From contig NZ_CP006965.1 in NCBI RefSeq assembly GCF_000517445.1, positions 868,001-932,000 of the forward strand: a stretch of DNA of 64,000 nt. Direction: 5' to 3'. The notes below the pieces were generated by a model. The model was not told where the DNA came from. It saw only the letters and a program-made list of their open reading frames with translations, and did not search any database. The position numbers were made by a program, and so were the translations under genes. Source of the DNA: Thermococcus paralvinellae. GTDB taxonomy: Archaea; Methanobacteriota_B; Thermococci; Thermococcales; Thermococcaceae. Each line of letters opens with the position of its first letter. Positions within the stretch are counted from its first letter, which is position 1. This document shows positions 1 to 64,000 of this stretch, in pieces.

Positions 1-741
1 TTCTATGTTGTTGTCGAGCCAATGCCAGATGAGATTTACCAAGCAATTAGAGATGGTGAAATTCCAGAGGGAAGACCAAAGGACAGAAAAGCTGTTGCTA
101 AGAAGCTCGCTGAACTCGGAATGGACTATGAAATGGCCAAGGGTATTGTTGATGTATACAGAGGAAACATATTCTTAGACAACACTAAGGGTATCCAGTA
201 CCTCAACGAAGTTATGGATCTTTTAGTTGATGGTTTCCACCAGGCAATGGATGAGGGACCACTTGCAAAAGAGCCAGTCATGAAGGTTATCGTGAGATTA
301 GTTGATGCCCAAATCCACGAGGACAATGTCCACAGAGGTCCAGCCCAGATCTATCCAGCAATCAGAACAGCCATTCACTGTGCAATGATGAAAGCTGGTC
401 CAGTTCTCTACGAGCCATACCAGAAGGTCATCATCAACGTTCCATACGAGTACATGGGTCCAGTCAGCAGAGAAATCAGCCAGAGAAGAGGTCAGCTCCT
501 TGACATGAGACAAGAGGGTGAAGTTATGACAATCATTGCAAAGGCTCCAGTTGCTGAGATGTTCGGATTCGCTGGAGCAATCAGAAGTGCAACAAGCGGT
601 AGAGCATTGTGGAGCACAGAGCACGCTGGATTCGAGAGAGTCCCACAGGAACTCGCTGTCCAGATAATCAGACAGATCAGACAGAGAAAGGGACTCGATC
701 CAAACCCACCAACAGAAAAGGACATCTGCCCACAGTTCTGA
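1..741 (+). CDS. fusA: Elongation factor 2, C-terminal part (5' truncated by window)
   Basis: GTPase that moves tRNAs and mRNA through the ribosome after peptide transfer. The reading frame is open from base 1, so the gene starts upstream; the first in-frame ATG at 22 is internal. The visible 247 residues are the C-terminal domains IV and V. Domain IV carries the diphthamide loop DNVHRGPAQ; by family knowledge the His of HRGPAQ (codon 331-333) is the residue turned into diphthamide. The tail GLDPNPPTEKD is typical of archaeal EF-2. The stop is followed by T-rich tracts (742-790) of the kind that end transcription in Thermococcales. EF-1A and S10 follow after one unrelated gene. Confidence 0.97.
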   Translation, partial: FYVVVEPMPDEIYQAIRDGEIPEGRPKDRKAVAKKLAELGMDYEMAKGIVDVYRGNIFLDNTKGIQYLNEVMDLLVDGFHQAMDEGPLAKEPVMKVIVRLVDAQIHEDNVHRGPAQIYPAIRTAIHCAMMKAGPVLYEPYQKVIINVPYEYMGPVSREISQRRGQLLDMRQEGEVMTIIAKAPVAEMFGFAGAIRSATSGRALWSTEHAGFERVPQELAVQIIRQIRQRKGLDPNPPTEKDICPQF

Positions 742-839
742 CTTTTTCTCTTCTTCTGACTTTTCTACAATTTACATCTGTTTTTTTACAGTTTGTTCTA
801 ATTCGAAAATCTTTAATATTTGCGTTATGATGTATTTGC

Positions 840-1364
840 ATGATGTCGCGAAAAATTCTCCTTGTGCTTATTACAGTGTCAGTGATAACTGGACTGGTGC
901 TCTTCGTTCCTTTGCCTGGGACTGTTTTCTACAAGCACACCACCTATTTCTGGTGGGGCCCCTCATCACCTAAAGAAAAGACAGAGTGCGGAAAAGGAGA
1001 TGCCCCATTTGAATTCCTTGAGGGAATACATTACTCTAACTCTAACTGGAACGTAGCGGTGGAGCATTCTGGAGATACTGAGATTCTGACCGCGAAGAGA
1101 AGCTTTCTCTCTAACGGTGGTTATGGAAGAACCTATCAGCGGCTTATTATAGTCAAGAAAAATGGTCGCATTTTAAAGATCAGCTACACGGCAAGGACGG
1201 GACCTTCAGAAAACGCTTACAAAACTGTCTGTGAAACCTCAGAAAACGGTACCAAAAAGTGTCAAAAAGTACTTATGGTATACGACCTTGATAGTGAGAA
1301 AAGAATCGAGTTCGAGATTTATTACAGTGTATGGGATTACCTGATAGCCTGCAAAACAAAATAG
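840..1364 (+). CDS. Hypothetical membrane-anchored or secreted protein
   Basis: Function not recognised. The 174-residue product starts with a positive stretch (MMSRK) followed by a hydrophobic segment at about residues 6-26, which is a signal peptide or single membrane anchor. The rest is polar, with three cysteines (in TECGKG, VCETSE, KKCQK) that could form disulfides outside the cell. The ATG at 840 lies about 25 bases after a TATA-like element (aatctttaatatt, 808-820), so the message is probably leaderless; a second ATG at 843 is equally possible. It stands alone between EF-2 and EF-1A and looks like a lineage-specific insertion in a translation gene cluster. Confidence 0.75.
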   Translation: MMSRKILLVLITVSVITGLVLFVPLPGTVFYKHTTYFWWGPSSPKEKTECGKGDAPFEFLEGIHYSNSNWNVAVEHSGDTEILTAKRSFLSNGGYGRTYQRLIIVKKNGRILKISYTARTGPSENAYKTVCETSENGTKKCQKVLMVYDLDSEKRIEFEIYYSVWDYLIACKTK

Positions 1365-1407
1365 CCTCTTTTAGAATTTACAAATTCCTGTCCAACACAG
1401 AGTAGTT

Positions 1408-1500
1408 AACTTTTTAAACCCTCCTCTGTATCTTCCTTTGGACTCATGAGGCTCTCTTGTAAAAAGCGGGTTTCCCGCTCAAGAGAGCCGAGGTTACAGA
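1408..1500 (+). ncRNA. Possible small RNA with a long perfect hairpin upstream of the EF-1A gene
   Basis: Bases 1450-1459 (GGCTCTCTTG) are the exact reverse complement of 1480-1489. Inside that stem a second stem pairs GCGGG (1466-1470) with CCCGC (1474-1478) around a TTT loop; the two stems are joined by six bases on one side and one on the other. A TATA-like element (ctttttaaac, 1410-1419) would start transcription near 1440, just before the hairpin. The separate EF-1A TATA box lies after it, at 1503-1514, so the hairpin need not belong to the EF-1A leader. No poly-T follows. It could be a small RNA, part of a longer alternative leader, or a protein-binding palindrome. Confidence 0.35.
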
Positions 1501-1502
1501 AA

Positions 1503-1514
1503 GCTTTAAAAACC
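1503..1514 (+). promoter_or_regulatory. BRE/TATA promoter of EF-1A
   Basis: gctttaaaaacc is a good archaeal TATA box with a purine-rich BRE before it. Transcription would start near 1534, giving a leader of about 26 bases that carries the strong ribosome-binding site GGAGGTGG (1546-1553). Confidence 0.6.
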
Positions 1515-1559
1515 TATCCTAGTCAATAAGGTTAGGCACGAATTTGGAGGTGGATAAAA

Positions 1560-2846
1560 ATGGCAAAGGAGAAGCCACACGTTAATATTGTGTTTATCGG
1601 ACACGTCGACCACGGTAAGAGTACAACAATCGGTAGACTCCTCTTTGACACCAAGAACATCCCAGAGCAGATTATCCAGAAGTTCGAGCAAATGGGTGAA
1701 AAGGGTAAGTCATTCAAGTTCGCTTGGGTCATGGACAGACTCAAGGAAGAGAGAGAAAGAGGTATTACAATTGACGTCGCTCATACCAAGTTCGAGACCC
1801 CACACAGATACATTACAATCATTGACGCTCCAGGTCACAGAGACTTCGTTAAGAACATGATTACCGGTGCTTCACAGGCTGACGCTGCAGTTCTCGTCGT
1901 CGCTGCAACTGATGGTGTCATGCCACAGACCAAGGAGCACGCATTCCTTGCAAGAACACTCGGTATCGGCCACATCATCGTTGCAATCAACAAGATGGAT
2001 ATGGTCAACTACGACGAGAAGAGATTCAAGGAGGTCGCTGCTCAGGTTGAGAAGCTCCTTAAGATGCTCGGCTACAAGAACTTCCCAATCATCCCAATCA
2101 GCGCTTGGGAAGGCGATAATGTTGTGAACAAGAGCGATAAGATGCCATGGTACAAGGGCCCAACACTCATCGAGGCTCTTGACCAGATCCCAGAGCCACC
2201 AAAGCCAGTCGACAAGCCACTCAGAATCCCAATCCAAGACGTTTACTCAATTAAGGGTGTCGGTACAGTCCCAGTTGGTAGAGTTGAGACTGGTAAGCTT
2301 AAGGTTGGTGACGTAGTCATCTTCGAGCCAGCCAGCACAATCTTCCACAAGCCAATCCAGGGTGAAGTCAAGAGCATTGAGATGCACCACGAGCCACTCC
2401 AAGAGGCCCTCCCAGGTGACAACATCGGATTCAACGTTAGAGGTGTCAGCAAGAACGACATCAAGAGAGGTGACGTCGCTGGTCACACAACCAACCCACC
2501 AACAGTTGTCAGGCCAAAGGACACATTCAAGGCACAAATCATCGTCCTCAACCACCCAACAGCAATCACAATCGGTTACACACCAGTTCTTCACGCACAC
2601 ACCACACAGGTTGCTGTTAGATTCGAGCAGATCCTTGCAAAGCTTGACCCAAGAACAGGTAACATCGTTGAGGAGAACCCACAATTCATCAAGACTGGTG
2701 ACTCAGCTATCGTCATCCTCAGACCAACCAAGCCAATGGTCATCGAGCCAGTTAAGGAGATTCCACAGCTCGGTAGATTCGCTATCAGAGACATGGGTCA
2801 AACAGTCGCTGCCGGTATGGTTATATCCATCCAGAAGGGCGAGTGA
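1560..2846 (+). CDS. tuf: Elongation factor 1-alpha (EF-Tu equivalent)
   Basis: Delivers aminoacyl-tRNA to the ribosome as a GTP complex. At 428 residues it is full length for archaeal EF-1A. GTP-binding motifs are GHVDHGKST (residues 14-22), DAPGH (89-93) and NKMD (144-147), followed by the two beta-barrel domains. The start ATG sits six bases after GGAGGTGG. Codon use is strongly biased (nearly all Pro as CCA, all Arg as AGA or AGG, frequent GTC and CTC), as expected for one of the most expressed genes and clearly different from neighbouring genes. S10 follows after 57 bases, the classic archaeal tuf-rpsJ order, and is probably co-transcribed. Confidence 0.98.
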
Positions 2847-2903
2847 AGCCCTTTCTTTCTTAGTTCTTTCTTTTAATTGAAGTTTTCTTGAGAGGTGGCA
2901 AAA

Positions 2904-3212
2904 ATGCAAAAGGCAAGGATCAAGCTTGCAAGCACTAATATAAAGTCCCTTAATGAGGTTGCTGACCAAATCAAGCAAATTGCAGAGAGGACGGGAGTTA
3001 GGATGAGCGGTCCAATACCACTTCCAACAAAGAGAATCAGGATTACAACAAGAAAAAGCCCAGACGGGGAAGGAACAGCAACATTTGACCGCTTTGAGCT
3101 TAGAGTTCACAAGAGGCTCATTGACATCGAAGCTGACGAGAGAGCTATGAGACAGATAATGAGAATTCGCGTTCCTGAAGACGTAACAATCGAAATCGAG
3201 CTCATCTCATGA
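2904..3212 (+). CDS. rpsJ: 30S ribosomal protein uS10
   Basis: Small-subunit protein of the 30S head. The 102 residues from ATG 2904 ([11 protein letters not shown]) match the usual archaeal S10 length and include [20 protein letters not shown] and the C-terminal [12 protein letters not shown]. An in-frame GTG at 2895 would add three residues, but GAGGTGG at 2892-2898 is the ribosome-binding site for ATG 2904 and overlaps that GTG, so 2904 is preferred. It lies downstream of EF-1A on the same strand and upstream of a tRNA-Ser gene. Confidence 0.97.
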
Positions 3213-3232
3213 TCACTCTTCTTATTTTTAGT

Positions 3233-3320
3233 GCCGGGGTAGCCTAGCCTGGGAAGGCGCGGGCCTGGAGAGTCCGTGGGCGTTAAGCCCTCCGGGGTTC
3301 AAATCCCCGCCCCGGCGCCA
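3233..3320 (+). tRNA. tRNA-Ser (GGA anticodon), CCA encoded
   Basis: Acceptor stem GCCGGGG (3233-3239) pairs with CCCCGGC (3310-3316), followed by discriminator G and an encoded CCA (3318-3320). The anticodon stem CGGGC/GTCCG encloses the loop CTGGAGA, giving anticodon GGA at 3267-3269, which reads UCC and UCU. The long variable arm (about 3277-3292) is the class II feature of serine tRNAs. The T arm holds GGTTCAAATCC. No intron is visible in the anticodon loop. Confidence 0.95.
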
Positions 3321-3445
3321 TACAAACTTTGTAGAATATAATATGTTACATTCCCTAAATCCTTTGCTTGACGTACCTACCCCCATAAATTCTTTAAGCA
3401 TTTGTTAGTCAATTCTTACTTGATTTGATATCTCTGGTGAATCTC

Positions 3446-4294
3446 ATGAACAGGGAAGTTAAAGGAACGCTATTTGCATTTTTAACTTTGATACTTGTAG
3501 GAATTGAACCAGTTGTTATTAAATCAAACCCAGCTAATCCACTTAGCTTTGCAGCATTTTCTGCACTGTTTGCCTCTTTGATATTATGGACAATGATTTT
3601 GCCATCAGGCAAATGGAGAGAGCTAAAAGAAAGCCCCGAGCATCTTCATAAAGCTTTTCTTGTAGGTCTTTTTGGAACAACCTTAGCATATATTGCATAT
3701 TCATATGGTGCTCGAATGAGCACGGCAATAAATGCATCTCTAATAACGAGGAGTGAAGTGTTGTACTCATTTGTCCTTTCATATCTGTTCTTGAGGGAGA
3801 GAATAACTAAAAAGCAGTTCAGCTTTTCTTTGGTTATTCTTTTGGGACTTGTTCTTGTAATAACTCAGGGAAATCTCATAGAGCCCAAAAAAGGTGATAT
3901 ATTGCTTTTGCTTACACCTCTCTTCTGGCAGATGGGACATACAGTAGCCAAACAGTTACCATATTCTCCTTATTTAATAGCTACCCTTAGAAATACATTT
4001 GGAGGACTGGTTCTTTTACTCTTAACTTTGCCTTTTGGCTTGGAATTTACCAATTTGGCTATAATTGAGGGAATCATAATTGCACTAACACAGGTTCTCT
4101 GGTATTCAGCCTTAAAGCTTATCAATCTCTCAAAGGCCACTGCAATAATAACACCAGCACCAGCTGTTGCTATCGGATTATCAATACTTCTTGGAGAGAG
4201 ATTTACAATTTATCATGCCATAGGTTTTATTCTAATTACTTTCGGAACTCTGGAAGTATCTAAAGTGGAAAGCAAGTTAAGAAAGTCTTCTTAA
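3446..4294 (+). CDS. EamA/DMT-family membrane transporter
   Basis: Predicted drug/metabolite exporter with about ten membrane segments, built as two repeats of five (two EamA domains). The second half contains the typical pattern ending in a helix rich in small residues (AIGLSILLGERFTIYHAIGFILITFGTLEV). The substrate cannot be told from sequence. ATG 3446 is chosen because GGTGA (3436-3440) lies five bases upstream; a TTG at 3425 would add seven residues without a ribosome-binding site. The 3' end overlaps the convergent aminotransferase gene by 18 bases. A second member of the family is encoded at 39875. Confidence 0.85.
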   Translation: MNREVKGTLFAFLTLILVGIEPVVIKSNPANPLSFAAFSALFASLILWTMILPSGKWRELKESPEHLHKAFLVGLFGTTLAYIAYSYGARMSTAINASLITRSEVLYSFVLSYLFLRERITKKQFSFSLVILLGLVLVITQGNLIEPKKGDILLLLTPLFWQMGHTVAKQLPYSPYLIATLRNTFGGLVLLLLTLPFGLEFTNLAIIEGIIIALTQVLWYSALKLINLSKATAIITPAPAVAIGLSILLGERFTIYHAIGFILITFGTLEVSKVESKLRKSS

Positions 4295-5344
4295 AAACTC
4301 ATCAGCTTCTCTTGGGATTCTAATCCTAACATAAGAGTTGTTTAATCCAAAAGCGGAGCCACTTACTGTTAAAATGCCTCTCCTAAGAAAGTACTGATAG
4401 GTATCTTCTTTGCCCCAAAGTAGAAAAATTGGAGTTGTTGGGTGTGTTTTTGATATGAAGAATTCTTTCTTTAGCGCACTCATGATTTTTTGTTTTATTT
4501 GAGCTATCATTTTTCTAGTGTTTCTAACAAATTTAAAGTCTTTAAGAGCTTCAACAGCGAGAATTTCACTGATTCTACTTACTGGAAAAGGTAAATCGAC
4601 TTTTTTGTATAGCTCACAAAGTTCTGGATTTTTGATCACTGCATAACCAATTCTCATAGATGCCAGCCCAAGTCCTTTAGAAAATGACCTTATGACAATT
4701 AGGTTATTATAATTCAAGTTAACCGCAGATTCTTTCTTTTCAACAAAATCCTCATATGCTTCATCAACCAATACTAAAATCCCTTTCTTCTCTGCTTCAT
4801 CGACGATTTCTGTTATTTCTTTAAGCCTTAGAAATTGCCCTGTCGGATTGTGAGGGTTATCTAAATATAGGAGGGTATACTTCCGGTCTAATGAGTTAAT
4901 AATTTCATCCACCTTGATCTCAAAATACTCTTCCTCCTTTAATTTTATCGATTCATAAATTGCCCCCAGTGCTGTAGCGTCACTTACATACCGAGGATAC
5001 TGAGGAGAAACTCCCAGAATTCTCGTACCATCTTGTATTGTGAATTTGTTAACTTTTTCAAAGCATCCCATTGAACCATTACATATAAACAGGTCATCTT
5101 CTTTTACAGCTCCTTCCCAGTAGTTCACAAGTTCTTCTTTCAATATGTTATAATGAACATCAGGGTATTTAGACAGATCAATATCTAACTTCTTTAATTT
5201 TTTCTTCACACCTTCTGGAGTACCAAAAGGATTTGTTCCCAAAGCACAGTCTAAAAAGCTTTCGTTTGCCATTACCTTGTCTGCATATCCACCTACAACC
5301 TGGAGATCTAAGAGGGATTTCCTTATTTTTGATTTCCACCCCAT
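4277..5344 (-). CDS. PLP-dependent aminotransferase, histidinol-phosphate aminotransferase-like
   Basis: Fold-type I PLP enzyme of 355 residues. Visible family features are LDNPHNPTGQF (the substrate/PLP loop), LVDEAYEDF (the Asp that pairs with the PLP nitrogen) and RSFSKGLGLASMRIGYA, whose Lys would form the Schiff base. The C-terminal RIRIP arginines fit carboxylate binding. It resembles HisC in length and motifs, but no histidine genes are nearby, so the amino acid substrate is uncertain. It lies 12 bases downstream of panB on the same strand, suggesting an operon, though a link to pantothenate synthesis is only a guess. A CobD-type relative is at 57163. Confidence 0.85.
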   Translation of the reverse strand: MGWKSKIRKSLLDLQVVGGYADKVMANESFLDCALGTNPFGTPEGVKKKLKKLDIDLSKYPDVHYNILKEELVNYWEGAVKEDDLFICNGSMGCFEKVNKFTIQDGTRILGVSPQYPRYVSDATALGAIYESIKLKEEEYFEIKVDEIINSLDRKYTLLYLDNPHNPTGQFLRLKEITEIVDEAEKKGILVLVDEAYEDFVEKKESAVNLNYNNLIVIRSFSKGLGLASMRIGYAVIKNPELCELYKKVDLPFPVSRISEILAVEALKDFKFVRNTRKMIAQIKQKIMSALKKEFFISKTHPTTPIFLLWGKEDTYQYFLRRGILTVSGSAFGLNNSYVRIRIPREADEFLRRLS

Positions 5345-5356
5345 TTTTATCGCCTT

Positions 5357-6223
5357 TTATTCATCAACAGGCTCTTCTAGGAGTCTTTCAATTGCTTTTC
5401 TCTTCTTCTTTTCAAGGTCCTCTTTATCTAAGAATTCCCAGTAGTGTTTGGGCTCTGGAAATTTGCCTTCCTTTACCTCATTTTTATATTCCTCAAGGGC
5501 AAGCTGAATCATACTCCTTAAATCGGCATATTTTTTGACAAACGGAGGAACATTTTCATAAATTCCCAAAAGGTCATGCCAAACTAAAACCTGGCCATCA
5601 ACGTATGGTCCAGAGCCAATTCCAATTGTCGGTATCTTGACTTCCTCTGTTACAAGCTTTGCCACATCAGCTAGTACAAACTCCAAAACAACGGCAAATG
5701 CTCCTGCTTTTTCCAAAGCTTTTGCATCCCTAAGAATTTCCTCAATCTCATCTTCGGTCTCACCCATTAATCTGTAACCACCTAAACGGAGATAGCGCTG
5801 AGGTGTTAAACCAGTGTGTCCCATTACCGGAATTCCAACTCTCACAAGCTTCCTAACAAGTTTTATGTAGTCGTAACCCCCTTCAATTTTTACAGCATCG
5901 GCACCAGCCTGAATAAGCTTTGCTGCGTTCCTAAGTGCCTCTTCAATGCTTACTTCATAGCTCATGAAAGGCATGTCCGCTAAGACCATGCCCCTTTTAA
6001 CGGCTTTGGCAACAGCTCTTGTGTGATAGACCATCTGTTCTATAGAAACATTTAGAGTATTTTGCTCACCGTAAACGACCATTCCCAGAGAATCTCCAAC
6101 AAAAATAATATCAATTCCCGCTTTGTCTGCTATTAGCGCTGAGGGATAGTCATAAGCTGTCACCATGACGATCTTCTCTTTTCCCTTCATTTCCATAATT
6201 TTCCTTGGAGTTATCTCTCTCAT
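5357..6223 (-). CDS. panB: 3-methyl-2-oxobutanoate hydroxymethyltransferase
   Basis: Makes ketopantoate from 2-oxoisovalerate and a one-carbon donor, the first committed step to pantothenate and CoA. The TIM-barrel motifs are [18 protein letters not shown] (metal-binding Asp), [17 protein letters not shown] and GHTGLTPQ, and the late [20 protein letters not shown]. The start at 6223 (MREITPRK) has GGGTGAG a few bases upstream; an earlier in-frame start at 6235 adds four residues and overlaps that site. Length (288 residues) is normal. The divergent archease gene starts 58 bases away, so promoters for both lie in 6224-6281. Confidence 0.95.
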
Positions 6224-6281
6224 ATTCTCACCCAAGCCTAATAAACCCCTTAAGGAATATTAACCTATCGGAGGTGAAAGA

Positions 6282-6716
6282 ATGAAGATGAGAAAATGGG
6301 AGCATTATGAACACACTGCAGATATAGGAATTAGAGGATACGGAAAAACGCTTGAAGAAGCTTTTGAGAATGTTGCCATAGCGTTATTTGATGTGATGGT
6401 TGATGTGAGAAAAGTCGAGCCAAAGGAAATGAGAGAGATTGAAGTTAGCGGTGAGGATTTATATGCTTTGCTTTACAACTTCCTTGAAGAGCTCTTGATT
6501 CTCCATGATACTGAAGGATTAGTGTTCTCAGATTTTGACGTCAAGATTGAGAAAACCAAAGAAGGATATAAGCTCAAAGTCAAGGCCTATGGAGAACCCT
6601 TAGATTATGAAAAGCATGAGCCTAAAGAGGAAGTTAAGGCAATAACATACCATGACATGAAGATTGAGCAGTTGGAAGATGGAACTTGGATTGCTCAGCT
6701 CGTTCCGGATTTGTGA
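6282..6716 (+). CDS. Archease, activator of the RtcB RNA ligase
   Basis: Small protein (144 residues) that lets RtcB turn over more than once during tRNA splicing and RNA repair. The archease signature is clear: [16 protein letters not shown] near the N-terminus, followed by [16 protein letters not shown], and the C-terminal [13 protein letters not shown]. Conserved acidic residues (D of TADIG) bind a metal in known structures. The ATG is preceded by GGAGGTGA. It is directly upstream of rtcB on the same strand with 50 bases between, the arrangement that links the two functionally. Confidence 0.96.
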
Positions 6717-6766
6717 AGCAAAGCTCTTAAATCATGTGAATGTGAATTTAATCTGGAGGTGAGAAA

Positions 6767-8206
6767 ATGGTTCCATTAAAAAGGCTTGACCAAATAAGAT
6801 GGGAGATACCCAAGTTTGATAAAAGGATGAGAGTTCCCGGTAGGGTTTATGCAGATGACGTCTTAATCCAGAAGATGCGCCAAGATAGAACACTTGAGCA
6901 AGCTGCAAATGTAGCTATGCTTCCCGGAATTTACAAGTACTCAATAGTTATGCCCGACGGTCATCAGGGGTATGGTTTCCCAATTGGTGGTGTCGCTGCT
7001 TTTGACGCTAAGGGAGGTGTCATTAGTCCCGGTGGAGTGGGTTATGACATCAATTGTGGTGTAAGATTAATTAGAACAAACCTAACAGAAAAGGAAGTTA
7101 GACCAAAGATTAAGCAACTTGTAGACACACTCTTTAAGAATGTCCCAAGTGGACTTGGAAGCAAAGGAAGGGTTAGGCTCCAATGGACTCAGCTTGATGA
7201 TGTATTGGCTGATGGAGCAAAGTGGGCCGTTGACAACGGCTATGGCTGGGATGAAGACTTGGAGAGGCTGGAAGAAGGAGGAAGAATGGAGGGGGCAAAT
7301 CCCTCATATGTAAGTGATACTGCTAAGAAAAGAGGAGCTCCACAGCTCGGTAGCTTAGGTTCAGGAAATCACTTCCTAGAAGTGCAAGTTGTTGACAAAG
7401 TGTTTGACCCAAAAGTGGCTGAAGTTTATGGCCTCTTTGAGGGACAAGTAGTTGTCATGGTTCACACTGGTTCAAGAGGATTGGGTCATCAGGTAGCAAG
7501 CGATTACTTAAGAATTATGGAAAGAGCAAACAGAAAGTACGGAATTCCATGGCCAGACAGAGAATTGGTCAGCGTTCCGTTCCAGAGTGAAGAGGGTCAA
7601 AGATACTTCTCTGCAATGAAAGCAGCAGCAAACTTCGCCTGGGCAAATAGACAGATGATTACTCATTGGGTAAGGGAAAGTTTTGAAGAGGTATTTAGAC
7701 AAAAGGCTGAGGATTTGGAGATGCACATTGTTTACGACGTTGCTCACAATATAGCCAAGCTTGAAGAGCACGATGTAAACGGAAAGAAGGTCAAAGTTGT
7801 TGTCCACAGAAAGGGTGCAACTAGAGCATTCCCACCGGGACATAAAGCGGTGCCGAGAATCTATAGAGATGTCGGGCAACCTGTGCTCATTCCAGGTTCA
7901 ATGGGAACTGCAAGCTATGTCTTAGCTGGAACTGAGGGTGCAATGAAAGAGGCATTTGGTTCAACATGCCACGGTGCTGGAAGAGTCCTCAGCAGAAAGG
8001 CTGCTACAAGACAGTATAGAGGAGACAGGCTCAGGAATGAGCTCATGCAGAGAGGAATTTACATCAGGGCAGCAAGCTTGAGGGTTGTCGCAGAAGAAGC
8101 TCCAGGAGCATATAAGAACGTTGACAATGTTGTTAATGTTGTTGCAAAGGCCGGAATTGCAAAGTTAGTTGCAAGAATGAGGCCAATTGGAGTTGCCAAG
8201 GGTTGA
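6767..8206 (+). CDS. rtcB: RNA-splicing ligase RtcB
   Basis: GTP-dependent ligase that joins 2',3'-cyclic phosphate (or 3'-phosphate) and 5'-hydroxyl RNA ends, the tRNA exon ligase of archaea. The 479-residue product shows the metal ligands [10 protein letters not shown] (Cys97), [19 protein letters not shown] and YDVAHNIAK, and the guanylated His in STCHGAGR near residue 402. The frame runs through without any inserted domain, so this copy is intein-free, unlike the Pyrococcus horikoshii homologue. GGAGGTGA precedes the ATG. It should be expressed together with the upstream archease gene. Confidence 0.97.
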
Positions 8207-8282
8207 ACTTCCTTTGAAATTTGTTCTTTTTCTAATTTTCAACTAATTCTTAAAAAATAATAAATCAAAAGAGCATAGCAAG

Positions 8283-9206
8283 TTATCTCAAATCACTTGT
8301 CATAAATTTAACATAAGCTACTGAAAATGGCAATAGGAGTGTCACTAGAATCATAGCTAAATTATTGAATCCCAGTGAAAACGCTTCACTTAACGGGGTA
8401 TAGGTGTTGGTTATTCTATCTCCAGAGAAAATCAAAATCATCAGTTTTGCATAGTGATGAGCAGGATTTATAAAGTGCAGTCTTTGCTCCCAAAGATTAA
8501 CGTTTTCACGCCACATATCAAATGCTGGAGTGCCATAGGGTGGCCTTTCGCCAGCTAAGTGCCCAGCTATGAGAGTAACGATTATGCCATATATAAGGGT
8601 TAAAAAAATTGCAAGACCTACTGATATAAGCATTGAGGTTTCTGATTTTTTGAAAAGCGTTGAAAAGAGAATTGAAATGCTGAGAAACACAAGGGTGTAC
8701 AAAAGGGTCATCATAAACGCAATCAGCCCCCTAAAGAAGGATTCGCTATCTAGGGGAACACCTATTATAAGAAGGAATGCAATAGTAAAAACATACCCTA
8801 CTAATATTGTGATTGCCAAAACCAATGCATTCCCAAGAAATTTGCCGTTTATGATTTCGTCTCTATAAACAGGATGCCCAAGAAGAACTTTGATTGTTCC
8901 AGTTTCAACCTCTTTGTTTATTGCGTCGGCACCCAAGGCAGCACCCATTATTGCTCCAAAGATTGTGAAGAAGGTGAAATTTAGAAATAGCATAGCCGAT
9001 AGAGGAGTCATGTATGTATCCCCCTCGGCACCAAAAGGCCCAAGGTTTGTTCTGCTAACTTGTGGTTCGGTTAGTTCAAGAAAATGACCTTTTATAGAGT
9101 ATGCAATGAGAAAAACAAAAAGAAGATAAACAGCAAGTATTATCACAAAGCGTTTGCTCTTTATTGAAGTGTAGAATTCTTTCATTGCAATGTTTAGGAC
9201 ATTCAT
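8283..9206 (-). CDS. ABC-2 type transporter permease
   Basis: Integral membrane subunit (307 residues, about six helices). The N-terminus MNVLNIAMKEFYTSIKSKRF is the cytoplasmic start common in this family, and EVETGTIKVLLGHPVYRDEIINGKFLG is the conserved ABC-2 coupling region. Its ATG overlaps the stop of the upstream 740-residue surface protein by four bases (ATGA), so translation is coupled. With the ATPase (11432-12346) and the paralogous permease (12351-13268), it would form an ATP-driven exporter. Both permeases end in the same way (LLPF followed by VAY and KFM, then DLR), showing they are duplicates. The cargo is unknown. Confidence 0.88.
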   Translation of the reverse strand: MNVLNIAMKEFYTSIKSKRFVIILAVYLLFVFLIAYSIKGHFLELTEPQVSRTNLGPFGAEGDTYMTPLSAMLFLNFTFFTIFGAIMGAALGADAINKEVETGTIKVLLGHPVYRDEIINGKFLGNALVLAITILVGYVFTIAFLLIIGVPLDSESFFRGLIAFMMTLLYTLVFLSISILFSTLFKKSETSMLISVGLAIFLTLIYGIIVTLIAGHLAGERPPYGTPAFDMWRENVNLWEQRLHFINPAHHYAKLMILIFSGDRITNTYTPLSEAFSLGFNNLAMILVTLLLPFSVAYVKFMTSDLR

Positions 9207-11425
9207 CTCCTACCGACCCTCCTCATCATCCATATTACTGCCCCAAATGTTAGTACCAACATTAATATTCCAATGTAGGCTGACTTTGAGCTCTGGGTTA
9301 CCCTAACTGTAATCTGAGTGCTTGCCTGGGCCTGATCCCCTTTTCCGGTAATTGTTATTTGGTATGTACCAGCTGGAGTGGTTTCGGGAACTTTTACAGT
9401 AATAGTTATCCGATTCTGTTCTGAGCCAATACCCACAACTCTGATGTTTTCTTTCTCTATGTAATGTGACTTTAGCTCTGGAATAACCTGGGGAACAACT
9501 TTAACCTCCCATCCTTGGGGAGCACTCACTTCAAATTTTATATTCGTTATTGGCGCAGTCCCAGTATTCTCAAGAGAAACATATGCAATACCTTCTTTCC
9601 CGGCTTTGATACTTATCATTGGCATTTCTGGATACATCTCAAATCTGTACTCCCCGATTAATTTTACCAAAAGAGCAAGTTTTCTCTCAAATCCTGATGA
9701 GCTCTTAACAACAATTGTCAGATTGTATTCACCAGGCTGAGCGTTAAATGGAGGAACGATTCTCAACATAACGTCCTTTGAGCTTCCAGCTTCCACTTTT
9801 ATGCTTCTCACAGGACTCTGGACATAGTAAAATTCACTCGACCATTCTGATGGAAGCCCAAGAACAGAGAGGGTGTAGGCATCATCTTCCTTTCCTAGGT
9901 TCTCTATTGTTAGTGTGTATGTTCCTATTGACCCTGTTGTTACTGTTATTGTATCTCCCTCACCTTCAACTGTGAAATAGTACGGCAGTCTTTTGAGGGT
10001 TATTTCAATATTTTTCTCCTCTCCATCTTCAAGCGTAATCTCCTCCCTAACTTTCTCGTAACCCTCTTTCTCCACAAAAACTTTGTAATTACCAGCTTTA
10101 AGCTCAATCTCAGCTTTTCCATAGTTATCCGTAAATACTGTGCTGTTACCCACATGGATTCTTGCCTTGCGGACTGGATTGCCTTCTTCATCTTTGACCG
10201 TTACAATCAGTCTTGCAGGCTCTCCCTCATGTGTTTTGTATATGAAGATGCTGAAGGAATAAGTTGCGTTGTTTATTGCAAATTTTATTTTATGGTTTCC
10301 AAGCTCTGCATTTCTTGGAATTTCAGCGACAAGCGAAATTATTTCAGAAGTTGCTCCCTGAGATGTTGCACCAGGTAGAAGGAAAGACCTAACCCTAACT
10401 CCGTTGAGCATGAAGTATGCATCCCAATCTTTTGGCTTTTCAACCACTTGAAGATTTATTATCTTATCCGGACCATAATTAGTAAGTGTAATTGGAAACG
10501 CCACTTTTTCCCCAGCTTCGCTTTCTATGGAAAGAATTGGGAGCTTTACCTCGATTTCTTCCTTTTGCTGGACATATATCTTAATCTCACCAAGTTCTTT
10601 GCCGATTGAGAATCTAATAATCTTTAGACCTTTTTCCATTGAAGGAATCTTAATTTCGAGTTTAGCGGTTACAGAACTTCCTGTTTGACCATTTGGTTTT
10701 AATGTTAGTTCATTAACTTCGTAATCGGAGACCTTAATCTTCACCTCCCACCCTACCGGTTTGAAAACAACCCTTAAAGGTAATGTTATTGGGGTATCTC
10801 CTGTATTAATAATTTCGATTGGTATTTCAACAGTCTCTCCAGCTTTGGCAGTTATTGAATCAAAAGGATAATGGACTTCATAATCAAGCTTTGGAACTTT
10901 TTCTACAGAAACTTTAACGAGATAAGCGTAGAGCTTGCCCTCTTTATATTCAAGTACTAATTTATCATAAATTATTGAAGAGTTCATGGGTATTAGATAG
11001 TCTTTGGCATTAATTTTGAGAGAAGTTTGTTTATCTGTTACGTTCTCTATGTAAACAATATAGTCTCCAATTTTATACTCCTCGCCAGGTTTTGGAGAAA
11101 TTTCCTCAACGAGCTCTGGCTTCCACTGAATCACAAGAAAGAGTTTGTCATCTTCAAGACTACCGACAACTATCTTTAAAGATTCAACCTCGATAACTGT
11201 TCCAAATGTGGCCATCTGCAAGGCTTTAATATCTTCCCCCTTGTAAACAATAATATATGGCTGATAGTCTTTATTCTGAGTGAGTTTTATTAAATAGTCC
11301 CCAACTTTCAGGCTTTCGCCAATTTTGACTCTTCCTTCAAATATTTCAACCCAAGGCTGAGCATTTGAAATGGGGAAAAATGAAACCACTAGAAGACCAG
11401 CAATAAGTAAAGCAAGCTTTTTCAT
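9203..11425 (-). CDS. Large surface protein with repeated beta-sandwich domains (COG1470-like), tied to an ABC exporter
   Basis: 740 residues, with a signal peptide (about 1-22, ending SNAQ) and one C-terminal membrane helix (about 712-735) followed by RRVGRR, so it is anchored with the bulk outside. The outside part is a run of Ig-like domains resembling NPCBM/NEW3 and CARDB modules; phrases such as AGETVEIPIEIINTGDTPIT, VTLTNYGPD and LENTGTAPITNI repeat. Residues about 408-482 form a carboxypeptidase-regulatory-like insert (DEEGNPVRKARI to EKNIEITL). It sits between the ATPase gene and a permease gene, overlapping the latter by four bases, so it probably acts with that exporter as an accessory or sensor. 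No catalytic motif was seen. Confidence 0.85.
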   Translation of the reverse strand: MKKLALLIAGLLVVSFFPISNAQPWVEIFEGRVKIGESLKVGDYLIKLTQNKDYQPYIIVYKGEDIKALQMATFGTVIEVESLKIVVGSLEDDKLFLVIQWKPELVEEISPKPGEEYKIGDYIVYIENVTDKQTSLKINAKDYLIPMNSSIIYDKLVLEYKEGKLYAYLVKVSVEKVPKLDYEVHYPFDSITAKAGETVEIPIEIINTGDTPITLPLRVVFKPVGWEVKIKVSDYEVNELTLKPNGQTGSSVTAKLEIKIPSMEKGLKIIRFSIGKELGEIKIYVQQKEEIEVKLPILSIESEAGEKVAFPITLTNYGPDKIINLQVVEKPKDWDAYFMLNGVRVRSFLLPGATSQGATSEIISLVAEIPRNAELGNHKIKFAINNATYSFSIFIYKTHEGEPARLIVTVKDEEGNPVRKARIHVGNSTVFTDNYGKAEIELKAGNYKVFVEKEGYEKVREEITLEDGEEKNIEITLKRLPYYFTVEGEGDTITVTTGSIGTYTLTIENLGKEDDAYTLSVLGLPSEWSSEFYYVQSPVRSIKVEAGSSKDVMLRIVPPFNAQPGEYNLTIVVKSSSGFERKLALLVKLIGEYRFEMYPEMPMISIKAGKEGIAYVSLENTGTAPITNIKFEVSAPQGWEVKVVPQVIPELKSHYIEKENIRVVGIGSEQNRITITVKVPETTPAGTYQITITGKGDQAQASTQITVRVTQSSKSAYIGILMLVLTFGAVIWMMRRVGRR

Positions 11426-11431
11426 GGATTT

Positions 11432-12346
11432 TCACCTCTTGTAAATTGTTTTTAGAAATACATCCTCCAAACTTGGTTCCTCAATTTCTAAGCTGACTAT
11501 GGTTATCCCATTCTTTGATAGATATTCAGATATTTCTTCTCTAATATCGTTTTTTGCGAATATAATGGCTTTCTTATTGTTAAGATACTCCACTCTTATA
11601 ATCCCCGGTAGAGCAATCTCCGGTAATGGCTGTTTCGTCTCAATTTTTATTTCGTATCCCTCAAGCTCCATGAACTGTTTTTTAATTTCTTCAAGTGTTC
11701 CTAAGGCCCTAAGCCTGCCCTTCACAATTATTCCAACCTTATCACTAAGCTCTTCGACTTCACTTAATATGTGGGAAGAAAAGAATACTGTTTTTCCCTT
11801 TTTGCGCTCTTCTTTTACGATGCTTTTGACAAGGAAAGCCCCTTCCGGGTCAAGCCCACTCGTTGGTTCATCGAGAATTAGTACTTCAGGGTCGTTTATC
11901 AAAGTTTGAGCCAGCAGCAAGCGTTGTTTCATTCCCTTAGAAAACGTTTTAACTTTCCTATACTTTACATCCCAAAGTCCAACAAGCTTCAAAAGCTCTT
12001 CAATACGCTTTTCTTTCTCCTGTTTGGAGAGGTTGTAAAAGTTTGCAAAAAACTCCAAGTTTTTCCAAGCTGTTAGCTCCCCATAGATGGTGGCATTTTC
12101 AGGCAAAAATCCAATCCTCTCTTTGACCTTAATAGGTTCCTTAAAGACATCATATCCCAAAATACTAATAGTGCCTTCGTCCGGTATGATAAGCCCGAGC
12201 ATGCTTAAAATTGTTGTAGTTTTGCCTGCACCATTTGGCCCCAAAAACCCGAAAACAATACCCTCCTCAACATTTAGGGTAAGTTCATCAACAGCTTTAA
12301 AATTTCCATACTTTTTTGTGAGATTTTCAATTTCAATTGCATACAT
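11432..12346 (-). CDS. ABC transporter ATP-binding protein
   Basis: Nucleotide-binding subunit, 304 residues. Walker A is GPNGAGKTT (about residues 37-45), the signature is FSKGMKQRL, Walker B is VLILDEPTSGLDP and the switch His is in FSSHILSEVEEL. The C-terminal extension of about 80 residues is usual for the ABC-2 exporter class. The start ATG is five bases after the stop of the upstream permease gene and the stop is six bases before the surface protein start, so these genes are one operon read on the minus strand. Confidence 0.94.
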   Translation of the reverse strand: MYAIEIENLTKKYGNFKAVDELTLNVEEGIVFGFLGPNGAGKTTTILSMLGLIIPDEGTISILGYDVFKEPIKVKERIGFLPENATIYGELTAWKNLEFFANFYNLSKQEKEKRIEELLKLVGLWDVKYRKVKTFSKGMKQRLLLAQTLINDPEVLILDEPTSGLDPEGAFLVKSIVKEERKKGKTVFFSSHILSEVEELSDKVGIIVKGRLRALGTLEEIKKQFMELEGYEIKIETKQPLPEIALPGIIRVEYLNNKKAIIFAKNDIREEISEYLSKNGITIVSLEIEEPSLEDVFLKTIYKR

Positions 12347-12350
12347 GCTA

Positions 12351-13268
12351 TCACCTCAAATCAGCTTTCATAAACTTAGTATATGCAACTGCAAATGGAA
12401 GGAGGAGCATCACAATAAGTACAATGATGTATCTCCAAGCGAGTCCTATTGCTTCAAAGTAAGAAATAGTTTGATTCTGAAGTGTCATAATACCGGTAAA
12501 ACCTCTAGCTACAATCTCGGAGGATGTGATTCCGTAGAATATTGCATTGTTTATATTGTCCAAGTTGTATCCAGGCACAATGGAGAGAAGCATATAAATT
12601 TTCTTCAGGCTTTCTTGGAGTGCCCCAACGTCTGTGGGCGAGACTCCTGAAGCTAACGCCTTAAACACTATTACCATTGAGACGATCGTTGGATAAATGA
12701 ATTCAAGAAATATTGGAAGTAGAACTGCTACTATTATAGCTGTTGAGGGTTTTTTAATCAAAGTTGAAAGTAAAACACCAAAGGATAGGTAGACAAAAGA
12801 AAACAGCATAAAGAACGGTAAAGGCTTTATGAACGTCATAAATGCCTCCGAGCTAAGTGGAATTCCAAGCACAAGCAAAAATGCAACATTACTTATTGCA
12901 AACAACAGAAATGCAAAAAGCACTGTCAATGCTCTCCCAATATATTTTCCAAGAATAAATTGATCCCTGTATATCGGATGACTTAAGGTTACTTTCACTG
13001 TTCCACTTTCAATTTCTCTGTTTATAGCATCAGCGCCGAGAAGTATCGATAGCACAGCAAGAAAATATTTAACTGCTGAAAGTTGAGTGCCTCTGATTAT
13101 ATTTGTGCTTTCCATCTGTATTCCCATGGTAGCTCGCATCATGAGCATTTTCATCCAGTAAGCCATTCCAGCACCTGCTAAAAGAAAAATCGCAAATACT
13201 ATAACCAATCTTTTGGTTCTCATGCTCTCATACATATCTTTTAGTGCAATGTTGAAAATCGAATTCAT
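12351..13268 (-). CDS. ABC-2 type transporter permease (paralogue of the one at 8283)
   Basis: 305-residue membrane protein with six or so helices. The start at 13268 (MNSIFNIALKDMYESMRTKR) follows GGTGAG and aligns with the start of the paralogue; the frame is open a further 29 residues upstream but that part has no ribosome-binding site and lies in an AT-rich promoter region. The conserved REIESGTVKVTLSHPIYRDQFILGKYIG matches the paralogue almost residue by residue. First gene of the exporter operon; a TATA-like stretch (ttataaattttac) near 13315-13330 would drive it. Confidence 0.88.
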   Translation of the reverse strand: MNSIFNIALKDMYESMRTKRLVIVFAIFLLAGAGMAYWMKMLMMRATMGIQMESTNIIRGTQLSAVKYFLAVLSILLGADAINREIESGTVKVTLSHPIYRDQFILGKYIGRALTVLFAFLLFAISNVAFLLVLGIPLSSEAFMTFIKPLPFFMLFSFVYLSFGVLLSTLIKKPSTAIIVAVLLPIFLEFIYPTIVSMVIVFKALASGVSPTDVGALQESLKKIYMLLSIVPGYNLDNINNAIFYGITSSEIVARGFTGIMTLQNQTISYFEAIGLAWRYIIVLIVMLLLPFAVAYTKFMKADLR

Positions 13269-13351
13269 TCCGCTCACCTGTAAAGTTTTCTTTACATTTT
13301 TCATTACATTAATATTTATAAATTTTACGATTAAAAAGAATAAAGAAAAGT

Positions 13352-13681
13352 TCACTCTTTTTCTAGTATAACCGCTGTACCGTATGCAAAAATCTCAGCG
13401 GCTCCAGCCGCTACACTTGAGGTCATAAATCTAACCCCAATAACCCCATTAGCTCCCATCTCTTTTGCATGCTGTATCATCCTCTGAAGTGCAACTTCTC
13501 TCGCTTCTGCAAGCATTTCAGTGTATTCTTTAACCTCTCCACCAACGATATTTCTAAACCCAGCGAGAATGTCTTTCCCAATGTGCTTAGCCCTAACAGT
13601 TGCTCCCCTAGCTATCCCAAGAACTTTAACGACCTTGTAACCGGGAACATGCTCGGTAGTTGCAACAATAAACTCATCCAT
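13352..13681 (-). CDS. YbjQ/UPF0145 family protein
   Basis: 109 residues covering the whole YbjQ domain: starts VATTEHVPGYKVVKVLGIARG, then NIVGGEVKEYTEMLAEAREVAL, AKEMGANGVIGVRF and the C-terminal AAEIFAYGTAVIL. The family forms pentameric rings and is of unknown biochemical role, often near transport or stress genes. The start is supported by GGGTGAGAAT directly upstream. It may be transcribed ahead of the ABC-2 operon or on its own, since 83 bases separate it from the permease gene. Its promoter region (13682-13767) is shared with moaC, which runs the other way. Confidence 0.9.
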   Translation of the reverse strand: MDEFIVATTEHVPGYKVVKVLGIARGATVRAKHIGKDILAGFRNIVGGEVKEYTEMLAEAREVALQRMIQHAKEMGANGVIGVRFMTSSVAAGAAEIFAYGTAVILEKE

Positions 13682-13767
13682 ATTCTCACCCCCATACCTC
13701 GGACTTCGATGTATTTTAAGAGTTCAAAGCTTAAATACTTTTCCATTGTAAAAAGAATGGTGGTTGC

Positions 13768-14232
13768 ATGAAGCTCACTCATGTAGATGAAAAAGGCGTT
13801 AAAATGGTGGAAGTTGGCCATAAAGATGTTGTGTTTAGAAAAGCAATTGCTAAGGGGAAGATAAAGCTCAAACCAGAGACAATAAAGCTGATTCAAGAGG
13901 GCAAGACTAAAAAAGGGAATGTACTTGCAGCAGCGCAGATAGCGGGAATCCTAGCAGTGAAGAGAACTTGGGAAATAATACCTCTATGCCATCCTATTCC
14001 GCTCACTGGGGTGGATATAAGCTTTGAGTTCGGCGAGGACTACATTGAAGCAACATGCGAAGTAAGAGCTTATTATAAGACAGGCGTTGAGATGGAAGCT
14101 CTGACTGGCGTAAGCGTTGCTTTGTTAACGATTTGGGACATGGTTAAAGCTGTTGAAAAAGACGAAAAAGGACAATATCCAGTTACGAGGATTTACGACA
14201 TTAGAGTTGTTGAGAAGGTGAAGGAGAAGTGA
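13768..14232 (+). CDS. moaC: Cyclic pyranopterin monophosphate synthase
   Basis: Second enzyme of molybdopterin synthesis, turning 3',8-cyclo-GTP into cyclic pyranopterin monophosphate; the cofactor serves tungsten enzymes in Thermococcales. Motifs: [56 protein letters not shown]. Length 154 is normal. A TATA-like sequence (caaagcttaaatac, about 13725-13738) lies about 30 bases upstream of the ATG, and GGTGG lies in the short leader. The stop overlaps the GTG of the next gene, so a small membrane protein is translated with it. Other moa genes are not in the window. Confidence 0.95.
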
Positions 14233-14480
14233 AGGTGCTCTCGGCTCTTCTCTTGGGGGCCCTTGTTGGGCTTCTCTACATGCTCGCCCTCTACTTTCTC
14301 TTCACCGCAGGGAGTGTTAAGAAAACCCTGCCCGCGGCGTTAGTAGCTTTGGTGGTTTACGTTGCTGGATTTCATATGGTGAAAAAAGTTGTAATCTCAG
14401 GAAGAGAACTTGGCGCCTTTATAGCTGGAATGATCGTAGTTGCAATGCTTACGATAGTACGCCTGACGAAGAAACGCTGA
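14229..14480 (+). CDS. Small membrane protein coupled to moaC
   Basis: 83 residues with three predicted membrane helices (about 4-27, 33-49 and 61-78) and a basic end (RLTKKR). It begins with GTG inside the moaC stop (gTGA overlap), which argues for real, coupled translation; the AAGGAGAAG just before is a fair ribosome-binding site. Base composition is more GC-rich than the neighbours. No family recognised. A role linked to molybdopterin is only suggested by the overlap. Confidence 0.65.
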
Positions 14481-14529
14481 GAAAGTTTAGGAGTCTTTCC
14501 GCCTGAAGGGTTCTCACAGGCCACCTACA

Positions 14530-14553
14530 GCCCATTGGGTATGGCAATTGGGC
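14530..14553. terminator. Hairpin between convergent small genes
   Basis: GCCCATTG (14530-14537) pairs with CAATTGGGC (14545-14553) with one bulged T and a seven-base loop. It sits between the end of the 83-residue membrane protein gene and the end of a small minus-strand ORF, where a 3'-end structure for either transcript would be expected. Confidence 0.35.
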
Positions 14554-14555
14554 TT

Positions 14556-14687
14556 CTACCCCTTATCTTGAAATTCAACAAATTTTATGATTCCCAGCTT
14601 CAACTCCTCTTTAACTTTCTCTTTCTCAAATTTTAGCTTCCAAATTCTCAGGTGATATCTTGGATTGATGAGCTTCCCAAACAGCAT
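14556..14687 (-). CDS. Possible 43-residue basic protein
   Basis: A short minus-strand frame reads MLFGKLINPRYHLRIWKLKF and then a lysine/glutamate-rich helix (residues 21-31, EKEKVKEELKL) before GIIKFVEFQDKG. Codon use and the amphipathic charge pattern look like real coding sequence. A TATA-like element (tttaaaatttt on the minus strand, near 14703-14715) lies about 30 bases upstream of the ATG, so a leaderless message is possible; the same AT-rich element also serves the divergent MutS5 gene. No family recognised. It fills an otherwise empty 290-base gap. Confidence 0.35.
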   Translation of the reverse strand: MLFGKLINPRYHLRIWKLKFEKEKVKEELKLGIIKFVEFQDKG

Positions 14688-14774
14688 AACAACTAATACA
14701 CATTAAAAATTTTAAACTTTGTGTTGTATTATTGCAGGAAAATATTCATAAACTTTTGTGATAAGCATCAGGAG

Positions 14775-16472
14775 ATGAAGCTCAACAGCGAAGCGAGAGC
14801 AATTTACAAAAGCATTCGTGAAGAAATAAAGAAGAGAATCCAGCTCAGAGAGAGCTTGGATTATCTTGATAAATTTGAACCAACAAATGATAAGAATGAA
14901 ATTCTGAGGAGACAGGCTTATTTTAAGGAGAACCTTCCAAAGATTACACCAGAACTGAAGGAAATATTGGCCGAAATCAAATCAATTCGTTTTAAAAAGG
15001 ATTTTCTGCACGATAGGCTTTTAGTTGTTGATGAAAGTGAGATTGAAAAAGCCCAAGCTTTGGGAGTGTGTGAGGTTTCAACAGAGCCTTTGGAGGGGCA
15101 TGATTTAATTTTAAGCACCATAGGGATTGGAATTGACGTCGAGCTGAGTATAAGTGAAATTGCTCCCGAGCTTTACATCATGCCTCTTTGGGAAAATCGA
15201 AAAACCTTGAAAGCTTTAGTCCAAATTGGTAATCTTCTTGGAAAGAAGAGTGTTGCTGAGCCAATTTTAGAAAAATTAAAAGAATTAGAAGAAGTTATGA
15301 AGCGGAGAGAATTACTCGAACATCTTGATGAGATGATAGCAAAGGAAGAGAAAAAGCTGAATGAAAAGATTGCAGAGAAGCTTGAGAAGTTCAGCCTAAC
15401 TTTGACTGGTAAAGAATTATTGGAGTTCCTAAAAGAACTTAGGGAAGGAAACTATGATACTATATTTAAGCATTTCAGTGAAATTGAGAGCGAAATCCTT
15501 GAGGAAATAAATGAAGTTGAAAAACAGCTCAGCGAAAAGCTGAACTTTACTGTAGAGCTGTTTTCACGAGAAAACCTCTATCCCGTTGAAGTTCCTCCAG
15601 AGAGTATTGAGGCTTTGCGTCGGGAGTTGGAAAGAGAACTCAAGGTAGAGATGTATTTGAAGAGCCGTGAAATTCTCGCTGAAATAAAACACCTCATACC
15701 AAAGCTTAAAGATGAAATAAGCAAAGCTTATGAGCTGGAGTTTCTGAGGGCTGTGAAGGAATTTACAGAAGGATTTACATTTCCAGAGCTGATCGAAGGT
15801 GGCATTGCCTTCATAAATGGGGGGCATTTGTTTATCAAAAATCCCCAACCAGTCAGCTACGTTGTTGGAGAAGCTCCAGTAAAGTTTGATAACGTGAATG
15901 GTGAGAGAGTTGTTATTTTGACAGGTGCAAACAGCGGTGGGAAGACTTCGCTACTTGAGCTTATCTCTCAAATAGTAATTTTGACTCATATGGGTTTTCC
16001 AGTTAATGCCGAGAAAACATGGGTTGAGGTTTTAGACGAGCTTTTCTTCTTCAAACGGAAGCGGTCTATTTATGGTGCTGGAGCCTTTGAAACGGCCTTA
16101 AAGAGCTTTGTGAGGGCACTAACAAACGATGGAAGAAAGTTGATTTTGATTGACGAGTTTGAAGCAATAACGGAGCCAGGTGCTGCTGTCAAGATAATAG
16201 CAGAGCTTCTGAAGATTGCTTATGAAAAAGGATTCTACGTCATTATTGTATCTCATTTGGGGGAAGACTTAAAGAAAGAACTGCCCTTTGCAAGAGTTGA
16301 TGGAATCGAAGCTCAAGGCTTAGATGAGAATCTTAACTTAATTGTTGACAGACAGCCAAAGTTTGGGGTTTTGGGTAAAAGTACCCCAGAGCTGATTGTT
16401 GAAAAGCTTTACCGCACCAAGAGAGGAAAAGAGAAAGAAATTTTTGAGAGGGTGTGGAGGGCATTCACTTAA
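14775..16472 (+). CDS. MutS-related ATPase (archaeal MutS5-like)
   Basis: 565 residues in the preferred frame. The C-terminal half is a MutS-type ABC ATPase: Walker A LTGANSGGKTS, signature YGAGAFETALKSF, Walker B LILIDEFEA and switch His IVSHLGEDL. The N-terminal half is mostly coiled coil (long runs of E, K and L), matching the core lever domains, and there is no mismatch-recognition domain I. Archaeal MutS5 proteins bind branched DNA such as Holliday junctions rather than mismatches. ATG 14775 (MKLNSEAR) is preferred over a GTG at 14721 because the TATA element at about 14705-14715 would place transcription start near 14740; CAGGAG abuts this ATG unusually closely. The end overlaps convergent bud32 by eight bases. 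Confidence 0.85.
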   Translation: MKLNSEARAIYKSIREEIKKRIQLRESLDYLDKFEPTNDKNEILRRQAYFKENLPKITPELKEILAEIKSIRFKKDFLHDRLLVVDESEIEKAQALGVCEVSTEPLEGHDLILSTIGIGIDVELSISEIAPELYIMPLWENRKTLKALVQIGNLLGKKSVAEPILEKLKELEEVMKRRELLEHLDEMIAKEEKKLNEKIAEKLEKFSLTLTGKELLEFLKELREGNYDTIFKHFSEIESEILEEINEVEKQLSEKLNFTVELFSRENLYPVEVPPESIEALRRELERELKVEMYLKSREILAEIKHLIPKLKDEISKAYELEFLRAVKEFTEGFTFPELIEGGIAFINGGHLFIKNPQPVSYVVGEAPVKFDNVNGERVVILTGANSGGKTSLLELISQIVILTHMGFPVNAEKTWVEVLDELFFFKRKRSIYGAGAFETALKSFVRALTNDGRKLILIDEFEAITEPGAAVKIIAELLKIAYEKGFYVIIVSHLGEDLKKELPFARVDGIEAQGLDENLNLIVDRQPKFGVLGKSTPELIVEKLYRTKRGKEKEIFERVWRAFT

Positions 16473-17130
16473 TCCACTTTCTCTCCCTTACATACCTACC
16501 TCTACTTTCAATCTCCTCTATCTTCTCTTTCAGCTCTTGGGCTTTCTCTCTCCCTCTAACTTCTCCATAGCCCTCAAGAACAGCCCCAAAACCTTTTTCA
16601 AACCACTTATAGTGAGTGCTTTCCATAGCTCTTTTTAGGAGATGCAGATCAACACCTTGAGCTTCAACTGTGTTATCAAACTCTGCCAGTCCAAAATCTA
16701 TGAGATAAATTTTTCCCTCTCTTAAAATCATGTTGGATGTCGTCAAATCTCCGTGAATAATACCCGCTTCATGCAGTTTTCCAATTTGCCTTCCAATTTC
16801 ACGGCAGAGCTTTAAACGTTCGTCCATGGGAATTTTTTCCAAATACTCCTTCAAACGCTCTCCTTCGATAAATTCCATAACAATTTTCATATCTCTTATA
16901 TCAACTTCATAGACATAAGGAACATTAACTCCAAACTCTTTAGCCCTGTGCAGAATTCTTGCTTCCCTAACAGTTCTTTCTTTCCTCAGTTTCTGGTCAA
17001 TCTCCTTTATCCTGTACCGCTTTGAAATGCGGTGCTTTATGATTACTTTTTCATCATTAAATGGAAAATACAACTCTTCAAATTTAGCTAAATAAATTTT
17101 TGCCTCTGCCCCCTGCTTTATCAATTCCAT
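16465..17130 (-). CDS. bud32: Kae1-associated kinase Bud32
   Basis: Small atypical protein kinase/ATPase (221 residues) of the KEOPS complex, which makes the t6A modification of tRNAs reading ANN codons. Motifs: KQGAEAKIYLA (glycine-poor loop), VIIKHR (Lys), catalytic HGDLTTSN and metal-binding DFGLAEF; the C-terminus RGRYVRERKWIK is the basic tail of the family. The start at 17130 (MELIKQGAEAK) follows GGTGGTG; a longer frame to 17172 lacks support and would overlap the upstream gene. Kae1 is not fused here and is not in this window. Upstream, 13 bases away, is a small gene that is probably in the same operon. Confidence 0.95.
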   Translation of the reverse strand: MELIKQGAEAKIYLAKFEELYFPFNDEKVIIKHRISKRYRIKEIDQKLRKERTVREARILHRAKEFGVNVPYVYEVDIRDMKIVMEFIEGERLKEYLEKIPMDERLKLCREIGRQIGKLHEAGIIHGDLTTSNMILREGKIYLIDFGLAEFDNTVEAQGVDLHLLKRAMESTHYKWFEKGFGAVLEGYGEVRGREKAQELKEKIEEIESRGRYVRERKWIK

Positions 17131-17143
17131 CAACACCACCTGC

Positions 17144-17464
17144 TTAATCTGTAACCAGTTTGAAATCCTCAATGAATTTTTTGTACTCTTTTATTGTCGC
17201 TCTTATTGTTATTACATCCTCGATTTTTACTATGAGCACTCCCACATCACCTTTTATGACTAATCTTGCAGTGTCAACATCGTTCTCTTCCAGCTTTTGA
17301 ATGGCATATCTAAGCTTATCTTCACTGCTTTTCAGCATATCATCTACAAGTGATGCGCGATTTTCAACATCAATATCAACTAAACCATACTGAATAATTT
17401 TCTCAAACATCTTTATGATGCCTTCTCTTCTGCATGGTATCCCATATATTTCCACTTTGTTCAT
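17144..17464 (-). CDS. Conserved small protein of unknown function upstream of bud32
   Basis: 106 residues, alpha/beta by appearance: MNKVEIYGIPCRREGIIKMF, a helix-rich middle with KSSEDKLRYAIQKLEENDVD, then beta-strands (ARLVIKGDVGVLIVKIEDVITIRA) and a final helix. No catalytic motif or membrane segment is seen and no family is recognised with certainty. GGCGG lies at the right distance from the ATG. It is 13 bases from bud32 on the same strand, so co-expression is likely. Because KEOPS has small accessory subunits, a comparison with Pcc1/Cgi121 is worth making, but the sequence does not show either clearly. Confidence 0.7.
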   Translation of the reverse strand: MNKVEIYGIPCRREGIIKMFEKIIQYGLVDIDVENRASLVDDMLKSSEDKLRYAIQKLEENDVDTARLVIKGDVGVLIVKIEDVITIRATIKEYKKFIEDFKLVTD

Positions 17465-17625
17465 ATCTTACCGCCTCTTTTAGTTTGAATCGTTGTGTTT
17501 AAATAGCTTATTCACTTTACTTAGCTTCTGAACTTCTTAATTATTGTCTAATTATCTTAAATTCTCAATATCTTGTGACAATTTAACAAAAATTTCAATT
17601 AAAACTTGAATTTTTAAACAAAAAC

Positions 17626-17656
17626 CTTTTATAGAACACTAACGTATGGGAAGTGT
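17626..17656 (+). promoter_or_regulatory. Thermosome promoter with inverted repeat at the transcription start
   Basis: TATA box cttttatag (17626-17634) is followed at once by ACACT (17636-17640) and its reverse complement AGTGT (17652-17656), 11 bases apart. The start of transcription should fall inside this repeat. Heat-shock genes in Thermococcales are repressed by Phr, which binds at the start site, but the repeat does not match my recollection of the Phr consensus well. Confidence 0.4.
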
Positions 17657-17682
17657 ATTGAAACCTTAGGAGGAATGTTAAA

Positions 17683-19341
17683 ATGGCACAATTAGTTGGA
17701 CAAGGCGGGCAACCAATAGTTATTCTCCCTGAGGGAACCCAAAGATACGTTGGTAGGGATGCCCAGAGGTTGAATATTTTGGCTGCAAGGATTGTTGCTG
17801 AGACTGTTAGAACAACCTTAGGACCAAAAGGTATGGACAAAATGCTTGTTGACAGCTTAGGAGATATCGTTATCACAAACGATGGTGCAACCATTTTGGA
17901 CAAAATTGACCTTCAGCACCCTGCTGCTAAAATGATGGTCGAAGTTGCTAAGACCCAAGATGAGGAAGCTGGTGACGGTACAACAACCGCTGTAGTTATC
18001 GCTGGCGAGCTTTTAAGGAAGGCTGAGGAGTTAATTGATCAGAACATTCACCCTTCAATAATTGTTAAAGGTTACACTTTAGCTGTTGAAAAAGCTCAAG
18101 AGATACTTGAAGATATTGCTATAAAAGTTGATCCAGAAGATGAAGAAACTCTTATGAAGATAGCAAAAACAGCAATCACTGGTAAGAGCGCTGAGTCTCA
18201 CAGAGAACACTTGGCTAAGTTAGCTGTTGAGGCAGTTAAGCAAGTTGCAGAGAAAAAGGATGGCAGGTTTGAGGTTGACATTGACAACATCAAGATTGAG
18301 AAGAAAGAAGGAGAGAGCGTTGAAGAGAGCCAGCTTATCAGAGGTGTTGTAATCGACAAAGAGAGAGTTCACCCAAGAATGCCAAAGAGAGTTGAAAACG
18401 CAAAAATAGCTCTAATTAACGATGCTCTTGAGGTTAAGAAGACTGAAACTGACGCAAAGATAAACATTACTGCGCCAGACCAGCTCTATGCGTTCCTTGA
18501 GCAGGAAGAGAAGATGATTAAGGATATGGTTGATCAGATTGTTGCTACTGGTGCAAATGTTGTGTTTGTTCAGAAGGGTATTGATGATTTGGCACAGCAC
18601 TACTTGGCCAAGGCTGGTGTTTTGGCTGTCAGGAGAGTTAAGAAGAGCGATATGGAAAAGTTAGCAAAAGCAACAGGAGCAAAAGTTGTAACAAATGTAA
18701 AAGACTTAACTTCAGAAGATTTGGGCTATTCAGAGCTCGTTGAAGAGCGCAAGATTGCTGGAGAGAGTATGATATTTGTTGAGGGTTGCAGAAATCCAAA
18801 GGCAGTAACAATCCTTATCAGAGGAGGAACAGAACACGTAATTGATGAAGTTGAAAGGGCAATTGAGGACGCCATTAAAGTCGTCAAGGATGTCATGGAA
18901 GATGGTGCAATCCTTCCAGGAGGAGGTGCAACTGAGATTGAGCTCTCTATAAGGCTTGATGAATATGCAAAAGAAGTTGGAGGCAAAGAAGCTTTAGCAA
19001 TTGAGGCATTCTCAGATGCACTTAAGATAATCCCCAAAACATTAGCAGAGAATGCTGGACTTGACACAATTGATGTACTCGTCAAAGTTATTAGCGAGCA
19101 CAAGACTAAGGGCAAGGCAATAGGAATTGACGTCTTTGCTGGTGAGCCTGCCAACATGCTTGAGAGGGGTGTCATTGAACCTATCAGAGTTAAGAAGCAA
19201 GCAATCAAGAGCGCAAGCGAAGCAGCAATCATGATACTCAGAATCGACGACGTCATCGCAGCAAAGAGAGTTAAGAGCGAAGGAGTAGGCCAAGGAATGG
19301 AAGGCATGGGTGGAATGGAAGGCATGAATATGATGGGCTGA
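17683..19341 (+). CDS. thsB: Thermosome subunit (group II chaperonin)
   Basis: ATP-driven protein-folding ring subunit of the cytoplasm, 552 residues. Motifs: [31 protein letters not shown] with the catalytic Asp, and the C-terminal ATPase part with [14 protein letters not shown] and [13 protein letters not shown]. The tail is the flexible glycine/methionine repeat [13 protein letters not shown] typical of these proteins. AGGAGG precedes the ATG. The gene is monocistronic: a promoter lies within 220 bases of non-coding DNA upstream and T-rich tracts (19345-19382) follow the stop. The letter of the symbol (A or B) is a guess because Thermococcus carries one or two paralogues. Confidence 0.96.
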
Positions 19342-19445
19342 TGTCTGTTTGTTACTCTTTTACTTTTCTCTACTTTACTTTAGTTAGCTCTCAATAACGA
19401 GTCAAATCCCTGTCAATGTGCACTATTTTAGAAACAGTAGAGTGT

Positions 19446-19664
19446 TAGTGTTGCCCGCCCGTAACCCCCGCCTTCATTAAAGCCAAATAACGGCATTCTC
19501 AAGCGGGTTAACCCAGGCGGGCAGAATTGTGCTCGGTCAGGGTTACCCACGGTCATTGTGCTCCGTAACGCGGAAGGCTCTCCCGTGGGGACCTCGCTAT
19601 GACCGAGCTGTTGCCCCTGCATCGCCCCCCGGTTCATTCTCCCCGGGGTCCTCGCGCAGGGGCA
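19446..19664 (-). ncRNA. hgcF: Three-module H/ACA guide RNA (HgcF/Pab35-like)
   Basis: Reading the minus strand there are three GC-rich hairpins in tandem, each closed by a perfect stem and each followed directly by an ACA box: GCCCCTGC/GCAGGGGC then AACAGC; CTCGGTCA/TGACCGAG then CACAATT; GCCCGCC/GGCGGGC then AACACTAAC. That is the layout of archaeal H/ACA RNAs, which guide pseudouridine formation in rRNA with Cbf5, Nop10, L7Ae and Gar1. Three modules in one RNA is known for Pyrococcus Pab35, alias HgcF, and I assign it on that basis. A minus-strand TATA box (cttataaag, 19687-19695) lies about 25 bases before the first hairpin, which fixes the 5' end. Confidence 0.82.
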
Positions 19665-19685
19665 TTATAATATTGATTACATCGG

Positions 19686-19696
19686 CTTTATAAGTT
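19686..19696 (-). promoter_or_regulatory. TATA box of the three-module H/ACA RNA
   Basis: On the minus strand, cttataaagcc lies about 25 bases upstream of the first hairpin of the H/ACA RNA. The spacing matches archaeal TATA-to-start distances and supports independent transcription on the minus strand. Confidence 0.55.
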
Positions 19697-19726
19697 CTTG
19701 GTTGAATTAGTCATTGGACACCAATC

Positions 19727-20836
19727 TTATTGGCCTAATAACTTAGTCAATAATGCCCAGTTCTTTTCACCTAAAGCAGATTTCTCGGCAACTAAAATTA
19801 ATGTGCCATTGTTGACTAGAACAAAGTCTCTCAGCTTGGTAAGGAATTTCATAACTGCCGATAGCTCATTGTAAACGAGAAGATATTCAAGACAGTCAAT
19901 GATTATAATTCCAGTAGTATTGGCATCAGCAGCAGTTTTTAGGTATCTATATATGAGTTCTGTCATCTTTGCTAAATCCGTTGGAGACACTGCATTTTGT
20001 ACTCCGTCTTTGAGAGCCGTGGTGACAAAAAAGTATTCCCATCTTTCTGGAACATTTGAAATGTCTCTTAAGAATGCTAGTACTGGCATATCCTTTAATT
20101 TCTCTTTTAGCTCCTTGTACTCTTCCTGATTCACAATTAGAACTCCAGGTTTAATATCTATTGTTATTTCTTCTACCTCTTTTGTTATTTCATATAACTT
20201 GGTAAACCGTGGGGATAAAACCAAACGTATCATGGCAGTTGTCAGCCAAACGATTAGGATAGTTGAAGCTGTGAGTCCAATTGGTGCATACCATTCCTCA
20301 CGTGCAAAGAATGGATAGGGTAATAGGTGAAGTCCAAACAGGACAAATCCATAATAGAGATGTTTAGCACTCTTTTCATAAGTAGTAGTTAGGTTTTTCA
20401 TAAAAATCCCTGCAAAGATTAGGAATGCACCTGCTATAAACCATGGACCTCCAATAATAAACGTCCATTCATTGATTCCTCCATACCATTTTAAAAGTAT
20501 GAGGTATACAACAAATAATGGGGGGATTGCAGTACTTTTTCTCATTTGACTTAAGGTTACAGATTCCTTCTCCTCCTCTAAAAAGACTAACATCCCATAA
20601 GTGATCAATGCTCCAAATAGAGCAATAAAGAATGAATTCACCTCATGCATGCTAAAACCAGCTGATAATATTGCCAAGAAATCTGAAAGCCATGCAAGTG
20701 AAAAGATTAATGCAGATTTTCGTTTAGTTTTTAAATATGCTCGAAAAACAAAGATAGCAGCCAATATATCCAGACCAAGCACTAAAAAAACCTCAAGAGT
20801 AACAAGTAGACATCCTGAGAATGAACACTTTATCAT
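19727..20836 (-). CDS. Membrane protein with C-terminal DUF835 domain
   Basis: 369 residues. The N-terminal half has about seven membrane helices (residues about 10-205). The C-terminal half is a soluble alpha/beta domain; VNQEEYKELKEKLKDMPVLAFLRD, and the hydrophobic-then-acidic GIIIIDCLEYLLVYN followed by LRDFVLVNNGTLILV are typical of archaeal DUF835, a degenerate RecA/P-loop-like domain of unknown role often attached to sensors. The ATG overlaps the stop of the upstream adenylate-forming gene (ATGA) and GGAGGGA precedes it, so the two are translated together. It probably passes a signal at the membrane; the signal is unknown. Confidence 0.8.
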   Translation of the reverse strand: MIKCSFSGCLLVTLEVFLVLGLDILAAIFVFRAYLKTKRKSALIFSLAWLSDFLAILSAGFSMHEVNSFFIALFGALITYGMLVFLEEEKESVTLSQMRKSTAIPPLFVVYLILLKWYGGINEWTFIIGGPWFIAGAFLIFAGIFMKNLTTTYEKSAKHLYYGFVLFGLHLLPYPFFAREEWYAPIGLTASTILIVWLTTAMIRLVLSPRFTKLYEITKEVEEITIDIKPGVLIVNQEEYKELKEKLKDMPVLAFLRDISNVPERWEYFFVTTALKDGVQNAVSPTDLAKMTELIYRYLKTAADANTTGIIIIDCLEYLLVYNELSAVMKFLTKLRDFVLVNNGTLILVAEKSALGEKNWALLTKLLGQ

Positions 20837-21888
20837 ATTATTTCCCTCCTTGGATTAGCAAATCCATCCCATCTGAACGGTTTCTTGGGAGGGCTCCTTG
20901 TTATAAGCTCGTTCTCTATTTTGACTACCAGTATTTCTGGTCTCGCTATTATAATGCCCGTGTAACCTCTCTCCCCGTACTTGGCGATTCGGTATCTTCC
21001 ATCTTCGAGAACAAGAGGCAAGATTACTGTGAAGGGATAGTTAGGGTAATATCGTATTTCTTTTTCTGTGTATATCCCAATGGCATCGCCAAATGCAAAG
21101 TGTCCATAAAGCGGAATGAAAGTTGAATCTTCAAACTCTTTTTGATATCTCTTGAGTACATCAAGAGTTGTGCGAGTTCCACTCAGCATGATTATTTCCA
21201 GATTTTCTCTATATGGAACAAATATGTCCAGTAGCTGTACAGCGGTTCTTGTCAGGTTTATCTTGTCCTTTTCAAGGACTCTCTGGGAGTATTTAACTAG
21301 GGGCTCCAAAAACTTCATTGCACCCTGAATACCCTCCTTTTCAAGGACTCTCTTCAGACTTTCGGTCTCCGTGGCAATAAAATACAGAACTCCTCCGTAT
21401 GACCACACCAGTTCACTCATCTCTTCCTGATACCAGCCATAGGGGCCATGAAGTAAAGCTCTCATTTGATGTGATTCATTGTACACATCGTTAAGTCTGT
21501 AAATTCTATCAAGAGAGTCCCTGAGATATTTAGTAAGAGCTTTAACGTACTCGTAATCCCAGTGACAGAAGGATCTTGGCCCAGTGGTCCCGGAAGACTG
21601 ATAAAATCTTATCCTACCCTTGTATCCTCTTGGAAGAAATTCCAGCCAGTTAATCCTGAGTTCATTATCTCCAATGGGAATATTTGAGTTAAATATCCTT
21701 TCAATGGTATCTTCGAAACTTCCATTGAAGATCAACTTAACATCTATGTTATGTTTTTTACGAAGTTTGATCCAATAGGGACTATTATTAAAATGGAAGT
21801 GAAAAATATCCTCCAGATACTCAACGGTATCATCGGAGGAGATTTCAAGTGGATCGCCGTATTTATCATGGAAATCTTCATATTTCAT
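20833..21888 (-). CDS. Divergent adenylate-forming (PaaK/LuxE-like) protein
   Basis: 351 residues. RFYQSSGTTGPRS is the AMP-binding P-loop-like motif of acyl-activating enzymes, and MLSGTRTTLDVLKRYQKEF followed by LYGHFAFGDAIGIY resembles the next conserved region, where the Gly-His-Phe-Ala replaces the usual glycine/tyrosine-rich motif. It is shorter than phenylacetate-CoA ligase (about 430) and close to LuxE-type acyl-protein synthetases in size. No carrier protein or reductase is next to it. It is in a two-gene operon with the DUF835 membrane protein and is divergent to a second adenylate-forming gene. Substrate unknown. Confidence 0.7.
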   Translation of the reverse strand: MKYEDFHDKYGDPLEISSDDTVEYLEDIFHFHFNNSPYWIKLRKKHNIDVKLIFNGSFEDTIERIFNSNIPIGDNELRINWLEFLPRGYKGRIRFYQSSGTTGPRSFCHWDYEYVKALTKYLRDSLDRIYRLNDVYNESHQMRALLHGPYGWYQEEMSELVWSYGGVLYFIATETESLKRVLEKEGIQGAMKFLEPLVKYSQRVLEKDKINLTRTAVQLLDIFVPYRENLEIIMLSGTRTTLDVLKRYQKEFEDSTFIPLYGHFAFGDAIGIYTEKEIRYYPNYPFTVILPLVLEDGRYRIAKYGERGYTGIIIARPEILVVKIENELITRSPPKKPFRWDGFANPRREII

Positions 21889-22012
21889 AGATTCTCCTTC
21901 GTTTCACAACTTTTTAAAATTTTCGTATGATGTTCGAAGAGAGTTGGAATATTCCCAAATGTAATCCTAAAAATTTAAATATTTTTTAGCAATACTATCT
22001 AGGGTGGTTTTT

Positions 22013-23299
22013 ATGGCCAAGTTCGTGGTTGGTAAAGCTGCCCCGGAACATTTCGAAGACCTCAGATATACTGCAAAAAAAGCTGCAGAGACTACCGAAT
22101 ACTGGAAAGAAAGGTTTTCTGGAATAGACATTGAAAGCATGACTCCGGAAACTCTTGTTTCAAATTTGAACTCTCTGTATATAACCCCCAAGAATCTCTA
22201 CGATACTGAGAAGGTGTGGCCAGCTTACATCAAAAACTATGACATTTTCTACACCGTTGTCAGAACAAGTGGTACAACTGGTCAACCAAAGAGAATTCCG
22301 TATACCCTCGATGACAAGAGAAGGGTTGCAAGACAGTTCATCCCATGGCTTGAATACTTCGAGAAAGGGGACAGAATAGCCTCATTCTTCCCGCCTTTGC
22401 CATCTGCCTCGGGCATTATGGGATACGGGGCAGTTGAGGAGCTCAAGCTCAATGTAGCATACTTTCAAGTTCCAATTCAGTTTTTAAGGATGCCCGATAT
22501 ACTCTTAAATGAGCTAAGGGCAATCAGACCAACTCATCTTTTCTGCCTGACGACAACGGCATTTCTGCTTGGACTGAAGCTTCCGGAGGATATAAGGGAG
22601 GACGTGAGAGTAATCCTTGTGGGTGGCGAAACTCTAACTGAAGAACTAGCAAAAGCAACACTGGAGAACTTTCCAAATGCCATGATAATAGACGCACTTG
22701 GAATGTCCGAGGAGGGTGCTGTAGGATACAGGATCGTTACGAGAAAGAAAACAACGAACTTCTCCTTCCCAGAGTCGATCATAGTTCTGAAGAGCAATGA
22801 GGACGATGAATACAAAGAATACCACAAATTGTATGTAACAAAGGTCATGAGGAAAGGAGAACTTACCGGGCTTCCTTTGTTTAACTATGATGCCGGAGAC
22901 TTAGCAAGAGTCGAAAATGGACAAATAAAGAGCATAATCAGAATAAATGATGCAATAAGCTTGGCTGGAGCAACACTGTATCTCGATCAGGTTATAAGTA
23001 TTGTCCACAGATATCCATTCCTAGTTGACTTCGTGATCCTTTATTATCCACTCTCACCCAGCAATCCAAAGCCAAAAGCCATCATAAGAGTTGGATACGT
23101 AGGAGAAAAGCCCGCTGGAATTGAGGATGAAATCAGAAGCCTGATATACGAGGGTAACAATCCAGTGAGGTATGAAGTTGAGGAGTCAAAACAAGCAGAG
23201 CTTATAATTGAAGCCGTGCCGGCTGAAAAAGTTAGGGAAGGACTTCCACAAAAACCTGGAAAAACTAAGAGAATTTTCATAGTTGGAAAGGATATTTGA
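22013..23299 (+). CDS. Phenylacetate-CoA ligase-like adenylate-forming enzyme
   Basis: 428 residues from ATG 22013 (MAKFVVGKAAPEHFEDL), which follows GGGTGG at 22002-22007; the GTG at 22004 is part of that site. Motifs: VRTSGTTGQPKRIPYT (ATP/AMP loop), ILVGGETLTEELAKA, DALGMSEEGAVGYR and the late LFNYDAGDLARVENGQIKSI. The C-terminal PGKTKRIFIVG carries the lysine expected to help adenylation. It would activate a carboxylic acid to an acyl-AMP and possibly acyl-CoA; the acid cannot be named. It is transcribed away from the second, shorter family member, and 124 bases of AT-rich DNA with TATA-like boxes lie between. Confidence 0.8.
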   Translation: MAKFVVGKAAPEHFEDLRYTAKKAAETTEYWKERFSGIDIESMTPETLVSNLNSLYITPKNLYDTEKVWPAYIKNYDIFYTVVRTSGTTGQPKRIPYTLDDKRRVARQFIPWLEYFEKGDRIASFFPPLPSASGIMGYGAVEELKLNVAYFQVPIQFLRMPDILLNELRAIRPTHLFCLTTTAFLLGLKLPEDIREDVRVILVGGETLTEELAKATLENFPNAMIIDALGMSEEGAVGYRIVTRKKTTNFSFPESIIVLKSNEDDEYKEYHKLYVTKVMRKGELTGLPLFNYDAGDLARVENGQIKSIIRINDAISLAGATLYLDQVISIVHRYPFLVDFVILYYPLSPSNPKPKAIIRVGYVGEKPAGIEDEIRSLIYEGNNPVRYEVEESKQAELIIEAVPAEKVREGLPQKPGKTKRIFIVGKDI

Positions 23300-23416
23300 C
23301 TTTTTTCTTTCCTTTGATCCCTAATTTCTTATGAAGACAATATTAGAGCAAGATAAATTGTCAAATTGCCAAAATCTATTTAAAAGCTCTTTCTGACATT
23401 CTTTCAGGTGAGATAA

Positions 23417-24667
23417 ATGGACGGAAAGATAATCCATGACCCTATTCATGGGAGCATGAAAATTAAAGGAGTCATTCTGGATTTAGTGAAGACTCCAGAG
23501 TTTCAGAGACTTAGAAGCATAAGACAGCTTGGATTGGCCTATCTTGTGTATCCAGGAGCAAATCACTCACGTTTTGAGCATTCCCTTGGAGCTTATAATA
23601 TAGCGAGCAGGCTAGCTCAAGAGGTTGAGCTTAGCGAGGACGAGAAAACTTTACTCGAAATGGGAGCTTTGCTTCACGACATAGGACACGGCCCGTTCTC
23701 TCACACATTTGAGCAGATTTACAAGCACTATGTTAAAGAATATGACCACATGCGCCTCGGTCAGAACATAATCCTCGGAAAAATAGATATCATTGATGGA
23801 GACATAGACAACAGAAAGTTCATTCCAGAGATAATTGAGAGTTATGGCTATTCACCAAAAGAAGTTGCTGACTTGATTTTGGGCAAATACGAGAAGCGCT
23901 ATCTGGGTCAAATGCTTCATGGAGATGTGGACGTTGACCAGATTGATTATCTCATGAGAGATGCTCACTATACTGGTGTTGCTCATGGAATAATCGACAT
24001 TGAGAGACTTTTAAAAGTCCTAAAAATTCATGATGGGCAGCTTGTGGTAGATGAAAAAGGAATTGAAGCAGTGGAGGGAATGATGGTTGCCAGAGCTTTG
24101 ATGTATTCGAGAGTTTACTTCCATCATACAGTTAAAATTGCCGAAGGAATGCTGACAAGAGCTTTGGAGTTTGCTCTTGAAGAAGGTCATCTTTGGGACT
24201 TCTGGAAAATGACTGACTGCAGAGTTTTTGTGGAGCTTGAGGATCTCGAGGGCTATCCTGGTGAAATCGTAAGGCGCATTAAGTACAGGGACATATACAA
24301 AGCAGCCGTATTAGCAAGTGCAGATGAGCTTTCTGCAGAGGAGAAAAAAGAACTGCTAAGTGCATATAGAAACGTCAAGAGAAGACAAGAAATCGAGAGA
24401 AATCTGGCTGATGCTGTTGGAGCTAAAGAAGGGGAAGTAATTCTTGAATTCTCCATTGCCGATTTGATGCTGAGTGAACCAAGACTAAAAGCCACTGAGA
24501 TTAATGTATTGCTCCATACTGGAGAACTGCAACCCCTTACAAAAGTGACTCCCCTAGCAAACGCATTGAAGAGAAGACAAACTCCAAGATGGGCTGTGCT
24601 TATTGCTTCACCGGCAAAATACGTAGATAAAGTTAGGGAAGTTTGGAAAAAAGTAATTTTCAGCTGA
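23417..24667 (+). CDS. HD-domain phosphohydrolase (SAMHD1/dGTPase-like)
   Basis: 416 residues. The N-terminal part has DPIHGSMKIKG and FQRLRSIRQLGLAYLVYPGANHSRFEHSLG, then the metal-binding HD pair in LLHDIGHGPFSHTFE, and later GDVDVDQIDYLMRDAHYTGV with the final Asp ligand. This pattern is the archaeal branch of the HD superfamily near dNTP triphosphohydrolases and SAMHD1, so it probably hydrolyses nucleotides, but the substrate is not shown. GGTGAG lies seven bases before ATG 23417. The 3' end overlaps the convergent regulator gene by eight bases. Confidence 0.87.
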   Translation: MDGKIIHDPIHGSMKIKGVILDLVKTPEFQRLRSIRQLGLAYLVYPGANHSRFEHSLGAYNIASRLAQEVELSEDEKTLLEMGALLHDIGHGPFSHTFEQIYKHYVKEYDHMRLGQNIILGKIDIIDGDIDNRKFIPEIIESYGYSPKEVADLILGKYEKRYLGQMLHGDVDVDQIDYLMRDAHYTGVAHGIIDIERLLKVLKIHDGQLVVDEKGIEAVEGMMVARALMYSRVYFHHTVKIAEGMLTRALEFALEEGHLWDFWKMTDCRVFVELEDLEGYPGEIVRRIKYRDIYKAAVLASADELSAEEKKELLSAYRNVKRRQEIERNLADAVGAKEGEVILEFSIADLMLSEPRLKATEINVLLHTGELQPLTKVTPLANALKRRQTPRWAVLIASPAKYVDKVREVWKKVIFS

Positions 24668-25622
24668 AAACTCTTTTCTTTATCTCTTTCTTCAACTCTT
24701 CAATCATCTCAATTAGCTCATCAGCATCTTTAATTTCTGAGAGAGCTTTTTTAGGTATCAGGGGAATCTCCCCGACGACCTCTGTTTTGGTTTTTTCCAA
24801 GATAAATACCCCATCACTCTGGATTACCTTACTAACTTCGTTGACCATTTGGGCTCTTTTCACAGTTGTCTTGGTTTTCCTCTGGTCTATCCCTGTTAGA
24901 ATCTTAAACTCTTCTTCTTTTGAAATTGCATTAAATGGAGCTTTTTTGATTTTCACGACTCCCATTCCAAGGGCCTTCAATCGCTCAAAAATTTCCCTTT
25001 CAAGATTGTTCTCTGGCTTTACATCAAGCTTAGCCTCAACTTTTGCGTGCAGAATATCAATAGGCTTAGCCAGAGGCTCGTTGAATATCTCTTCTAATCT
25101 GAGGGCAACATCTAAGCTGACAGCCTGTTCTCCTCTTTCATAGTTTTGCAGGCTTTTTCTTGAAACTCCCAACAGCTCAGCGAGTTCGCCGATGCTGTAT
25201 CCATATTTTTCCCTTAGATATCTGAGATATTCACCGTTTATTTTGACATAAAAGCCCCCTCTCTCGGCAAAAATTGCTGGCAGTTCATTTTCAACTATCA
25301 CATCGTAGAGAGTTTGTGGGTTTAATGCATAGATTCCAAAGCGCTCGTAAACTACCCCCTCCTCAAGCTCATCGTTTTTGGTCTTGAGCCCAACTATCAG
25401 CGGTGAGGCTTGGAAGAACTTGGCTAAGCGCTTTAAATCTTCAGCTTGTTCCTTTGTAAGCGTGTCAATGTTCTGTAAAACTTTGATGAAGAGCAACAAG
25501 AATAACCTACTCGCTACTAAGTCGAAGCACGCACCTTTAAATTCCATTCTCGCTGTCCTAAATCCCGTGCCTCGCAAGATGCTCTCAACAACCCTAATCA
25601 ATCTTTCCTTTTCTATCATCAT
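24660..25622 (-). CDS. HTH-type transcriptional regulator (COG1395, XRE family)
   Basis: 320 residues. An N-terminal domain with GFRTARMEFKGACFDLVASR (resembling a nuclease-like fold without obvious catalytic residues) is followed by an XRE helix-turn-helix at about 130-185 (LREKYGYSIGELAELLGVSR, then KSLQNYERGEQAVSLDVALR). The C-terminal part is charged and helical. The family is conserved across euryarchaea, but its targets are unknown. Start: ATG 25622 or ATG 25619; a TATA-like tttataaat sits immediately upstream, closer than usual for a leaderless start, so the precise 5' end is open. Confidence 0.87.
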   Translation of the reverse strand: MMIEKERLIRVVESILRGTGFRTARMEFKGACFDLVASRLFLLLFIKVLQNIDTLTKEQAEDLKRLAKFFQASPLIVGLKTKNDELEEGVVYERFGIYALNPQTLYDVIVENELPAIFAERGGFYVKINGEYLRYLREKYGYSIGELAELLGVSRKSLQNYERGEQAVSLDVALRLEEIFNEPLAKPIDILHAKVEAKLDVKPENNLEREIFERLKALGMGVVKIKKAPFNAISKEEEFKILTGIDQRKTKTTVKRAQMVNEVSKVIQSDGVFILEKTKTEVVGEIPLIPKKALSEIKDADELIEMIEELKKEIKKRVFS

Positions 25623-25676
25623 TTATAAATAGGAAAAAGGAACTTAAAAATTTAAGGTGTATAACATGTGTATAAC

Positions 25677-26246
25677 ATGCAACGGCCTATAATCCTGAAA
25701 GGTAAGAGAGTCTCTCTTGGTGTTCTCTTGAGAGAAGACATACCGAAGGTTTGGTTATGGTACAATGATAGAGATGTGAGGAGATATCTGTCCTCACCAG
25801 ATGCTGTGTTCTATTTTGAAGATGAAATGGAGTGGTACGAAAGAGTTAAACGGGAAAATGAAAAGCATAGAGTTTTTGCAATCGTTGAGAACAAAGGTAG
25901 TTCTCTCGTTGGAATTATCGGTGTTCATAGGATTGACCACAAAAATGGACATGCCGAGATAGGATACTTTTTGAGCAAGGAATATTGGGGGAAGAGATAT
26001 GCAACAGAAGCCGTAAAATTAGTCTTGGATTACTGCTTCAAATGGCTCAATCTAAGGAAAGTTTATGCAAGAGTTTATGAGTGCAACATCGCTTCGCAAA
26101 GAGTTCTTGAAAAGAATGGATTTAAGTGCGTAGAGAGGCTAAGAAAGCACGTTCACATTCCAGAGGAAGGCTTTGCGGATGTTTTATTTTATGAGCTGTT
26201 TAAGGATGAATGGGAAAACGTTAAGAACATTGGAAACAACAGATAA
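25677..26246 (+). CDS. GNAT-family N-acetyltransferase (RimJ/RimL-like)
   Basis: 189 residues from ATG 25677 (MQRPIILKGKRVSLGVLL). The acetyl-CoA fold is evident in HAEIGYFLSKEYWGKRYATE, with the CoA pyrophosphate loop region and VYECNIASQRVLEKNGFKCV, the classic RimJ/RimL signature. Substrate may be a protein N-terminus or an aminoglycoside-like amine; not determinable. An 11-base tandem repeat (GTGTATAACAT twice, 25658-25679) lies across the start and pushes the ribosome-binding site AAGGTG 17 bases away. Stop and the ATG at 26247 abut, so it is probably in one operon with the AAA ATPase behind it. Confidence 0.8.
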   Translation: MQRPIILKGKRVSLGVLLREDIPKVWLWYNDRDVRRYLSSPDAVFYFEDEMEWYERVKRENEKHRVFAIVENKGSSLVGIIGVHRIDHKNGHAEIGYFLSKEYWGKRYATEAVKLVLDYCFKWLNLRKVYARVYECNIASQRVLEKNGFKCVERLRKHVHIPEEGFADVLFYELFKDEWENVKNIGNNR

Positions 26247-26258
26247 ATGGTGAGCAGA

Positions 26259-27344
26259 ATGCTAATTGAGGAGATTATAGAGATCAAGGAGTTCAGAGGG
26301 ATTAAGGAGCTTGCTGAACCTTTACTGCTTAGGAAGTTTAATGTCCTTATTGGGAAAAATAATTCTGGAAAATCAGCTTTGCTTGAGGCTTTGTTTTTGT
26401 TTCCACATCCTGAACGAATGCACCCTTTGCGCAAACAAGAAATAACCAACAAGAAAAGTAAAAAGCCAAATCGAGAACATTATGTTTTGTTCAACCTAGC
26501 TATAAGACGTCATGGGCTTAGCAGCCTTATCTATAAGTACTCGGGAACTGCAACGATCATTTTGAGGTGCAGTGAGGGAAAGAAGTGGGAGATTTCAATT
26601 AACGAAAGTGGAAGTAGTAAGGTCAAGTTGAATGGAAGATATCTCACATTAGATTCAAAAACAGACTTGCTGTATTACCAATCCGAAACAAAGAAAAAAA
26701 TTAATATAATGCTCTCTCAACATCCAGATATCCCATTATCGTCAAGTAAACGTCTTATGACTAAAATCAGTACAATCTCCTTGTATTTTCCATATGATAC
26801 AGATTTTATACGTAGTATTGATGAATATTTAACGAAAAACGAAAACTCACTCATGAAATATGGCATACATTCACGAATAGCACAGTTAGTGAGTCAAGAA
26901 CTTGATGAAAAATTCACTGAAATCGTCCTTAAGAAAGATGGATGGTATTTAAGACGAGAAGATGCTACATATATTCATATCGATGACGTAGGTGATGGGC
27001 TCAAGAAAGCAGCTAGAATAATGATGGTTGCTGAGCTTTTGAAGCCTAAGCTCATACTCTGGGACGACTTTGACACATCTCTGCATCCATCCATGATCAA
27101 AATGCTCCTTAAGTGGCTCGCACAAGGAGACTGGCAGGTAGTCATAGCGACGCACAGCATTGACGTGCTTTATTACCTGGCAGACCTAAATGAAGAGCTT
27201 GACGACTTTGATGCTCAGCTCATACTCCTTAGAAAAGACCAAGAGGACATTCTGCATCATAAGGAGCTTAACATGGATGAGCTTGAGGACTTGCTTGAAG
27301 GAAACGTTGATCCGAGGATGCTCGTTGATGTTCTGAAAATCTAA
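26259..27344 (+). CDS. AAA ATPase of the OLD/ABC class (AAA_15/AAA_21-like)
   Basis: 361 residues. Walker A is VLIGKNNSGKSALLEALF (about residues 27-44), followed by a family-typical variable middle. Late motifs are DDVGDGLKKAARI (signature-like), Walker B LILWDDFDTSLHP, where Asp-Phe-Asp stands in place of the usual acidic pair, and the H-loop VVIATHSIDVLYYL. ATG 26259 is preferred because GGTGAG lies four bases before it; an ATG at 26247 adds four residues. Twelve bases separate it from the TOPRIM-like gene. An ATPase of this class plus a small TOPRIM or RloB-like partner is a known defence layout (for example PARIS and OLD-type systems), which is the reason to suspect the same here. Confidence 0.82.
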   Translation: MLIEEIIEIKEFRGIKELAEPLLLRKFNVLIGKNNSGKSALLEALFLFPHPERMHPLRKQEITNKKSKKPNREHYVLFNLAIRRHGLSSLIYKYSGTATIILRCSEGKKWEISINESGSSKVKLNGRYLTLDSKTDLLYYQSETKKKINIMLSQHPDIPLSSSKRLMTKISTISLYFPYDTDFIRSIDEYLTKNENSLMKYGIHSRIAQLVSQELDEKFTEIVLKKDGWYLRREDATYIHIDDVGDGLKKAARIMMVAELLKPKLILWDDFDTSLHPSMIKMLLKWLAQGDWQVVIATHSIDVLYYLADLNEELDDFDAQLILLRKDQEDILHHKELNMDELEDLLEGNVDPRMLVDVLKI

Positions 27345-27356
27345 AGGTGACCTCAG

Positions 27357-27935
27357 TTGAAAGTGGTCGAATCCCCATCACACAATGATAAAGTATTGGC
27401 TTTTGTAATAACTGGAGATGGTGAAACTGAAAGGAAAGTTCTGAAGTTTATAGCGAATAGGTACAACGGGAAAGATAAGGCTTTAGTTTTCCAAAAAAGC
27501 TCATTAGCAAAGAAAACAGGGTTAAGTGCCCTAAATGCCATTGATGAAGTGTATCGTCTGTCTGGATATGCCACCTTTCTGATTTTGCTTGATAAGGAGC
27601 ACTTCACTCGTGAGAATCTTGAATACAAATTAGCCCGCCTTTTTGGGAAATACGAACTTAGTAGAACGAACCCATACATCATAACATCTGATGTTTTTAG
27701 AGTGTATCTTGTAGTTTTAGGACATAAAAAAGCCATAGAAGAGCACATTGCAAAACTCATTGAGCTGGAATTCAAAGAGTCAATACCACCAGAAAAAAGC
27801 GCAATTAAGACTTTTCTAAGGACTAATGGTCTTAAAAAATACAAAAAGTTATTTGAAACTGTAAAACTTGAAAACCTTGAGAAAGCTTTTAAACCCCTTG
27901 TTGAGGCTATAAAGCTCTTAGAGGAAGAAACATGA
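27357..27935 (+). CDS. Small TOPRIM-like protein, partner of the AAA ATPase
   Basis: 192 residues starting at TTG 27357, six bases after [23 protein letters not shown] (GDGETE at residues 20-25) resembles TOPRIM motif I, whose glutamate is catalytic, and [11 protein letters not shown] (about 73-83) resembles the DxD-type motif, although with Asp-Lys-Glu instead of Asp-x-Asp. The rest is helical with many lysines ([12 protein letters not shown]). Relatives are DUF4276/DUF4435/RloB-like proteins. It would supply a nuclease or RNA-cutting activity controlled by the ATPase. The stop overlaps the tiaS start by four bases. Whether it is catalytic is inferred, not shown. Confidence 0.6.
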
Positions 27936-29212
27936 TGCTCCACATAGGAATTGACGATACTGACTCACCAAATGGCATGTGCACGACTTATTTAGGGGCT
28001 CTGCTTTATAAGGAAATCTCAAGGTTAGCGGAGCCTTTAGATTTGCCAAAACTGATTAGGCTAAACCCTAACGTTCCGTATAAGACAAGAGGAAATGGAG
28101 CAGTTGCAATGAGCTTTGAAGTTGATGAAGAAGATGCTCCAAAAATTAAGAGGCTTGTTCTCGAGATGGTTGAAAAATTGGCTGATTTAACTCATGAGAA
28201 CACGAATCCAGGTGTGGTGTTCTTAGAAGGTGAAGTTCCTGAAGAACTCACTAACTTCACATACAAAGCTATTTGGGAGCACGTAAGTATTGAAGAGGCA
28301 GAGAAAGTCGCCAAAGATGTTAATGTTGAAATTCACAAGTTCAAGTGTGGGAGGGGAATTGTTGGCGCTTTAGCTGCCATTGGGCATCCTTTAAATGTCT
28401 TCACCTATGAGCTTTTAGCATATAGAAAAAGAGAGCTTTGGGGAACTCCAAGAAAAGTAAATAGAGAGAGCGTTTTTGAAATGGATAAAAAGTTTTACCC
28501 GTTCACCTACGATAACGTTGATTGGGAAAAGCGCTCTGTTTTGATAACTCCTCACGGTAAAGATCCAGTTTTAGTTGGAATTAGAGGAATTGATGAGAAT
28601 AAAGTTTTGTTGGCATTTGAGAGTCTAGTTTTTGAAGAGCCCATTGAATTCTATCAAGTCTTCAAAACAAATCAGAACACTGACGACCATTTGAGGTTTA
28701 AGCGCATTAAAGATCTGAAAAATTATGACAGCGTGATGATTAGAGCCAAGGTTGTAAAGAGCTATTGGGAAAAAGGGAGGCATGTTTTCATTAAGGTGAG
28801 CGATGGGACTGGAGAATTGAGGGTTGCAGCATACGAGCCAACTAAAGGATTTAGGAGATACGTGAGAATGCTGATTGAAGGGGACGAGATTATAGCGGCT
28901 GGGGGAGTCAAGGAGTTTGAAGGTGAGCTAACGCTCAACTTGGAGAAGTTTTATCCAGTAAAGTTAGCAAAGAGAATAGAGTATAGAAAGCCCAAGTGTC
29001 CAAAATGTGGCGGAACGATGAAGAGCAAGGGAGATTACTTGAAGTGCAAAAAGTGCGGTTATAAAATGCCTAAAGTTTTGATTCCAATTGAAGTTCCGAG
29101 AAAGTTGCAAAAGAAAATTTACGAAGTTCCCCCTGATGCAAGGAGGCATTTATCGAGGCCTTTAGTCCTACCTTTAGGCGAGGAGAAGATTTTGGAAGGT
29201 ATTAATCTATAA
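27932..29212 (+). CDS. tiaS: tRNA(Ile2) 2-agmatinylcytidine synthetase
   Basis: Attaches agmatine to C34 of the AUA-reading isoleucine tRNA, an archaeal-specific essential step. 426 residues: N-terminal [20 protein letters not shown], the kinase-like [12 protein letters not shown], an OB-fold region (residues about 268-350) and a C-terminal zinc ribbon with [10 protein letters not shown] and CKKCGYK. ATG 27932 overlaps the preceding stop (ATGA); ATG 27935 is the next codon and cannot be excluded. Because it is translationally coupled to the AAA/TOPRIM-like pair, an essential gene shares a transcript with an apparent accessory module. Confidence 0.93.
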
Positions 29213-29228
29213 AAAAGGAAGTAGAGAT

Positions 29229-30278
29229 TCAGCAGTTTTGCCAAATCTCAGATCTTTGGGATAAGAGAAAGCTCCTTATGGATAGTACTCTTGGTCTTTC
29301 CTCCTTTGATATCAACCACTCTTCAATCTCTTTAGCAGCTCTAGTACCTTCTCTTATTGCTGCCCCAATGTTTCTTGGTGCAAGAACATCCCCAGCCAAG
29401 AATATTCCGGCATCTCTTAAAATTTTCTCGTTTGCACATATCAGCGCTTTTATTGGGGGTGTTGGGAACTGTCCTATAGCGTATACAAAGATGTCCGCGC
29501 TTAGCTTGAAGGTCTCATCTGTTGGAATTACTTTTCCGTTCACTAGCTTAGTTTTAACAAATTCTACCTCTTTAACTTCATCTTCTCCGAGAATTCTTGC
29601 AGGGGTAGCAAACTCTATGAAATTAACCCCTTCATTGATTAACCTCTTTATCTCATCCTTTGCATAGCTGTTCTCAAGCCCTCTGCGATAGACCATTGTC
29701 ATCTTTTTAGCCCCTAGACTTTTTGCCTCTAAGGCAACATCAACTGCTGTATAGCCTGCTCCAACTATCACAACCTCCTTACCTCTCATCTCTGGAACAG
29801 CACTCCAAGGGATGTAGCCTATTCTCGCAAGTTTTATCTTGTAGAGTAATGTTAGAGCGTCCCATACTCCCTCAAGTTCAATGCCCTCAATTTTGAGTTT
29901 CTTCGGTCTCCAAGCCCCTGTTGCTATCAAGATAGCGTCAAAATCTTCCAGCAGTTCCTCCAAATAAACAACTCTCTCAACGAACTCATCACCAAGATCT
30001 CTCAAGTTATCATAAACGACTTTAGTTCTGAAGTTGAACTTTACTCCAAGTCTCTCCAAATCTTTAACACCTTCTCTCACAGTCTTTATTGGAATTCTTG
30101 ATTCAGGAATCCCAAATGCAATCATACCTCCTCCTTCTGGCATCTTGTCAAAGACTTCCACCGGGTAGCCTTTGCAAGCTAAGTAGCCCGCAGCTGAAAG
30201 TCCTGCTGGACCTGCTCCGATAATTGCAATCCTCCCTTCTTTTGGCTCTTCCTTTTCTTTGCAGATGTAAAATTTCAT
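29229..30278 (-). CDS. GltD-like FAD/NAD(P)-dependent oxidoreductase
   Basis: 349 residues. FAD-binding GAGPAGLSAAGYLACKGYPVEV, then GMIAFGIPESRIP, NAD(P)-binding VIVGAGYTAVDVALEAKSLG, and the closing IFLAGDVLAPRNIGAAIREG. This is the small-subunit glutamate synthase type, a flavoprotein passing electrons between NAD(P)H and iron-sulfur partners; here it is not next to a ferredoxin gene. ATG 30278 follows GGAGGTGATACA; the frame is open 39 residues further but that part is in the promoter. The paralogue at 58621 starts in the same way (MKFYICKEK versus MRFAFLCREK) but is flanked by ferredoxins. Confidence 0.87.
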   Translation of the reverse strand: MKFYICKEKEEPKEGRIAIIGAGPAGLSAAGYLACKGYPVEVFDKMPEGGGMIAFGIPESRIPIKTVREGVKDLERLGVKFNFRTKVVYDNLRDLGDEFVERVVYLEELLEDFDAILIATGAWRPKKLKIEGIELEGVWDALTLLYKIKLARIGYIPWSAVPEMRGKEVVIVGAGYTAVDVALEAKSLGAKKMTMVYRRGLENSYAKDEIKRLINEGVNFIEFATPARILGEDEVKEVEFVKTKLVNGKVIPTDETFKLSADIFVYAIGQFPTPPIKALICANEKILRDAGIFLAGDVLAPRNIGAAIREGTRAAKEIEEWLISKEERPRVLSIRSFLLSQRSEIWQNC

Positions 30279-30395
30279 TGTATCACCTCCAAAAGATAGT
30301 ACTTTAATACACTTGAATGTCCCATAATGATCAGCTATGTGGAAAAATTTAGCATTTTTCGAAAGAAATTTGAATTTTATCCAGAAATTACCCAA

Positions 30396-30822
30396 AAATG
30401 AACCACTATTTTTGACAAAATGTAATATATTTCCAATTTTAAAGTAAAAATGACAAAATACATCGGGTTAAATTGATACATTAGTGAACAGAAAAATTGA
30501 GGTGTCAAAATATGCTCTCATGCCCAAAGTCATTCATTCTAAGATTGAGAAGATTGCAAAATTTAGGGAGTCGTTCTTATTCCCATTTGAAGCTCTTTTT
30601 GAAGTTAAATCCTCAATCAGCGGGAAGAAGTAAAGCGTGCTGATTAACCCAGGGTAGTATATAAAAATGTTGACCATCCCAATGTGAAAAGCGTTACAAA
30701 GTGGAGCCTTTCTTTGCTTAGCTTAAGCATAATTAAACTTTGGCGTAAATGATTTATAAGAGGAGAAAAGTGCTAAAACATTTTCTCAAGTTCACAAAAT
30801 GTAAACAAAAAAGAAGAAAACA
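30396..30822. other. Intergenic region with a possible small ORF
   Basis: About 430 bases between two minus-strand genes. It holds the promoter region of the GltD-like gene at its left edge, a 43-codon frame at 30502-30633, an isolated TATA-like box (gatttataag, about 30749-30758) and otherwise AT-rich DNA with no clear repeat. No guide RNA motif was found. Confidence 0.5.
30502..30633 (+). CDS. Possible 43-residue protein or gene remnant
   Basis: A GTG at 30502 opens MSKYALMPKVIHSKIEKIAK and continues FRESFLFPFEALFEVKSSISGKK to a TAA. A TATA-like element (gggttaaattga, about 30463-30474) lies about 30 bases upstream, so a leaderless message is possible. The composition is protein-like, but a frame this short in a 430-base gap could equally be the end of a lost gene. 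A second frame from ATG 30512 looks less natural. No family recognised. Confidence 0.28.
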   Translation: MSKYALMPKVIHSKIEKIAKFRESFLFPFEALFEVKSSISGKK

Positions 30823-31965
30823 TCAAACTTCCCATTCGTGAATCAGCTCCCCCTCAGCAAACACGTGCGTCGGATAGTTTTCCATGTGGAACGGGTCTCC
30901 ATTCCAGACAACCAGTGAAGCCCATTTGCCCTTCTCGATGCTTCCTAAAATGTCATCTACTCCGAGAATCTTGGCATTGTTGTAGGTGATAATCTTTATT
31001 GCTTCTTCTTTGCTCATCCCTAACCTTATGAAGTGCCTGAGCTGGAGGTAAAGATTTGCCTGCAGAGTAACTGGATGGTCGCTCATAAGCCCAAAGAGGG
31101 GCTTCACTTCGAGGAGATACTTTGCGTTCTTCCAGTCTTCATGCTTCAGCTCAACTTTGTATGGCAGAGCATCAAATGGACCATAAACCAATGGAACTCC
31201 CTCTTTCTTTATCTTCTCAAATGTCTCTTTACTGTGAACATCACCAGCATGTTCGATGGTTATCTTAAGTCCAAACTTGCGCTTTATCATGAGCAATGCT
31301 GCTATATCATCCTCTTTATGCACGTGAACTCTCAGAGGTTCTTCCCCTTTTAAGACCGGAATCAGTGCTTCAACAGTTGGCTCAAGTTCCTCTGGCTCTT
31401 TCTTGCCTTTTTCAAGCAGAGCAATTGTCTTTTGTGTCTTTATGAGCCAATTCAGGAGAATTCCAATTGCCCCCATCCTTGTGCTTGGTCTTGTTCCTTT
31501 CCACTCTTTAGTTGACCTTGGATTGTATCCAAAAGCCGCTTTAACGCCGACATACTTCATGAATGCATCTTCAATGTCCCTTCCATAGTTTTTAATTAGA
31601 ACAGCCCTTCCTCCGATAATATTTCCGCTTCCTGGTAGAACTGAAGAATACAGAACTCCAAATTCAATTGAGTGTTTGAAAGCTTTGTCATCCATGTAGA
31701 TTGAATACAAAGCGTCAACTAAAGGCAGAACTGAATCCATCTGCTCATTCGCTTCTCCCTCTTGATATGGTTCACCATAGCGCTCCATTCCAATGTGTGA
31801 GTGTCCGTCAATGAATGCCGGCGTTACAACTCCTTCCGCAATTATTTCTGCATCTTTGGGCTTCTCTTTTGTGATTTTTTTAATTTCTTTGTCAAAAACA
31901 ATGTACACATTCTTTTTGACATTGCCTAATCCATCATACAAAAGAGTAGCTTTCACTGCTTTCAT
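30823..31965 (-). CDS. Amidohydrolase (imidazolonepropionase-like)
   Basis: Metal-dependent hydrolase of 380 residues. The metal-binding FIDGHSHIGMER near residue 55, then RVHVHKEDDIAALL (His), ITIEHAGDVHS (His) and SDHPVTLQANLYLQLRH (Asp) mark the TIM-barrel site. The C-terminal VDDILGSIEKGKWASLVVWNGDP is the usual end. The substrate is probably a cyclic amide or a peptide-like compound, as in the prolidase/imidazolonepropionase branch, but cannot be fixed. ATG 31965 follows GGTGGTTGCT; earlier in-frame codons at 31977 lack a site. A TATA-like box (catttaaacg, minus strand, about 31996-32005) lies upstream. Confidence 0.87.
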   Translation of the reverse strand: MKAVKATLLYDGLGNVKKNVYIVFDKEIKKITKEKPKDAEIIAEGVVTPAFIDGHSHIGMERYGEPYQEGEANEQMDSVLPLVDALYSIYMDDKAFKHSIEFGVLYSSVLPGSGNIIGGRAVLIKNYGRDIEDAFMKYVGVKAAFGYNPRSTKEWKGTRPSTRMGAIGILLNWLIKTQKTIALLEKGKKEPEELEPTVEALIPVLKGEEPLRVHVHKEDDIAALLMIKRKFGLKITIEHAGDVHSKETFEKIKKEGVPLVYGPFDALPYKVELKHEDWKNAKYLLEVKPLFGLMSDHPVTLQANLYLQLRHFIRLGMSKEEAIKIITYNNAKILGVDDILGSIEKGKWASLVVWNGDPFHMENYPTHVFAEGELIHEWEV

Positions 31966-31977
31966 AGCAACCACCAA

Positions 31978-32197
31978 ATAAATTTCATGAGAGCGTTTAA
32001 ATGCTTGTTGATGATTTAATTACATAATTAAACAATTATTGAATTCTGTAATTAATGCAAAGCAAGGAAAAGACTAGTTTTGCTGTTAAAGAAGGGGTGA
32101 AGCTCTATCACTAAGACTCTAGAAGAAAGCACTGCAGAAGTCAGAAGCCAAAAGAGATGCACAAAAAATGAAGTTAAAAGCAGCGAATATTTTTGAT
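31978..32197. other. AT-rich intergenic region
   Basis: Contains the amidohydrolase promoter and a loose inverted repeat (TTAATTAC, then GTAATTAA, within 32013-32056). Further right I see no frame of useful length and no RNA motif. Confidence 0.4.
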
Positions 32198-32220
32198 CAA
32201 ACTTTGCACAGCAAAGTTTG
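32198..32220 (-). terminator. Perfect hairpin directly after htpX stop
   Basis: On the minus strand the stop codon of htpX is followed at once by CAAACTTTGC, a three-base loop, and the exact complement GCAAAGTTTG. A ten-base perfect stem at a gene end fits a 3'-end or terminator structure, although no poly-T follows directly. Confidence 0.5.
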
Positions 32221-33099
32221 TTAGAAGTACATGCCCATCTCCATTGCTATCTTCCTGAGCCTTTCAATTCTCTTTTGCGTTGGTGGGTGTGTTGAGAACA
32301 GTTCCGCAAAGCTTATTCCTCTGAATGGGTTTACGATGAACATATGAGCTGTTGCTGGGTTGCCGTCTCTGAGAGGTCTTCTTGAGACGTAATATTCAAT
32401 TTTCTCAAGTGCTCTCGCTAATGCCCATGGTTTACCGCTTATCTTCGCTCCGCTTTCGTCAGCCAGATACTCTCTTGCCCTGCTTATTGCCATCTGAATC
32501 ATCATTGCAGCTATTGGGGCAAGAATTATGAGGAGTACAGCACCTAAAAAACTTCCGGCATCTCTATCTCTATCCCTTCCTCCAAATCCTCCAAGCCAGA
32601 GCATCCAGCCAGCCCATCTGGCAATCATGATAATTGCTCCAGCCAAGACTGCCGCAAGAGTTTGAATAAGAATGTCCCTGTTTTTAATGTGACTTATTTC
32701 ATGAGCTAATACTCCTTCAAGCTCATCTTTATCAAGAATTCTGAGTAATCCCTGTGTTACTGCAACAACCGCGTGTTTTGGGTCTCTGCCAGTTGCAAAT
32801 GCATTTGGAACATCAGTAGGCACTATAGCTATCTTTGGAGTTGGAATCCCAGCTTCCCTCGCAAGCCCCTCAACTATGCGGTAGAGTTCTGGAGCTTCCA
32901 TTTCATCAACTATCCTCGCTCTATACCAAGTAAGGACAATCTTATCACTGTACCAGTAGCTAAAGAAGTTCATGACTAAAGCAAATATAAATGCAAAGAT
33001 TAATCCAGTTTCATTGCCAAGCACATAGCCCAATGCCATCAGCAATCCAGTGAGGAACGCCATTAACATGCCAGTTCTCAACCATAGGCCAAGTCCCAT
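32221..33099 (-). CDS. htpX: HtpX-family membrane zinc protease
   Basis: Membrane metalloprotease (292 residues) that removes damaged membrane proteins. Two N-terminal helices (about 8-50), the catalytic [15 protein letters not shown] (zinc-binding HExxH, about residue 140), two more helices, then [10 protein letters not shown] with the third ligand Glu. The end [18 protein letters not shown] is the HtpX C-terminal mark. The ATG is one base after the stop of the adenylate kinase gene, with GGAGGTGAG overlapping that stop; a GTG at 33108 lies inside the same site. A strong hairpin follows the stop. The upstream kinase gene is in the same operon. Confidence 0.94.
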
Positions 33100-33100
33100 C

Positions 33101-33643
33101 TCACTCACCTCCTAAATTTAAGTATGGGATGACTTCATCATAAACCTGAGTCCAATCTACAATTCCAACTCTCTTTTTAATGCCCTTATTCAAAAGCCCC
33201 AGAATTTCTTCCACAACTTGATCTGGTGTTTTTCCTGTGGTATCAACCTCAATGACATTTTCATGCTCGTCAATGGCCTCAACTAAGCAAACATCAACTA
33301 ATTCAGCCTCAACGTTCTCGCTTATCTTCTCCCTGCTGTAGCCTCTTTCCTTTAATCTTTCACCAATAACTTTTGGGTGCAGGCGAAGGATAATGACTTG
33401 ATCAGCGGGCATAAGATGACTTAGATGTCCATCAAGAATGACATCCTTTCCTTTGAACTCCTTTTCAACGAAATATGCCAGCTCGTCAATCTCAATTTCA
33501 AGCTCATCTCCTTTAACCTCGCCTACTCCATGCTCAATTGCAAATTTCTTAAGGTCAACATACTTGTACCCGAGTTTTTCGGCTAAAAGTTTTGCAACTG
33601 TTGTTTTTCCAACTCCTGGGGTTCCGCTCACTGCAATTATCAT
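33101..33643 (-). CDS. Adenylate kinase of the Fap7/hCINAP (AK6) type
   Basis: NMP kinase and ribosome-biogenesis ATPase (180 residues). P-loop [19 protein letters not shown], the short NMP region [20 protein letters not shown] and [20 protein letters not shown] are typical of the AK6/Fap7 group, which in archaea works on the small ribosomal subunit with protein uS11. Start [10 protein letters not shown] follows a GGTGAG-like site. Upstream and co-oriented with htpX; the tight spacing suggests co-transcription but no functional tie is obvious. Confidence 0.9.
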
Positions 33644-33779
33644 TTTCTCACCTGAAATTAATTTAACTTTCTGGCTTTTTAAAGATATGGTTTGTTTAAG
33701 TTGATTGTCGAAGTAAACTTAGGTATTAAACGAAAATTTTTTAAAGAAGTGTGTGCTAATAAGTCCTTAGGTGACCCAT

Positions 33780-33998
33780 ATGGAGAACTTAAAGCTAATT
33801 CAGAAGAAATTAGAAGTTGTAAAGAAGCACAAAGAATTGCTCATGCTTGAAGAGGCTAAGCTCATTAGGATGATGTACCAAAGAAAAGCAGGGGTTTCAA
33901 AAAAGCTGGCTGTTGTTAAGAGAGAAAAATTTATGGCTTTAGCTCAAGAGGCAAAGCTCTTGAGAATTCTCAAGCAAAATGGATATCCAGCAGTTTAA
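33780..33998 (+). CDS. Small conserved-looking helical protein
   Basis: 72 residues from ATG 33780, with TTAGGTGA five bases upstream (an earlier GTG at 33771 belongs to that site). Composition is strongly helical and basic (EELAKL-type patterns such as KLEVVKKHKELLMLEEAKLI), so it may be a coiled coil binding nucleic acid or another protein. No known domain recognised. A TATA-like ttttttaaag (about 33737-33746) sits about 30 bases upstream of the leader. It stands alone between two minus-strand genes. Confidence 0.65.
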   Translation: MENLKLIQKKLEVVKKHKELLMLEEAKLIRMMYQRKAGVSKKLAVVKREKFMALAQEAKLLRILKQNGYPAV

Positions 33999-34043
33999 TA
34001 TCCTTTACTCTTTGTAAAATTTTAAAATAAAAGCTAAAAGAGC

Positions 34044-35261
34044 TCAGAAGACATTCAGCTTGTCCTCGAGGATCATCTTTTGTATCTTTGTTATGTTAGC
34101 TAACCATTCGTCCGCAATTTCATAGGCATCCTTTTCAAAGCTCTCAACTTTGTAGCCCGGCTTTGGAATTACTTGAATGCTTGCTACTAAAGGCTCATCA
34201 ATTGGCTTTCCAATCTGGCTGAGAATTCTGACATAAACCTCTTGGACTCCTTCAATCTGCTCGGCGATATCATTTGCAATCAGCATTGCGAGGAGGTTGT
34301 AAATCTTGCCAACGTGACTAACTGGATTCTTACCGGCAGCGGCTTCCATACTCATGTGTCTGTTTGGTGTAATTAATCCGTTAACTCTATTTCCTCTACC
34401 GACTGAACCATCATCACCAGCTTCAGCTGAAGTTCCGGTGACTGTTATGTAGTAGATATCCTTTTCTGGGTCATCAGCTGTATTCACGAAGATATTGACC
34501 TTTCTGTTTGTGTACTGCTCAACTAACTCCTTGACAGCGTCATAAATTCCTTGCTTGACTTCCAGATACTCCTTTGGATTGGCAACCTCGCTGTCAACAA
34601 TAGCGGCGGCAATTGTAAGGTCTATCTCATCTCCTTTTCTAAGACCCATAACTTTGATGTCTTCACCAACAGCTGGCCACTTCTTTTTGAATTCCGGGCT
34701 GTTTAAGAGCTTCTCAGTCTCGAGGACAATCTTCTCCGTCTCACTAAGGGGAGCATATCCAACTCCAAATGAGGTATCATTAGCCAAAGGGATTGGAGTT
34801 TCTTTAGCTTTGTTAAAAACACTCACTAAATCAACACTTCCTTGTCCAATTCTTGAGTCAATAACAACATGCTCCTCAACGTTCAAGTGTCTGACTGCTT
34901 TTCTTAGATACTCTTTTGCAGCCTTTATGGCAACCTCGTGGACTGGGAACATCTCTCTATCAATGAACTCGACAGCTCTACCTGAAAGCAAGATGTAAAT
35001 TGGTTTTATGACTTCACCGCCACCAAACCTTGGATAAGCCCTACCACCCACAACTTCAACTTGATCAGTGTTGTGGTGAAGTATAATACCATATCTTTTG
35101 ATGTACTCCCTTGAAAGGGCTCTGCTGACTGCTTCTGCTATACCATCAGCTATGCTGTCTGGATGTCCAATCCCCTTTCTTTCAACTAATTCAACCTTCT
35201 GCATCTCTATTGGGGTTCTAACGAGCTCTTCCACAATTATATTTCTCTTTTTTTCTACCAT
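34044..35261 (-). CDS. mat: S-adenosylmethionine synthetase (archaeal type)
   Basis: Joins ATP and methionine to give SAM. The archaeal MAT family has little identity to bacterial Met[76 protein letters not shown] and [16 protein letters not shown] are all present. Length 405 is normal. ATG 35261 ([13 protein letters not shown]) follows GGGTGATG; upstream in-frame codons at 35270 belong to that site. A TATA-like aatatataag (minus strand, about 35307-35317) provides the promoter. SAM serves the radical SAM genes and methyl transfers elsewhere in the window. Confidence 0.96.
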
Positions 35262-35368
35262 GAGCATCACCCGTGAAGTTTTTCATGCATAGCTCTGAAG
35301 GTCTGCTTATATATTTTTCGGCATATCTTCGTGCTAAGAATATAACCAGAAGTTATTAAACAGAGAAA

Positions 35369-35379
35369 TCCTTAAAATT
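35369..35379 (+). promoter_or_regulatory. TATA-like box upstream of the GC-rich RNA
   Basis: tccttaaaatt lies about 30 bases before the first hairpin of the GC-rich RNA and points to transcription on the plus strand. Transcription start would be near 35404. Confidence 0.45.
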
Positions 35380-35403
35380 CTAGGCAGAGATAAAACTAAT
35401 GAG

Positions 35404-35560
35404 CATCCGACTCTGCCCGGTGGCCCGACCGCGGGAGCGTCCGGGCAGCGATGAGCGCGAGGGACGATGCCGGGCAGACAGGGCTTGGCCTCCGGGGCCG
35501 CTCGAGGAAAGCCGATAACGGCTGACGATGAAGGCGGTGGGATATGCCAAGCCCATACTT
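35404..35560 (+). ncRNA. GC-rich structured RNA, probable two-module H/ACA guide (Hgc class)
   Basis: A sharp GC-rich island in AT-rich DNA. Module 1: CTGCCCGG (35413-35420) pairs with CCGGGCAG (35470-35477), followed at once by ACA (35478-35480). Module 2: GGGCTTGGC (35481-35489) pairs with GCCAAGCCC (35546-35554), followed by ATA in the ACA position. Both carry GATGA-type kink-turn sequences inside (CGATGAGC; GGCTGACGATGA opposite GAGGAAAGCC), where L7Ae binds. No protein frame fits. Archaeal GC-rich RNAs named Hgc include several H/ACA guides, and this is likely one of them, but I cannot say which. A second copy of CCGGGCAG at 35441-35448 allows another fold. Confidence 0.6.
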
Positions 35561-35597
35561 TTTAAGTTTTTCCTTCTAACAAGTTTTGGTGAAGACA

Positions 35598-36215
35598 ATG
35601 AAAATTGCACAGATAATAACCAGAATCAGAGAGGTCCTTGATGAGAAAGATGGGCTGAGAGAAGAGGCTTTAAAAATAACGAGAGACATTGTTAGGCTCA
35701 GTGGAGATGCAATAAAGGCTCTTCATAGAGGAGATTTCGAGTTGGCTGAGGAGAGGCTTAACAAGGCTCAGAAATTGGTTAAAAACCTTAGAGAGATGCT
35801 CAAAAACCACCAGGATTTATATTTCACAGGTTATGTTCAAAATGCTCACCAGGAGTTTGTGGAAGCGATACTTTTTTACAGCTATCTGAAAGGTAAGGAA
35901 TTTCCTTCACCAACAGAGCTCGGAATTCCAGAGGCAGATTATGCTCTAGGTATTGGAGATTTTATTGGTGAGTTGAGAAGATATTTCTTGATTCTGCTTA
36001 TGAATGGGGACATTGCAAAGGCAGAAGAGGTTTATCATTTCATGGAGAGTATTTATGAAGAACTCATGACTCTAGAGTATCCAAAAGGTTTGGTAAACAT
36101 AAGACAGAAGCAGGATCAGGCTCGCTATATTTTGGAAAGGACACTTGAAGACCTGACGAGAGCTAAAATAAGTAAAGCTTTGGAGAAAAAACTCGAAGAG
36201 GCTTTGAAGAGATGA
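35598..36215 (+). CDS. Translin-family RNA/DNA-binding protein
   Basis: 205 residues, nearly all helical. [33 protein letters not shown] followed by [27 protein letters not shown], then [29 protein letters not shown], is the translin signature. Eukaryotic translin with TRAX trims RNA in RNA interference and tRNA maturation; archaeal single-family members are likely RNA or single-strand DNA binders or ribonucleases. ATG 35598 follows GGTGA at 35588-35592. The ATGA overlap couples it to endonuclease V, then to riboflavin kinase and a membrane protein. Confidence 0.88.
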
Positions 36216-36793
36216 GTAAGGCTAATGTGAATTTCAAAAAGATTGCTGAACTTCAAAGAAAGCTCAGCAAAGGGATAGTTGAAAAACCGTTAGATATTTC
36301 AAAAATTAAAACAATAGGTGCTGTTGACGTTTCATATAAAAAAGACAAAGCAAGGGTAGCTTTTGTCTTATGCTCTTTTCCATCATGCGAGGTTTTAAAA
36401 ACCAAAGTCGTTGATACTAGCGTTGATTTTCCATATGTTCCAACATTTTTCTTTTTGAGAGAAACGAGACCCGTTTTGTTAGCACTTAAGGGAAAAAGCT
36501 TTGATGTCCTTCTGGTTGAGGGACACGGTAAGGCTCATCCAAGAGGCTATGGTTTAGCCTCCCACATTGGTTTGTTGCTTAAAAAACCAACGATTGGAGT
36601 TGCTAAGAAACCTTTGAGAGGTTATCCAGAGAGTTCCCTAATAAAAGTGGGAAAAGCTTATGTAAGCGTTGGAAATTTAATTGATTTGAACTCTGCAGCA
36701 AAAATTGTAGAGATGGTGAATGAGAACGGCTATCCGAAGCCACTTAAAATTGCAGATAAACTTTCAAAAGGTGCTGAAAATGAAAAAACTTAA
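36212..36793 (+). CDS. nfi: Endonuclease V
   Basis: Cuts DNA (or RNA) one base 3' of deoxyinosine, starting repair of deaminated adenine. 193 residues, RNase H-like fold: [16 protein letters not shown] (first Asp), [18 protein letters not shown] with the Pro-Tyr-Val-Pro wedge ([13 protein letters not shown]), [23 protein letters not shown], and GVAKKPL. Starts at ATG 36212 inside the translin stop; runs 14 bases into the next gene. Deamination is fast at high temperature, so the gene is standard in hyperthermophiles. Confidence 0.93.
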
Positions 36794-37415
36794 ATTAATT
36801 CTTCAAATTGCAAAAAACGGTGCAATTGGTGAGAAAACTAGAATCACTCTTAGGGAGCTAGCAAAAGAACTTGGGGTTTCTCCCCAAACTGTTTTAAGAT
36901 GGCTCGATGAGCTTGAAAAAGATGGGTATATAGCACGTACAGTTGAAGGGAAGAAAACTTCCATTGAGCTGACTGACAAAGCTCTAAAGTATTTAGAGGA
37001 GCTTTATGAGGAACTTTCAAAGGTTTTGTACCAAGGAGTAATAATTGGTGAAGTTGTTTCTGGACTTGGAGAGGGGGCATACTATGTGAAACAGTATACT
37101 CCTCTAATTAAGGAGTATCTCGGATTTGAACCCTACCCCGGTACGCTTAATGTAAAGATAATATTTCCAAAGACTATTTTTGATGCCCTATGTAACGTTA
37201 AGCCAATCCTAATTCCAGGTTTTGTCAAAAATGGAAGAACCTTTGGGGATGTTAAAGCATACAGAGTCAAAATCAATGGAATTGAGGGTGCTATAGTGAT
37301 ACCTTCTAGAACAATACATCCTCCAAAGATCGCTGAAATTATAGCTCCTGTTTATCTAAGAAAGGAGCTTAACTTGAAAGATGGGTCAAGAATAAAGCTG
37401 AAGGTGATAGGATGA
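36780..37415 (+). CDS. ribK: CTP-dependent riboflavin kinase with N-terminal HTH (RbkR type)
   Basis: Bifunctional in the known family: an N-terminal winged helix (residues about 1-75; [26 protein letters not shown]) and a C-terminal archaeal riboflavin kinase domain that uses CTP to make FMN ([49 protein letters not shown]). Proteins of this build (RbkR) also regulate riboflavin genes, so it is both enzyme and regulator. ATG 36780 follows GGTG and matches the length of single HTH plus kinase; a longer frame to 36720 overlaps nfi. ATGA overlap with the next gene. Confidence 0.92.
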
Positions 37416-37936
37416 AGGAAAGAATCATGAGCATACTTGGTTTTGGAGGATTGGGTGTGACTTTAAGCTTTTTCTTAATTGTTTTGCTTTACCCCTCATA
37501 CACAGCGATGGAAAAATTGATGCCTATTTACCTTGGTGGAATGCTTTTCGGTTGCATATTAGGGATTTTCAAAGCTAAACTTAATGCCAGCGGTTATGCA
37601 TTCATTCTGGGATTTTCAATAACGGCAATGCTTTATTTAATATGGATGCACTTTCCGTTCACAATGGTTTATTCATTTGCATTTTTAGCTATAGTAGTCT
37701 TCGTTATGTGGATTGTTGAGTCAAAGAGTACACTAGATATAACAGTTGTCCCTTTCGCGTATTTTGGAGGATTTATCCTTGCAAATTTAATCTTTAGAAA
37801 TGTTGAAATGTATAAGATTGAAGGGTCGATAATGAGTGTTGTTCTAGTTGGAGTTGCAGGCGCTGGAGTTAGTTTGATCATGGGGCTCTTTAGGGCATTT
37901 ATGGAGATATCTCAATCATTCAGGAAGAAGATTTAA
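37412..37936 (+). CDS. Membrane protein of unknown function
   Basis: 174 residues with about six membrane helices and short loops; no recognised family. The start overlaps the riboflavin kinase stop (ATGA), so it is translated last in the translin-nfi-ribK operon. Because it is coupled to a riboflavin kinase, a role in flavin transport is tempting but not supported by any motif. Confidence 0.75.
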
Positions 37937-37969
37937 AAACAGAGAAGAGAATTTACTTTGGTGGTTGAG

Positions 37970-38179
37970 ATGGTAATGAGACTATCAAAACTTTATGGGA
38001 AGCAGATATATAACACAAAAGGATACTACGTTGGCTATGTTGATGAAGTTCTGATTGATATTGACAGAGGCTACGGAAAGGTTTTAGCTCTTGGACTACC
38101 AGGGGAAAAGGTTGGAATACCCTACGATAGGGTCACAGCAATTGGAGATATAATATTGGTAAAGGCAAAAGAAGAGTAG
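37970..38179 (+). CDS. PRC-barrel domain protein
   Basis: 69 residues made of one PRC barrel: RLSKLYGKQIYNTKGYYVGYVDEVLIDIDRGYGKVLAL, then GIPYDRVTAIGDIILVK. Archaeal stand-alone PRC-barrel proteins act as adaptors; some pair with FtsZ-based division factors (CdpB), others with RNA processing. Start: ATG 37970 with GGTGG at 37960-37964; ATG 37976 is also possible. It ends four bases before the end of the convergent RCK-DHH gene. Confidence 0.85.
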   Translation: MVMRLSKLYGKQIYNTKGYYVGYVDEVLIDIDRGYGKVLALGLPGEKVGIPYDRVTAIGDIILVKAKEE

Positions 38180-38183
38180 TCTT

Positions 38184-39647
38184 TCAACTCTCCTTTATTC
38201 CTAATGCTTCTAAGAACTTTTCTGTTATTGCTTCTTCAGCCAGTCTAAGCAGGGAACTTTTGTCCTTTGCTAGTTTGAATATTCCTAGGCTAATTCTGGC
38301 TCCCCCTGATTGGGCATGTCCTCCTCCACTTCCTATCTCACCGAAAGCTTCTTTGAGAACCTTTCCAATGTTGACTCTAACATCCCTTGTTCGTGCAGAG
38401 ATTTCTATTCTGTCATCCACTATCCCAAACACAAGAACTGTGGTTATACCCTCAAGCCTGAGAAGGAAATCAGCAGATTCTGCTATGGCATCTCTGTTTG
38501 TTATAAAACCCACATTTGAAATGACAACATTTTTGTATATCTTTCTGTTGAGAATTGCTCTGGCGAGAATTTCGGCAGTCTCTGTCGAGATGTCTGGATG
38601 CTCAATTTTATCGAGCAGCTCGTAGTTGACTTTCTCTGCTAAGAATTCAATGGCTTTTAAATCCACATGACTAAGTTTTGAAAACTTTTTTGTGTCGACA
38701 TAAATTCCATAGAACAAGCCTGTAGATAATGTTTCATTTAACGGTAAATTTAGAGCCTTAAAGTATTCAGCGAGTATCGATGATGTTGAGTTGACTTCTG
38801 GTCTTATGTCTACAAATGCATCAGAGGGTAGTTTTTCTTTGAGGCTTTGAAGAATTTGGTGGTGGTCAATGATAATTTGAATATTGTTAAGATCGTCCTC
38901 TTCAAGAATTGTGAGATTGCCATTTGGCTGACAATCTATGAGGGCAATGAAAGGATACCTCTTGATCTCATAGGAACCTCTTGAAACTTTGCTCATGTCC
39001 ACTCCAAGAACGTTTAGAAGAGCCTTATTTTCATGATGGGTTACTTCACCACCATACACTATATGAGCTTTTAATCCAAAGTTTTGAGCTATAGCTTTTA
39101 GTGCTGCTGCACTTGCCATGGAATCCGGGTCGGGGTTGTCGTGCATAATAATCAAGAGCGCATCCCCTTTCTGTTTGAGTTCTTGAAGCTTCTTAGCAAG
39201 CAGGTTTGCATTTTTCTTTTCGCCAAACATTTCAACTATCTCAACAATGACCTTGGAAATTGCTTTTCTTGGAGATACAGCATAATCTATTTTAACTTCA
39301 GTTTCAAATTCCTCTTTCATTTGATTTGCAATATCTTCTGGGGTAATGTCATCTGGAAGAATAGTAAGAATTGGGATTGTCTTGTTATTTGAGCGTATGA
39401 CTTGAATGGTTCGCTTTATTGTTGGAACATCCATTGTCGTAATGATTGCCAAATCTGCCTTGTCTATATGTGCCTTAAGGAGCGTGGCGGTATATGAAAA
39501 ATCTCCATGAACAACTTGAAAACCACTTTCAGCTAATGATTTAGCTCGCAACTCATCTTTTTCAATGATTGTGACCTCAAATTCTCCTTTCAAGGCCTCT
39601 GCGATGGTTCTTCCAATTGCACCCCCGCCAAGTATAAGCACTTTCAT
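38184..39647 (-). CDS. RCK_N (TrkA-N) and DHH/DHHA1 phosphoesterase fusion
   Basis: 487 residues from ATG 39647 (MKVLILGGGAIGRTIAEAL), which follows GGTGAG. Residues 1-120 are a Rossmann RCK_N domain as in K+-channel regulators. Then a DHH phosphoesterase: MHDNPDPDSMASAAALKAI, IALIDCQPNGN, IIDHHQIL; and a DHHA1 end with GEIGSGGGHAQSGGARIS. DHH/DHHA1 enzymes degrade nanoRNA or cyclic dinucleotides (c-di-AMP), and RCK domains often respond to nucleotides, so a link between nucleotide turnover and ion balance is plausible. The longer frame (to 39734) runs into the box C/D sRNA just upstream. Confidence 0.88.
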   Translation of the reverse strand: MKVLILGGGAIGRTIAEALKGEFEVTIIEKDELRAKSLAESGFQVVHGDFSYTATLLKAHIDKADLAIITTMDVPTIKRTIQVIRSNNKTIPILTILPDDITPEDIANQMKEEFETEVKIDYAVSPRKAISKVIVEIVEMFGEKKNANLLAKKLQELKQKGDALLIIMHDNPDPDSMASAAALKAIAQNFGLKAHIVYGGEVTHHENKALLNVLGVDMSKVSRGSYEIKRYPFIALIDCQPNGNLTILEEDDLNNIQIIIDHHQILQSLKEKLPSDAFVDIRPEVNSTSSILAEYFKALNLPLNETLSTGLFYGIYVDTKKFSKLSHVDLKAIEFLAEKVNYELLDKIEHPDISTETAEILARAILNRKIYKNVVISNVGFITNRDAIAESADFLLRLEGITTVLVFGIVDDRIEISARTRDVRVNIGKVLKEAFGEIGSGGGHAQSGGARISLGIFKLAKDKSSLLRLAEEAITEKFLEALGIKES

Positions 39648-39725
39648 TTTTCTCACCATATCCATAATCATCAAACCTAAATCACTATATTGAACATTAG
39701 ATTGAGTTTTAACACTTTTGCAAAA

Positions 39726-39784
39726 ACTCAGCACTCAAGATCGTCATCATTGCATGGCTCAGTTCTGCCGAGATCATCACCCAC
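39726..39784 (-). ncRNA. Box C/D sRNA (2'-O-methylation guide)
   Basis: Minus strand: box C GTGATGA (39774-39780), 11-base spacer, box D' CTGA (39759-39762), 8-base gap, box C' ATGATGA (39744-39750), 12-base spacer, box D CTGA (39728-39731). Box consensus and spacer lengths are ideal for archaeal sRNAs, which bind L7Ae, Nop5 and fibrillarin. By the fifth-base rule the D guide predicts methylation at the C of target CACTCAAGATCG (fifth base), and the D' guide at the G of TTCTGCCGAGA. The targets in rRNA or tRNA are not known. The RNA lies just upstream of the RCK-DHH gene and may come from its leader. Confidence 0.78.
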
Positions 39785-39874
39785 TTAAAATGCTGTTGAT
39801 TATAGGATTTATAAACTCATTTATGATATCTATCGAAACGTTAAATTTTTAAGCTAATTGGAAGACGAGATCAC

Positions 39875-40744
39875 ATGAACACACTGATGCTTGGAGTAAC
39901 ATTATCACTGCTGTCAGCATTTGGATGGGGGCTTTCATCGATACTGCTAAAGCTTAGCATGAAAAATAAAAGCGCTGTAACCGTGAATATATCAAGGCTC
40001 TATATTATCTCAGTGGTTTATGCAATTTTCTTTACGATAGATGGAAACTGGAAGGAGATACTGAATCTGACACCTCTCCAGTTCTTGATTGCTTTTATTT
40101 CTGCACAGTTTGGATTTGTTATAGGTGATTACTTCTTTTTCAATGCTATGAAAATTATGGGTGTTTCAAGGACAGTGCCAATAACTTCATCTTATCCTCT
40201 TTGGGCAATTTTGTGGGCCTACCTGTTTCTGGGAAGGAGCATTGATGTTCAAATTATTCTTGGAGCATTTTTGATAGTTCTTGCAATTATAATTGTAAGA
40301 CAGGGAGAAATTGAGGAGCGCATGAACATGAAGGGGTTTATGTTTGCCCTCCTAGCGCCGCTGTCGTGGAGCTTTGCCATAATAACAATGGAGTGGCTCT
40401 CCTCTCAAATTTCTGCTTTTACTCTGGCTGGACTCAGAATGATGCTTGCTGCTTTAGGAATAAGTGTGTTCTTAAAGAAGTATGAAAGTGAAATAAAGGC
40501 AATTACAAAAAGAGAATTTGCAGCATTAACTGGAGCGGCGTTTTTAGGCTTGTTCGTTGGACAATATTCATTTGTAAAGGCAGTTAGTTTGGTTGGTTCT
40601 TCAATCGCAGCTCCAATTACAGCCATAAATCCAATCATTTCAGCAACATTGGCTATTCTTATTTTAAAAGAGCCTCCGAACAGCAAGATTTTGACAGGTT
40701 TAGTAATGGCAGTAATCGGTGTAGTATTGATAAGCACAGCATAA
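39875..40744 (+). CDS. EamA/DMT-family membrane transporter
   Basis: 289 residues, about ten membrane helices in two EamA repeats. SLLSAFGWGLSSILLKLSMK and the later PITSSYPLWAILWAYLFLG are the repeat marks, with PITAINPIISATLAILILKEP in the second half. Substrate unknown. ATG 39875 follows a weak site (GAGATCAC); TATA-like taaatttttaagct (about 39842-39855) suggests a near-leaderless message. It is the second family member in the window and not closely similar to the one at 3446. Followed by an H/ACA RNA. Confidence 0.85.
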   Translation: MNTLMLGVTLSLLSAFGWGLSSILLKLSMKNKSAVTVNISRLYIISVVYAIFFTIDGNWKEILNLTPLQFLIAFISAQFGFVIGDYFFFNAMKIMGVSRTVPITSSYPLWAILWAYLFLGRSIDVQIILGAFLIVLAIIIVRQGEIEERMNMKGFMFALLAPLSWSFAIITMEWLSSQISAFTLAGLRMMLAALGISVFLKKYESEIKAITKREFAALTGAAFLGLFVGQYSFVKAVSLVGSSIAAPITAINPIISATLAILILKEPPNSKILTGLVMAVIGVVLISTA

Positions 40745-40745
40745 A

Positions 40746-40756
40746 GGTTAAATTTT
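40746..40756 (+). promoter_or_regulatory. TATA-like box upstream of the two-module H/ACA RNA
   Basis: ggttaaatttt lies just after the transporter stop and about 30 bases upstream of the 5' hairpin of the H/ACA RNA, at the expected distance. Confidence 0.45.
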
Positions 40757-40779
40757 CATCATCCTAATTACTACTGCCG

Positions 40780-40936
40780 ACAGCGAGGGTACAATACCCT
40801 CGCAAGGGCTCGGTTGAACCCGCCTCCGCAAGGTATCGGGCTCGATGAGCGGAGTGTGCTCACGCCGAGCCTACAGGGCCGGTGCATCCGCCCCCGTGAG
40901 CCATGAGCGGGGTGTCTCTGTTGCCGGCCCACAGAT
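40780..40936 (+). ncRNA. Two-module H/ACA guide RNA (HgcE/HgcG-like) with a 5' hairpin
   Basis: GC-rich island. A short hairpin GCGAGGGT/ACCCTCGC (40783-40803) comes first. Module 1: GGCTCGG pairs with CCGAGCC (ending 40871), followed by TACAGG; inside, CTCCGC/GCGGAG closes an upper stem ending in ATCG-GGCT-CGAT-GA, a kink-turn. Module 2: GGGCCGG pairs with CCGGCCC, followed by ACAGAT (ACA at 40931-40933); its upper stem CCCCG/CGGGG carries TGAGCCATGAG, a K-loop. Each module has unpaired pocket sequences on both sides for rRNA pairing. Pyrococcus Pab40 (HgcG) and Pab105 (HgcE) are comparable; I cannot choose between them by eye. Confidence 0.8.
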
Positions 40937-40985
40937 TCAAAACTTTTATAATTCTCAAAGTCAATTTTAATAACTGGTGGTTATT

Positions 40986-41546
40986 ATGGTAATTCTTCCT
41001 CGTCCAATTGATCCGCGAGAAATAAAGAGAATTAGAAAAGAATTGGGAATTACTCAAGAAGAACTTGCAAGAAAAGCTGGAGTAACTCAAGCTTACATAG
41101 CTAAACTCGAGGCTGGAAAAGTTGATCCTCGACTTTCAACTTTCAATAGAATTCTTGAGGCCCTTCTTCAATGCAAGAAAGCCCGACTGAGGGCTAAAGA
41201 CGTTATGTCTTCTCCGATTATTGCGGTTAAACCCTATGATAATGTCGAGAAAGTAATCAAGCTGATGAACGAGCACAACATATCCCAAGTTCCCGTAATA
41301 GCAGGAAATAAGGTCGTAGGTTCAATAACTGATAAGGTTCTCGTGAGAAAAAGCTTAGAATATGAGGACATCTACGAGAGAAAGGCCATGGAAGTCATGG
41401 AGGAGCCTTTCCCAATAGTCAACGAGGAGGAGGACATTGAAGTTGTTAAGTATCTCCTTGAAGAGCATCCGGCTGTTATTGTGCAGAACAAAGAAGGTAA
41501 GCCCGTAGGAATAATAACCCGATCAGACTTGTTCCGACTTAAGTAA
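40986..41546 (+). CDS. XRE-type HTH regulator with paired CBS domains
   Basis: 186 residues. The helix-turn-helix (about 9-60) is IKRIRKELGITQEELARKAG, then VTQAYIAKLEAGKVDPRLS, and two CBS domains follow (DVMSSPIIAVKPYDNVEKVI; AMEVMEEPFPIVNEEEDIEV with GIITRSDLFRLK at the end). CBS pairs bind adenine nucleotides or SAM, so this is probably a nucleotide-sensing repressor. ATG 40986 follows TGGTGG; a TATA box (ttttataat, 40944-40952) sits 30 bases upstream of the leader. Its target is not evident; a box C/D sRNA starts right behind its stop on the other strand. Confidence 0.88.
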   Translation: MVILPRPIDPREIKRIRKELGITQEELARKAGVTQAYIAKLEAGKVDPRLSTFNRILEALLQCKKARLRAKDVMSSPIIAVKPYDNVEKVIKLMNEHNISQVPVIAGNKVVGSITDKVLVRKSLEYEDIYERKAMEVMEEPFPIVNEEEDIEVVKYLLEEHPAVIVQNKEGKPVGIITRSDLFRLK

Positions 41547-41598
41547 TCAGCCAGCCGTCCATTCATCATCTCTCAGCGTCGGAAGGCCTCATCCCCAG
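41545..41598 (-). ncRNA. Box C/D sRNA
   Basis: Minus strand: box C GGGATGA (41589-41595, one base off the RTGATGA consensus), 12-base spacer, box D' CTGA (41573-41576), 3-base gap, box C' ATGATGA (41563-41569), 12-base spacer, box D CTGA (41547-41550). Two 12-base guides and the short D'-C' gap are standard for archaeal guides. The fifth-base rule predicts methylation of the C in target CCAGCCGTCCAT and of the G in CGTCGGAAGGCC (fifth base in each). Box D touches the stop of the HTH-CBS gene on the other strand. Targets not identified. Confidence 0.65.
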
Positions 41599-41627
41599 TA
41601 GACTATTCCTGCTGCAGTTTTTAAGTT

Positions 41628-42215
41628 TTAATCTTTGATTTTCTCCCATTTCTTTATGCTATCCTCCAATGCTTTTCTAACAACTTTTCCAATGGACATT
41701 CCAATTTCAGTTGCAGTTCCAGCCCACTCTTCGCTTCCCTCGTAAGCAAACACTCCAATCCCATCGCTTGTTGTTCCCGTTGCGTTATAGCCAAGCTTCA
41801 GCAGGGTGTAAGTTTTTGCTTCTGTTGCAGTCATTATAGCATTTGCCAATGCTCCAATGGTTAGACCCTCATGTATTATGAGAGCAATGTTTATAGTTCC
41901 AGGCTTCCATGGCGGAGGATCATCACCCGCTATCGCAGGATTTGTTATTCCTGCCGTTATATATGCCTCAACTCTCCCGCTTTTTGCATGGGCGAGAACT
42001 TTTGGAATATCTGCTGCTGTCATAAAGCCTACAAAATTCTCTAACCCATTTTGTTTTTCAAAATTGAGGCAATCCTCTTTATAATTCCCATTGTAGTTCT
42101 TGTGAACCTTCATAAAGAAGAAGCCGTTAGCCTTGAATAACCCACCGTTATGGGGGGCATTGCTTAAGCTAAGCATCGGTTCTTTGAAGGGGTGAATATA
42201 GTGTTTGCCGAGCAT
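41628..42215 (-). CDS. cbiZ: Adenosylcobinamide amidohydrolase
   Basis: Cuts the aminopropanol side chain from salvaged cobinamides to give adenosylcobyric acid, letting archaea rebuild them with their own loop. 195 residues from ATG 42215 (MLGKHYIHPFKEP). NAPHNGGLF, GFMTAADIPKVLAHAKSGRVEAYITAGITNPAIAGD, ALANAIMTATEAKTYTLLKLG and ATGTTSDGIGVF are typical CbiZ. The frame extends to a TTG at 42257, but a TATA box (acttaaaagta on the minus strand, about 42271-42281) would start transcription near 42250, so the shorter protein fits better. First gene of the cobamide region and divergent to a small membrane gene. Confidence 0.92.
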   Translation of the reverse strand: MLGKHYIHPFKEPMLSLSNAPHNGGLFKANGFFFMKVHKNYNGNYKEDCLNFEKQNGLENFVGFMTAADIPKVLAHAKSGRVEAYITAGITNPAIAGDDPPPWKPGTINIALIIHEGLTIGALANAIMTATEAKTYTLLKLGYNATGTTSDGIGVFAYEGSEEWAGTATEIGMSIGKVVRKALEDSIKKWEKIKD

Positions 42216-42320
42216 GGATTTTAATACCCCTTTTCGTTTAAGAGCTTGACGATGCAAAAGTTTCGGAATACTTTTAAGTATTAGTGAGAAAAATGGATGA
42301 TTGTATTGGGGGGTGTTAAA

Positions 42321-42614
42321 ATGGATCCAATGGAAAAGATGTTTGATGAGGCCGCAAAGAATCCCAAGATGAGAAAAAAGATAAAAGTAAAAGCGATGCT
42401 TTCACTTATTCTGTTTGTTGTGTTCCTCTTAGCACTGTTTACTGCTATAGGCATGCTATGGGCTACAAAAAACGGAACGTTCCTCGGAATGACAAAGGCT
42501 CAAATCTTTGCAATTAGAACAAAAGTCGCCCTCATTATGAACATCCTTATCATTGCCCACATCATAGTCAACAGAAAAGTTTTCATCAAGGAACTAAAGG
42601 TTCTTTTTGGATGA
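42321..42614 (+). CDS. Small two-helix membrane protein
   Basis: 97 residues from ATG 42321, preceded by GGGGGGTG. The N-terminal 30 residues are charged (MDPMEKMFDEAAKNPKMRKK), then two membrane helices (about 29-49 and 68-86). No family recognised. It is between cbiZ and cobT, but runs on the other strand, so a link to corrinoid handling is only positional. Confidence 0.7.
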   Translation: MDPMEKMFDEAAKNPKMRKKIKVKAMLSLILFVVFLLALFTAIGMLWATKNGTFLGMTKAQIFAIRTKVALIMNILIIAHIIVNRKVFIKELKVLFG

Positions 42615-42684
42615 TTTTGTCTGTTTTATTTTTTGTTGCTCTAAAAATGTAAAGTGAAAGTAAAAATACAGAAAAACAACGAAT

Positions 42685-43686
42685 TCAAGCTTTTCCCCCA
42701 ATCTTCATTAGCCTTTCATAAAGCTCATCAACCTTCTTTGCGACATCTTCAACAGTAAAGCCTTTCTTAACGGCCAGCCAAACTGCTCCTCCTGCTCCCA
42801 CGCCTTCTTTCACATAGCCCCTCTCATAATCTTGCAGACCCTTAAACCTGCTCTTTGAAAAATCAAGCTCGGCATAGTAGTAAATTATACTGATGTCTTT
42901 TGCTGTCTCCTTGAACGTTGAACTCTCATCATTTACAACCCACTTCGTCGTAGCAATCATGAATCTGCTCAAATCTTCTCCCATTGCCTTGAGGAGAGCA
43001 ACTACTGCAAGCATTTGAGTTCCACCAGCTAAGACAACTTTGCCCTTAAATCCTTGAGAAATCCCAATAACCGTTGCCATCATTGGATCGCCGAACTCTT
43101 CCAATGCTCTTAAAGGATCATCTTTGAGATCTCCTTTCTCAACGCCAGCTCTCTTGAAGCCCTCCATGATTACCTTCTCCTTCAAGTTTTGTGGATTGTT
43201 TGGCGAAGCTGATGAAGTTCTTGCCCTATATCCCAAAGCCCAGAGAACTGCTTGAGCCGTTGTAGTTCCTCCAGGTGTTGATTCCCCAATTACAATTTCT
43301 TTTAATCCGAGCTTGTTTAGTTGATCTCCAAAGAGTTTGGCCTTTTCTATGATTTCCCTGGCCTCTGGAAGAGCTTTTTGTTTTCTAAAGTCTCTTCCAA
43401 CAGCATCACTTATGTGAACATGAGGAACTAATGGAGCTAGATATGTACCTCCCCTAACAATTACAATTGGAAAATCCGCCAACTCTTTAGCGGCTTTTGT
43501 GATTATAGCCGGTGTTGGGTGACCTTCTGGGGTAACGGGGATAACATCAATGATTTTAGGCTTTTCATAAAACAGATATTCGGCATCTGCCGGAGGAGTC
43601 AGCTTTGTCAGTTCTGGTGTTGCTCCAGCAACACTTATTCCTGAAATTGTGCTTATCTCAGTATTTCCCAAAACTACCAGCATCAT
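42685..43686 (-). CDS. cobT: Nicotinate-nucleotide:lower-ligand phosphoribosyltransferase, archaeal CobT
   Basis: Makes alpha-ribazole phosphate, the lower ligand for the cobamide. 333 residues of the archaeal UPF0284/CobT group: [77 protein letters not shown] and [16 protein letters not shown] 43686 follows GAGGTGG; an upstream codon at 43704 overlaps. Its promoter region (43687-43779) is shared with the divergent BtuF gene. The base used is not predictable; many archaea accept several. Confidence 0.9.
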
Positions 43687-43779
43687 GGTTACCACCTCTG
43701 GCAATTTTATCCAACAAACTTATATACCCTTCGCCTATATTTTTGCTGAAGATTGGACAAATAATCCAAGGTGGGAATC

Positions 43780-45642
43780 ATGAAGAAAAAAACTGCTTTG
43801 CTGTTGATATTGCTGATGTTTGGAGTAATAATAGCAGGCTGTATAAATCAACAGACATCTTCAACCCCAAGCACAAATCCAACAAGCACAGCCACTCAAA
43901 CAACCTCACCCCTTAAAGAGACGGCAACAGCCCAGCCAACTTCAACTACACAAGTTCCAACAGACACCGAAAAACCAAAGTATCCGATTACTATTACCGA
44001 TTTTGCAGATAGAAAAGTCACCATTGAGAAAGAGCCCCAGAAAATTGTTTCCTTAGCTCCAAGTATAACCGAAACCCTATACTTCCTCGGGGCTTTGGAT
44101 AAAGTTGTAGGTGTTACCCAATATGATGATTTTCCACCTGGAGTTCAAGAAGGTAGAACAGTTATCGGTGGATTTAGCAATCCAAATATCGAAATAATTG
44201 CATCTCTGAAGCCTGATTTAGTCATTGCCACATCTATGCACATGAAGTACCTTGATCAACTTGAGCAGATTGCCCCAGTTATAATCATTGACCCCAAGAA
44301 CATGGATGACATCTACAAAGCGATTGAGCTTCTCGGCAAGGTTGTCAACAAGGAAGAACAGGCACAAAAAGTCATTGCAGATATGAAGTCGAAGGTCGAG
44401 GAAATTCAAAATGCAGTTAAGAACAAGTCAAAAGTCAGGGTCTTTTATGTTGTCTGGAATAATCCTCTGATGACTGCTGGAAAGGGAACTTTCATTGATG
44501 ATTTGATTAAATTAGCTGGTGGAGAAAACATATTCAGTGATGTTGAAGGTTGGGCTCAGGTGAGTGTAGAACAGGTTTTGGCTAAAGACCCAGAAGTCAT
44601 AATTCTCACGCCTCATTGTGGAATGACAGTTCAAGACATATACAACAGCGAACTTTCAAAGACAACAGCCGCCAAGGAAGGAAAAGTTGTGGTCATTCAA
44701 AATGATAACGTTCTCGTAAGACCCTCACCTAGAATAGTCCAAGGCCTTGAGGAACTCGCAAAGGCTATTCATCCTGATGCCTTTGGAGGAAAATACCCAC
44801 TCACTGTTGTTGACTTCATGAACAGAACAGTCACAATTGAAAAAGAGCCCCAAAGAATTGTCTCACTTGCACCAAGTATAACAGAAACTCTGTTCTATAT
44901 AGGTGCCGGTGATAAGGTTGTTGGCGTTACAAAGTACGATGACTTCCCACCTCAAGTAGCTAATATTACGAAAATTGGTGGCTTTAGCGATCCTAATGTT
45001 GAGATTATCGCATCACTTAAGCCAGACTTGATTATCGGAACTTCAATGCACATTAAATATCTTGACCAGCTCCAGCAGATTGCGCCAGTAATAATCGTTG
45101 CGCCAAGAAACATTGATGAAATCTATAAACAAATTGAGCTTTTGGGTAAGGTTACCAACAGGGAAGAATATGCACAGAGTGTTGTTAATGATATGAAGGC
45201 AAAAGTTGAGTACATAACTTCAATGGTCAAGGACAAGCCAAAGCCAAAGGTTTTCTTCATAAGCTGGTGGAACCCAATCTACACTCCAGGAAAGGATACA
45301 TTCCAAGGGGATCTTATTAAACTAGCTGGTGGAGAGAATTTATTCAATGATTTAACTGGCTGGGCACAGGTGAGCATTGAGCAGGTGTTGGCAAGAAATC
45401 CAGAAATCATAATACTCTCAGCTCATGCTGGAATTTCACCAGAACAGCTCTGCGAGGCAGAGCTCGCAAAGACAGATGCCGTGAAGAACGGCAGAGTTTA
45501 TGTTATAAGCGATGACAACATAATTTCGCGTCCAGGGCCTAGGATTGTGCTGGGCTTAGAAGAGCTAGCGGAGTTCATACATCCTGAAGTTTTCAACTAT
45601 GAACCGCAACCATTGAAATGCAGCGCTACAGCTTCTGGTTAA
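43780..45642 (+). CDS. btuF: Tandem corrinoid-binding lipoprotein: two fused BtuF domains
   Basis: 620 residues from ATG 43780. Signal peptide with lipobox IIAGC (Cys about residue 23) and a Thr/Ser/Pro-rich linker (24-65), then two copies of the periplasmic-binding (Peripla_BP_2) domain: about 68-340 and 345-612. Each begins IVSLAPSITETLYF or IVSLAPSITETLFY, then KVVGVT.YDDFPP, EIIASLKPDL and ends in an EELA..IHP phrase. BtuF proteins feed cobalamin to BtuCD importers; those permease and ATPase genes are not in this window. The two halves are close even at DNA level, so the duplication is relatively recent. Specificity for cobalamin comes from the neighbours. Confidence 0.87.
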   Translation: MKKKTALLLILLMFGVIIAGCINQQTSSTPSTNPTSTATQTTSPLKETATAQPTSTTQVPTDTEKPKYPITITDFADRKVTIEKEPQKIVSLAPSITETLYFLGALDKVVGVTQYDDFPPGVQEGRTVIGGFSNPNIEIIASLKPDLVIATSMHMKYLDQLEQIAPVIIIDPKNMDDIYKAIELLGKVVNKEEQAQKVIADMKSKVEEIQNAVKNKSKVRVFYVVWNNPLMTAGKGTFIDDLIKLAGGENIFSDVEGWAQVSVEQVLAKDPEVIILTPHCGMTVQDIYNSELSKTTAAKEGKVVVIQNDNVLVRPSPRIVQGLEELAKAIHPDAFGGKYPLTVVDFMNRTVTIEKEPQRIVSLAPSITETLFYIGAGDKVVGVTKYDDFPPQVANITKIGGFSDPNVEIIASLKPDLIIGTSMHIKYLDQLQQIAPVIIVAPRNIDEIYKQIELLGKVTNREEYAQSVVNDMKAKVEYITSMVKDKPKPKVFFISWWNPIYTPGKDTFQGDLIKLAGGENLFNDLTGWAQVSIEQVLARNPEIIILSAHAGISPEQLCEAELAKTDAVKNGRVYVISDDNIISRPGPRIVLGLEELAEFIHPEVFNYEPQPLKCSATASG

Positions 45643-45677
45643 ACTTTCTCTTCTTACTATTTCTTTTGGTGATTGCT

Positions 45678-46403
45678 ATGACGAATGTTTACCACATTGT
45701 CCAATTTCAAAGCGGAGATGCATATGTGCTTTTCTATGGTTGCCATTGGCGCTGTTCTTATTGTGTATGGGCGTTTGAAAAATGGAATCTGTGTCTTCCA
45801 AACGATTTAAAGAGAAAGCTTGATAAGCTGTGGATCAAGAAGAACATTAAATTTTTGAGCATTGAGGAAGTTGTGGGAATTTTAAAGGAAAACGGTGTTA
45901 AGTTAGCTTTTTTCGGAGGCGGAGAGCCTACAATTGATAGAGAGCTCAAACCGTTGATAAAACGCCTGAAAAAAGAAGGGATTGACGTGTGGCTTGTTAC
46001 TAATGGCGAGCTTTTGGATAAGGAGCTTGTTGATTTGGTAAAAGGAATAACATTCAGCATAAAAGCCCTTGATGATGAGCTTCACAAGAAAATAACTGGA
46101 GTTCCTAACTATAAGGCTCTTGAGAACTTTAAGCGCTTTGCAAAAAGCGGAAAAATAGTTGCCGAAACTGTTTATGTTAAAGATCTAGTAGAATGTGATG
46201 AAATCCTAAAAATAGCTAAGTTTATCGTATCACTAAACCCAGACATCAGGTTCAGAATTGACCCCCTTGTCCAGAATCCTGTATATGAAGAGGTTGATGA
46301 ATGCATAAGGAAAGTGAGAAAAATCCTGCCAAACACATATAGAATAAAGGCAACAGGAAAAGGTAAGCTTCCTAATTTGCTTTATCCCAAACTAGGTGAG
46401 TAA
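45678..46403 (+). CDS. Radical SAM protein in the cobamide operon
   Basis: 241 residues from ATG 45678, six bases after GGTGAT (the longer frame to 45618 overlaps btuF and adds a hydrophobic stretch). [10 protein letters not shown] is a C-x3-C-x2-C radical SAM motif, binding the [4Fe-4S] cluster; [11 protein letters not shown] and [10 protein letters not shown] follow as in other family members. No C-terminal cluster-rich domain is seen. It is short, with no known match to a corrinoid enzyme; PflA-like activases have this size. It sits between BtuF and CbiP, with one base between its stop and the CbiP ATG, so it belongs to the same operon. Confidence 0.8.
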
Positions 46404-46404
46404 A

Positions 46405-47853
46405 ATGGGAAAGGCGCTCATGATTCAAGGAACATCATCTGGAGCTGGAAAATCTCTCTTAGCATTAGCTTTGTGCAGAATCTTCACAAATATGGGCTAT
46501 GACGTAGTCCCATTCAAGAGTCAAAACATGAGCCTAAACTCTGCTCCAAGTATAGAAGGCGGAGAAATTAGCAGAGCGCAGTATTTACAGGCTTTAGCAT
46601 GCAAAAAGAAACCCTCAATAAAGTTCAATCCAATTCTGCTCAAGCCTGAAGGGAATATGAGGAGTCAAGTTGTATTTATGGGAAAGCCAATAGGAAGCGT
46701 CTCCGCTAAAGATTATATGCTCTCTAAGAAGGAGGAGCTTTTTAGAAAAGCCATGCAGGTTTTAGATGAGCTTTTAAAAAAGCATGACATAGTTGTGATT
46801 GAAGGTGCCGGCTCACCTGTGGAAATTAATCTCAAAGACTATGATATAGCTAACATGCGTGTTGCAAAGCATGTAGATGCTAAAGTAATCCTCGTTACAG
46901 ATATTGACAGAGGAGGGAGCTTTGCCTCAATAGTTGGCACAATGGAATTATTAAGCAAAGAAGAGCGGGAACTAGTGATGGGATTTGTCTTCAACAAGTT
47001 TAGGGGAGATGTCTCTCTTCTGAAGCCTGGCTTTGAATATCTTGAGAGGAAATACGGTAAGAAAGTTTTGGGTGTAATACCATACACGGAGCACAAAATC
47101 CCAGAGGAAGATTCTCTCGTTAGCTTTCCAAAGATTAAGGGCGATTTGCACATCCAAATTATTAAGCTTCCTCATATAAGCAACTTCACAGATTTTGAAC
47201 CCCTTCATTGGGCAAATGGTATTGATTATGTAACGAAGGCTGAGGAAATCAAAGGGGATTTAATCATAATACCCGGAAGCAAGAATACCGTTGAAGACTT
47301 GTTCTGGATGAGAGAGAACGGCATTGAAGATGCTATAGTTCAGGCACACAAAGATGGAGCGTTTGTTGTAGGGATTTGCGGCGGCTTTCAGATGCTCGGA
47401 GAGAAAATTATTGACAGCATCGAATCAAAGCGCGGTGAGGTTAAGGGAATTGGACTGTTGAAAGCTAAAACGGTATTTGCTAAAACCAAGAGAACAAACC
47501 ATTTGAAGGCTGAAGTTCTCTGGGAGCCGTTTAAGGGTATGAGGGTTGAGGGCTATGAGATCAGAATGGGACGCTCTGTATCAGAAAAGCCATTTTCAAT
47601 AATACGTGAGATAAATGAAACTAAGGCTTTTGAGCCTGAAGGAGCTGTTGGTAGAAGAGTTTTTGGCACTTATCTTCATGGAATCTTCCACAACTTTGAA
47701 TTTACAGAGCAGTTTTTGAACATGCTTCGCTTAGAAAGGGGTCTTGAACCGATTACAGTGCGGAGATGGAGCATTGAAGAAGAAATCGAACAGTTTGCAA
47801 AGATAGTTAAGAAGAGCATTGACATAGATTACATCCTTGAGGTGCTTGAGTAG
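46405..47853 (+). CDS. cbiP: Cobyric acid synthase
   Basis: Amidates adenosylcobyrinic a,c-diamide on four side chains to give cobyric acid, using glutamine. 482 residues. N-terminal ATPase domain [40 protein letters not shown], then [20 protein letters not shown]-terminal glutamine amidotransferase domain with [13 protein letters not shown] (catalytic Cys) and [10 protein letters not shown] (His). ATG 46405 follows GGTGAG. In the absence of corrin-ring genes in this window its upstream substrate must come from elsewhere. Confidence 0.95.
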
Positions 47854-47889
47854 TCAAAGTTTATTAATTTTGAAGTCCCAGATAAGAGT

Positions 47890-49062
47890 ATGAAAGAGAA
47901 ATTCACATCTATTGCACTATTAGTTTTGATTATTTTAGCAACTGCGTGTATATCTCATTTTAATTCCACAAACTCAACCCAGATTCCATCCAAGCTTCAA
48001 ACATCTACCGAATCTCATGCTATTGAAACTACAAGTACTGTTTCTACCCAAACATTTACCACAGCTACTGCTTCAATCTCTGCAACAACTTCCTCAGCAA
48101 CTACGTCAGCTCCTGCAGAGACACTACCATCAGCTTCCAGTATTCCCAAACCCACGACTTCTTCTCCAATTATGTCAACATCTACATCATCAACACCCAC
48201 AACCAACTCAACTCTACTTCCAAAAACCTTAACAATCAGTAGCTGGGCGTATCAGCTTCAAAACGCAGACCCTGAGGAAATTGCTAAATCTGGTTTTGAT
48301 CTTGTAGTTATCGATTACTCAAGAGATGGAACTGATGATAAAGCTTATTCAAGAAGCGAGATTGAAAAAATAAAGGCCGCAGGAGTTATCCCCGTGGCAT
48401 ACATCAGCATTGGCGAGGCTGAAGACTACCGCTTCTACTGGCGCGAAGAGTGGAAAACAAATCCCCCTGCATGGCTTGGCAAAGAAAATCCCGAATGGCC
48501 AGGCTGCTATGCTGTAAAATACTGGGATGAGGAGTGGAAGCGCATCGTGTTCGCGTATCTTGATAAGATACTTGCCCAAGGTTTTCAGGGGGTTTACCTT
48601 GATAAAGTTGATGAATTTGAATACTGGGCTGATAATGGATATAATGAGAACTGGATAGCAAAACAAATGATAGAACTCATCCTTGAAATAGCAAACTACA
48701 CAAGAAGCAGAACTGGAGAGACCTTCCTCATAATCCCTCAAAACGGTGAGAACCTTCTCGACTATGATGACGGCAGACTTTTAGCAGCTGTGTCTGGCTG
48801 GGCCTCAGAAGATGTGTTCTACAATGGACTTGAGCTAAGTCCGTGGACCGCTGAGAAGGTTTCGTATCTCGATAAAATAATTAGAGTCAAAAAATTTGTG
48901 CTTGTAGTGGACTATGTGGATGATGGCACAAGAAGTGAGGAGGACATAAAGAGGATCCTTGATTTTCGCAGCAAAGCGATGAAACGGGGTTATATTCCCT
49001 ATGCTGCTCTTGTAGATCGGGAACTGGACGAACTTAACATAATTCCAGGAATTCAACCATAG
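47890..49062 (+). CDS. GH114/TM1410-like lipoprotein
   Basis: 390 residues. Signal peptide with lipobox LATAC (Cys at about 20), a Ser/Thr-rich linker (about 25-115), then a TIM-barrel domain of the GH114/TM1410 family: ISSWAYQLQNADPEEIAKSG, VVIDYSRDGTDDKAYS, VIPVAYISIGEAEDYRFYW, GVYLDKVDEFEYW, TFLIIPQNGENLL and a final VVDYVDDGTRSEEDIKR. Family members act on alpha-1,4-galactosaminan or are unknown. ATG 47890 follows a TATA box (agtttattaatt, about 47857-47868) at leaderless spacing. Its linker resembles that of the tandem BtuF. Overlaps cobY by ten bases at the 3' ends. Confidence 0.82.
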   Translation: MKEKFTSIALLVLIILATACISHFNSTNSTQIPSKLQTSTESHAIETTSTVSTQTFTTATASISATTSSATTSAPAETLPSASSIPKPTTSSPIMSTSTSSTPTTNSTLLPKTLTISSWAYQLQNADPEEIAKSGFDLVVIDYSRDGTDDKAYSRSEIEKIKAAGVIPVAYISIGEAEDYRFYWREEWKTNPPAWLGKENPEWPGCYAVKYWDEEWKRIVFAYLDKILAQGFQGVYLDKVDEFEYWADNGYNENWIAKQMIELILEIANYTRSRTGETFLIIPQNGENLLDYDDGRLLAAVSGWASEDVFYNGLELSPWTAEKVSYLDKIIRVKKFVLVVDYVDDGTRSEEDIKRILDFRSKAMKRGYIPYAALVDRELDELNIIPGIQP

Positions 49063-49595
49063 CCTAGTATTTTTGAAATTTTTTCTGCAAGCTTCAACTC
49101 CTCAGGGGTATTCACATTCAAGGCCAGCAGTGGATTGCTGAGCTCAAAAAATTCTTCTCCCTCTTCAGCCACAGCATTTAATCCAACAATCGCATATCCT
49201 TTATAGACTACAGGGTTGAGATCTTTTGGAACAAGGCTTAGAGGAAGGACTCCTGTTAAGCTTGTCTTTCCATCAAAGGCTTTCTTAATGAGCCAGAAAT
49301 CACTTGCTTTCACAAAAGGAACGTCTGCAGAGACGCTTATAAAGGGTCCAAACTCTTTTAAAAGCTCTTGAATATCATGAATGTATCCCTTTCCGCTTGT
49401 TTCAACAAAGGAGATTCCTTCTTTAATGCAGAATCCCTTCGTTTTAGGCGTATTTTTGCTCAATGCAATTAGAACATCATCAACTTTTTCTGCCTGCTCA
49501 TAAATCCAGAAAAACATAGGCTTACCTGCAATTTTAAGAATTGGCTTTTCCTTTCCCATTCTGCTTGATTTTCCGCCTGCTAGGATTATTATCAT
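49053..49595 (-). CDS. cobY: Adenosylcobinamide-phosphate guanylyltransferase, archaeal CobY
   Basis: Activates adenosylcobinamide phosphate with GTP, replacing bacterial CobU. 180 residues: [20 protein letters not shown] (nucleotide-binding), [18 protein letters not shown] and [17 protein letters not shown] 49595 follows GGTGG and overlaps the cobS stop (ATGA). In the cobamide chain it acts after CbiB and before CobS. Confidence 0.9.
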
Positions 49596-50287
49596 AAATA
49601 CCACCAAACAAAAGCCAAAATCAAAAGCGTTCCTGCCCTTGTTATTTCAGCTATTGCCCCGATGCAGTCGCCATTTAAACCGCCAAAGTTGTCAAGGCTG
49701 AGCTTTATAACATAAGCTCCAATTAAAAGGCATAAAATTGAGAACACTACTTTTTGATTGTAAATTACCAGTGGAAGAAGCAATGCTATGTAAATCAAAC
49801 TTCCAATGAAAAGCTGCTTTCTGTTCATGGCTTCCATGAAATATGCTCCCAATCCTTTTCCGAGAGGCTTTCTTGTTGCCAATGCAAGAACCATCGCATA
49901 TTTTGAGTTGAGTTCACTGATGAAAAGGGCATAAAATGGGGCATAGTTCAAGGAATAAACCTGAATGAACAGAACCATAACAACTGCGAAGATTCCTGCT
50001 ATGCCCGTGTTTAAGTCCTTCATGGCTTTAATTTTCCTTTCTCTGTCTCCTTTAACCATAATTCCATCAGCAAAGTCAGCAAGTCCATCAAGATGAAGCA
50101 GGCCTATTGTAAAATACAGGAACAGAACCGTGATTATATTCTTGAGGGGGAAGTCGAAGTAAAGGACAAGTGTAGGCAAAGCTGAAGTGATAACTGCTAA
50201 AAGAGGAAACGCCCAAATCTCATGCCTCACCTTTTCAAAATCTCCATGCAAGGGAATTCTCGTCATAAAAGGTATAATATTTTTCAT
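49592..50287 (-). CDS. cobS: Cobalamin (5'-phosphate) synthase
   Basis: Joins adenosyl-GDP-cobinamide to alpha-ribazole phosphate at the membrane. 231 residues, about six membrane helices. [15 protein letters not shown] and [30 protein letters not shown] are the CobS marks (Asp-rich metal site), then [21 protein letters not shown] and [17 protein letters not shown] 50287 follows GAGGTGAT. Operon with cobY, overlapping. Confidence 0.94.
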
Positions 50288-50356
50288 TGGATCACCTCGG
50301 CTAATTAATCCAATGTTAAAAAGCCTTAAAAATTCTGCCTCTAATTATCCTGTGCA

Positions 50357-50530
50357 ATGAAGAAAGAACACTACCGAATATTGCTCATCGTTGTTTTGGT
50401 TCTTGCCTTCATATACACGCTCGGCTTAGCTGGAATTCTGCCTTTTACGGTCAGCTATTACATTACGATTCTTTTCATATTTCTGTTTCTCTTCCTTCGC
50501 TGGGAGTCTCGGCTGAATCGAAATGCATAG
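50357..50530 (+). CDS. Small membrane protein (57 residues)
   Basis: ATG 50357 opens MKKEHYRILLIVVLVLAFIY and continues with a second hydrophobic stretch to RWESRLNRNA. Two membrane helices (about 8-27 and 33-48) and a basic end are seen. A TATA-like cttaaaaatt (about 50323-50332) lies 25-30 bases upstream, consistent with a leaderless message. The last 56 bases overlap the end of cobZ on the other strand. No family recognised. Confidence 0.55.
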   Translation: MKKEHYRILLIVVLVLAFIYTLGLAGILPFTVSYYITILFIFLFLFLRWESRLNRNA

Positions 50531-50918
50531 TCTCGAAGAGCTTGGTCATGCAGCCAGCTATGAATCCTCCAACTGCATCATCTAAAAATGGGGGTAGCTC
50601 TTTTAACATTCCTGGCTTTTTGGTGTCGTAGTAGAAGAAGTTGAAGAGCGCCATCTTTCCGCCAATGTATTCTGCAAGGTCAATGCCAATTAATTCATCT
50701 GCAACTAAATTGACTGGGTCTCCTTTGACTTTAAAGTTCTCCTCAAGGAGCAATGCAGCCATAAGAAGGGCTTGAACATTGACATCCTTGAGATAGTGGA
50801 GCATCAGGGACTTAAGCTTTCTTCTGACTTCTTCAGCATCATCCCCAATGTAGAGCTCCATAGCTGCATCAAGCATCTTTTCAATGGTTATACCCTTAGA
50901 TTCGAGCTTTTCAATCAT
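50475..50918 (-). CDS. cobZ: Alpha-ribazole phosphatase (PgpA-like), CobZ
   Basis: Removes the 5'-phosphate from alpha-ribazole phosphate or cobalamin phosphate, replacing bacterial CobC. 147 residues with the PgpA-like pattern: LVADELIGIDLAEYIGGKMALFNFFYYDTKKPGML followed by PPFLDDAVGGFIAGCMTKLF (metal-binding Asp pair). PgpA homologues also dephosphorylate phosphatidylglycerophosphate, but the location with cobS and cobY and the archaeal context favour CobZ. ATG 50918 overlaps the upstream gene stop (ATGA), which supports this start over a longer frame. Confidence 0.85.
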   Translation of the reverse strand: MIEKLESKGITIEKMLDAAMELYIGDDAEEVRRKLKSLMLHYLKDVNVQALLMAALLLEENFKVKGDPVNLVADELIGIDLAEYIGGKMALFNFFYYDTKKPGMLKELPPFLDDAVGGFIAGCMTKLFETMHFDSAETPSEGRETEI

Positions 50919-51556
50919 TTTTTCACCAGCCTGAACCTCAACCACCAATACCTTTCACTCTCCTCAACTTTCAACGGCTTTAGCTCAAAGCTCTTCTCGA
51001 ATAATGGACACTTTAAAACCACCGTGTGGAACTCTGCAAATTCTCCGACAGGGTCAACATCAGGATTTCTTTCTAAAAACCTCTCTAAATCTTCAATGCT
51101 TCCGAATGTATATCCAAGCCAATCCTTTGGGAGTTTCTCTTTGTTCACAGCGATAATTGAATATTCAAAGCCAGCGTTGATTATCTCTTTTGCTAACTCA
51201 AGCGTGTTTCTGTCCCACAGCGGTTCTAGGGCTTCTGTTCCACTCTTCTCAGCAAGCCATTCAACCCACTTTAAATGATCTTCAAGCAGGACATCACCTG
51301 CAATTATGTAATCAACATCGAGGGATGCTATGAACTCAGCTAGGGCTTCACTTCCTTTAGCCATATCAAAAATTAGCAGTTCTCTATTCATTGCATTTGC
51401 AATCTTTTTTAGTTCGTCCAGGTTTTCATAGTGAGGTGAAGCTCCAATGGTGGTTTTTAAGATCAAGAGATATGGGACTTTGATCCCTTGTTTTTCAGCT
51501 AAGTATGTTGCATAAAGTCCGTCTTTACCTCCCGAAAAGAAGGCTATGCCTTTCAA
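50915..51556 (-). CDS. PP-loop ATPase of the Dph6/PF0828 family
   Basis: 213 residues. IAFFSGGKDGLYATYLAEKQG is the ATP pyrophosphatase P-loop, and LLILKTTIGASPHYENLDE and VDYIIAGDVLLEDHLKWVEWLAEKSGTEALEPLWDRNT follow as in diphthine-ammonia ligase relatives (COG2102). The Pyrococcus homologue PF0828 has been discussed in connection with diphthamide or B12 metabolism. The start is TTG 51556, preceded by GGAGGGAC, and overlaps the stop of the zinc-binding gene. The tight operon with cobZ argues for a role in cobamide handling; the EF-2 diphthamide role is the alternative. Confidence 0.8.
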   Translation of the reverse strand: MKGIAFFSGGKDGLYATYLAEKQGIKVPYLLILKTTIGASPHYENLDELKKIANAMNRELLIFDMAKGSEALAEFIASLDVDYIIAGDVLLEDHLKWVEWLAEKSGTEALEPLWDRNTLELAKEIINAGFEYSIIAVNKEKLPKDWLGYTFGSIEDLERFLERNPDVDPVGEFAEFHTVVLKCPLFEKSFELKPLKVEESERYWWLRFRLVKK

Positions 51557-51801
51557 ATTTGTCCCTCCAATTTACCCTGCTCATATTCCTCACGAATCTT
51601 TTGAAGAGTTATCTCATCAACATATGGTATTATTGCTCCGCAATCAATGCAAAGCCATGGGTAGGCTCTGATGATTCCACTAAAAGCTGCCTTCAGACCT
51701 TTTTTCCAAGGAGCTCTCCAGAAATAAGTTGCGTAACCTTCGTGATTGCTCTTAGCTTTTATCATGGTTCCACCACAGAAGGGACATTTTCTCGTTTCCA
51801 T
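51553..51801 (-). CDS. Small zinc-binding protein
   Basis: 82 residues with two CxxC pairs: RKCPFCGGTMIK and PWLCIDCGAIIPY, forming one likely zinc ribbon. ATG 51801 follows GGTGG. The stop overlaps the TTG of the PP-loop gene, so it is first in a three-gene operon with cobZ. Function not known; it may be a partner or delivery subunit for the ATPase. Confidence 0.75.
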   Translation of the reverse strand: METRKCPFCGGTMIKAKSNHEGYATYFWRAPWKKGLKAAFSGIIRAYPWLCIDCGAIIPYVDEITLQKIREEYEQGKLEGQI

Positions 51802-51871
51802 AAAACCACCTAAAAATTACAGCAACTTTGGATGTTTTATCCTTTGCTGTCTTTAATCGGTGCAATTGCTT

Positions 51872-51891
51872 AATTATTTAATTAAATAATT
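51872..51891. repeat. 20-base perfect AT palindrome
   Basis: AATTATTTAATTAAATAATT is its own reverse complement and spans the stop codon of the radical SAM gene (51878-51880). It could form a weak 3' hairpin of the transcript, but AT-only stems are also common by chance in this genome. Confidence 0.3.
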
Positions 51892-53050
51892 CGTTAATCA
51901 CATAGTGTCCATCTGTATATTTTAAGACTGGGACGAGTTTTTCAATTAACTCAGGCTTCTTTAAAATGCTCCTCAGCCTCTTCTCATGAGCTTTAAAGCT
52001 CCTCGAAAGCCAAGAAGGGTATAACTTCAATCGTTCACCACACAAAAGTCTTTCTCTTTCGCATCTTTCCCATAAGTCCTCTGCTCTCGCTTTTCCTTTT
52101 TCGTAAGCTTCCAGATATAAATCCCACAGCGTCGGCCTCCTCGTCCACTCAACTTCTAAAAAGCTCATCCCACAGCAGTCAATGGTTTTAGGCTCGTGAA
52201 GATTGAAGAGACCTTCTTTGCACGTTGCAAATGCTAAACCTCTCCTTTTGGATTTCTTTGCAAATAATTCTGCAGTTTTAAGTTTGTACTCAAGAGGAAC
52301 TTGAATAAGGGGTGTTTCTTCATTTGATGTCCTCGGCAGATATGAGTCCCATTCTTTGCTGTAAACCTCGCTATAGTTGGAAAAGAGTCTTTTATAGAAC
52401 TCAAAATTTTCTCTTTCAACTCTGAGAAACTCGACTATGACCATTCTAGCACCAGCCCAAGCAATTTCATCTAAAAATTCCTCCACATTTCTGTCGCTTA
52501 GCCCCGGAATCAATGGCTGAATCCTAACTACCGTTGGAATTCCGACTTCACTCGCTTTTTCCACTAGCCTTAATCTTTCTTCAATTGAACTTGCTAAAGG
52601 TTCAAGGATTCTAACTTCCTTAGCGTCTTTCTCTGCCGTTATGCTGACTTGAAGAACCAGCAAACCTTCAGACGCCAAATCTTCAAGGACTTTGAGGTGT
52701 TTTTCTGAGGGATAAAGTTTTGTATTCACAATCACTGGCACTTTGAGCTTGTATGCCAACTTAAGTGCTTTGAGTGTTATTTTAGCTGGGGATTGAAAGG
52801 GGTCACTTAGAGCCGAGAATCTAACTGGAGCTACTGGAATGTTCTTTTCCACGAGTTTTCCCAAAGCTTTGATTAATCTAAAAACATCAAAAATAGGCCT
52901 AGGACTCCCATGAGAACCTCTATACCACCTTGCATAGCAGTAAGCACATCCAAGTGAGCAAGTTGTGAAGACTTCTCCTCTAATTATGCTGTGACATAGA
53001 CCACTCACGTGACTGCTTGTGCCGATTGTAAAGTATTCCAGCTTGACCAT
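51878..53050 (-). CDS. Radical SAM protein of the SPL (COG1533) family
   Basis: 390 residues from ATG 53050 (a GTG at 53053 is directly before). TTCSLGCAYCYARWYRGS is the C-x3-C-x2-C radical SAM site; RFSALSDPFQSPAK, VSITAEKDAKEVRILEP and GIPTVVRIQPLIPGLSDRN belong to the spore photoproduct lyase-like branch. The C-terminal third has more cysteines (ATCKEGLFNLH, DCCGMSF, LLCGERLKLYPSW). Archaeal members are of unknown function, possibly in DNA or RNA repair. Only 33 bases separate it from the divergent uracil-DNA glycosylase gene, so both probably have near-leaderless messages. Confidence 0.83.
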   Translation of the reverse strand: MVKLEYFTIGTSSHVSGLCHSIIRGEVFTTCSLGCAYCYARWYRGSHGSPRPIFDVFRLIKALGKLVEKNIPVAPVRFSALSDPFQSPAKITLKALKLAYKLKVPVIVNTKLYPSEKHLKVLEDLASEGLLVLQVSITAEKDAKEVRILEPLASSIEERLRLVEKASEVGIPTVVRIQPLIPGLSDRNVEEFLDEIAWAGARMVIVEFLRVERENFEFYKRLFSNYSEVYSKEWDSYLPRTSNEETPLIQVPLEYKLKTAELFAKKSKRRGLAFATCKEGLFNLHEPKTIDCCGMSFLEVEWTRRPTLWDLYLEAYEKGKARAEDLWERCERERLLCGERLKLYPSWLSRSFKAHEKRLRSILKKPELIEKLVPVLKYTDGHYVINELFN

Positions 53051-53083
53051 CACTGATATAAATGCAAGTTTTGATTTATATTC

Positions 53084-53827
53084 ATGCTGCTGAGATTTGA
53101 AAGTCTGAAAAAGATCGGCGACATTTACATCAACCCAAGGAACTTTAAAATTATGCCACTATTTTTGAGAGACTGGAGAGATTTACTCTTCCTAGACGAG
53201 AAAACTTATGGAATTTATGCTAAGACTATTTACAATCCAAAAGAGCGCTTTTTAATTAAAAGCGAGAAAGATGAGCAAAAGGCATTCAAACTTGTGGAGC
53301 TGTACAATGAATTGCTTAAAAATCCCACCAAGTTATGTCACAAGGAATACTACGAATACCAGCTCAAGGTTAAACAGTTTGAGGGCTTGCCTTTTGCTAA
53401 TGGTTGGGTTGGTTCAAAGGTTGTTTTAGTTGGAGAAGCTCCGGGAAGGAAAGGCTGTGGATACACGGGAATATGCTTTTATAGAGATGCCTCTGGAATG
53501 CTGCTCAGAAAAGCTCTCTTTTCCCTTGGCATTAACCCGGATTTTGTGTATATCACAAATGTTGTAAAATGCAATCCCCCAGAGAATAAGCTCAAAGGAT
53601 TCGATGAGCGAGAGCTTTCTCTTCTCAAGAAAGAGCTTGAAATTTTAAGACCAAAAACAATTTTTGCCCTAGGAAGGACAGCAGAAAAAGCGTTGAAAAG
53701 AAGTGGCTTTGATGCTATCTATTTGAGACATCCAGCCTGGTACGTGCGCAGAGGCTTGAGAGAGCCAAGCGAGGAGATGCTGGAAGAGTATGAGGTCATA
53801 AGGAAAAGCTTAAATATTACCAAATAA
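53084..53827 (+). CDS. Uracil-DNA glycosylase superfamily protein (divergent)
   Basis: 247 residues. VVLVGEAPGRKGCGYTGICF is the uracil-binding motif region of family 4/5 enzymes, TNVVKCNPPENKLKG the second conserved part, and YLRHPAWYVRRGL the late His-Pro motif. Of the cysteines that bind the iron-sulfur cluster in family 4, the one in VVKCNPPENK is present, but the next position reads ELSLLKK with no Cys; others are placed differently. So this is a UDG-fold protein that may lack the usual cluster. The first 85 residues (MLLRFESLKKIGDIYINPRN) are extra compared with small UDGs. ATG 53084 is near-leaderless. Confidence 0.75.
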   Translation: MLLRFESLKKIGDIYINPRNFKIMPLFLRDWRDLLFLDEKTYGIYAKTIYNPKERFLIKSEKDEQKAFKLVELYNELLKNPTKLCHKEYYEYQLKVKQFEGLPFANGWVGSKVVLVGEAPGRKGCGYTGICFYRDASGMLLRKALFSLGINPDFVYITNVVKCNPPENKLKGFDERELSLLKKELEILRPKTIFALGRTAEKALKRSGFDAIYLRHPAWYVRRGLREPSEEMLEEYEVIRKSLNITK

Positions 53828-53848
53828 GTAATATACTTGGTGAGTAAT

Positions 53849-55264
53849 ATGTTCTACAACAGGAAGGTTGAGCTTGAAAAGCTTGAAAAAATTTATGCCC
53901 ATCCAGGTTCAACTTTCATTGTCATTTATGGGCGGCGGAGAGTAGGTAAAACAGCGCTCGTTAGGGAGTTCCTTAAGAATAAGCTCGGTCTTTACTTTTT
54001 TGTCGGAGAGAAGGATGAAGCAATGTTGATTGGAGAATACTTGAAAGAGATAGAAAATGTTCTCGGTGAGCACCTTCCAAGCTACTTTACACCAAGATTT
54101 TCTTCCCTTGAAGAGCTCTTTGAATTTTTGCTTAGCTTTTCTAAGGAGCAAAAGCTTATTGTTGTCTTTGATGAGTTCCAGAACTTTCGCTCAGTTAAAC
54201 CCTCTTTCTTCTCTTCCCTTCAAAAGCTGTGGGACATGAAAGGGGACTCCAATCTTATACTCATTGGGGTGGGTTCATATGTTGGCATGATGAAGCGCAT
54301 TTTCATGGATAACAAGGAACCGCTTTTTGGCAGAGTTGATGAATGGATAAAGCTGAGACCGTTTGACTTCTGGACTGCCTATGATTTCGTGAATACATTT
54401 GCTAATGTGTCCCCTAATCATTTTGTTGAGCTTTACTCCGCCCTCGGTGGCATGCCCCGATACCTTCTTTACTTGAAGAGATACTACACAGGAAACGTGG
54501 CTGAAACTCTCAATAATCTCTTTTTCGATGAGTTTGCCCCCCTCCGTGAAGAGGGCTTAAATACACTCAAGCTTGAGTTTGGCAGATTTTACCGCTCATA
54601 CTTCTCGATACTGGAAGCTGTTAGCCTTGGCTATGTTACGCCAAAGGAAATAAGCGACAAGACCGGGCTTAAGCTTCTCACCGTTGGCAAGTATCTCAGC
54701 GAGCTGACGAATCATTACGAATACTTGAGGAGGGAAGTGCCCGTTACCGAAGACCCACGAAAGACAAGGAAAGTGTCTTACAGAGTAGCTGATGAGTTCT
54801 TCAACTTCTGGTTCCGATTCGTCTATCACAACTACACATACCTGGAGGAAGGCAACCTTGATCTGGTGCTTGATGATCTGGAAAAGAACTTTCCAGCCTT
54901 TGTTGGAAAAACCTATGAGAGGACAGCCCTTGAATTCGTTAAGCAGATAAATCTGGGCTTTAAACCTATGAGGGTTGGCCGCTGGTGGCACAAAGGAGAG
55001 GAAATAGATGTTGTTGCCTATGACAGAGAAAATATAGCATTGTTTGAAGTTAAGTGGAGTGACCTGAAAAAAATTGATGTCTCAAGGATTCTCAGGAAGC
55101 TCAAGAGAAAGTCCAAACTTTTGCCCCTTACTGGAAGTCTTCGGTTGGGAGTTATCGCCAGAACCATTGAAGATAAGGAACATTTTTTGGAAAATGGTTT
55201 TCTGGTGTTTGATCTTGAGGATTTGTTGCTGAAAAGAAAAAAGAAAGAGCATCAGCAACTTTAA
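53849..55264 (+). CDS. AAA ATPase with C-terminal PD-(D/E)xK nuclease-like domain (DUF234 type)
   Basis: 471 residues from ATG 53849, four bases after GGTGAG. P-loop VIYGRRRVGKTALVREFL, Walker B LIVVFDEFQNF and GGMPRYLLYLKRYYTGN are archaeal ATPase-1/2 features; a winged-helix segment (ITPKEISDKTGLKLLTVGKYL-like, residues about 270-300) follows; the C-terminal part has KGEEIDVVAYDRENIALFEVKWS, a nuclease-type D-(x)n-E-x-K set. Thermococcales carry many such paralogues of unknown role, probably mobile or defence related. A nearly palindromic stretch overlaps the upstream gene stop. Confidence 0.85.
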   Translation: MFYNRKVELEKLEKIYAHPGSTFIVIYGRRRVGKTALVREFLKNKLGLYFFVGEKDEAMLIGEYLKEIENVLGEHLPSYFTPRFSSLEELFEFLLSFSKEQKLIVVFDEFQNFRSVKPSFFSSLQKLWDMKGDSNLILIGVGSYVGMMKRIFMDNKEPLFGRVDEWIKLRPFDFWTAYDFVNTFANVSPNHFVELYSALGGMPRYLLYLKRYYTGNVAETLNNLFFDEFAPLREEGLNTLKLEFGRFYRSYFSILEAVSLGYVTPKEISDKTGLKLLTVGKYLSELTNHYEYLRREVPVTEDPRKTRKVSYRVADEFFNFWFRFVYHNYTYLEEGNLDLVLDDLEKNFPAFVGKTYERTALEFVKQINLGFKPMRVGRWWHKGEEIDVVAYDRENIALFEVKWSDLKKIDVSRILRKLKRKSKLLPLTGSLRLGVIARTIEDKEHFLENGFLVFDLEDLLLKRKKKEHQQL

Positions 55265-55632
55265 ATCCATTAAGTCAAACACCAATCTTCTCCTCTCAGC
55301 TTCTCTTTTTCAGCCCTCTTTGCCACATGTCCGTAGATTTTTCAGTTGTCAGGTACAGCTAATTCCGCTTTCATTTTCAAATTTTTTAGTATTTTTCTGG
55401 CTATCCTTTTCTACCTAAGTTCCTCCCCTTCACCCCAACAAAATCCTCAAAGTGCTCTATCGGATGTTCAATTAAACCAAGCTCTATCTCCTCTTTAAAC
55501 GGATAAATAAATGAGTAGGAAGAGCTGACAAAGGAAATCAGTGAGCTTAGAATGCTCGTCCTTAAAAAGTTCTCATGACTAAACAACAGGAAAACTCAAA
55601 AGTTAAAAGGACAAAATATCCAGCTATTCAAG
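55265..55632. other. Non-coding or degenerate region between ATPase-nuclease and cbiB
   Basis: 368 bases. On the minus strand an open stretch (about 55401-55586) ends with coding-like FKEEIELGLIEHPIEHFEDF but has no start signal I trust; on the plus strand, 55511-55577 holds EELTKEISELRMLVLKKFS behind a stop, like the end of a small antitoxin. Neither is intact. Together they suggest a decayed insertion. T-rich tracts at 55375-55400 may end the ATPase transcript. Confidence 0.3.
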
Positions 55633-56517
55633 ATGAACATGGAGTACATCTGGATATTCATACTCGCCATTATCTGGGACTTAACTCTGGGTGAGCCTCC
55701 CGTTTTGCTTCACCCTACAGTGTGGTTTGGTAAGCTAATCGGCTTTTTTGATAGGCATTACAAAAGAAGGAGTCCAGCTTTAGATTTTGCTGCAGGAGCT
55801 TTTGCTTCCCTATTTGTGATTGCATTTGCTTTTGCTCTTTCAAGGCTTCCAGAGTTTTTACCTAAATGGATAGGTTTTGCTTTGAGCGTTTACTTCCTAA
55901 AGAGCTCATTTGCTATCAAAAGCCTTGCTCAGCACGTGAAAAACACAATAAAGGAGGATATTGAGGAGCAGCGAAAGTATGTCAGCTGGATTGTGAGCAG
56001 AGATGTATCAAAGCTGGATAGGGCTCATTTAAATTCAGCAGCAATTGAAAGCTTAGCTGAGAACATAACTGACAGCGTAGTTGCCCCTCTATTCTATTAT
56101 CTTATCTTTGGACTAAGTGGTGCTCTAGTTTATAGAGCTGTAAACACCCTCGATGCCATGATTGGATACAAAAATGAACGCTATCTTTATTTTGGCAGGT
56201 TTGCAGCTCGTTTTGACGATTTGCTTAACTTTGTTCCTGCAAGAATTACCGTTCTGCTGTTTCTACCCTTTAATCCAAGAAAAGTCATAGAATACTGGAG
56301 AAAAGCCAAGTTCAAGCTTAACTCTGATAAGCCAATAGCCGCAATGAGTGCCGTTTTAGAGGTTTGGCTTGAGAAAACAGGCGTTTACAGATTTGAGGGG
56401 AAAGAACCGACATTAGAGGATATTAGAAAAGCTTTAAAGGTTTATTGGATTGTAGTTGGAGAATGGATAGCATTTGTATTTGTTTCCGAAATCGTTAAAT
56501 CGTTTTTTGTACAATAA
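55633..56517 (+). CDS. cbiB: Adenosylcobinamide-phosphate synthase, CbiB (CobD of some authors)
   Basis: Membrane enzyme attaching aminopropanol phosphate to adenosylcobyric acid. 294 residues with four to five membrane helices; [26 protein letters not shown], the [28 protein letters not shown] loop and [41 protein letters not shown] are all conserved. The start is ATG 55633 or 55639 (MEYIWIF); no good ribosome-binding site separates them. Behind it come the MNT-HEPN pair and the CobD-like enzyme that makes its aminopropanol-phosphate substrate. Confidence 0.94.
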
Positions 56518-56532
56518 CTGAAGGGGATAGTG

Positions 56533-56829
56533 ATGAAGTCCCTTGAGGAGATTGAGGAAATCCTGCGCAGGCACAAAGACGAACTGCATAAAAGATTCGG
56601 TGTAAAAAAGATTGCAATTTTCGGATCATATGCGAGAGGAGAAGCTGATGAGCTTAGTGATATTGATATCCTCATTGAGTTTGAGAGACCAATTGGTTGG
56701 GAAATTGTGGATTTAAAAGAGTATCTTGAGGAAATCCTCGGAGTTAGAGTTGATTTAATTACTAAAAACGCTGCATTAAGCCGAAAAAGATTGTGGGAAC
56801 AAATTAGGAGGGACATTGTTTATGTCTAA
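56533..56829 (+). CDS. mntA: Minimal nucleotidyltransferase antitoxin MntA
   Basis: 98 residues. IAIFGSYARGEADELSDIDILIEF holds the GSxAR(G) and DxD catalytic set of minimal nucleotidyltransferases; these AMPylate the Tyr of partner HEPN toxins in the MntA-HepT system. ATG 56533 lies just after AAGGGGAT. The last eight bases overlap the HEPN start, as expected for a TA pair. It sits between cbiB and the CobD-like gene, so the pair appears inserted into the cobamide operon. Confidence 0.88.
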   Translation: MKSLEEIEEILRRHKDELHKRFGVKKIAIFGSYARGEADELSDIDILIEFERPIGWEIVDLKEYLEEILGVRVDLITKNAALSRKRLWEQIRRDIVYV

Positions 56830-57163
56830 GAGGGACTATCGGCTTTTTCTTCAAGACATACTGGAAAGTATTGAACGAATTGAGGAATATACAGAAGGAT
56901 ATAATTTCGAAACCTTTGCAAAAGACAGAAAAACTTGTGATGCCGTTCTGAGAAACTTGGAGATAATTGGAGAAGCTGCCAAGCATATCCCTGAGAATAT
57001 ACGGATGCAACATCCCGAAATTCCATGGAAGCGCGTGATTTGATTAAGAAACGTAGTTATCCATCATTATTTTGGTGTCGATTTGAGCATAGTTTGGGTG
57101 ATTATTAAAAAGCAGCTTCCTGAATTAAAGAAAGCTGTAATCAGCTTGCTGGAGGAAATATAA
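56822..57163 (+). pseudogene. hepT: HEPN toxin hepT with in-frame stop (DUF86)
   Basis: From ATG 56822 the frame reads SKRDYRLFLQDILESIERIE (residues 2-21) as in DUF86 HEPN proteins, then stops at TGA 57041-57043. In the same frame after the stop comes LRNVVIHHYFGVDLSIVWVI and on to LEEI and TAA 57161-57163. RNVVIHHY is the R-x4-H-x-Y active site, with the Tyr that MntA would modify, so the stop cuts the toxin just before its active site. The stop codon probably arose from GGA (Gly) by one change, since relatives read Gly-Leu-Arg-Asn. The TAA overlaps the next ATG (TAATG), so translation coupling may be lost too. A sequencing error is possible. Confidence 0.85.
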
Positions 57164-58137
57164 TGCTTAAACCAGTTAAATTTAAAGCTTGCCACGGCGG
57201 TGCAAGAGAAGAAGGGCTGCTGGATTTTTCTGCCTCTCTAAATCCTTACCTTCCAGAATGGATAGATGATATGTTTGAACGTGCTAAGGCCTTAAGCAAT
57301 CGCTACATTTATTGGGAAAAACTTGAGGAAGAACTCTCGAATTTGATTGGCGAAAACGTAACAGTCACAGCGGGAATAACTGAGGCTTTGTATTTACTTG
57401 GCATCCTTGCGATGAAAGAAAGAAGGAAGGTAATTATCCCAGAGCACACTTATGAAGAGTATGAAAGAATTGCAAGGATTTTTAATGCTGAGGTTATCAG
57501 AGCTCCAAATAACCCAGAAGCGTTGGCTGAATTTGTTGCAAAGAGGAGCATTGTCTTCTTCTGCAATCCAAACAACCCAGATGGCAAATTTTATCCGCCA
57601 AAAAAACTTAAACCTTTAATTCAAGCGGTGGAAGATACAGATTCACTCCTGGTTTTAGACGAGGCATTCATAGATTTCGTTAAAGATGCCAGAAGCCCAG
57701 AAGGAGAAAACATTGTAAAGCTGAGAACATTTACAAAAAATTACGGCCTTCCTGGAATACGGGTCGGCTACGTCATTGGCTTCAGTGAGGCTTTTAAAAG
57801 CGTTAGAATGCCTTGGAGCATTGGTTCCCTAGGCTATGCTTTTTTGGAGTTCGTTATCAAAGATGAGTTTAAGCATTTGAAAAAAACTATGCCTCTAATC
57901 TGGAAAGAAAAAGAAAGAATAGAAAAGGTCCTCAATGTCAAAAGCGATGCAAACTTCTTCATAAAAAATGTCGGAGATGCAAAAAGAGCAGTTGAATTCT
58001 TCAAAAAGAAAAGAATAGCAGTTAGAGACTGCACATCTTTTGGCCTGCCAGAATATGTTCGCTTCAGTGTGAGAAAAAGAGAAGAAAACGAAAAGCTGAT
58101 AGATGCTTTCAGAGAATTCTTCCAATGCTCTCCATAA
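57163..58137 (+). CDS. cobD: L-threonine-O-3-phosphate decarboxylase (CobD) or relative
   Basis: PLP enzyme of 324 residues that would make aminopropanol phosphate for CbiB. N-terminal ACHGGAREEGLLDFSASLNPY is typical of CobD (HGG, then D-x-S-x-N-P), then FFCNPNNPDGKFYPP, LLVLDEAFIDF (PLP Asp) and LRTFTKNYGLPGIRVGYVI with the Schiff-base Lys. The C-terminus CTSFGLPEYVRFSVR binds carboxylate. HisC is the alternative, but the corrinoid context favours CobD. ATG 57163 shares an A with the hepT TAA and follows GGAGG. The 3' end overlaps the convergent ferredoxin gene by 29 bases. Confidence 0.85.
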   Translation: MLKPVKFKACHGGAREEGLLDFSASLNPYLPEWIDDMFERAKALSNRYIYWEKLEEELSNLIGENVTVTAGITEALYLLGILAMKERRKVIIPEHTYEEYERIARIFNAEVIRAPNNPEALAEFVAKRSIVFFCNPNNPDGKFYPPKKLKPLIQAVEDTDSLLVLDEAFIDFVKDARSPEGENIVKLRTFTKNYGLPGIRVGYVIGFSEAFKSVRMPWSIGSLGYAFLEFVIKDEFKHLKKTMPLIWKEKERIEKVLNVKSDANFFIKNVGDAKRAVEFFKKKRIAVRDCTSFGLPEYVRFSVRKREENEKLIDAFREFFQCSP

Positions 58138-58615
58138 CAGTGGAGGAGATCCTCTCTCTTGCAATCTTTTCTGCAGTTCTCCTTCTGATCTCGTCTTCAA
58201 CTTCCTCTGGTCTTCCAAAGAATATTGCCTCTGCTGGACACATTTCACTGCACGCAGGCTCTAAGCCAACCCTTCTTCTGTCAGCACACATGTCACACTT
58301 TGTGACCACCTTAAGCCTTGCTTCATAGCTTGGAGCACCAAATGGACAGACTGCGAGACACATGAGACAGCCAATACACTTCTTGGGGTCAATGATTACT
58401 GCACCATCGGTGTCCTTGTAGATAGCATTTGATGGACATACATTCATACATGGAGCTTTCTCACAGTGTCTACAGTTTATTGGAATCGGCAACCCTGATT
58501 CAGTGTAGTAAATTCTTATGTGAGGTTTTCCATGGTGAATAAACTCACAAACACTTTGACATGTTTCACATCCAATACACAAGCTGTAATCAACGTGAAG
58601 AATTCTCCTTGCCAT
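58109..58615 (-). CDS. Four-cluster ferredoxin-like protein (DmsB/HycB type)
   Basis: 168 residues with four groups of cysteines: LCIGCETCQSVC, NCRHCEKAPCMNVCP, KCIGCLMCLAVCP and KCDMCADRR plus ACSEMCP, so up to four [4Fe-4S] clusters as in DMSO-reductase or formate-dehydrogenase B subunits. ATG 58615 follows GGAGGTGATTAAA. It is five bases from the GltD-like stop and belongs to one operon with it and a small ferredoxin. It should carry electrons; a catalytic molybdopterin subunit is not in this operon. Confidence 0.9.
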   Translation of the reverse strand: MARRILHVDYSLCIGCETCQSVCEFIHHGKPHIRIYYTESGLPIPINCRHCEKAPCMNVCPSNAIYKDTDGAVIIDPKKCIGCLMCLAVCPFGAPSYEARLKVVTKCDMCADRRRVGLEPACSEMCPAEAIFFGRPEEVEDEIRRRTAEKIARERISSTVMESIGRIL

Positions 58616-58620
58616 TTTAA

Positions 58621-59676
58621 TCACCTCCCAAGAAGCCACATGTGCATACTTTCAGCAGCTAGCAGTCCATCCAACACAGCCCTACCGACTTTTGATGGTC
58701 CAATAACAACGTCACCAGCGGCAAAAACACCTTCTCTGCTTGTCATGTGCCTTGAATCAACGACAATTCTGCCCTTCTTGTCAACAGCAATTCCAACATC
58801 TTCAGAAAAGGGTGGGGTGGGCCTTTGTCCAACTGCAAAGACTACATAATCCACATCGATTTGGAAGTTTGAACCTTCAATTGGAATTGGTTTCCTCCTT
58901 CCACTTTCGTCTGGCTCTCCAAGCTTACATTTTTGCAACTCGACAGCGACAACTTTTCCGTGTTCACCAATTATTCTCACTGGAACTGTAAGCTCGAGCC
59001 ACCTAACACCTCTCTGCTTAAGGAGGTTTATCTCATAAGCACCGGCAGGAGCTTCCTTTATGGTCCTTCTATAACTCATGTAAACCTTCTCTGCTCCAAG
59101 AAGTAAGCTTTCCATAGCAGCATCTACAGCTGTGTGTCCGGCTCCAACCACCATGACTCTCTTTCCATCAATTGGAGGAACTTCATCCCAGCTCATGTGG
59201 CCGAGCTTTGCTGATTTGATTTTGAAGAGATAGTCCAAAGCTGGATAAACTCCTTCCAAATCGACACCCTCAATGTTTGGCATCCATGATTCCCAAGTTC
59301 CTGTTGCTATAAGAACAGCATCATATTTCTCAACTAGTTCATTGAAGTTTACGACATTCTCAACGAATTCATCTCCTTCCTCTTCACCGTTTCCGAATGC
59401 AACTTTGGTTTTGGGGAAAAACTTGACCTCAAATACATTTTCGAGTTCTTCATACCCCTTTCTGACTCTGTAGATAGGTATTCTAAACTCTGGGATCCCA
59501 AAGAGCATCAATCCACCAGGTTCTGGCAACTTGTCATATACGTGGACTTCGTGACCTTGGCAGACTAAATAACCTGCTGCACTTAATCCAGCAGGACCTG
59601 CACCAATTATTGCGACTTTTTTTCCTGTTGGTTCCGGTTTTTCTCTACATAGGAAAGCAAATCTCATACCTTTCAT
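58621..59676 (-). CDS. GltD-like FAD/NAD(P)-dependent oxidoreductase
   Basis: 351 residues. FAD-binding GAGPAGLSAAGYLVCQGHEVHV, GLMLFGIPEFRIPIYRVRKG, NAD(P)-binding VMVVGAGHTAVDAAMESLLLG and FAAGDVVIGPSKVGRAVLDG. Paralogue of the gene at 29229; both resemble the small subunit of glutamate synthase. Neighbours are two ferredoxins, so it may move electrons between NAD(P)H and ferredoxin-like partners. Start: ATG 59676 (MKGMRFAFLCREK), seven bases after GGGGGTGA; ATG 59667 would align with the paralogue but has no well-placed site. Confidence 0.87.
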   Translation of the reverse strand: MKGMRFAFLCREKPEPTGKKVAIIGAGPAGLSAAGYLVCQGHEVHVYDKLPEPGGLMLFGIPEFRIPIYRVRKGYEELENVFEVKFFPKTKVAFGNGEEEGDEFVENVVNFNELVEKYDAVLIATGTWESWMPNIEGVDLEGVYPALDYLFKIKSAKLGHMSWDEVPPIDGKRVMVVGAGHTAVDAAMESLLLGAEKVYMSYRRTIKEAPAGAYEINLLKQRGVRWLELTVPVRIIGEHGKVVAVELQKCKLGEPDESGRRKPIPIEGSNFQIDVDYVVFAVGQRPTPPFSEDVGIAVDKKGRIVVDSRHMTSREGVFAAGDVVIGPSKVGRAVLDGLLAAESMHMWLLGR

Positions 59677-59690
59677 TAACATTCACCCCC

Positions 59691-60068
59691 TCAAATTAAA
59701 TATCCCTCATATTTGTCAGAGACAGAGGAAATCTTCTTCATCTTGCATTCATCACAGATAAACGCAAACTCAACCTTTTCGCCCATTTTAAGTAGCTGTT
59801 GAGCATAATATTCGGCTTCTTTTTTAGTGCGCATCATCTTTCTGCCACATTCAAGGCAGTAAGCGTATTCAAATTCCAGTGTTATTTTATCCGGTTTTCT
59901 CTCTATTGCCCTAGTTGGACATACTTCGTTGCACTCAAAGCTACAGTTACCACAGTTTTCAGGAGAAAAGTGTATTATTCTTTTGCTGTCATCAGCTACC
60001 CCAATAGCGTCAAAGGGACATACATTTGCACATGCCGTACATCCGATGCATAGCTCAACTTTTAACAT
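59691..60068 (-). CDS. Ferredoxin-like protein with extra C-terminal zinc/iron ribbon
   Basis: 125 residues. CIGCTACANVCPFDAIG and CGNCSFECNEVCPTRAI hold two [4Fe-4S] sets, one with an odd spacing (C-x2-C-x3-C-x3-CP). The C-terminal part has YCLECGRKMM and FICDECKM, two CxxC pairs forming a likely metal ribbon. First gene of the three-gene redox operon. A TATA box (ggatataaaatag on the minus strand, about 60116-60128) lies about 50 bases upstream. Confidence 0.85.
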   Translation of the reverse strand: MLKVELCIGCTACANVCPFDAIGVADDSKRIIHFSPENCGNCSFECNEVCPTRAIERKPDKITLEFEYAYCLECGRKMMRTKKEAEYYAQQLLKMGEKVEFAFICDECKMKKISSVSDKYEGYLI

Positions 60069-60534
60069 TTTCGCATCACTTTGGACATTTAGGTACTGAT
60101 TTGAGCTGTAAGGCTATTTTATATCCAAATGAATACTTCTTGTCATTTACATTTTTCAAAAGAGGTTATAAAAGCGTTTTTTAAACAAAGTTTTCTCAAC
60201 CAAAGGTTAATTGTTTTGTTTATTTCAAAAATAAAAATAAAGAAACCAATTACCATAGTTTATATTTACATAGTTCTACATTAGATTTTATGTTAACTAA
60301 GATGCTGGACTAGTATAAAGAATAACAGATAACCAGACAATTTTTGTTTTCATCTTTATGGTTGTGATAACAAAAATGGTTAAGAAAGGAATTTTAACCT
60401 ATTAAACCATTTTGTTTACTGTTTTACGCTAAATCTCCAAAATTCTGAACTTTTAGTTGGAAATCTCTTGTTTTAGAAAAGTTTTTATAGTGATAGAGAT
60501 AATGTACTATTGAATACATTTGGAGGGATGTACA
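60069..60534. other. Divergent promoter region
   Basis: 466 AT-rich bases between two divergent redox genes. It holds the ferredoxin promoter on the left and the alcohol dehydrogenase promoter on the right (gtttttatag, 60481-60490). Short repeats such as catagtttatatttacatag (60253-60272) are visible, but no frame and no RNA motif. No GTTnnnAAC site, the motif I associate with SurR, was found. Confidence 0.5.
60481..60490 (+). promoter_or_regulatory. TATA box of the alcohol dehydrogenase gene
   Basis: gtttttatag, with transcription expected near 60513, gives a leader of about 22 bases that contains GGAGG at 60522-60526. Confidence 0.55.
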
Positions 60535-61755
60535 ATGTTGTGGGAATCCCAAATCCCCATAAACCAAATTTTTGAGCTCCGCTGCAGGACTATTGACTAT
60601 TTTGGTGTTGGTGCAATTAACAAGTTCTATGACATAGCCAAAGACCTTAAGGAAAACCGCGGCATAAGTAGAGTTATCCTCGTCACTGGAAAAAGCTCAT
60701 ACAAGAAGTGTGGCGCTTGGGATGTTGTTAAACCAGCCCTCGAGGAAAACGGCATTGAGTATGTTCACTACGACAAAGTTGGTCCAAACCCAACAGTTGA
60801 CATGGTCGATGAAGCCGCACAAATGGGAAAGGAATTCGGAGCACAGGCTGTTATAGGAATCGGTGGGGGAAGTCCAATAGACACTGCCAAGAGCGTTGCT
60901 ATTTTGCTTGAGTATACCGATAAAACCGCAAGAGAGCTCTACAAGCTCCAGTTCTCCCCAAGAAAAGCAAAGCCAATTATTGCCATAAACACCACTCATG
61001 GTACTGGAACTGAGGTTAACAGATTTGCAGTTGCTTCAATCCTTGAGGAGGAGTACAAACCAGCCATAGCTTACGACTGTATCTACCCGCTCTACTCCAT
61101 CGATGACCCCACACTTATGACAAAGCTTCCAGCTGATCAGACCCGCTATGTGACAATTGATGCCCTCAACCATGTCAACGAGGCCGCTACAACAAAGGTT
61201 GCCTCACCATATTCAATACTTCTTGCAAAGGAAACTGCCAGGCTTATCTTTGACTATCTTCCAGAGGCCTTAATTCACCCAGACAACCTTCAAGCAAAGT
61301 ACTACCTCCTCTACGCTTCAGCAATAGCTGGAATTAGCTTCGATAATGGTCTGCTCCACTTCACCCACGCTCTCGAGCACCCGCTCAGCGCTGTAAAGCC
61401 AGACCTTCCACATGGTCTTGGTCTTGCAATTCTCTTACCAGCAGTTATCAAGCACATTTACCCAGCCACTGCAAGGATACTTGCTGAGATATACAGGCCA
61501 CTCGTTCCAGAAGTTAAAGGAGTTCCGGGAGAGGCAGAGCTCGTAGCCAAGAAGGTTGAAGAGTGGCTGTTTGCTATCGGCATTACCCAGAAACTCACTG
61601 ACGTTGGATTCTCTGAGGATGACGTGAAAAGGCTTACAGAACTCGCAATGACAACACCAAGCCTCAACCTGCTCCTGTCCCTTGCACCAGTTGAGGCTAC
61701 AAAAGAGACCATTGAAGCAATTTATCGCGACTCACTTTATCCGCTTAGCAAGTGA
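60535..61755 (+). CDS. adh: Iron-containing alcohol dehydrogenase
   Basis: NADP-dependent alcohol/aldehyde oxidoreductase, 406 residues. NAD(P)-binding VIGIGGGSPIDTAKS, TTHGTGTEVNRFAV, and metal ligands in TIDALNHVNEA (Asp, His), HFTHALEHPL (His) and LPHGLGLAIL (His). The sequence closely follows iron ADHs described in Thermococcus hydrothermalis and related species, where they dispose of excess reductant as ethanol. ATG 60535 follows GGAGGGATGTACA; a TTG at 60520 would add five residues. Its codon use (many CTC, ACC, GCC) indicates strong expression. Confidence 0.95.
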   Translation: MLWESQIPINQIFELRCRTIDYFGVGAINKFYDIAKDLKENRGISRVILVTGKSSYKKCGAWDVVKPALEENGIEYVHYDKVGPNPTVDMVDEAAQMGKEFGAQAVIGIGGGSPIDTAKSVAILLEYTDKTARELYKLQFSPRKAKPIIAINTTHGTGTEVNRFAVASILEEEYKPAIAYDCIYPLYSIDDPTLMTKLPADQTRYVTIDALNHVNEAATTKVASPYSILLAKETARLIFDYLPEALIHPDNLQAKYYLLYASAIAGISFDNGLLHFTHALEHPLSAVKPDLPHGLGLAILLPAVIKHIYPATARILAEIYRPLVPEVKGVPGEAELVAKKVEEWLFAIGITQKLTDVGFSEDDVKRLTELAMTTPSLNLLLSLAPVEATKETIEAIYRDSLYPLSK

Positions 61756-61787
61756 CGTAAGGGATATTTCTCCTTTTTTCTTTTGGC

Positions 61788-62069
61788 TTATTGAGAAGAT
61801 TGTTCACTCTTGAGCTTGTACTTCACCAAATATCTCCCTCTCTCAAACTCCTCCTCACTTTCTAGGACTTCGACAGGCTCAATATTTAATCCAAAGTTCA
61901 TTGCCTCCCACTTTATGTCCTCAAAGTAATCGTAAAGCCCGCAAGTTTTACAAAAGCTACCGTCAAACTCAATGATAACCTCATCTCCCTCAGCCTTGAC
62001 AATTTTAGCTTGAGCCTCACTCCCATGATATTTATTAAACTCCTGGATAACTCTCTTTAGGACTTCCAT
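61788..62069 (-). CDS. Small protein with a CxxC pair
   Basis: 93 residues. Alpha/beta-looking, acidic; GSFCKTCGLYDYFEDIKWEA holds two cysteines in CxxC spacing, then EPVEVLESEEEFERGRYLVKYKL. GGTGAG lies upstream of the ATG. It is convergent to adh and divergent to lhr, so probably monocistronic. CxxC could bind metal or act in redox reactions; no family recognised. Confidence 0.65.
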   Translation of the reverse strand: MEVLKRVIQEFNKYHGSEAQAKIVKAEGDEVIIEFDGSFCKTCGLYDYFEDIKWEAMNFGLNIEPVEVLESEEEFERGRYLVKYKLKSEQSSQ

Positions 62070-62161
62070 ACCCTCACCTCATTTAGGTTTAGATTTTTCA
62101 TTTAAAAAGTTTATTAAATTAACCGAAGAGTTTAAAAATCAAACCTAGGAAGGTTAGTCCG

Positions 62162-64000
62162 ATGATAAGGTTCGCTCAGAGAGAATATACCGACGAGGAG
62201 ATTTACGAGATATTAGTTGATCCGGTTAGAGAGTGGTTTAGATGGAAATTTGGAACATTTACACCTCCTCAAAGATATGCAGTCATTGAGATTCACAAGG
62301 GTGAAAATGTTCTTATTTCTTCACCAACGGGCAGTGGAAAAACTCTATCCGCTTTTCTTGCTGCCATAAATGAGCTGATTTTATTGGGAAAAGAAGGCGA
62401 GCTTGAAGATAAAATCTACGTTCTCTATGTTTCTCCCCTCAGAGCTTTAAACAATGATATCAGAAGGAACCTAGAAGAACCACTCAGGGAAATTAGAGAA
62501 GTTGCTCAAAAGATGGGCTACGACTTGCCGGAGATAAGAGTCGCAGTGAGGACAAGCGACACTTCAAGCTATGAAAAGCAGAAGATGGTTAAAAAGCCAC
62601 CTCATATTTTGATCACAACCCCAGAAAGTTTAGCTATAGCTTTAAACGCTCCAAAGTTTCGTGAGAGGTTAAAAACCGTTAAGTATGTCATAGTTGATGA
62701 AGTTCATGCATTAGCTGAAAATAAGCGCGGCTCTCACTTATCTTTAAGCCTTGAGAGGTTACAAAATTTAGCTGGAAACTTTGTTAGGATTGGGCTTAGT
62801 GCAACAATACATCCTCTCGAAGAAGTAGCGAAGTTCGTTTTCGGCTTTAATGATGATGGAACCCCTCGCCTCGGTTTGATTGTTGATGTCAGCTTTGCAA
62901 AGAAAACTGAAATCAAAGTGGAGAGTGTAGTTGAGGATTTAGTTTATGCCCCCGCGAGTGAGCTGAGCGAAGCTTTATATAAACGCTTGGATGAGCTCAT
63001 TGAGCAGCACAGGACAGTCCTGATATTTACAAATACAAGGAGCGGTGCTGAGAGGGTTGCCTATCATCTCAAGAAAAAGTTCCCAAAATATGCGGAACTA
63101 ATTGAAGCCCACCATTCGAGCCTTTCAAGAGATGTTAGGCTTGAAGTAGAGGAGAAACTGAAGAGGGGAGAACTTCGCTGTGTTGTTAGCTCCACATCGC
63201 TTGAGTTGGGCATAGACATCGGAAGCATTGACTTAGTTGTTCTGATAGGCTCACCCAAGAGTGTGAACAGAGCTCTGCAGAGAATTGGAAGGGCTGGTCA
63301 TAGACTGCATGAAGTCAGCAAGGGAGTTATCCTTGTCTTGGATAGGGATGATCTGGTTGAATGTACTGTTTTAGCTCACAACGCGAGGAATAGAAAATTG
63401 GACAGAATTAAAATTCCGCAGAATCCTCTCGATGTTCTTGTTCAGCATGTTCTTGGCATGGCTTTGGAAAGAGTGTGGGACATTAACGAAGCGTATAAGC
63501 TTGTGAGAAGAGCGTATCCGTACCGCAACTTGAGTTTTGAAGACTTTATGAGTGTTCTTAGGTATTTAGCAGGGGAATATGCTGGGCTCGAGGAGAAGAA
63601 GGTTTATGCAAAGATTTGGCTCGATGAAAAGGAAGGCAAATTTGGAAAAAGAGGAAAAATGACGAGAGCAATCTACTACATGAACACAGGCACAATTCCA
63701 GATGAAGCCAAGATTGAAGTTTACACAATGGATAAGAGATTTATTGGAACGGTTGAGGAGGAATTCGCTGAACGCTTGATGCCCGGAGATATTTTTGTCT
63801 TAGCTGGAAGGACATATGAGTTTAAAAAGTCAAGGGGCAACAGAATTTACGTCGAGCCCAAAGAGGGAGCAAAGCCGACGATTCCAGCGTGGTTCTCCGA
63901 GATGTTGCCATTAAGCTTTGATTTAGCATTGGACATTCAGAGGTTTAGAAGAGAGGTTAAGGGTCTGCTGAACAATAGAAGAGCCAAAAGCTTTCTCATG
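62162..64000 (+). CDS. lhr: ATP-dependent helicase Lhr (N-terminal part; runs off the window)
   Basis: Large superfamily 2 helicase used in DNA repair. The frame is open from ATG 62162 to the window end (613 residues), so the end is missing. N-terminal FTPPQRYAVIEIHKGENVLI, Walker A SPTGSGKTLSAFLA, LYVSPLRALNNDI, Walker B VIVDEVHAL, motif III GLSATIHPLEE, and motifs V/VI SSTSLELGIDIGSIDLVVLI and RALQRIGRAGHR are all present. Lhr-core typically continues for about 850-900 residues. AAGGTTAG is the only ribosome-binding-like sequence upstream. Confidence 0.94.
   Translation, partial: MIRFAQREYTDEEIYEILVDPVREWFRWKFGTFTPPQRYAVIEIHKGENVLISSPTGSGKTLSAFLAAINELILLGKEGELEDKIYVLYVSPLRALNNDIRRNLEEPLREIREVAQKMGYDLPEIRVAVRTSDTSSYEKQKMVKKPPHILITTPESLAIALNAPKFRERLKTVKYVIVDEVHALAENKRGSHLSLSLERLQNLAGNFVRIGLSATIHPLEEVAKFVFGFNDDGTPRLGLIVDVSFAKKTEIKVESVVEDLVYAPASELSEALYKRLDELIEQHRTVLIFTNTRSGAERVAYHLKKKFPKYAELIEAHHSSLSRDVRLEVEEKLKRGELRCVVSSTSLELGIDIGSIDLVVLIGSPKSVNRALQRIGRAGHRLHEVSKGVILVLDRDDLVECTVLAHNARNRKLDRIKIPQNPLDVLVQHVLGMALERVWDINEAYKLVRRAYPYRNLSFEDFMSVLRYLAGEYAGLEEKKVYAKIWLDEKEGKFGKRGKMTRAIYYMNTGTIPDEAKIEVYTMDKRFIGTVEEEFAERLMPGDIFVLAGRTYEFKKSRGNRIYVEPKEGAKPTIPAWFSEMLPLSFDLALDIQRFRREVKGLLNNRRAKSFLM

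Follow-up and report, generated by a model that had tools for sequence, protein, structure and literature searches.

The slot upstream of tiaS in Thermococcus paralvinellae is occupied by a two-gene cassette, comprising an OLD/Rad50-type ABC ATPase and a separate 192-residue protein with TOPRIM-like acids. On balance, we lean towards reading this pair as an immune module of its own euryarchaeal lineage, in which an OLD-ABC ATPase and a separate TOPRIM protein would work by a PARIS/OLD-like mechanism from a favoured slot. The pair likely has a defence role and, by analogy with PARIS, a sensor ATPase with a nuclease effector is its most likely working mode. It would be PARIS-like but distinct, and any immunity it confers would probably be abortive.

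The window analysed here is a stretch of 64,000 nt of T. paralvinellae DNA (GCF_000517445.1, NZ_CP006965.1, 868,001-932,000, forward strand), and its genome is G000 in a survey of 94 Thermococcales genomes. Four ORFs follow one another on the plus strand in the order GNAT, ATPase, 192-residue ORF and tiaS (Table 1). The original prediction held that these genes overlap or nearly touch on one strand; their coordinates are confirmed, except that GNAT and the ATPase probably do not overlap. A GGTGA ribosome-binding site at 26249-26253 precedes an ATG at 26259 that is in register with the starts of relatives and is probably the ATPase start, which leaves no GNAT-ATPase overlap. Equivalent ribosome-binding sites precede the TTG/GTG starts of the small genes in G032 and G022. 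At the other end, the tiaS ATG is overlapped by the small-gene TGA (ATGA), with AGAGG upstream of tiaS; most relatives have a leaderless-type TATA box in place of this GAGG/ATGA arrangement. From the layout, translation of all four genes from a single transcript is plausible.

Table 1. Coordinates of the genes, signals and motifs of the tiaS slot, numbered from the first position of the window.
Feature	Position	Strand	Basis or remark
GNAT acetyltransferase	25677..26246	+	Acetyltransf_3 1.2e-30
Occupied slot	26217..27932	+	five same-genus genomes align to 26217 and resume at 27932, ~30 nt between
OLD-like ABC ATPase	26259..27344	+	361 aa from ATG 26259; longer ORF start at 26247
Walker A, GKNNSGKS	26352..26375	+	sequence; conserved in ATPase alignment
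Hypervariable middle segment of ATPase	26409..26777	+	residues 51-173 counted from ATG 26259
Walker B, LILWDDF	27051..27071	+	W-D-D-F invariant in 6/6 relatives and the distant L145 copy
GGTGA ribosome-binding site, small gene	27346..27350	+	sequence
192-aa TOPRIM-like partner gene	27357..27935	+	TTG start; order-level search, alignments, AlphaFold
Motif I, TGDGETE	27411..27431	+	D21, G22, T24, E25 invariant in 6/6
Motif II, DKEH	27591..27602	+	D79, E81, H82 invariant in 6/6; strand 3 end by DSSP
Third acidic motif, AIEE	27732..27743	+	A126-E129 invariant in five Thermococcales rows
GAGG and ATGA stop/start overlap, small gene/tiaS	27921..27935	+	sequence
tiaS	27932..29212	+	NF040849 equivalog, 815 bits; 3' edge of slot, host gene

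The small gene is intact in five of the 94 genomes (G000, G032, G022, G010 and G011). In a sixth, the draft genome G046 (L072/L144), it is split by a frameshift beside an intact ATPase, through either sequencing error or decay. The ATPase lies directly 5' of the small gene in all six, and again in a distant pair (L145) from a MAG of another euryarchaeote, where the pair adjoins leuC and other genes and no tiaS occurs within the stretch examined. A scan of the genome collection gave no matches with a single-sequence query and three loci with an alignment query. No relatives of the pair were found in viral contigs, phages or plasmids, and a simple mobile element was rejected on this ground; neither a defence island nor a mobile-element hallmark was seen around it. 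In the literature library searched, no paper joined Thermococcales, defence systems and Toprim.

The usual Thermococcales gene order is HD - XRE - GNAT - tiaS, and tiaS is found in 90/94 genomes; in 25 surveyed loci that lack the pair, GNAT immediately precedes tiaS. GNAT and tiaS are standing neighbours, and the ATPase and 192-residue protein form a variable cassette. The acetyltransferase, originally tied to the module, was rejected as a part of it, since it adjoins tiaS with or without the pair. In four genomes from three genera (G000, G032, G010 and G011) the pair lies directly 5' of tiaS, and the genes further upstream differ. In G022 GNAT precedes the pair and tiaS lies over 100 kb off, and G046 has the pair on one contig and tiaS on another. 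Deletion scars mark the slot in three more genomes. In G005 and G007 the deletion has spared only the flank on the promoter side and the final codons of the small gene, and in G012 the ATPase start is fused to the end of the small gene; the pair was deleted at least twice.

Five same-genus siblings of the window genome have an identical empty junction, and the closest sibling, G089 (97% identity in TiaS), lacks the pair. Since the five siblings have this empty junction in common, the copy in the window probably arrived, by gain or by exchange, once its lineage had separated from that of G089. As read from these sequences, the history of the pair is one of loss, plus probable gain in G000. Patchiness with gain and loss, which the original prediction required, is borne out by the count of intact copies, the scars and the empty sibling sites, and the pair is accordingly not a feature of all Thermococcales. 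Its tree has weak resolution and weak support; it does not conflict with the species tree and would also fit old vertical inheritance.

A fixed address, this compatible tree and purifying selection would also suit a chromosomal role of a housekeeping or accessory sort (cell cycle, processing of DNA or RNA) that is often lost and is not immunity. Such a role has a precedent in Cran1, the only archaeal OLD protein studied, an ATPase-nuclease with no detectable antiviral effect that acts in cell-cycle progression (PMC12796447). The tree and the Cran1 precedent, together with the lack of a significant TOPRIM match, of a defence island or mobile-element hallmark, and of relatives in viral contigs, phages or plasmids, count against the immune reading. 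Cran1, however, is a single, fused polypeptide next to a membrane protein, whereas the pair comprises two genes. The pair is also missing from nearly all Thermococcales. Its patchiness, its scars and its absence from G089 are not the pattern of an essential function and argue against a cell-cycle role, and we consider a housekeeping function unlikely.

The ATPase is an OLD/Rad50-type ABC ATPase, in line with the OLD-like AAA ATPase of the original prediction. In Pfam it matches AAA_21 (1.2e-21) and AAA_15 (2.4e-17). Its PADLOC matches are AbiLi, PDC-M38A and AriA; the best single one is AbiLi (5.4e-27), and AriA models score it at E=3.6e-23, with AbiLi and PDC-M38A higher. In Foldseek, its AlphaFold model (moderate confidence, pLDDT 69) has matches among Rad50/SMC heads and to PtuA, a defence ATPase, at E 1.5e-11 to 1e-8. 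The protein has the Walker A (GKNNSGKS), Walker B (WDDF) and H-loop (ATHS) of a Rad50/SMC-like ABC head. The DDFD noted at Walker B is present, and WDDF is invariant in relatives; ABC ATPases usually have a catalytic Glu where the window ATPase has Asp.

Identity between lineages falls to 15-29% in the middle segment of the ATPase, with many indels, against 43-77% in the C-terminal half, and much of the middle is modelled at low confidence. A conserved engine with a variable middle is what would be expected of a sensor, although the corresponding arm region varies in many ABC ATPases anyway. Comparison of the G022 and G046 ATPase sequences (dN ~0.14, dS ~1.7, the latter near saturation) indicates that the ATPase is under purifying selection.

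The small ORF has relatives along its full length in four further Thermococcales, at 43-51% identity, plus a distant relative from another euryarchaeote. It gave nothing above noise in Pfam, NCBIfam, PADLOC or PHROGs, no significant TOPRIM match in a PDB sequence search, and no HMM match to RloB, DUF4276 or DUF3226 in Pfam scans at E up to 1-10; hhalign comparisons with DUF3226 and DUF4276-like partners were not significant. RloB and DUF4276 searches of the 94 genomes returned no matches, the DUF4276 control being silent too. HEC-01B was matched by one relative only (E=0.006) and by none of the others, and its genome search was blank with an equally silent control. Assignment to RloB, DUF4276, DUF3226, AriB or AbiLii was rejected for want of HMM support. 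Of the profile comparisons proposed for the two proteins, that of the ATPase with AAA_15/AAA_21 gave matches, and that of the small protein with DUF4276, DUF4435 and RloB gave none in Pfam scans.

An AlphaFold model of the small protein, built with six relatives (pLDDT 88, pTM 0.86), has the order b-a-b-a-b-a. By alignment and DSSP, DGxTE follows strand 1 and DxE, the DKE of the original prediction, ends strand 3. Canonical TOPRIM partners have EGxTD in place of DGxTE. The acids are unchanged across sequences as low as 33-36% identity. At the third acidic motif the distant copy has LEE, and DUF4276-like partners have EIEEW at the equivalent place. In the predicted model, the acids of DGxTE...DxE are compatible with a TOPRIM site in which Asp and Glu have been swapped at the ends.

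Foldseek comparison of this model with the PDB and BFVD gave no match at E<=0.001, so that the TOPRIM fold, while supported by the model, is not proven. An RloB-like phage protein at BFVD rank 11 (TMq 0.42, E 0.17) was set aside as evidence because lumazine synthase scores similarly in the PDB. The TOPRIM/RloB-like partner originally proposed therefore holds in its predicted topology and motif placement, and not in any significant family, PDB-sequence or Foldseek match. These missing matches, and the swap of D and E at two positions (the first acid in motif I, the final one in motif II), would also be accommodated by a protein that is not an active TOPRIM nuclease, having either another Rossmann-like fold or the role of a degenerate TOPRIM regulator. 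We find this rather improbable: the invariant acids are placed in the predicted model where TOPRIM acids lie, and the DG...DxE pattern recurs in a partner from G093. That locus (L014:1477-3233) encodes a distant ATPase with WDDVE and a 225-aa partner with GDGDGDD...MDQE, whose hhalign match has E 3e-4 at a probability of only 38%.

Two other ATPase-partner modules were found in the Thermococcales. Module B, an OLD-like ATPase with a DUF4276-like partner (YDGDGP, EYEIEEW), lies directly after pth2 (peptidyl-tRNA hydrolase) and occurs in 20/94 genomes when counted by partner, fragments included, with a remnant in G005. It follows pth2 in 15/15 loci of a first set (L016, L018-L025, L027, L029-L033) and in most loci of another set that overlaps the first (L152-L172), G011 being an exception. 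Module C pairs an OLD-like ATPase with a DUF3226 TOPRIM protein and is inserted into the tungstate transporter operon of 17 genomes; its place is between wtpB and wtpC in 17/17 strong loci, one of which ends at a contig end before wtpC (module C loci: L193-L209, L173-L176, L179, L180, L182-L184, L189, L191). Both share with the pair a two-gene architecture, patchiness and a fixed chromosomal address. They differ in their addresses, in their motifs (EGxTD/DxD in C, EDAYGGE/DGD in B) and in their partners, which show no significant profile similarity to the small protein. Within the Thermococcales, related ATPases are followed by partners of the canonical EGxTD...RDxD type. In addition, nearly all Thermococcales encode a DUF3226-like protein of ~340 aa (e.g., G000:C1:1544531-1545217), which looks like a core relative of the module C partner.

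The position beside tiaS could in principle reflect function: the small protein would cleave tRNA-Ile2(CAU) or another tRNA, TiaS would protect through agm2C34, be guarded or act as trigger, and co-expression would matter. The recurrence of this position and its scars, the ATGA overlap in the window, the location of module B after another tRNA gene and the cleavage of tRNA by AriB of PARIS (PMC12409363) all speak for such coupling. Against it stand the carriers in which pair and tiaS lie apart (G022 and G046), the L145 stretch, and G032, G010 and G011, in which tiaS retains its own TATA box as in non-carriers. Moreover, other genomes have a gene for an esterase or a lipoprotein in the same slot, and module C is locked into a transporter operon, so that an address need not mean function. 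We therefore regard a functional coupling to TiaS as very unlikely; a tRNA-Ile2/TiaS role is possible but unsupported. Translation-targeting immunity wired to TiaS, in which an exchanged-acid TOPRIM cuts tRNA-Ile2(CAU) or senses agm2C34 and tiaS co-expression protects or arms the host, seems to us a distant prospect. Pth2 and TiaS both concern tRNA, which may hint at a tRNA theme, although module C has none. Given the tiaS TATA box, the other slot occupants and the other address-locked modules, the adjacency is probably positional, and tiaS, proposed at the outset to be more than an address, is probably a mere one.

PARIS (AriA/AriB, OLD class 4) resembles the pair in having an OLD-type ABC ATPase and a TOPRIM-type partner encoded by separate, adjacent genes, and the window ATPase matches the PADLOC AriA models, though AbiLi and PDC-M38A score higher. 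Cleavage of tRNA-Lys by PARIS is triggered by an anti-restriction protein. The PARIS ATPase acts as the sensor and the TOPRIM nuclease AriB as the effector (PMC12409363). The pair differs in its DGxTE/DxE motifs, its Walker B WDD and its archaeal chromosomal slot, as opposed to the phage-satellite hotspot of PARIS. No AriB-type match was found in PADLOC or Pfam for the window protein or its relatives, and identity with PARIS proper was rejected on this ground. AbiL is similar in that AbiLi is the top PADLOC match of the ATPase, but the small protein has no AbiLii match in PADLOC. OLD nucleases (class 1-3; Cran1 class 5) likewise combine an ABC ATPase and TOPRIM-like acids spaced as ExxxE...DxD, as in P2 OLD (E398/E402 and D453/D455; PMC7049728); they are one polypeptide, whereas here there are two, with Asp/Glu exchanged at two positions. 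The RloB, DUF4276 and DUF4435 partner families are alike in size, context and acidic motif plan, but for none of them did a Pfam scan of the small protein, at E up to 1-10, give an HMM match. Gabija/Class 2 OLD was also rejected, since there is no GajB beside a fused ATPase-TOPRIM, and the small gene is separate, with GNAT and tiaS as neighbours.

In the immune mechanism that we propose, the ABC ATPase would dimerise with nucleotide, hold the small protein in check and detect an invader via its variable middle segment. The small protein, once released or activated, would cleave nucleic acid through metal-dependent TOPRIM chemistry, and this cutting would harm the infected cell. Nuclease activity, target, trigger and antiviral role are what we infer for the pair. 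The slot beside tiaS would be inherited or exchanged with its flanks, TiaS not being needed for the mechanism; put simply, the pair would lie beside tiaS because it occupies a favoured slot.

Modules of an OLD-type ATPase and a separate TOPRIM protein have been studied in bacteria, as in PARIS. What OLD proteins do in archaea is barely known; the single one put to the test works in the cell cycle (PMC12796447). The pair offers a compact candidate from a heat-loving host, with a DGxTE...DxE and Walker B WDD signature missed by family libraries. Three module types, each patchy at one address (tiaS, pth2 or wtpB-wtpC), suggest that conflict genes of archaea settle in fixed slots of the chromosome, and such address-locking warns against inferring function from a neighbouring gene.

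Two observations concern the standing neighbours. The tiaS gene should be essential, and that of G087 (G087:C1:487284-488555) has an in-frame TAG, which is either a sequencing error or real. The GNAT is SpeG/PseH-like and is a conserved tiaS neighbour in several genera; TiaS uses agmatine, and the acetyltransferase could have a polyamine-related role.
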